DNA of 20,431 bases from a virus, in IMG/VR virus record IMGVR_UViG_3300025098_000359, positions 1 through 20,431 of that record. One strand, written 5' to 3'. Below, piece after piece: positions 1 to 20,431 of this stretch. The number at the start of each line of letters is the position of its first letter. The first letter of the stretch is position 1. Made by a program: the position numbers and the translations under genes. Below the pieces are notes generated by a model that searched no databases, had not been told where the DNA came from, and was given only the letters and a program-made list of their open reading frames with translations.

Positions 1-198
1 TCCTACGCTACACACGCTCCAAAGTGTCCAGTGCTTGCGGATTCAATAAAAGACTCATTTTCTGCAATGTTTTCAGAAAGCATCCTTGACTCCCTTGCTT
101 CGGAATGGAAGATGGACGGCACTGACGTTCCGAGTGTGCCTGAGTTTGGAACATTCGATCCAGAACTTCTTAAGCAATCTAAATATTTCTTCAGCTAA
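1..198 (+). CDS. 1: T7-like single-subunit RNA polymerase, C-terminal end (partial)
   Basis: Frame 1 is open from the first base to a TAA at 196-198, giving the last 65 residues of a longer protein cut by the window edge. It reads SYATHAPKCPVLADSI early, has EFGTFDPELL near the end, and terminates in SKYFFS. This matches the C-terminal layout of phage T7-family RNA polymerases: a Ser-Tyr/Phe-x-Thr-His/Ile motif, an LA/LADS helix, then a G-x-hydrophobic-D-L segment and a terminal aromatic 'foot' (T7 ends in FAFA). Such an enzyme transcribes the phage middle and late genes from phage-specific promoters. It lies directly upstream of ssb, as in T7-like phages. The assignment rests on only 65 residues but the context agrees. 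Confidence 0.85.
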   Translation, partial: SYATHAPKCPVLADSIKDSFSAMFSESILDSLASEWKMDGTDVPSVPEFGTFDPELLKQSKYFFS

Positions 199-237
199 TC
201 GTGCTGTCAGAAAACAAAACCAACAAACAATAATAAC

Positions 238-819
238 ATGAGTAGTATTACAACTCCTATAGGCGTGGCTCGTTGGCCGCGATTGAATCAACCTGACACC
301 AAGTTCGATGAGAATGGTGTTTATTCGTGCAAGCTGATCCTTGAAGAACAGGATTACACTGAGCTTGAAAGCAAGCTGGAGCCTTGGCTCGATCAACAAT
401 ACGTTCGTTTCTGTAAGGAGATGGGCAAGAAGCAGCTTCGCAAAGCACCGACTGTTCCTTTACGTGTTAATGATGACGGGGAGTATGAGGTATATGCAAA
501 GCAAGCTGCAAAGAAGGAGACATCCAAAGGCACTTTGAACTTCACTGTTGCCCTGTTTGATTCTCAAGGCAAGAAGATGAACGATGCACCGAATGTCGGC
601 AATGGGTCGAAGGTGCGTCTCGGAGTAGAGCCTACAGCGTGGTTCGTTCCTTCGTTGGGATTTGGTTACACCTTGCGTCTGAAAGCAGCACAGGTCATTG
701 ATCTGGTTGAGTTCAATCCTGGTGGTTCCGATTCGTTTGCCTTTGACTCTCAAGAGGGTGGTTACGTCTCTGAGGATCTGGATGATGCCATGAAGGAAAC
801 TGATGACGTTCCGTTCTAA
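238..819 (+). CDS. 2.5: Single-stranded DNA-binding protein, T7 gp2.5-like
   Basis: A 193-residue protein (T7 gp2.5 has 232) with the pattern of podoviral ssDNA-binding proteins. The N-terminal half (residues about 4-110) is beta-rich and the core contains VALFDSQGK and a GNGSKVRLGVEP segment, a typical OB-fold strand. The last 15 residues are strongly acidic (EDLDDAMKETDDVPF) and end in Phe. In T7 the acidic tail with its terminal aromatic residue contacts DNA polymerase and primase-helicase, and those partners follow downstream here. It coats ssDNA during replication and recombination. The ATG at 238 follows a 39-base gap with an A-rich leader (AATAATAAC) and no Shine-Dalgarno sequence. The 3' end overlaps the endonuclease gene by 17 bases, and a terminator-like hairpin begins 18 bases after the stop. 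Confidence 0.9.
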   Translation: MSSITTPIGVARWPRLNQPDTKFDENGVYSCKLILEEQDYTELESKLEPWLDQQYVRFCKEMGKKQLRKAPTVPLRVNDDGEYEVYAKQAAKKETSKGTLNFTVALFDSQGKKMNDAPNVGNGSKVRLGVEPTAWFVPSLGFGYTLRLKAAQVIDLVEFNPGGSDSFAFDSQEGGYVSEDLDDAMKETDDVPF

Positions 820-1153
820 ATTTGAAAAGAACTTAGCCCTCGACCTGAAAAGGTCGGGGGTTTCTTTTACATACGAGTCGCTGCGTTTTGAGTATTACAA
901 GACGCACCATTACACTCCTGACTTTGTTTTGCACAATGGTGTGATCATTGAGGCAAAGGGAAGGTTCACAGGGTCAGACAGGATGAAGCACCTTTTGATT
1001 AAGGAGCAGCACCCTGATGCTGATATCCGATTCGTATTTATGAGAGCAAGCAACACCTTATCAAAAAGATCCAAGACCACTTATGGAGCGTGGTGTGACA
1101 AGCACAACTTCCTTTGGTCAGAGATGACTGTCCCAAAAGCATGGACTACTTAG
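803..1153 (+). CDS. 3: Endonuclease I, Holliday-junction resolvase (T7 gp3-like)
   Basis: A 116-residue protein that aligns well with T7 endonuclease I (149 residues). All four catalytic positions are present: Glu8 in FRSKFEKN (T7 Glu20), Asp40 in YTPDF (Asp55), Glu50 and Lys52 in IIEAKG (Glu65/Lys67). Downstream KHLLIKEQHPDADIRFVF and YGAWCDKH are also family signatures. The enzyme resolves branched DNA and, in T7, helps degrade host DNA. It lacks the basic C-terminal extension of T7. The start at 803 lies inside ssb and is one of the few with an upstream purine motif (GAAGGA, 791-796 region). Glu8 is encoded upstream of the terminator-like hairpin at 837-868, so that hairpin must be part of the coding sequence. 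The 3' end overlaps the primase-helicase start by 13 bases. Confidence 0.93.
   Translation: MTFRSKFEKNLALDLKRSGVSFTYESLRFEYYKTHHYTPDFVLHNGVIIEAKGRFTGSDRMKHLLIKEQHPDADIRFVFMRASNTLSKRSKTTYGAWCDKHNFLWSEMTVPKAWTT
837..868 (+). terminator. Intrinsic-terminator-like hairpin inside the endonuclease I gene
   Basis: The arm 837-846 (CCCTCGACCT) pairs with 851-860 (AGGTCGGGGG) in a 10-bp stem with one G-T wobble, closing a GAAA tetraloop (847-850). TTTCTTTT follows at once (861-868). This is the textbook form of a rho-independent terminator. It starts 18 bases after the ssb stop and lies wholly within codons 12-22 of the endonuclease gene. Its activity is not known. Confidence 0.75.
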
Positions 1154-2727
1154 CAACGCATCAGCCGTGTGAGGATTGCGGCTCATCAGATGCACTTACG
1201 ATTAACACTGATGGCAGCACCTACTGCCACTCTTGTGAGACTTATCACAAGCCTCAAGAAGATATGAAAACTATGATGAAAATAAAGAAGCCTTCGGGCA
1301 TACCAGAATTTGTTAACGGAGCTTACAAAGCTATAACTCCAAGAGGAATTACCTTGGAGACTTGTAAGAGAATGGGCTACCGAGTTGGCGAACAGAATGG
1401 CAGGGCTTGCCACATCGCGGACTACCGAGACGATGACAAGAATATTGTCGGGCAGAAGCTGCGTTTCGAGGGCAAGAACTTCAGGATCGCTGGGGACATC
1501 TCTACGAGATTCTTCGGGCAACACTTGTTTCCTATGGGAGGCAAGAAGTTGGTAGTCACCGAGGGTGAGATTGACGCACTTTCAGTAAGCCAAGTTCAAG
1601 ATAACAAGTGGGCAGTAGTGTCCATACCCACGGGGTGCTCCTCTGCTGCCAAGGTATTCAAAGCAAACCACAGTTGGCTCAGTATGTGGGAGGAGGTTAT
1701 CCTTATGTTTGATGAGGATGAGCAAGGACGCAAAGCTGTAGAAAGCGTAGTCCAACTCCTTCCTCAAGGTCGTGCTAAAGTAGCAAGGCTACCGCTCAAG
1801 GATGCCAACGAGTGTCTTACGAATGGCAAGGGCAAGGACATCATTCACGCTATCTTCCAAGCTATCCCGTGGCGCCCTGATGCGATTGTTAGTGGTGACG
1901 ATCTTCTTACAAGGATCTTGAATCCCAAGAATGCTGAGTCAGTTCCCTATCCATTTGATGGTCTCAACACGATGACCAGAGGACTACGGAGGGGAGAGAT
2001 TGTTACCTTTTGTGCAGGGAGTGGCATAGGTAAAAGCCAAGTGTGTAGGATCATTGCTCACAGTCTTGTGACCGAGACCGATACAGCAGTCGGATACATC
2101 GCACTGGAAGAGTCTGTTGAGCGGACTGCCCTCGGCATCATAGGTCTTGAGATGGGCAAGCAACTGCACCTTGATCCATCGAGCATCAAGAGTGAACCTG
2201 GTTTTGAAGAGGCGTATGCTGCGACCATAGGATCGGGAAGGTTCTGGCTTTATGATCACTGGGGAAGTTTGGATGCTGACAGGTTGATCTCTCACATCGC
2301 TCACATGGCAAAGGTCATGGAGGTTTCCTACGTAGTCCTCGACCACATCAGCATCGTTGTTTCTGGTAACGGAGACGGGGACGAAAGAAGGATGATCGAC
2401 AACGTGATGACCAAGCTACGTGCTTTGGTGGAGGAGACAGGCATCGGTCTTATCCTTGTGTCCCACCTCAAGAGACCTGCTGATGGCAGGGGACATGAGG
2501 AAGGAGCTAACACATCTCTTGCTCACCTGAGAGGATCTGCTGCCATCGCCCAGCTTTCGGACATGGTCATAGGGCTTGAGCGTAACCAGCAGGATCAGGA
2601 GCAGAAACACGTTACTACCCTGCGGGTTCTCAAGAATCGTTTCAGCGGGGACACAGGTATTGCAAGTAACCTCCAGTTCGATGTTGACACTGGCAGGATG
2701 AGTGAATACACATTCGATTCGATATGA
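1141..2727 (+). CDS. 4: Primase-helicase, T7 gp4-like
   Basis: From the ATG at 1141 this is 528 residues (T7 gp4A has 566). Domain order matches gp4. An N-terminal zinc finger has Cys10, Cys13, Cys29 and Cys32. A TOPRIM primase core has EGEIDALS (Glu141) and FDEDEQG (Asp191/Asp193). A RecA-like DnaB-family helicase has Walker A GSGIGKS (Lys298), the catalytic Glu in ALEES (Glu323), Walker B VVLDHIS (Asp401), His442 in LVSHLKRP, and the Arg finger in KNRFSGDTG (Arg500). It unwinds DNA 5'-3' and makes RNA primers at the fork. A TTG at 1114 in the same frame would add nine residues but sits deep inside the endonuclease gene with no support. Met42 (1264) follows CAAGAAGAT and could give a zinc-finger-less short form like T7 gp4B. 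Its 3' end shares ATGA with the polymerase gene. Confidence 0.95.
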   Translation: MDYLATHQPCEDCGSSDALTINTDGSTYCHSCETYHKPQEDMKTMMKIKKPSGIPEFVNGAYKAITPRGITLETCKRMGYRVGEQNGRACHIADYRDDDKNIVGQKLRFEGKNFRIAGDISTRFFGQHLFPMGGKKLVVTEGEIDALSVSQVQDNKWAVVSIPTGCSSAAKVFKANHSWLSMWEEVILMFDEDEQGRKAVESVVQLLPQGRAKVARLPLKDANECLTNGKGKDIIHAIFQAIPWRPDAIVSGDDLLTRILNPKNAESVPYPFDGLNTMTRGLRRGEIVTFCAGSGIGKSQVCRIIAHSLVTETDTAVGYIALEESVERTALGIIGLEMGKQLHLDPSSIKSEPGFEEAYAATIGSGRFWLYDHWGSLDADRLISHIAHMAKVMEVSYVVLDHISIVVSGNGDGDERRMIDNVMTKLRALVEETGIGLILVSHLKRPADGRGHEEGANTSLAHLRGSAAIAQLSDMVIGLERNQQDQEQKHVTTLRVLKNRFSGDTGIASNLQFDVDTGRMSEYTFDSI

Positions 2728-4598
2728 TGAAAGATAATCCTAAACAACAACTGAAACGCCACAATATCCTTTTCTTTGATATTGAGACTAATGCTATCGA
2801 TCATTGGCCTACCCTTGGAGGTCTTAAGGATCTGCATTGTATTAGCATCATGGATCATCGATCAGGTGTTATGAAGTCCTTCAACTCTCAAGAGGACAAC
2901 ATCCAAGAGGGGATCGATATGCTCAACAACGCAGCCTACATCTGCGGTCACAACGCGATAGGCTTTGATGCTCCTGCTTTGCGTAAGCTCGGTTATACCC
3001 TTGATGCCAAAGTCCTAGATACCAAGGTGATGTCTTCGTGCATCTATCCAGACCTGATGTCTGATGATTGTAAACTTCCTGAAACAAGATTACCCGTCCA
3101 GTTCAGAGGTCGTCACAGTCTCAAGGCTTGGGGGTATCGTTTGGGAGTTCACAAGGGTGAGCATGGCGACACTGAGGATTGGACTATGTGGTCTCAAGAG
3201 ATGCAGGATTACTGTGAGCAGGATGTTAAGGTCACTGCTTCTTTGTTTGATTACCTTCTCAATCAGAAGCCCTCTTCGGATATGTTACACCTTGAGCATG
3301 ACTTTGCTGAGATCATCTCTAAACAAGAAGACAACGGGTGGCCTTTCGATATCATCAAGGCTGAGCTGTTGACCGAGAAGTTGATGGCAGAACGTGCTGA
3401 TCTCCAAGCTAAGTTGCAAGACACTTTCGCTCCACAGGTGATAGAAACCAAGACTCCTAAAGGATGGAGAGTGGAAGTGGATGGCAAGACCTTTGAGGCT
3501 GCTACCAAGACTGCTTTGAAAGCTCAGTTGAAAGAAGTCAAGCTGAAGCAGAAGTTCGCTGACAGTGCAGTTAAGATGGATAACAAAACGAAGAGCATTC
3601 CATTTAATCCTAACAGTCGTGATCAGATCGCTGAGAGATTGATGGAAGCAGGGTGGAAGCCTGAGAAGTATGACGGCAAGCGTCCTAAGATTGATGAAGC
3701 AGTCTTGAGGGGCATAGGCACTCCCGAAGCTGATATGCTTTTGCAATATCTACTGCTTACTAAAAGGCTTGGTCAGATTGCCGAGGGCAACAACGCTTGG
3801 CTTAAGTTACTTAAGGGAGAAAGAATCCACGGGCAGATTAATACCAACGGGGCTATCTCTGGTCGATGCACCCACAATCGCCCCAACATCGCCCAGGTTC
3901 CTGCCTCCCGTGCTCCTTATGGCAAAGAGTGCCGAGAGTTGTTTACTGCTCCAGAGGGCAAAGTTCTTGTGGGCGTAGACGCAAGTGGACTTGAGTTGAG
4001 GTGCTTGGCTCACTACCTTGCCCAATGGGATAAAGGTCACTATGCCAACGAGATCCTCAGTGGTGACATTCACAGTGCCAACCAAATGGCTGCAGGTCTA
4101 CCCACACGGGATCACGCTAAGACTTTCATCTACGCTTTCCTCTATGGTGCAGGGGACGCTAAGATTGGTTCGATTGTTGGAGGTTCTCGCAAGGAGGGAA
4201 GGAGACTCAAGCAGTCCTTTATGAATAAGATCCCAGCGATCAAGAAGCTGTCTACAGCTATTGAATCCAGCTTGGAGAAGCGGCCTTATCTTACAGGCTT
4301 GGATGGTCGCAAGCTACCTTGTCGCAGTCCACACTCAGCCCTCAACCTCCTGCTGCAATCAGCGGGTGCTGTCATTATGAAGAAGGCTTTGGTTCTTTTT
4401 GCTGAACGAGCAGAAGCACCTTATGAGATGCACGGCAACATCCATGACGAAGTTCAGCTCTCTTGCCTTCCAGAGCACGGGGATCTCTTAGGTGAGACCT
4501 TTGTTGAGTGCATTGCTCTCGCTGGTAAGAAGTTGAAATTCAGATGCAAGCTGGATGGAGAGTATCACCTCGGAGACACTTGGGCAGAAACACATTGA
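2724..4598 (+). CDS. 5: DNA polymerase, family A (T7 gp5-like)
   Basis: A 624-residue replicative polymerase (T7 gp5 has 704). The 3'-5' exonuclease domain is intact: FFDIETNA (Asp19, Glu21), CGHNAIGFD (Asp82) and YCEQDVKVT (Tyr163, Asp167). The polymerase domain has motif A VGVDASGLELR (Asp419), the O-helix from Arg462 through AKTFIYAFLYGAGD, and motif C NIHDEVQ (His574, Asp575). The O-helix residue equivalent to E. coli PolA Phe762 is Tyr470, as in T7. The thumb segment matching the T7 thioredoxin-binding loop (about residues 236-293) is shorter and different in sequence, so use of host thioredoxin as processivity factor cannot be assumed. The ATG at 2724 overlaps the helicase stop as ATGA; a second ATG follows at 2727. 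There is no Shine-Dalgarno sequence. Confidence 0.96.
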   Translation: MMKDNPKQQLKRHNILFFDIETNAIDHWPTLGGLKDLHCISIMDHRSGVMKSFNSQEDNIQEGIDMLNNAAYICGHNAIGFDAPALRKLGYTLDAKVLDTKVMSSCIYPDLMSDDCKLPETRLPVQFRGRHSLKAWGYRLGVHKGEHGDTEDWTMWSQEMQDYCEQDVKVTASLFDYLLNQKPSSDMLHLEHDFAEIISKQEDNGWPFDIIKAELLTEKLMAERADLQAKLQDTFAPQVIETKTPKGWRVEVDGKTFEAATKTALKAQLKEVKLKQKFADSAVKMDNKTKSIPFNPNSRDQIAERLMEAGWKPEKYDGKRPKIDEAVLRGIGTPEADMLLQYLLLTKRLGQIAEGNNAWLKLLKGERIHGQINTNGAISGRCTHNRPNIAQVPASRAPYGKECRELFTAPEGKVLVGVDASGLELRCLAHYLAQWDKGHYANEILSGDIHSANQMAAGLPTRDHAKTFIYAFLYGAGDAKIGSIVGGSRKEGRRLKQSFMNKIPAIKKLSTAIESSLEKRPYLTGLDGRKLPCRSPHSALNLLLQSAGAVIMKKALVLFAERAEAPYEMHGNIHDEVQLSCLPEHGDLLGETFVECIALAGKKLKFRCKLDGEYHLGDTWAETH

Positions 4599-4602
4599 TC
4601 TT

Positions 4603-4806
4603 ATGACTACAGAAACACAACTAATGGTATACAAGCACGAAGCACAACACCCCTATGCTACTACTTCGATAGCTTACAAGGAACTTGCTAAAAGAGCCTT
4701 AGAACTTGATACGAAGGTAATTAAACTTGGGAAAATCATAGAAGAAATGGAAGGTGGTTTTATTTGGCCCCTTGAATCAACTGAACTTGAAACACATGAT
4801 AACTGA
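4603..4806 (+). CDS. Hypothetical small helical protein
   Basis: A 67-residue reading frame starting five bases after the polymerase stop. I do not recognise the family. The centre (residues about 18-48) is Lys/Glu/Leu-rich (AYKELAKRALELD, KLGKIIEEME) and should form one or two helices. The C-terminus is acidic. The same frame is open upstream into the polymerase gene, but the ATG at 4603 fits the packed layout better. Its end overlaps the next gene by 11 bases. Its position between polymerase and exonuclease suggests an accessory role in early or middle infection, which is not testable from sequence. Composition is slightly more AT-rich than the polymerase gene. Confidence 0.7.
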   Translation: MTTETQLMVYKHEAQHPYATTSIAYKELAKRALELDTKVIKLGKIIEEMEGGFIWPLESTELETHDN

Positions 4807-5056
4807 AACTATTAACGCACTCTTCCATGATGAAGAGGGATGCCGTGAGTTGGTAGCGATAGGTCGTTATGCCCCTGCTGACGAAGGAGGGTGGCAAGAC
4901 GGCAAACGCAGTGAACCACCTACGAGTGCCTCGATGGAACTTGATGACATCCTTACTCCTGAAGGAGGGAGTGTATACGTAGAAGAGTTGAGAGACTCAG
5001 CCCTCAAAGCTCTTTGGGACGAAGTAGAAGACTATGAAGTAGAAGATTATGATTGA
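4796..5056 (+). CDS. Hypothetical acidic small protein
   Basis: An 86-residue protein read from the ATG at 4796, overlapping the previous gene by 11 bases. A GTG at 4754 would add 14 residues, but it lies well inside the preceding gene and is less likely. The protein is strongly acidic, with an N-terminal INALFHDEEGCRELVAIG segment, a middle EPPTSASMELDDILTPEGG, and a C-terminus rich in Glu, Asp and Tyr (DEVEDYEVEDYD). No domain is recognised. Small acidic phage proteins can bind host enzymes or mimic DNA, but nothing here shows that. It overlaps the following gene by 8 bases. Confidence 0.7.
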   Translation: MITETINALFHDEEGCRELVAIGRYAPADEGGWQDGKRSEPPTSASMELDDILTPEGGSVYVEELRDSALKALWDEVEDYEVEDYD

Positions 5057-5312
5057 TTTAAAAGGAAAAATTAAAGAAGGCGACAAAGTTCAAGTAGAGT
5101 TTTTTGACCACTGCGAAGGTGGAGACGGGACTCTTCCGTTGTGTCGGGTGTATGGAGAGGTGCGAGATGTAACCAAGTATTCCATACGGGTATGTGGTTG
5201 GGACGGGATGGGATGCTCAGATGATGAAACCATCTGGACTATTGCCTTAGCCTGTGTCGAAGCAGTTGTGAAACTTAAACTATCAGACGTAATCATTTCA
5301 GATGCCTACTAA
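5049..5312 (+). CDS. Hypothetical beta-rich small protein
   Basis: An 87-residue protein starting inside the end of the acidic gene and ending 11 bases into the exonuclease gene. It has alternating hydrophobic and charged residues (GDKVQVEFFDHCEGG, VYGEVRDVTKYSIRV, IWTIALACVEAV) that look like a small beta barrel or SH3-like fold. It has five Cys residues and a GWDGMGC segment. No catalytic motif is recognised. The ATG at 5049 is preceded by AGAAGATT, a weak purine stretch. The translational overlaps on both sides suggest coupling with its neighbours. Function unknown. Confidence 0.75.
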   Translation: MIDLKGKIKEGDKVQVEFFDHCEGGDGTLPLCRVYGEVRDVTKYSIRVCGWDGMGCSDDETIWTIALACVEAVVKLKLSDVIISDAY

Positions 5313-6039
5313 AAAACTACTATTTGATGGGGACATGATCCTTTATCGAGCCTGTTTCGCCTCTGAAAAAGAGATCAAATGGGATGACGATATCTTCACG
5401 CTTCACGCAGACTTCTCGGATCTCAAGGATTGTTTCGTTTCTTTGGTTGATGAGATATCTATAAACATCGGGTGCTTTGATGTTGAGCTTGCGTTCAGCC
5501 AAAAGAAAACCTTTCGCCACGAACTGAACGAAGAATACAAGGCTCACCGAAAAGATAAGAGGTCTCCCTTGGGGATCAATGCTCTTCGGGAGTGGGCTTC
5601 AGAGGTTTGGCCTACTCACTGTTGGCCCCGCCTAGAGGCTGATGACGTTCTAGGAATCCTTGGATCTGACCCAGCGAATAATTACACTCTTGTGAGTGGA
5701 GATAAGGACTTCAAGACTGTGCCTTGCGAGTGGTATAACTTTCTTTCGGAGGAGATGCTTGTTATCAAAGAGAAGGAAGCTGACTACAATCACCTTGTGC
5801 AGACCCTTTCGGGGGACATGACTGACGGGTATAAAGGAGTTCCTGGTGTAGGTGAAAAGACCGCAAAGAAACTCCTCGATAAGAATGGTGCATCTTGGCA
5901 GACCATCAAAGACGCTTACGAGAAAGCGGGGATGGATGAAGGAGATGCCCTGATGAACGCTCGTATGGCACGTATCCTTCGTGCAGGTGACTACAATCAA
6001 CAAACAAACAAAGTAAAGCTATGGAAACCAAAACAGTAA
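5302..6039 (+). CDS. 6: 5'-3' exonuclease, T7 gp6-like (FEN/PIN family)
   Basis: A 245-residue protein with the metal-binding acidic residues of the FEN-1/T7 gp6 family: LFDGDMILYR (Asp9, Asp11), LEADDVLG (Glu112, Asp114, Asp115), SGDKDFKT (Asp134, Asp136) and GDMTDGYKGVPGVGEKTA (Asp172, Asp175), the last leading into a helix-hairpin-helix DNA-binding segment. The AFSQKKTFRHELNEEYKAHR helical-arch region and the C-terminal MARILRAGDYN...LWKP end also match gp6. It removes RNA primers and degrades duplex DNA 5'-3', supplying host nucleotides and making ends for recombination. T7 gp6 has 300 residues, so this is a compact version. It starts inside the preceding gene and its 3' end overlaps a small basic gene by 19 bases. 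Confidence 0.93.
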   Translation: MPTKKLLFDGDMILYRACFASEKEIKWDDDIFTLHADFSDLKDCFVSLVDEISINIGCFDVELAFSQKKTFRHELNEEYKAHRKDKRSPLGINALREWASEVWPTHCWPRLEADDVLGILGSDPANNYTLVSGDKDFKTVPCEWYNFLSEEMLVIKEKEADYNHLVQTLSGDMTDGYKGVPGVGEKTAKKLLDKNGASWQTIKDAYEKAGMDEGDALMNARMARILRAGDYNQQTNKVKLWKPKQ

Positions 6040-6188
6040 GACCCACAAGGAGATCGAAACCGAAACGCAGTCCTCATCACGACTTTTCTGAACGTGCTCA
6101 CCTGATCCGCTGGTGTCACGAAAGGTCGCTGAAAGAACTTAAAGCACTTAAAAAAGCCTTTGATCAGCTTAATGCTACGCAATCTTGA
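6021..6188 (+). CDS. Hypothetical 55-residue basic protein
   Basis: A short frame from ATG 6021 to TGA 6186-6188. The first 16 residues are very basic (METKTVRPTRRSKPKR), followed by HHDFSERAHLIRWCHE and a helix SLKELKALKKAFDQL. It overlaps the last 19 bases of the exonuclease gene in another frame and fills the otherwise empty space up to 6226, which supports it as a real gene. No family is recognised. A Lys/Arg-rich N-terminus suggests nucleic-acid binding, but that is a guess. There is no Shine-Dalgarno sequence. Confidence 0.55.
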   Translation: METKTVRPTRRSKPKRSPHHDFSERAHLIRWCHERSLKELKALKKAFDQLNATQS

Positions 6189-6226
6189 AGATGCCAAAGC
6201 GTTAACAAGACCCATATTAAGACGCT

Positions 6227-6424
6227 ATGGATGAATATATCCCAAATATACCGACTGATCTTGTAAAGTTCTTGGAGGGCAGAATACCTTCCAAGGACTT
6301 TTCTGTTTTTGATGAACTTCGGTATATCGACTTCTATAGCGGACAACGTGCTGTTGTTGCTCTTCTTCGTCAACTCCACCATGAACAGGTGGAACGCTCC
6401 TACTCATCAACCCCTAATACCTAA
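6227..6424 (+). CDS. Hypothetical small helical phage protein
   Basis: A 65-residue protein beginning MDEYIPNIPTDLVKFLEGR and continuing with DELRYIDFYSGQRAVVALLR. The pattern of a short Pro-rich start, a 'LVKFLE' helix and a 'GQRxVVxxLR' helix resembles small conserved proteins often found just upstream of the structural genes in podophages. I know no function for them. It begins 38 bases after the small basic gene and ends seven bases before my preferred start of the gp7.3-like gene. The C-terminal 16 residues (EQVERSYSSTPNT end) look unstructured. Confidence 0.65.
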   Translation: MDEYIPNIPTDLVKFLEGRIPSKDFSVFDELRYIDFYSGQRAVVALLRQLHHEQVERSYSSTPNT

Positions 6425-6431
6425 GACTGCC

Positions 6432-6638
6432 ATGTGTATGCCTTCAATGAAGACACCTCCTGCTCCTAAGCCTGTCACTCCTCCACCACCTCCTACTGCT
6501 GTCGCTGAACAAGTCAGTGCTCCTTCTCAAGGATCTGCTCCAAAACGCAAGAAAACAGGAGTTTCAGCTTTGGTTCTCAGGAGACCCACTGTTGCTGTAG
6601 GTGACTCTTCGCAGGTAGGCAGTAACATTCCTTACTAA
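6432..6638 (+). CDS. 7.3: Proline-rich gp7.3-like virion/tail assembly protein
   Basis: From ATG 6432 this is 68 residues beginning MCMPSMKTPPAPKPV, then a PPPPP tract, a low-complexity linker, a basic KRKK segment and a C-terminus TGVSALVLRRP...GSNIPY. The layout of flexible N-terminus, basic patch, Ser-Leu-x-x-x-R segment and terminal G-x-NI resembles T7 gp7.3 (which ends GGGINI), a minor virion protein needed for tail assembly and host range. Position just before the head genes agrees. The frame is open further upstream: a start at 6381 (MNRWNAPTHQ) would add 17 residues but overlap the previous gene by 44 bases. The MC-x-P start is my preference. Homology is inferred from layout, not from strong identity. 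Confidence 0.6.
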   Translation: MCMPSMKTPPAPKPVTPPPPPTAVAEQVSAPSQGSAPKRKKTGVSALVLRRPTVAVGDSSQVGSNIPY

Positions 6639-6646
6639 TTAACATC

Positions 6647-6970
6647 ATGGCTAATCAATCTACTGATCAGAATATCGTTTACGCTAACCTTACGGGAGGT
6701 GCAGGAACCTTTACTAGTTCTACCACTCCCGCAATCAATCCTACCAACGGCAAGACCAATGCTTTCCTAGTATCGGGGACTTTCAACGGAGCTACTGTTA
6801 CTTTGAAGCACAAGGTAGGATCGAGTTATGTTGCAGTCGGTGAGGACACTACTTTGACTGCTGAAGGAGGTGCATTGTTTACTTCCCCAGTTTCTGACAT
6901 TGCAGTGTCGGTTGCTAGTGCAGGGTCGAGCTTTGACATCACTGTAGTAATCAAGCCCATCTTACTTTAA
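6647..6970 (+). CDS. Beta-rich probable virion structural protein
   Basis: A 107-residue protein rich in Thr, Ser, Val, Ala and Gly with alternating hydrophobic residues typical of a beta sandwich: FLVSGTFNGATVTLKHKVG, YVAVGEDTTLTAEGGALF, and a C-terminal SFDITVVIKPILL. No signal peptide or membrane segment is present. Proteins with the 'VSGTFxGATVTLxxxxG' pattern are common in marine phage structural gene clusters, where they are usually called virion or decoration proteins; this is from general knowledge of phage genomes. The stop and the next start share one base (TAATG at 6968-6972), so translation of the lectin-fold gene is probably coupled to it. Confidence 0.75.
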   Translation: MANQSTDQNIVYANLTGGAGTFTSSTTPAINPTNGKTNAFLVSGTFNGATVTLKHKVGSSYVAVGEDTTLTAEGGALFTSPVSDIAVSVASAGSSFDITVVIKPILL

Positions 6971-7872
6971 TGCGATCATCGAAAGGCTATAAAAGAAGTT
7001 ACGAGACATATCTCGCTACTGACCTTTATGGCAAACTCACGCAAAAGAACACGCGAGGGTTAACGCAATCCCCTACGTCTCCTTTGACGGGACTTGCGGG
7101 TGGCTTTTCTTACCCTGCTGGAGCTTATGCAGCATATTCACTGCAAGACTTAGGAACTGGCGGCAACGTCATTCGAGCAAGAAGGGAAGCTGACAATGCC
7201 GAGCAAGACTTTACGGCAGCAGAAATTTTTGCTGGTGATTTAGGCACATGGGCAAGTTCCACTAATGCATACGTTACAACTTGGTATGACCAAAGCGGTA
7301 ACGGGCAACACGCAACGCAGACTACTGCCAGCCAGCAACCAAAAGTCATAGACAACGGAGCGGTTATTTTAGACTCTAATGGCAAGGCAACCATCCAATT
7401 TGATGGAAGCAATGACAACCTGCAAATGCCATTTGCCACAGGTTCAAACTCTGCCCACTTAATGTCTGCTGTTTGCGAACCTGTCAACAATAGCTCAAAT
7501 CAATTCCTTCTCGACTTCCGCGATGCCAGCAATGACGGGATTACTATGCTTGGGCTAAGTTCTGGCCTAATGAACCACAGGACTAATGCTGTCAAGGCGG
7601 CTCAAAACTACAATTCTGATGTGCAGTTATTTACTGGTGAATACACAGGAACTGATTTGACGGCATACGTTGACGGGTCTGGAGGAACCACGCTTTCAGG
7701 AGCAGATACAAACGCAACAATCAACGGGCGTATTGGTTCGGTAGCCGCAGCAGTTACATTGCCTTGGAACGGCACAATTTCTGAAGTTGTTATTTACCTT
7801 ACCGACCAATCATCAAACCTCGCCGACATTGAGTCCAACATTGCTGGACGTTACGGAATTAGTCTAACATGA
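6970..7872 (+). CDS. LamG / arabinofuranosidase B-like lectin-fold protein, probable adhesin or tail appendage
   Basis: A 300-residue protein. Residues about 52-110 contain AAYSLQDLG, VIRARREADNAEQDFTA and TTWYDQSGNGQHATQ, a signature of concanavalin A-like (LamG-type) domains related to the alpha-L-arabinofuranosidase B catalytic fold. The beta-rich remainder (IQFDGSNDNLQMP, LFTGEYTGTDLTAYVDG, EVVIYLTDQSSN) completes a jelly roll ending in AGRYGISLT. Such domains bind or cleave polysaccharide, and in phages they occur in tail fibres, spikes and decoration proteins. T7 has no equivalent between genes 7.3 and 8. Whether it is enzymatic cannot be told; I could not identify catalytic carboxylates with confidence. 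The start is a TAATG junction with the preceding gene, and its end shares ATGA with the next, so the three genes form a coupled cassette. Confidence 0.8.
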   Translation: MRSSKGYKRSYETYLATDLYGKLTQKNTRGLTQSPTSPLTGLAGGFSYPAGAYAAYSLQDLGTGGNVIRARREADNAEQDFTAAEIFAGDLGTWASSTNAYVTTWYDQSGNGQHATQTTASQQPKVIDNGAVILDSNGKATIQFDGSNDNLQMPFATGSNSAHLMSAVCEPVNNSSNQFLLDFRDASNDGITMLGLSSGLMNHRTNAVKAAQNYNSDVQLFTGEYTGTDLTAYVDGSGGTTLSGADTNATINGRIGSVAAAVTLPWNGTISEVVIYLTDQSSNLADIESNIAGRYGISLT

Positions 7873-8255
7873 AATACCTGCTTCTAAGTCAAGACGAGAA
7901 ATACGCTAAAGAATTAGCCGCTGCGATGTGGTTATTGACCCGACCTTCTGGTAACGACTCAACTAAATACTATGTTGATTGGCACGTTCACGCAGACGGG
8001 CGAGTAGCTCTTTGCGTTTATGATGAAACTCAGCCCATTCATCCAGACTGCGACTCAGCAGCGTTTTGTAAGGTCATTTCGGACTCAGTGACTGACCAAG
8101 AACTGGCTGTTATTGAATCTTCTATCGATGCTTCCAAAGGTGAGCACATGAGCTTTTTGGATGTCTGCTTAAACATTCCTAGCTTGTCTAATAACCTAAG
8201 AACCACAGCACAGATGGAGGCTGATGGGTGGTTTCCTACAGATGTAACTCCATAA
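7869..8255 (+). CDS. Hypothetical protein of the lectin-fold cassette
   Basis: A 128-residue soluble protein beginning MKYLLLSQDEKYAKELAAAM. No known domain is recognised. Features are a KYYVDWHVHADGRVALCVYD segment with two His residues, a C-terminal DVCLNIPSLSNNLRTTAQME helix, and a WFPTDVTP end. It starts in an ATGA overlap with the lectin-fold gene and ends six bases before the portal gene, so it probably belongs to the same transcript. It might be a chaperone or small structural partner of the lectin-fold protein, as small genes next to fibre genes often are, but there is no direct evidence. Confidence 0.7.
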   Translation: MKYLLLSQDEKYAKELAAAMWLLTRPSGNDSTKYYVDWHVHADGRVALCVYDETQPIHPDCDSAAFCKVISDSVTDQELAVIESSIDASKGEHMSFLDVCLNIPSLSNNLRTTAQMEADGWFPTDVTP

Positions 8256-8261
8256 ACGCTT

Positions 8262-9812
8262 ATGCACCAATCCGCTCAAAAGATTTATGAAGCCTTAGAA
8301 GGGCATCGCTACACTTACTTGGAGAGAGCAAGGACTTGTTCCCGCCTCACCTTGCCTTATGTGATGCCTGAAGAGGGCTTTGGGCCTCACAGTAGGCTTG
8401 ATACTCCGTTCAGCGGTGTTGGGGCTAGAGGAGTCAACAACCTAGCTTCTAAGCTCCTGTTGGCTTTGCTTCCCCCTAACTCACCTTTCTTTAGGCTTCA
8501 AGCGGACGCAAAGAAACTTGCAGAAGAGAACACTCCTCCTGAGTTGATGTCAGAGATCGAACAGTCTCTTCAAGGCTTGGAAGAGCTAGTGATGGCCGAG
8601 GTCTCTAGGGGTTCGTATCGCGTAGGCATTCACGAAGCACTGAAGCACCTTATCATCACTGGCAACGCTTTGCTTTATCTTCCTGCTGATGGAGGACTCA
8701 GGGTGTTCCACCTAGATCGCTTTGTAACCAAGAGAGATCCTATGGGCAACTTGTTGAAGGTTGCTACCAAGGAGACCCTTTCTCTTTCTGCTCTTCCAGA
8801 AGATGTTCGCAATCGTGTTGCTGCTTCTGACCCTGAAGGTCTTAACGAATACTCTCAAGTAGACCTGTATACGGCAAGTTGCCGAAGGGGAGACGAGTGG
8901 GTTATCTCTCAGGATGTTAAGGGCATTGAGATCCCTGAAGCTGGCGGTCGAGTTCCCTTGGATGAAAACCCGTTCATTCCTTTGCGTTTGAGCAGGATTG
9001 ATGGCGAGGCTTATGGTCGTGGGTTTGTAGAAGAATACCTGGGTGATATCCAAAGTCTTGAAAGCCTTACGAGGGCTATCGTTGAGGGTAGTGCAGCCGC
9101 AGCCAAGGTGTTGTTCCTTGTGAACCCCAATGGGACTACAAGGGCTAAGACTCTTTCTGACAGTCCTAATGGTGCTATCGTTCAAGGTAACGCAGGAGAT
9201 GTTACTACCCTTCAGCTAAACAAGTTCAACGACTTCAGAACTGCTCAGGTTACTATGGAGGCTATCAAGGATCGTCTTGGTTCTGCTTTCCTTCTGACAT
9301 CGGGTGTTGTCCGTAATGCCGAGCGAGTGACTGCTGAAGAGATCCGTATGCTTTCCCAAGAACTAGAGTCATCGCTTGGAGGTCTCTACTCGCTTCTGGC
9401 AAGTGAGATGCAGATGCCCTTGGTGAACCGAGTGATGTCGGTGATGCAGAAGAAGGGTGAACTACCCAAGCTGCCTAATAATCTTGTTAAGACTGTTATC
9501 GTGACGGGAGTTGAAGCTCTCGGTCGAGGTAACGATCTCTCCAAGCTGGACTTGTTCCTTGCTGGTGCTGCTCAAGTAGTAGGCCCACAAGCCATTGGTC
9601 AGTTTGTGAATGTTGAAGAATACTTTAAGCGTAGGGCGACCTCGCTGGGCATCAAGACTCAAGGACTCATCAAGAGTGCAGAGCAGATGCAACAAGAAGC
9701 ACAACAAGCACAGATGATGCAAATGGCTCAGAAAGTTGGCCCTGCTGGAATAAAAGCCTTGAATGATCAGTATATGGCTGATACTCCTGAGTCACAACCA
9801 GAACAACAATAA
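8262..9812 (+). CDS. 8: Head-tail connector (portal) protein, T7 gp8-like
   Basis: A 516-residue protein (T7 gp8 has 536) with the gp8 signature throughout: an N-terminal YEALEGHRYTYLERARTCSR helix, LTLPYVMPEE, the loop GARGVNNLASKLLLALLPPN, ITGNALLYLP, and the crown-region FLLTSGVVRNAERVTAEEIR. The C-terminus is a Gln/Met-rich coiled segment (QQEAQQAQMMQMAQK) ending in PESQPEQQ. Twelve copies form the ring through which DNA is packaged and ejected, at the unique capsid vertex. It lies directly upstream of the scaffold gene as in T7. The start follows CATAAACGCTT with no Shine-Dalgarno sequence. Confidence 0.96.
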   Translation: MHQSAQKIYEALEGHRYTYLERARTCSRLTLPYVMPEEGFGPHSRLDTPFSGVGARGVNNLASKLLLALLPPNSPFFRLQADAKKLAEENTPPELMSEIEQSLQGLEELVMAEVSRGSYRVGIHEALKHLIITGNALLYLPADGGLRVFHLDRFVTKRDPMGNLLKVATKETLSLSALPEDVRNRVAASDPEGLNEYSQVDLYTASCRRGDEWVISQDVKGIEIPEAGGRVPLDENPFIPLRLSRIDGEAYGRGFVEEYLGDIQSLESLTRAIVEGSAAAAKVLFLVNPNGTTRAKTLSDSPNGAIVQGNAGDVTTLQLNKFNDFRTAQVTMEAIKDRLGSAFLLTSGVVRNAERVTAEEIRMLSQELESSLGGLYSLLASEMQMPLVNRVMSVMQKKGELPKLPNNLVKTVIVTGVEALGRGNDLSKLDLFLAGAAQVVGPQAIGQFVNVEEYFKRRATSLGIKTQGLIKSAEQMQQEAQQAQMMQMAQKVGPAGIKALNDQYMADTPESQPEQQ

Positions 9813-9818
9813 TTACTT

Positions 9819-10607
9819 ATGGAGTCAGTTCAAATTAACGAACCCACTAAACCTGAAAACATCTCTCTTGAAGAACAAGCAGAGATGCAAGAGCAAGCCC
9901 GTATGGAGCAAGAGCAATCTCAGTTCTCGCAAGAGGACACCGAGGGCGCCGAACCGCAACCAGAGGGTGAGCGTCCTGAGTGGCTACCTGAAAAGTTTCA
10001 GTCACCAGAGGATCTTGCACAGGCTTACAGTGAACTAGAAAAGCAGTATCACTCTAAAGGTGAAGAGACCACTGAGCAGTCAGTTGACGAAGACCCTGTG
10101 CCTTCAGAGTATGTCAACAGCACCATTCAAAGTGCCTCTGATGAGTATGCTGAGTTAGGCCGCCTTTCTGATGAAACCTTCAATGCTTTGGAGGCTTCTG
10201 GTCTTTCAAGGGATCTTGTCGAGCGTTACATCAATGGCGTTGAGGCTTCTAGTCAGCAACAAACCGAAAGCCTTATGAGTGAGGTCGGAGGTGAGGCTAA
10301 CTACCAAGCTATGTCGGAGTGGGCTTCCACCGCCCTGACCGAAGACGAGCAAGATGTGTTTAACGCTACAGTTGAGTCTGGAGACAACAATGCTGCTCTT
10401 ATGGCTATCCGAGGTCTTTACGCTCGTTACAGTTCTGATGGAGGCAAGGCTTTGAATCTTTATCAAGGTGACACTGTCGGTGCTGGCGTTACTCCGTTTA
10501 CTTCTACCGCACAGGTTACTGAAGCTATGCAAGACGCAAGGTATGGTAAAGACCCTGCGTATCGTGCCCATATTGAGAAGAGACTTTCGGTCTCCTCTAT
10601 CATTTAA
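9819..10607 (+). CDS. 9: Capsid assembly scaffolding protein, T7 gp9-like
   Basis: A 262-residue, highly acidic and Gln/Glu-rich protein (T7 gp9 has 307). The N-terminal 45 residues are low-complexity (LEEQAEMQEQARMEQEQSQF), followed by the scaffold hallmark PEWLPEKFQSPEDLAQAYSE and a helical body (LGRLSDETFNALEASGLS). The C-terminal part has FTSTAQVTEAMQDARYGKDP and RAHIEKRLSVSSII, the Y-x-x-DP-A-Y type end typical of podoviral scaffolds that contact the capsid protein. It guides assembly of gp10 around the portal and then leaves. It starts six bases after the portal stop, preceded by AACAACAATAATTACTT and no Shine-Dalgarno sequence. Confidence 0.93.
   Translation: MESVQINEPTKPENISLEEQAEMQEQARMEQEQSQFSQEDTEGAEPQPEGERPEWLPEKFQSPEDLAQAYSELEKQYHSKGEETTEQSVDEDPVPSEYVNSTIQSASDEYAELGRLSDETFNALEASGLSRDLVERYINGVEASSQQQTESLMSEVGGEANYQAMSEWASTALTEDEQDVFNATVESGDNNAALMAIRGLYARYSSDGGKALNLYQGDTVGAGVTPFTSTAQVTEAMQDARYGKDPAYRAHIEKRLSVSSII
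10576..10598 (+). other. Hairpin at the end of the scaffold gene
   Basis: A 9-bp inverted repeat with one A-C mismatch (10576-10584 with 10590-10598) around a TTTCG loop lies over the last codons of the scaffold gene and is followed by an AT-rich stretch (TTTAAATTTATTTG), not a clean T-run. It could be a weak terminator, an RNA-stabilising 3' hairpin or an RNase processing site. Confidence 0.35.
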
Positions 10608-10618
10608 ATTTATTTGTT

Positions 10619-10804
10619 ATGTCTGAAACTATCACCTTCATCAAAGATAACTTTGATTCGCTTTTGGGAGCCGCTACTGCTGTAGTTGCTGCTGCGTCTG
10701 CGGTCTGTGCTCTTACGCCCACACCATCGGACGATAAGGTTGTAGGCAAGGTCTATAAGATCCTTGAGTGGCTTGCACTGAATGTTGGTAAGGCAAAGCA
10801 ATAA
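10619..10804 (+). CDS. Small membrane protein, holin candidate
   Basis: A 61-residue protein with one clear hydrophobic segment at residues about 14-33 (LLGAATAVVAAASAVCALTP). It has an acidic N-terminus (MSETITFIKDNFD), and a C-terminal half with PTPSDDKVVGKVYKILEWL and the end ALNVGKAKQ. Size, single Ala/Val-rich membrane helix and position next to a spanin-like lipoprotein gene suggest a holin-type protein that permeabilises the inner membrane at lysis. The 'ALTPTPxDDxxVGKxYKIxEWLALNVGKAK' arrangement is one I have seen repeatedly in small proteins of aquatic phages, mostly without tested function. It starts 12 bases after the scaffold stop. A terminator-like hairpin begins 21 bases after its stop. 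Confidence 0.6.
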   Translation: MSETITFIKDNFDSLLGAATAVVAAASAVCALTPTPSDDKVVGKVYKILEWLALNVGKAKQ

Positions 10805-10807
10805 CAG

Positions 10808-11023
10808 ATGCTAAAACTTTTAACAGCCGCCCTTGAAGCCTATGTGGAGACACTGAAGTTCAAGAGGCGGCTTTTTATTTATAAACTAGAAGATGAAATT
10901 GATTCCTTGGCTGCTGATGGCAGTCCTTCTGCCAAGCTGCGGCTTGAGCGGTTATCGAAAAGACTCCGCTTTGAAGTCGTCCGCACTTTACGATCCTCCA
11001 ACAGTAACCCTGAAGGAGAATAA
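10808..11023 (+). CDS. Small charged helical protein, possible lysis-cluster partner
   Basis: A 71-residue protein starting four bases after the holin-like gene. It is predicted mostly helical: LLTAALEAYVETLKFKRR, then a YKLEDEIDSLAADG-type acidic helix, a GSPSAKLRLERLSKRLRF segment, and a Ser-rich tail. The 'EDEIDxLAADGSPSAKLRxERLxKR' pattern recurs in short podophage proteins. It could be an i-spanin analogue because a lipoprotein gene is nested in its 3' half in another frame, as Rz1 is in Rz, but it lacks an obvious membrane anchor (the first 24 residues are amphipathic and charged), so I leave the role open. Codons 7-24 carry the terminator-like hairpin at 10825-10880. Confidence 0.65.
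   Translation: MLKLLTAALEAYVETLKFKRRLFIYKLEDEIDSLAADGSPSAKLRLERLSKRLRFEVVRTLRSSNSNPEGE
10825..10880 (+). terminator. Intrinsic-terminator-like hairpin inside the gene after the holin candidate
   Basis: The basal stem pairs 10825-10831 (AGCCGCC) with 10866-10872 (GGCGGCT). After a single bulged A (10865) it continues with 10832-10837 (CTTGAA) and 10859-10864 (TTCAAG), 13 pairs in all. An inner GTG/CAC stem (10844-10846 with 10851-10853) closes a GAGA tetraloop. TTTTATTT follows directly (10873-10880). It lies inside codons 6-25 of the 71-residue gene. The form is that of a rho-independent terminator with a long loop; activity is unknown. Confidence 0.65.
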
Positions 11024-11123
11024 GGTCTATGAGTTTGAGGAAGGCACACTCAGTGGCAGAGGTCAAAAGTTTCACTCGGACTATAGTTATAGACGAGCAA
11101 TCATAATCGGATCACAGAAATAA
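10893..11123 (+). CDS. Outer-membrane lipoprotein, o-spanin (Rz1-like) candidate nested in another frame
   Basis: A 76-residue frame whose first 131 bases lie inside the preceding 71-residue gene, shifted by +1. The N-terminus MKLIPWLLMAVLLPSC is a short type II signal peptide: Lys2, a hydrophobic core, and a lipobox-like LPSC with the lipidated Cys16. Pro at -2 is unusual but tolerated in some lipoproteins. The mature 61 residues include DPPTVTLKENKVYEFEEGTL, then GRGQKFHSDYSYRRAIIIGSQK, a pattern I have seen in small proteins of T7-like phages. A short lipoprotein nested in a lysis-cluster gene is the classical Rz1 arrangement; spanins fuse inner and outer membranes in the last step of Gram-negative lysis. 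The ATG follows CTAGAAG. The spanin role is inferred from signal peptide, size and nesting. Confidence 0.65.
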   Translation: MKLIPWLLMAVLLPSCGLSGYRKDSALKSSALYDPPTVTLKENKVYEFEEGTLSGRGQKFHSDYSYRRAIIIGSQK

Positions 11124-11127
11124 TAAC

Positions 11128-11391
11128 ATGGCTACAAAGAGAAAAGGACTATCCTTGCGTAAGGAGCATAAATCTAAAAGTGGAGGATTATCCGCTAAAG
11201 GACGAAGCTACTACAACCGCAAGACAGGTAGTAATCTCAAAGCCCCAGTGACTGAAAGTAAACCCAAAGGTAAACGAGCAGCACGTAAGAAATCTTTTTG
11301 TGCGAGAATGAAGGGAGTTAAAGGCCCAATGAAAGACTCTAAGGGTCGCCCTACTCGCAAAGCGTTAGCACTCCGCAAATGGAAGTGCTGA
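11128..11391 (+). CDS. Lys/Arg-rich DUF6321-like protein
   Basis: An 87-residue, extremely basic protein. It contains GGLSAKGRSYYNRKTGSNLK, an ARKKSFCARMKGVKGPMKD segment, and ends SKGRPTRKALALRKWKC. These match the small conserved phage family I know as DUF6321 ('GGL-x-x-KGR-x-x-YNR-x-TGSNLK', 'SFCARM-x-G', 'RKALALRKW-x-C'). Two Cys residues (SFC and the terminal WKC) are conserved features. Function is not established. Charge and position next to the capsid gene would fit DNA binding in the virion or during packaging. It starts five bases after the lipoprotein stop, with the leader GAAATAATAAC that closely resembles the ssb leader and no Shine-Dalgarno sequence. Confidence 0.8.
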   Translation: MATKRKGLSLRKEHKSKSGGLSAKGRSYYNRKTGSNLKAPVTESKPKGKRAARKKSFCARMKGVKGPMKDSKGRPTRKALALRKWKC

Positions 11392-11587
11392 CCAAGTAAT
11401 ACTTTTCTCACCATTATACGAAAGCACCTATTGTTTTCGGTGGTGTTAAAAACCAAAGTCATCATAAAAGTTGAGCTTCGGTGTGGCAGAAGATGAGACC
11501 CAATACATTGGACAATCAATAACTCGGAACCCATCAGAAACAATTATATTGAAGACATCGAATAACCCCAAAACATAATATACTACT
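11392..11587 (+). other. Non-coding leader of the major capsid gene
   Basis: This 196-base stretch is the largest gene-free gap in the window. No + strand frame of useful length is present, and the minus-strand frames crossing it run antisense through real genes. It contains a perfect 12-base palindrome CCAATACATTGG at 11500-11511, an AT-rich final part (ACATAATATACTACT before the ATG) and no Shine-Dalgarno sequence. In T7 the gap before gene 10 holds the strongest late promoter, so a promoter or RNA-processing site is expected here. No clear sigma-70 -35/-10 pair is seen. Confidence 0.6.
11397..11420 (+). promoter_or_regulatory. Weak T7-promoter-like candidate upstream of the capsid gene
   Basis: TAATAC (11397-11402) followed by CTCAC (11407-11411) and an ATTATACG stretch shares word order with the T7 promoter (TAATAC, CTCAC, TATAG), but with a 4-base rather than 2-base gap between TAATAC and CTCAC. 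I found no second copy elsewhere in the window, so this is only a candidate based on position and partial similarity. Confidence 0.2.
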
Positions 11588-12604
11588 ATGGCTAATGGAG
11601 CTACTACTCCGTCCCGCTTGGGACAAGTAAATGGTGCTGGCGATGCTTCCGCACTGTTTCTAAAGGTGTTCTCAGGAGAGATCCTGACCACTTTCGAGGA
11701 AATGAACGTGATGAAAGACCTTCACACGATTCGCACAATTTCCTCTGGTAAGTCCGCACAGTTCCCTGTGACAGGAATCGCTACTGCTCAGTATCACACC
11801 CCAGGTGAGAACATTGCTGATGCAGGTGCTGGTTATCTCAGCACTATCAAACACGCTGAGAAAGTCATCACCATCGATGATGTTCTTGTGGCATCTACGT
11901 TCATCGCCAACATCGATGAGCTTAAGAACCACTATGACGTTCGCTCGGTGTATGCCCGTGAACTCGGTAAGGCTTTGGCAAAACGCTTCGACATCGCTAC
12001 GATGAAGACTCTTGTTGCCGCTTCCCGCACTTCTGCTTCCATCACTGGTAATCCTGACGGCATCTCCGTTGCTGGAACCTTTGCTGGCACTGCTGCAACT
12101 GGTGCAGAGCTTCAGGCTGAGTTGTTTAGTGCTGCTCAGAAGCTGGACGAGAATGACATCCCCAACGATGGTCAGCGTTTCGCTATCTTGAAGCCAGCCG
12201 ACTACTACACCCTTCTCGCTTCTGGCGAAGAAGTGATCAACCGAGACTTCGGTGGTCGTGGTGACGTTGCTACTGGTAACATCCCAATGGTTGCTGGTAT
12301 CCGCATCTTAAAGTCCAACCACCTCGCTGACGTTTCTGTCGCTGAAGCCTCTCAGGATCAGGATGACGACAACGCTTCCAACGATGTGTTTGGTGGTGCT
12401 GGCACTGGTTACAATGGTGACCTTTCGGATGTCACCATCATTGGTGGTCACCCTGCTGCTGTAGGCACTGTGAAGCTCCTTGATCTGGCGACTGAGTCGG
12501 ACTACAAGGTTGAGCTTCAAGGTTCGCTGTTCGTTGCTAAGTATGCAATGGGTCACGGCATCCTTCGTCCTGAAGCTGCGTTTGAGATCCGCAACACCAA
12601 CTAA
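11588..12604 (+). CDS. 10: Major capsid protein, T7 gp10A-like
   Basis: A 338-residue protein (T7 gp10A has 345) of the HK97-fold podoviral capsid family. Signatures include ALFLKVFSGEILTTFEEMNV, the E-loop region GKSAQFPVTGIATAQYHTPG, the KRFDIATMKTLVAASR helix, the NDGQRFAILKPADYY strand, and the C-terminal GILRPEAAFEIRNTN. It forms the icosahedral head on the gp9 scaffold. The end shows no obvious slippery heptamer, so a T7-type 10B frameshift product is not indicated. Codon use looks highly biased (GCT, GGT, ATC, AAC), fitting very high expression. The gene stands alone between a 196-base leader and a strong terminator, the only such isolation in the window. Confidence 0.97.
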   Translation: MANGATTPSRLGQVNGAGDASALFLKVFSGEILTTFEEMNVMKDLHTIRTISSGKSAQFPVTGIATAQYHTPGENIADAGAGYLSTIKHAEKVITIDDVLVASTFIANIDELKNHYDVRSVYARELGKALAKRFDIATMKTLVAASRTSASITGNPDGISVAGTFAGTAATGAELQAELFSAAQKLDENDIPNDGQRFAILKPADYYTLLASGEEVINRDFGGRGDVATGNIPMVAGIRILKSNHLADVSVAEASQDQDDDNASNDVFGGAGTGYNGDLSDVTIIGGHPAAVGTVKLLDLATESDYKVELQGSLFVAKYAMGHGILRPEAAFEIRNTN

Positions 12605-12619
12605 ACCTCAAAGGGTCGT

Positions 12620-12670
12620 CCCGTCCTTTTGGATTCGTTCCAAAGGGGCGGGGCGTTCCCTCTTTCTTTT
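12620..12670 (+). terminator. Intrinsic terminator after the major capsid gene
   Basis: A 14-bp stem (12620-12633 with 12639-12652, two G-T wobbles) closes a TTCGT loop and is followed by GCGTTCCCTCTTTCTTTT. It begins 16 bases after the capsid stop. Position and form match the T7 T-phi terminator downstream of gene 10, which lowers transcription of the tail genes relative to the capsid gene. The T-rich tail is interrupted and set a few bases away from the stem, so termination may be partial. Confidence 0.8.
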
Positions 12671-12690
12671 AACACAATTTTCATTTAGAC

Positions 12691-13287
12691 ATGGCGACTT
12701 TGACTACGCAACTAGAAGCAGTTAATACGATGCTGGGCTACATCACAGAAGCCCCAGTGAACTCCATTGCGGACAGTTCTAGTCTCCCGCCTTCCGCTGC
12801 AATCGCAAAGGACATCCTTGATGAGGTCTCAAGAGACGTTCAATCTCAAGGGTGGCATTTCAACACCGCAGAGGATTACAAGCTGGAAGCAAACGTCAGT
12901 GGCGAGTTTGTGCTTCCTGACAACACTATGACAGTCGATGCCGTGGATACATCTGTGGATGTTGTCCAACGTGGCACTCGGCTTTTTGACCGCACCAATC
13001 AGACCTTTATATTTGAAAAGGACTCGGTGAAGGTTAACATCACTTTCCTTCTGGACTTTGAGGAGCTTCCAGAACGTGCAAGACGCTACATCTCTATTAA
13101 GGCTGCAAGAGCACTGAGCAATCGCTTGGTAGGCTCTAGAGAGATTGAAGCCTTAATCCTTAGAGATGAGGTGTTTGCCAAAGCTAGTTTCGAGGATGAG
13201 GAGTTCGATGCTTCTGATCGCACCATCTTCAAGAACTACGATGCTTACAGTCGCATTGGTATCAATCGCAACACCAACATCTCTTAA
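12691..13287 (+). CDS. 11: Tail tubular protein A (T7 gp11-like)
   Basis: A 198-residue protein (T7 gp11 has 196). It begins with the family pattern TQLEAVNTMLGYITEAPVNS, continues with ILDEVSRDVQSQGWHFN, a beta region FVLPDNTMTVDAVD and RTNQTFIFEKD, then the helix RARRYISIKAARALSNRLVG. It forms the dodecameric ring under the portal that adapts head to tail. The start follows the capsid terminator by 20 bases with an AT-rich leader (TTTTCATTTAGAC) and no Shine-Dalgarno sequence. It ends eight bases before tail tubular protein B. Confidence 0.95.
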   Translation: MATLTTQLEAVNTMLGYITEAPVNSIADSSSLPPSAAIAKDILDEVSRDVQSQGWHFNTAEDYKLEANVSGEFVLPDNTMTVDAVDTSVDVVQRGTRLFDRTNQTFIFEKDSVKVNITFLLDFEELPERARRYISIKAARALSNRLVGSREIEALILRDEVFAKASFEDEEFDASDRTIFKNYDAYSRIGINRNTNIS

Positions 13288-13295
13288 ATTTTACT

Positions 13296-15968
13296 ATGGC
13301 TAACATCACCACTACTGTCCCTAATCTGATTCAAGGTGTAAGCCAACAGCCCTCCTCGATCAGATTTGCAGGTCAGTGTGAAGAGCAGCTCAACGCTTTT
13401 TCTTCTGTTACCAGAGGACTTATCAAGAGACCTCCATGTCGATTAATTAAGAATATTTCCGACATTGCCCGTGAAGGTGACTTTATCTACCACATCAACA
13501 GGAGTGCTGATGAGCGATATGTTGCAATCCTAGAGACACGCACAGACCCAAGCAACAACGGGACTCTTCACATCTACAACTTGAATGACGGCACTGAGGC
13601 TACCATTAACGGAGCTACAGGAGGAGCGTCTCTCAGTAATGATTATCTAGTCAACACCACTCCTGCGACTTCCTTTAATAAGTTCAAAGGTATTTCGCTC
13701 GGAGACAGTTCCTTCTTCCTCAATACTGCTGTTACTGTCGCTAAGACCGCTGATGTGTCTGATGCTCAAGAAACCGCTAAGTCTTTGGTGTTTGTCAAAC
13801 AAGGCGACTACGAAAAAGACTATACCATCAGGATTTATAAGGAGGGAGAGGATCTTTCTGCTGCTTCGTTTTCTGTAACTTTCGTAAAGAGAAGAGTCTT
13901 TCGGACTGATGTGTGGCGAGTGGATACTATCACTCTTGTTTCGGGAGGCACAGGTTACTCGGTTGATGAACCCATAAGTTTGGATTGGGGAGACTACAAC
14001 TGGAACAGAGGTGCTCCATCCTTTAACTTTGACATCGACAGTTCAACAGGTGCGATAACCTCCGTTTCTATTGTGAGTTCGGGGGAATCAACAAGTTCGC
14101 GGGACACCTCTATAGCGTATCCAATCCAAGCCCTTTCTCCTGGTGATGAGGTTACTTATACATCTGGAGCCTCGACTAGCGGGGCTAACGCTGACACCTC
14201 AGTGATTTCCGCAGGACTTGTCACTGCTCTCAGGGCTTCTTCGTTAGACGCTGATTACACCTTCAAAGATTATGGGGGTTCCGTTCAGATCCTTAGAAAC
14301 GACTCAGAAGAATATAGGATTGCTACTATAGACGGCCTTGCCAACGGGGGTTTGGGGGTAGTGCATCGTGAGGTATCGGCTATCACAGACCTACCTTCGA
14401 TTGCTCCTGATGGATTTACAATCAAGATCAAAGGAGACGCAAGGAGTGAGGACGATGACTACTACGCTCAATTTGAAGCCAACGATGGTCTTTCTTTCGG
14501 AGAGGGTGCTTGGGTTGAGACGATAGGTTACGAAGTGAACACTAATGTTGACTCTGACACTCTTCCAGCACAGCTAGTTAACACAGCACTCAACACGTTT
14601 ACTTTTGAGTCTACTGGCTGGGCAAGGCGAGAGGTAGGTGATGACAACACCAATCCGTTCCCTAGCTTTATAGATAAGACCATCAACAACTTTGTGTTCT
14701 TTAAGAACCGCTTGGGGTTCATCTACGAAGACTCTTTGTTCCTTTCAGCAGCTGGCGATCTATTTAATCTCTTTAGATCCACAGTTCGTGAGACATTGGA
14801 CACTGCTCCTATTGACGCTACAGCTATCGTATCGCGTGTAACAAACCTGCGATCTGCGGCCACGTTCCAAGAGAACCTTGTGTTGTTTGGGGAGCGTGGT
14901 CAGTTTGTTGTTAAGGGAGAACCCTTGTCCAACAGCACGATCACCATTGATACTGTTACGTCCTACGATGTGGACACTACTGAAGACCCTGTAGCCCTTG
15001 GTTCCTCGGTTTACTTCCCGTTCTCCCGTGGATCTTACTTTGGCATCCAAGAGTTCAGTTTGAACGCTACAACCTCGGTGTATGAGTCCGTAGACATCAG
15101 CAACCAAGTTCCTGCTTATATTGAGAAAGGAAGCATTGCTAAGATCACAGGCACTTCCTCGATGGACATGATCCTTGTGACCACTGGGGGAGGAACGATC
15201 TACGCCTACAAGTATTACTTCAACGGCAAGGAAAAGGTTCTGAGTTCTTGGGGCAAGCTACAGTTTAGCTTTGATGTCCTAGGCATCGATTTCATCAACA
15301 GTTCGCTTTACATCACAGCAGGAAAGAACAATGAGACCCTGCTTCTTGAAATGAACGTGGAGGATCTCAGACTTGAGACAGACACTGTGGGAGGCTTCAC
15401 TGTCCACCTAGATTGTCTCAAGAAGTTTGACTCCGCTGGAGACACTTTAACGATCCCTGAAGAACGGGTGATTGATCTTGGGTTTACTCCTAGTTCCACC
15501 GATCAAGTCGAGGTTGTTACATCAAGCGGTAACAAGCTGAGTGTTGTTCGTGTTGAAGGCTCTTCTGCTTTCGTCATGGCAAACAACGAGGCTATGTTCA
15601 GTGGCTTGAGTTACGACATGGAATACACTTTCTCTGAACCTGTGTTCCGCACGGGTAACCCACCGACTCCTGTAGGGGTAGGCAATCTTCAGCTTCGCAC
15701 AGGCACGTTGTTCTTTGCTGATGCGGTCAAGTTCTCCGTTAAGGTAACTCCGTATCTCAGGGACACTGATACATACACCTTCAGTCCTAACGTGATCAAT
15801 GTGACCACTACTGACTCTCTTATTAAAGAAGAGGGGAAATTCACGTTCTCAATCTTTACGTCTGCTGAGAAATCCAGTATAAAGATTGTTAATGACACAC
15901 CATTCCAAGCAACCTTCCAAGCCTGTGAGTTTGAAGCAAACGTCCACACCAGAGCACGTAGAGTATAA
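13296..15968 (+). CDS. 12: Tail tubular protein B (T7 gp12-like nozzle)
   Basis: An 890-residue protein (T7 gp12 has 794). Gp12 signatures are VPNLIQGVSQQPSSIRF and FSSVTRGLIKRPPC at the N-terminus, DDDYYAQFEANDG, NPFPSFIDKTINNFVFFKNR, APIDATAIVSRVTNLRSA, GSSVYFPFSRGSYFGIQEFS, and a C-terminal FKSV-type beta region (GNLQLRTGTLFFADAVKFS). It forms the hexameric nozzle at the tail tip, which in T7 seals the DNA channel and carries the fibres. Residues about 207-265 (VSGGTGYSVDEP ... ITSVSIVSSGES) form a Gly/Ser-rich beta motif that I do not see in T7 gp12 and that explains part of the extra length. The last 77 bases overlap the likely gp13-like start. Confidence 0.95.
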   Translation: MANITTTVPNLIQGVSQQPSSIRFAGQCEEQLNAFSSVTRGLIKRPPCRLIKNISDIAREGDFIYHINRSADERYVAILETRTDPSNNGTLHIYNLNDGTEATINGATGGASLSNDYLVNTTPATSFNKFKGISLGDSSFFLNTAVTVAKTADVSDAQETAKSLVFVKQGDYEKDYTIRIYKEGEDLSAASFSVTFVKRRVFRTDVWRVDTITLVSGGTGYSVDEPISLDWGDYNWNRGAPSFNFDIDSSTGAITSVSIVSSGESTSSRDTSIAYPIQALSPGDEVTYTSGASTSGANADTSVISAGLVTALRASSLDADYTFKDYGGSVQILRNDSEEYRIATIDGLANGGLGVVHREVSAITDLPSIAPDGFTIKIKGDARSEDDDYYAQFEANDGLSFGEGAWVETIGYEVNTNVDSDTLPAQLVNTALNTFTFESTGWARREVGDDNTNPFPSFIDKTINNFVFFKNRLGFIYEDSLFLSAAGDLFNLFRSTVRETLDTAPIDATAIVSRVTNLRSAATFQENLVLFGERGQFVVKGEPLSNSTITIDTVTSYDVDTTEDPVALGSSVYFPFSRGSYFGIQEFSLNATTSVYESVDISNQVPAYIEKGSIAKITGTSSMDMILVTTGGGTIYAYKYYFNGKEKVLSSWGKLQFSFDVLGIDFINSSLYITAGKNNETLLLEMNVEDLRLETDTVGGFTVHLDCLKKFDSAGDTLTIPEERVIDLGFTPSSTDQVEVVTSSGNKLSVVRVEGSSAFVMANNEAMFSGLSYDMEYTFSEPVFRTGNPPTPVGVGNLQLRTGTLFFADAVKFSVKVTPYLRDTDTYTFSPNVINVTTTDSLIKEEGKFTFSIFTSAEKSSIKIVNDTPFQATFQACEFEANVHTRARRV

Positions 15969-16422
15969 AAAGGTTCATATTAGAACCACTGTTGAAAGTG
16001 ACTTTAAACCTGTCGCTGACAACATGAGAGATATGGATGTGCTTGAGTGTCGCTTGAATGGCCACGATCCCTTACAGGCACTGGAGTCATCTATGGAATC
16101 GGACTATGCCTCTTACACTATCGTGTGTAACGAGACTGACACTCCCTTGGCTTGCTTTGGCATCGGAGACATAAATATGTCTTACGACTATATTTGGATG
16201 TTAGCCACTGACAAACTCGTAGAGACCGCAGGTTTTGAGTTTGCCCGTGAAAGCAAGAAGGTTGTTCAACGCCTTCAATCTTTAGCCATGAAGCCTTTGA
16301 CCAATATGGTTCACAAGGACAACAAAGTGGCTATCAGATGGCTACGCTTCTGTGGGGCTAAATTCAACGATCATCCTTTTACTGACAACTTAATTCAATT
16401 CATTATAGAACCCAATGTGTAA
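15892..16422 (+). CDS. 13: Internal virion protein A-like, GNAT-fold (T7 gp13-like)
   Basis: A protein of about 176 residues if it starts at ATG 15892. The core resembles T7 gp13 and GNAT acetyltransferase folds: KKVHIRTTVESDFKPVADNM at the first strand/helix, ACFGIGDINMSYDYIWMLAT in the middle, then KVVQRLQSLAMKPLTNMVHK and the 'NKVAIRWLRFCGAKF' helix typical of GNAT C-termini. Catalytic activity is doubtful because the acetyl-CoA binding Q/R-x-x-G-x-G/A loop is not evident. T7 gp13 helps virion maturation. Position between gp12 and gp14 fits. No start codon lies near the conserved first strand: the nearest in-frame options are ATG 15892, GTG 15928 and TTG 15934, all inside gp12. The TTG at 15886 is less likely. 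It overlaps gp14 by 8 bases. Confidence 0.75.
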   Translation: MTHHSKQPSKPVSLKQTSTPEHVEYKKVHIRTTVESDFKPVADNMRDMDVLECRLNGHDPLQALESSMESDYASYTIVCNETDTPLACFGIGDINMSYDYIWMLATDKLVETAGFEFARESKKVVQRLQSLAMKPLTNMVHKDNKVAIRWLRFCGAKFNDHPFTDNLIQFIIEPNV

Positions 16423-16960
16423 CCCTTTAATCCCAATAGCTTTAGGCGTAGCAAGTGCCGCAAGCACTTATGCGGGTCAGAAGAAAACCGCAGACGCTCA
16501 AGAGAAAGCACAACGTCAAGCATCTCAAGCGGAGCGTAAGCGTTACCTTCAAGAACTCAGTTCGATGAGAGCAAGGCAAGCTCAAGAAGCTGTCGCCCGT
16601 GCTCAGAAGAAGGATGCTGTTGATCGCGAGGCGATGAAAAAGGAAAGCACTCAAAGGCTTATAGCGGTCTCTGAGGCGGGTGTTGCAGGACAAAGTCTGA
16701 ATACTTTGCTTCACAACCTGTCAGTCAACAAGTCGCGGTTCCTTGTGTCTCTTGATCAGCAACAGCAGTTCAATGAACAAGAGGCAGACCTTAGAATGTC
16801 TGATGCTGGTATGAGAAGCTACTCAAATCAGTTACGAATCAATCAACCCATCAAGCAAGCAAGCCTTCTTGAAGCAGGTATTCAGGGGTTACAAACTGGT
16901 ATGACGATGTATCAAGCCATGCCCTCACCCGCTCCTAAACCTCCATCTCTTACAACTTAA
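16415..16960 (+). CDS. 14: Internal virion protein B (T7 gp14-like)
   Basis: A 181-residue protein (T7 gp14 has 196). It has the gp14 hallmark N-terminus MCNPLIPIALGVASAAS, a short hydrophobic helix, then a long Gln/Ala/Arg/Lys-rich helix (QEKAQRQASQAERKRYLQEL), the GVAGQSLNTLLHNLSVNKSR region, and a Pro-rich C-terminus (PSPAPKPPSLTT). In T7, gp14 is ejected first and forms the pore in the outer membrane. It starts inside the end of gp13. Its stop and the gp15 start share one base (TAATG at 16958-16962), with no Shine-Dalgarno sequence. Confidence 0.92.
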   Translation: MCNPLIPIALGVASAASTYAGQKKTADAQEKAQRQASQAERKRYLQELSSMRARQAQEAVARAQKKDAVDREAMKKESTQRLIAVSEAGVAGQSLNTLLHNLSVNKSRFLVSLDQQQQFNEQEADLRMSDAGMRSYSNQLRINQPIKQASLLEAGIQGLQTGMTMYQAMPSPAPKPPSLTT

Positions 16961-19722
16961 TGACCCAAGCAGAACTTTTCAAAGCTCTCCGAGGCGAACG
17001 CAGGACTGAAGTAGACCTTTCACTTGGTCAAGTCCCTGTAAGCCCTACGATCCAAAGCGGAGGTAAATACACTGTTGTCGTTCCTCCAGTGTCCCGCCAG
17101 AACTCAGCCACTAGACTGTCTGCTGTGCTGGCTCAAGTTCCTCAAGTAACAGGTCAGTTTAAGAACATCCAGCAACAAGCAGGAGTTCGGGAAGCAAACG
17201 AGTTAACTCCTGATGAGGTTATACGAAGGTTTCAAGACGGGGACGTTGAAGCACAAGGAGTGTTAGCTTCGTTCGGTAAGGAGAAGACCTTCCAAGAACA
17301 ACTATACTCAAGGTATTTCACAAGCACTCTTCAACCTGGTTTTACTAAGGTGGAAAGTGAGGTGCGTAATCTTACACCTCGTCAAATCGCTGAGATCGGT
17401 GATGTTCGTTCTTACGTCCAGCAGAAGCTAGTGAACTCTATTGACCCTGATGTCTTCAATACCATCAAAGATCCTAATAATCGCTTCATGGCTCAACGCC
17501 ACAACCTTGCGATGGAGGCTTTGATTCCCAAGGTAGTGGAGGGTGTTGTAGGTTCTGCTGAACGTAAGAAACAAGATTACGCTCTTACTCAAAGTCTTGA
17601 GTCAGAAAAAGATGGACTTTCAGATATAGGAGTTCAACAAGGTGTTCCTGAAGGGGAGGATATTTCGGTTACTGTAGAAGGTTTGAGGTCTACAGCGTTT
17701 GGTAGTAGAGAAATTGATCCTACCACCGCTGAAGACATAGATAGCGGGAATATGGCTAGGGTGGGAGGAGATGAAAAACGTGGGTCTTCTGGTATGTTAT
17801 ATAGAGGATTGGAGAATGATATTCCTACTGTTGCTATTCATAAATCCCACGGGCTGAAGGGTAAAGACTACATCAAAGTCACAAGCGATTTGTTCCCTGA
17901 AGGTAAGATTTTTCAAGTAGCTGGAACAGGCCCAGCACCAGGAAGGCTCGATTTCTATAGTTCAAACAAAGAAGAATACAACAATTTTGCAGCACAGAAA
18001 CTTCAATCAGTTGTAAAGGTAGATAAAGACGGGAAACCTCTTGCTGTTAAAGCTCCCTCCAATATCGCTAGGATGGTAGAGGCTTCATCTTCTCGCCTTG
18101 CTGCTCAAGGTATAGGTAACGATCAAATAATTGCTGCGACATACAAAGGTCTAAGTGCAAGAGCAAACTCTTACCTTGCTAATGGTGACCTTGAGAACGC
18201 TAGGGAACTCCTTGAATTGGTTGAAACTGGCGAAATCAAGGTAGAGGGGAAATCTTTTATCAAGACTGCTACTGGCAGGACTTTAGCTACTGAAATGCTT
18301 AAAAGCATCGAGGCTGAAGAGGACAAAATAGATCGTGAGGAAAACAAGATTCTTGGTAACGAAAGTAAGAAGTTTGAGAACGAGACTAACGCACAAGCAA
18401 GAGCTATTGCTGTTGGTCTTTCCGAAGATCCTACAGAAGAAGAAGAGGAAGATGCTTTAAATAGGTTGGCAGAACTTGAACAATCAATAGTAACTGCACA
18501 ACAAAACAACCAAGTTGACGCTGTTACAGCTAATAGACTTGCCGCTACCATATCAAGTTTTGAAAACGACATTAAGAACAGAACCACTCTTCAGAATCAA
18601 CTACACGCTCAAGAAGTTGCTGCTCATGGTGCAGCCTCTGGAAATATCCCTTCAGAAGTAGCAGACTTTCATTCCGAGCCTAACGAAGCAGTTTTAGGAC
18701 TTTACGAAAAAGAGTTGGGGAAAGCTTACCTTGATATACATAAAACGGAGAATTATGCTGCTGGGACTCAAACATACTCAGCGTCTTTACAAGGCATTAT
18801 GAAGGTAAATGCGGCACAAGCAAAAACACAAACAGACGCATGGGCATTGAAAACCTTAGATCCTCAAGATCCTGCTTATAGGTCTAAGTATGAGGACAAG
18901 TTTACAAGTAACTTACAAAAAATTATTGGAGCTGAAAAGGATAAGGGACAAATCGTAACTCCTGATTCTCCTCCTAATGCTTCTGAACAAGTTATTAACC
19001 TTCTAAAGGAAAAGGGACTTGCTCTAACAGAGAGCAACATAGACTTAGCTCAAGAGGAACTTCTTAAAGATTCTTCTAGAACCTCCTTACTTGATAAGGA
19101 TTATAACTTTAACCCTAAGTCTTTGAAGTTCTTAAGAGGACAACGGCATCTTAACAGTTTTAACAGCCTTATTGATAATGATGTTCTTTTTGATCGTGCT
19201 AATTTACCTCCAAGTTCAATGGCAGAAATTGCTACTGTAGGTGCTAGAAAAGCTGTATCACCTTCCTACTTTTCTGATATTAGTAGAACTTTGAAGAACA
19301 CTTCTGATCCTCTAAAGAAACTACAAATCCGACAAAATTATATTCAAGCACACGTAAGATTTACAGGACTTCCTGTTGATGTTATTGAGGGAAGCATGGT
19401 AGTAGTCAATAGTATAGCCTCAGGCGGCAATTACGTAACTAGCGATATCATAATACCTAGTAGCAAAACTACTACATTTACTCTAGATTTTGACGCAGCC
19501 GATAACTACTTCAAGCGATACAACGAGCGGATAATAAGTTCTGAAGCTGTTGTTGCTTACGACAAAGGAAATACCTCACTGATGGATCGAGCGTTTGCTG
19601 CTGGGGTAGCCAAAGGACAACTCACCGAAGATCAGCGTCAAGACTTCATCGATGAACAACTCAGGATAGGACGCGACATCGGTATCATTAAACCTCTTTC
19701 CCAAAACAACGAACAAGAATAA
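16960..19722 (+). CDS. 15: Internal virion protein C (T7 gp15-like)
   Basis: A 920-residue protein (T7 gp15 has 747), assigned mainly by position between gp14 and gp16, size and composition. It is mostly helical and charged, with several coiled-coil-like stretches (EDKIDREENKILGNESKKF, EEEEDALNRLAELEQS) and a C-terminus GQLTEDQRQDFIDEQLR followed by GIIKPLSQNN. In T7, gp15 and gp16 form the periplasmic tube that carries DNA across the envelope. The central two thirds (about 17,590-19,500) is visibly more AT-rich and uses more ATA, TTA and AGA codons than the first 600 and last 200 bases, suggesting a recombined or fast-evolving middle. Its end overlaps the gp16 start as TAATG. Confidence 0.85.
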   Translation: MTQAELFKALRGERRTEVDLSLGQVPVSPTIQSGGKYTVVVPPVSRQNSATRLSAVLAQVPQVTGQFKNIQQQAGVREANELTPDEVIRRFQDGDVEAQGVLASFGKEKTFQEQLYSRYFTSTLQPGFTKVESEVRNLTPRQIAEIGDVRSYVQQKLVNSIDPDVFNTIKDPNNRFMAQRHNLAMEALIPKVVEGVVGSAERKKQDYALTQSLESEKDGLSDIGVQQGVPEGEDISVTVEGLRSTAFGSREIDPTTAEDIDSGNMARVGGDEKRGSSGMLYRGLENDIPTVAIHKSHGLKGKDYIKVTSDLFPEGKIFQVAGTGPAPGRLDFYSSNKEEYNNFAAQKLQSVVKVDKDGKPLAVKAPSNIARMVEASSSRLAAQGIGNDQIIAATYKGLSARANSYLANGDLENARELLELVETGEIKVEGKSFIKTATGRTLATEMLKSIEAEEDKIDREENKILGNESKKFENETNAQARAIAVGLSEDPTEEEEEDALNRLAELEQSIVTAQQNNQVDAVTANRLAATISSFENDIKNRTTLQNQLHAQEVAAHGAASGNIPSEVADFHSEPNEAVLGLYEKELGKAYLDIHKTENYAAGTQTYSASLQGIMKVNAAQAKTQTDAWALKTLDPQDPAYRSKYEDKFTSNLQKIIGAEKDKGQIVTPDSPPNASEQVINLLKEKGLALTESNIDLAQEELLKDSSRTSLLDKDYNFNPKSLKFLRGQRHLNSFNSLIDNDVLFDRANLPPSSMAEIATVGARKAVSPSYFSDISRTLKNTSDPLKKLQIRQNYIQAHVRFTGLPVDVIEGSMVVVNSIASGGNYVTSDIIIPSSKTTTFTLDFDAADNYFKRYNERIISSEAVVAYDKGNTSLMDRAFAAGVAKGQLTEDQRQDFIDEQLRIGRDIGIIKPLSQNNEQE

Positions 19723-20431
19723 TGTCTCAATATAGTTCTCTTGCTGCTGCTACTAACTTTCTTAAAAGCAGTCCCACATACGCTTCTCGTCCTTTGGCGA
19801 GATCCTTTGTAGATCAGGATGGCAACGAAAAGTTTGAAGCCCTAGATCCAGAATACTCGCACTTAAATACTCCCCAAGAACTTGAGGATGACTCTAGTTT
19901 CATCGGTGATGTGTTTCAAGGTATTGGGGCGGGTATAGAGGGCTTTGGTCGTTCTATCGTTGGACTTGCGGACGTTGTAGCCTTTGATGCTATCCCTGAC
20001 AGTTGGTCTGAGGATAGACTGATTGATCGCCCTGAAGGTGTGGTCGGTGGTCTTGCTTCAGGTCTCGTCCAGTTCGGTCTTGGGTTTATTCCAGGATTGG
20101 GTGTAGCGGGGCTTGCTGGCAAGGGACTTACTGCTGCTCGTCTTCTTAAGCAAGGTTCTACAGCGATGAAAGTCACTAAGGGCTTTGTTGCTGGTGGAAC
20201 TGCTGACTTCGTGTCCTTTGATGGACAAGAGAAACGCTTAAGCAACCTTATGACTCAGTTTGACAATCCTTTAGTCAACAACGCTATCACCCAGTTTCTT
20301 GCAGCACCTGATGATGATGACGAAGAGATTAAAGGTCGTCTTCAAAAAATGTTGGGAGAGGTTGGAGGTCGTCTTAAGAATGTGGCAGAGGGTGCAGCCA
20401 TCGGTGGCATTGTCGGTGGCAGTGTTGGTTT
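19722..20431 (+). CDS. 16: Internal virion protein D, N-terminal part (T7 gp16-like, partial)
   Basis: The ATG at 19722 opens a frame that continues to the window end (236 complete codons). It starts MSQYSSLAAATNFLK. A Gly-rich hydrophobic region (GIGAGIEGFGRSIVGLADVV, GVVGGLASGLVQFGLGFIPG) resembles a membrane-interacting segment. It then has TADFVSFDGQEKRLSNLMTQ and PLVNNAITQFLAAPDDDDEE, a segment found in gp16-type and large injected proteins of many aquatic podophages. Unlike T7 gp16, no soluble lytic transglycosylase motif (the ES, GLMQ and related signatures) is visible in this N-terminal part; it may lie downstream or be absent. The start overlaps the gp15 stop by one base. Confidence 0.85.
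   Translation, partial: MSQYSSLAAATNFLKSSPTYASRPLARSFVDQDGNEKFEALDPEYSHLNTPQELEDDSSFIGDVFQGIGAGIEGFGRSIVGLADVVAFDAIPDSWSEDRLIDRPEGVVGGLASGLVQFGLGFIPGLGVAGLAGKGLTAARLLKQGSTAMKVTKGFVAGGTADFVSFDGQEKRLSNLMTQFDNPLVNNAITQFLAAPDDDDEEIKGRLQKMLGEVGGRLKNVAEGAAIGGIVGGSVG

Follow-up and report, generated by a model that had tools for sequence, protein, structure and literature searches.

The phage terminators closest to the hairpin described here (termed T3) are T-phi of phage T7 and the post-capsid terminator of the relative LUZ100, in which the capsid gene carries its own phage promoter and is followed by a strong terminator just downstream (PMC10134795). Both consist, like T3, of a coding-strand hairpin with a U-run, and both are found in the late region near the capsid gene of a phage with a T7-type RNA polymerase; they are intergenic and follow the capsid gene, whereas T3 is intragenic, precedes the capsid unit and has a larger apical part. 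A second point of comparison is provided by the tR2 constructs, whose terminator sits within the initial 100 bp of a coding sequence (PMC4824070). Here, too, the stem lies shortly after the start codon and is expected to work with the ribosome not caught up; these constructs were engineered and concern the E. coli polymerase, whereas T3 is natural, constrained by the encoded peptide and probably met by a phage polymerase. For a terminator 30 bp after the AUG in E. coli, translation costs only about 10% of efficiency, the first ribosome being still behind (PMC4824070), and ribosomes cannot closely follow T7 RNA polymerase, which moves at about 230 nt/s (PMC7858274).

In the literature searched, from which subscription journals were mostly absent, there was no direct precedent for intragenic terminators in T7-like phages. 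The RNase III processing hairpins of these phages resemble T3 in being strong and in marking borders between genes in the phage mRNA. Their stems are longer and a U-run is not required, whereas T3 has a strong U-run and a stem of 13 bp with a bulge, which is short for an RNase III site.

Structure and setting of the T3 hairpin

The window (the whole stretch of DNA analysed, 20.4 kb) is a piece of a marine T7-like phage genome with genes for SSB, endonuclease I, portal, scaffold and capsid. By comparison of capsid proteins, the best-matching named genome was Ayaqvirus MedDCM-OCT-S45-C18 (AP013544, 74% identity). The polymerase fragment at the left end of the window terminates in ...KYFFS, as does the polymerase of AP013544, and the gene is complete in AP013544 and in the record of L138. 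The features discussed are collected in Table 1.

Table 1. Features of the window; scores are terminator scores, approximate in absolute value.
Feature	Position	Strand	Remarks
T7-type (single-subunit) RNA polymerase gene, C-terminal end	1-198	+	PF00940 over cut-off; phrog_414
T1, intragenic hairpin with U-run, codons 11-20 of endonuclease I	835-862	+	score 27.5 for 837-860
T2, intragenic hairpin with U-run, codons 13-25 of a 65-aa gene (6227-6424)	6265-6301	+	score 13.4 for 6268-6298
Small membrane-protein (holin-like) gene upstream of T3	10619-10804	+	phrog_9685 (function unknown); TPTPxDD motif conserved in relatives
71-aa gene, function unknown, containing T3	10808-11023	+	core LEDxID..AADGS conserved in IMG/VR relatives
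T3, 13-bp stem AGCCGCC-CTTGAA / TTCAAG-(A)-GGCGGCT with 21-nt apical part (inner GTG-GAGA-CAC)	10825-10872	+	score 15.7 for 10826-10871
U-run of T3, TTTTATTT, from Leu22-Phe23-Ile24-Tyr25 codons	10873-10880	+	7 U in 8; aromatic-Ile/Val-Tyr conserved in family
Lipoprotein gene, out-of-frame overlap with 71-aa gene	10893-11123	+	LPSC lipobox; ending HSDYSYRRAIIIG conserved in relatives
Major capsid protein gene, downstream of T3	11588-12604	+	PF21703; phrog_267
Intergenic terminator after capsid gene (T-phi position)	12612-12661	+	score 2.2 for 12612-12663; position occupied in most relatives

The stop of the holin-like gene lies 3 nt upstream of the start of the 71-aa gene and 20 nt upstream of the T3 stem. 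The hairpin begins 17 nt into the 71-aa gene and ends 20 nt before the start of the lipoprotein gene, which is located 12 nt past the U-run. A profile search of the IMG/VR stretches examined recovered 156 encoded relatives of the 71-aa gene, in all of which the LEDxID..AADGS core is invariant. Judged by these relatives, the gene is real and conserved, and because the overlapping lipoprotein reading frame is conserved as well, T3 lies truly within coding sequence.

The overlap of the two genes, both frames of which are conserved in relatives, resembles in its layout the overlapping Rz/Rz1 genes, although a clear membrane anchor was not seen in the 71-aa protein. Neither this protein nor the lipoprotein had a tblastn match among named phages.

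In the predicted fold, AGCCGCC (10825-10831) pairs with GGCGGCT (10866-10872) to give the outer stem, and CTTGAA (10832-10837) pairs with TTCAAG (10859-10864) to give the inner stem, A10865 being bulged. Fold and coordinates thus agree with the first-pass annotation, which had placed this hairpin and its TTTTATTT tail in codons 6-25 of the 71-residue gene that follows the holin-like gene. The inner GAGA tetraloop that it reported is likewise present (10847-10850); it is closed by three pairs only (GTG/CAC) and set apart by a 6x5 internal loop, and is therefore not the loop of the main stem. With 21 nt, the apical part is longer than that of most terminators (usual loop about 3-10 nt), which counts against a terminator, although it may shorten to the tetraloop on the weak 3-bp helix. 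The GGCGGCT arm directly abuts the U-run, so that the G+C-rich stem and U-run of an intrinsic terminator are both present. The minimum free energy (MFE) is -24.8 kcal/mol, and none of 200 dinucleotide shuffles was as stable (z -3.6). A consensus terminator scan, which permits loops of up to 8 nt, did not list T3; Rfam gave no match at the gathering score for the window and five related loci, nor at E values up to 5 for positions 10600-12700.

Recoding tests and comparison with relatives

Codons for the same peptide were drawn from the usage of the window, and none of 2,000 such resamplings reached the MFE of T3; when its own codons were permuted, five of 2,000 did so. Recoding of every gene gave no site of T3 strength with an equally good tail in any of 240 windows. 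Three strong intragenic sites were observed on the + strand (0.11 expected; none of the 240 recoded windows held three), and the window has none on the minus strand. Terminator scores were calculated with our own implementation of a d'Aubenton-Carafa-type score with ViennaRNA energies, the absolute values of which are approximate; only four sites in the window scored positive, all on the coding (+) strand, and the best score on the minus strand was -11.8. By these comparisons T3 is a structure beyond chance, and the refutation named in the first-pass annotation, that shuffled synonymous sequences often attain its stability, does not hold.

Evidence on the evolution of T3 comes from a single informative comparison, the relative L004/L243 being the only one suited to it. 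It shares 81% nucleotide identity with the window over 3.9 kb, and third positions differ at 41% of 1,191 shared codons. Within the 51-nt hairpin segment, four changes were found, against ten predicted by resampling real codon replacements. All 13 pairs are kept (p about 0.01), as is the fold energy (p about 0.005). The stem contains two changes, which hit both members of one pair: C becomes U (Ala8 to Val) and the G opposite becomes A without altering the protein, so that C-G is replaced by U-A, a double-sided compensatory change. Taken with the recoding tests, this marks T3 as a selected structure. In L243 the site scored 12.2 and was the sole + strand site on the contig above d = -12; stem and U-run are combined at T3 in both L243 and the window.

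Of the other distinct homologues of the 71-aa gene, over 50 were examined, and none had the T3 hairpin with its U-run. The test for conservation in the family as a whole was thus negative, and the expectation that relatives would preserve the stem with compensation holds for L004/L243 only. Because the other homologues do not have the stem, T3 is specific to the lineage of the window phage and one close relative; it is young and does not extend beyond this clade.

Hairpins at other gene borders

The two further intragenic sites of the window differ from T3 in their history. In 27 distinct sequences of the endonuclease I family (window 831-866; L022-L076) the codons at the T1 position give rise to a stem of 12-15 bp, with seven pairs changed on both sides. 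Cells with double-sided changes numbered 42, compared with 11.9 in shuffles, and 90.6% of the alignment cells were paired, compared with at most 54% when the alignment was slid. These figures are strong evidence that the T1 stem is a selected RNA structure. Its U-run, TTTCTTTTA, occurs only in the window lineage, the bases after the stem in other lineages not being a U-run, and the hairpin is absent from more distant endonucleases. T1 is much older than T3 and may be a different kind of element. That the 65-aa gene carrying T2 is real is shown by an AP013544 ORF with 58% identity to it. The gene sits between the DNA-metabolism and structural modules; the T2 hairpin is absent from the homologous ORF.

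Another clade (L143, L144, L147, L149, L153 and L165), together with L160, has an unrelated small gene after the holin-like gene, and a strong hairpin is formed by the first codons of this gene. In most of these genomes it lies 29-39 nt downstream of the holin stop codon, at the border that T3 occupies in the window. The stems of L143, L147 and L165 (GTAAGTC/GACTTAC, GCAAGTC/GACTTGC and GTAGGTC/GACCTAC, respectively) show two double-sided compensatory differences. The tails are pyrimidine-rich with only modest U-runs, which counts against reading T3 as a terminator.

The capsid region was surveyed in 31 representative loci. Strong terminator-like sites in the approximately 1.1 kb before the capsid gene numbered ten on the + strand, of which only about five are independent, and one on the minus strand; a single site was found inside the capsid gene, and after it such sites were common (19 loci). 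This suggests that the pre-capsid border often carries a stop or processing hairpin, the place of which shifts between lineages.

In L089, L095, L103 and L138, the DUF6321 gene upstream of the capsid gene carries a mid-gene terminator-like hairpin (AGACCGC...GCGGTCT-TTTTTG), the tail of which is built from T-rich codons of the conserved KRSFCARM motif.

The first-pass annotation had regarded T3 as a repeat of the arrangement at 837-868 and both as signs of a recurring strategy with GNRA loops. Both hairpins are real and intragenic; T1 has no U-run outside the window lineage, however, and the two cannot be taken simply as one device present twice. The GNRA argument was rejected: the tetraloop stands on 3 bp, GAGA falls on the codons GTG-GAG-ACA, and the GAAA seen in L004 results from a synonymous GAG-to-GAA substitution. 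A recurring strategy is supported in part. In favour of recurrence are the three positive intragenic sites of the window and the covarying post-holin hairpin in the unrelated gene of a different clade; against it are the absence of T3 elsewhere, the absence of T2 from AP013544 and the conservation of the T1 stem without a U-run. It is conceivable, although we are inclined to doubt it, that some marine T7-like phages systematically encode the transcription stops of module ends, and related RNA hairpins, within the opening codons of the gene that follows. A polymerase moving ahead of the ribosomes would permit such placement. Covarying hairpins that evolved independently would then recur at fixed borders (SSB/endonuclease and holin/next gene), and these would persist even where the carrier gene is swapped for an unrelated one.

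Readings of T3

T3 is probably an ordinary intrinsic (class I) terminator in an unusual place, which functions with partial efficiency and ends the portal-scaffold-holin transcripts, mainly for the T7-type RNA polymerase of the phage; that termination occurs, with what efficiency and on which polymerase is what we infer from the fold, its position and its preservation. Transcripts of the portal-scaffold-holin block would end about 70-75 nt past the holin stop codon, short of the lipoprotein, DUF6321 and capsid genes, and read-through would supply the 71-aa and lipoprotein genes. The stem draws on free codon choices, and the U-run on the codons of a Leu-Phe-Ile-Tyr stretch, the aromatic part of which is conserved. 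The intragenic position of T3 would be due solely to the lack of space between abutting genes. A phage-type polymerase leaves the ribosomes behind, which would let T3 function at this place; even with a slower polymerase they would not yet have caught up in the first 100 bp. Each terminated message would have a start codon but no stop codon, a cost that would speak against a terminator.

Alternatively, T3 might serve in mRNA processing (by RNase III-like cleavage) or in the stabilisation of 3' ends (by blocking 3' exonucleases) between holin-side and capsid-side messages, its U-run being incidental to the conserved aromatic-Ile/Val-Tyr stretch of the protein. Such a role stays a rival because several of the strong, covarying intragenic hairpins that relatives have at the SSB/endonuclease and holin/next-gene borders have no good U-run; we consider it unlikely, since the U-run of T3 is among the best of the window and is paired with the stem in both the window and L243, and since the bulged 13-bp stem is short for RNase III. 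The position of the hairpin, so close behind the start codon of the 71-aa gene and in front of that of the lipoprotein gene, would also suit an element that has no role in transcription and instead reduces or times the translation of either the 71-aa gene or the lipoprotein gene overlapping it. This would leave unexplained why the stem abuts a U-run and why hairpin-plus-U-run sites are biased to the coding strand, and we regard it as the least probable of the readings. That T3 was found by inspection of the whole window and occurs in one small clade only would be expected if codon choices happened to form the hairpin and common descent kept it in L004. Such an origin is improbable in view of the recodings (none of 2,000 and none of 240), the retention of the stem, with a compensatory change, despite 41% divergence at third positions (p about 0.01), and the strand asymmetry of positive terminator scores.

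Transcription stops are rarely placed within protein-coding sequence, which gives T3 its mild importance. If T3 is a terminator, the gene starts of compact phage genomes hold a second, regulatory code; such sites escape terminator finders with a loop-length limit and those that pass over coding sequence, as T3 escaped the consensus scan; and transcript maps of such phages should show intragenic 3' ends. T3 also provides an example on which termination dependent on polymerase-ribosome uncoupling can be tested.

When the window and AP013544 were searched by words for a repeated motif that could be a phage promoter, only AACAA-type runs were returned. No phage promoter was identified between T3 and the capsid gene, which counts against the terminator reading. 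The capsid gene has a non-coding leader (window 11392-11587; upstream of the capsid genes of L088-L141) without an Rfam match. It is highly conserved (e.g., GATGAGACCCAC...GTGGACAATCAATAACTC), its small CCAN/NTGG stem is changed on both sides in distant relatives, and it could be a structured leader or the site of a phage promoter.
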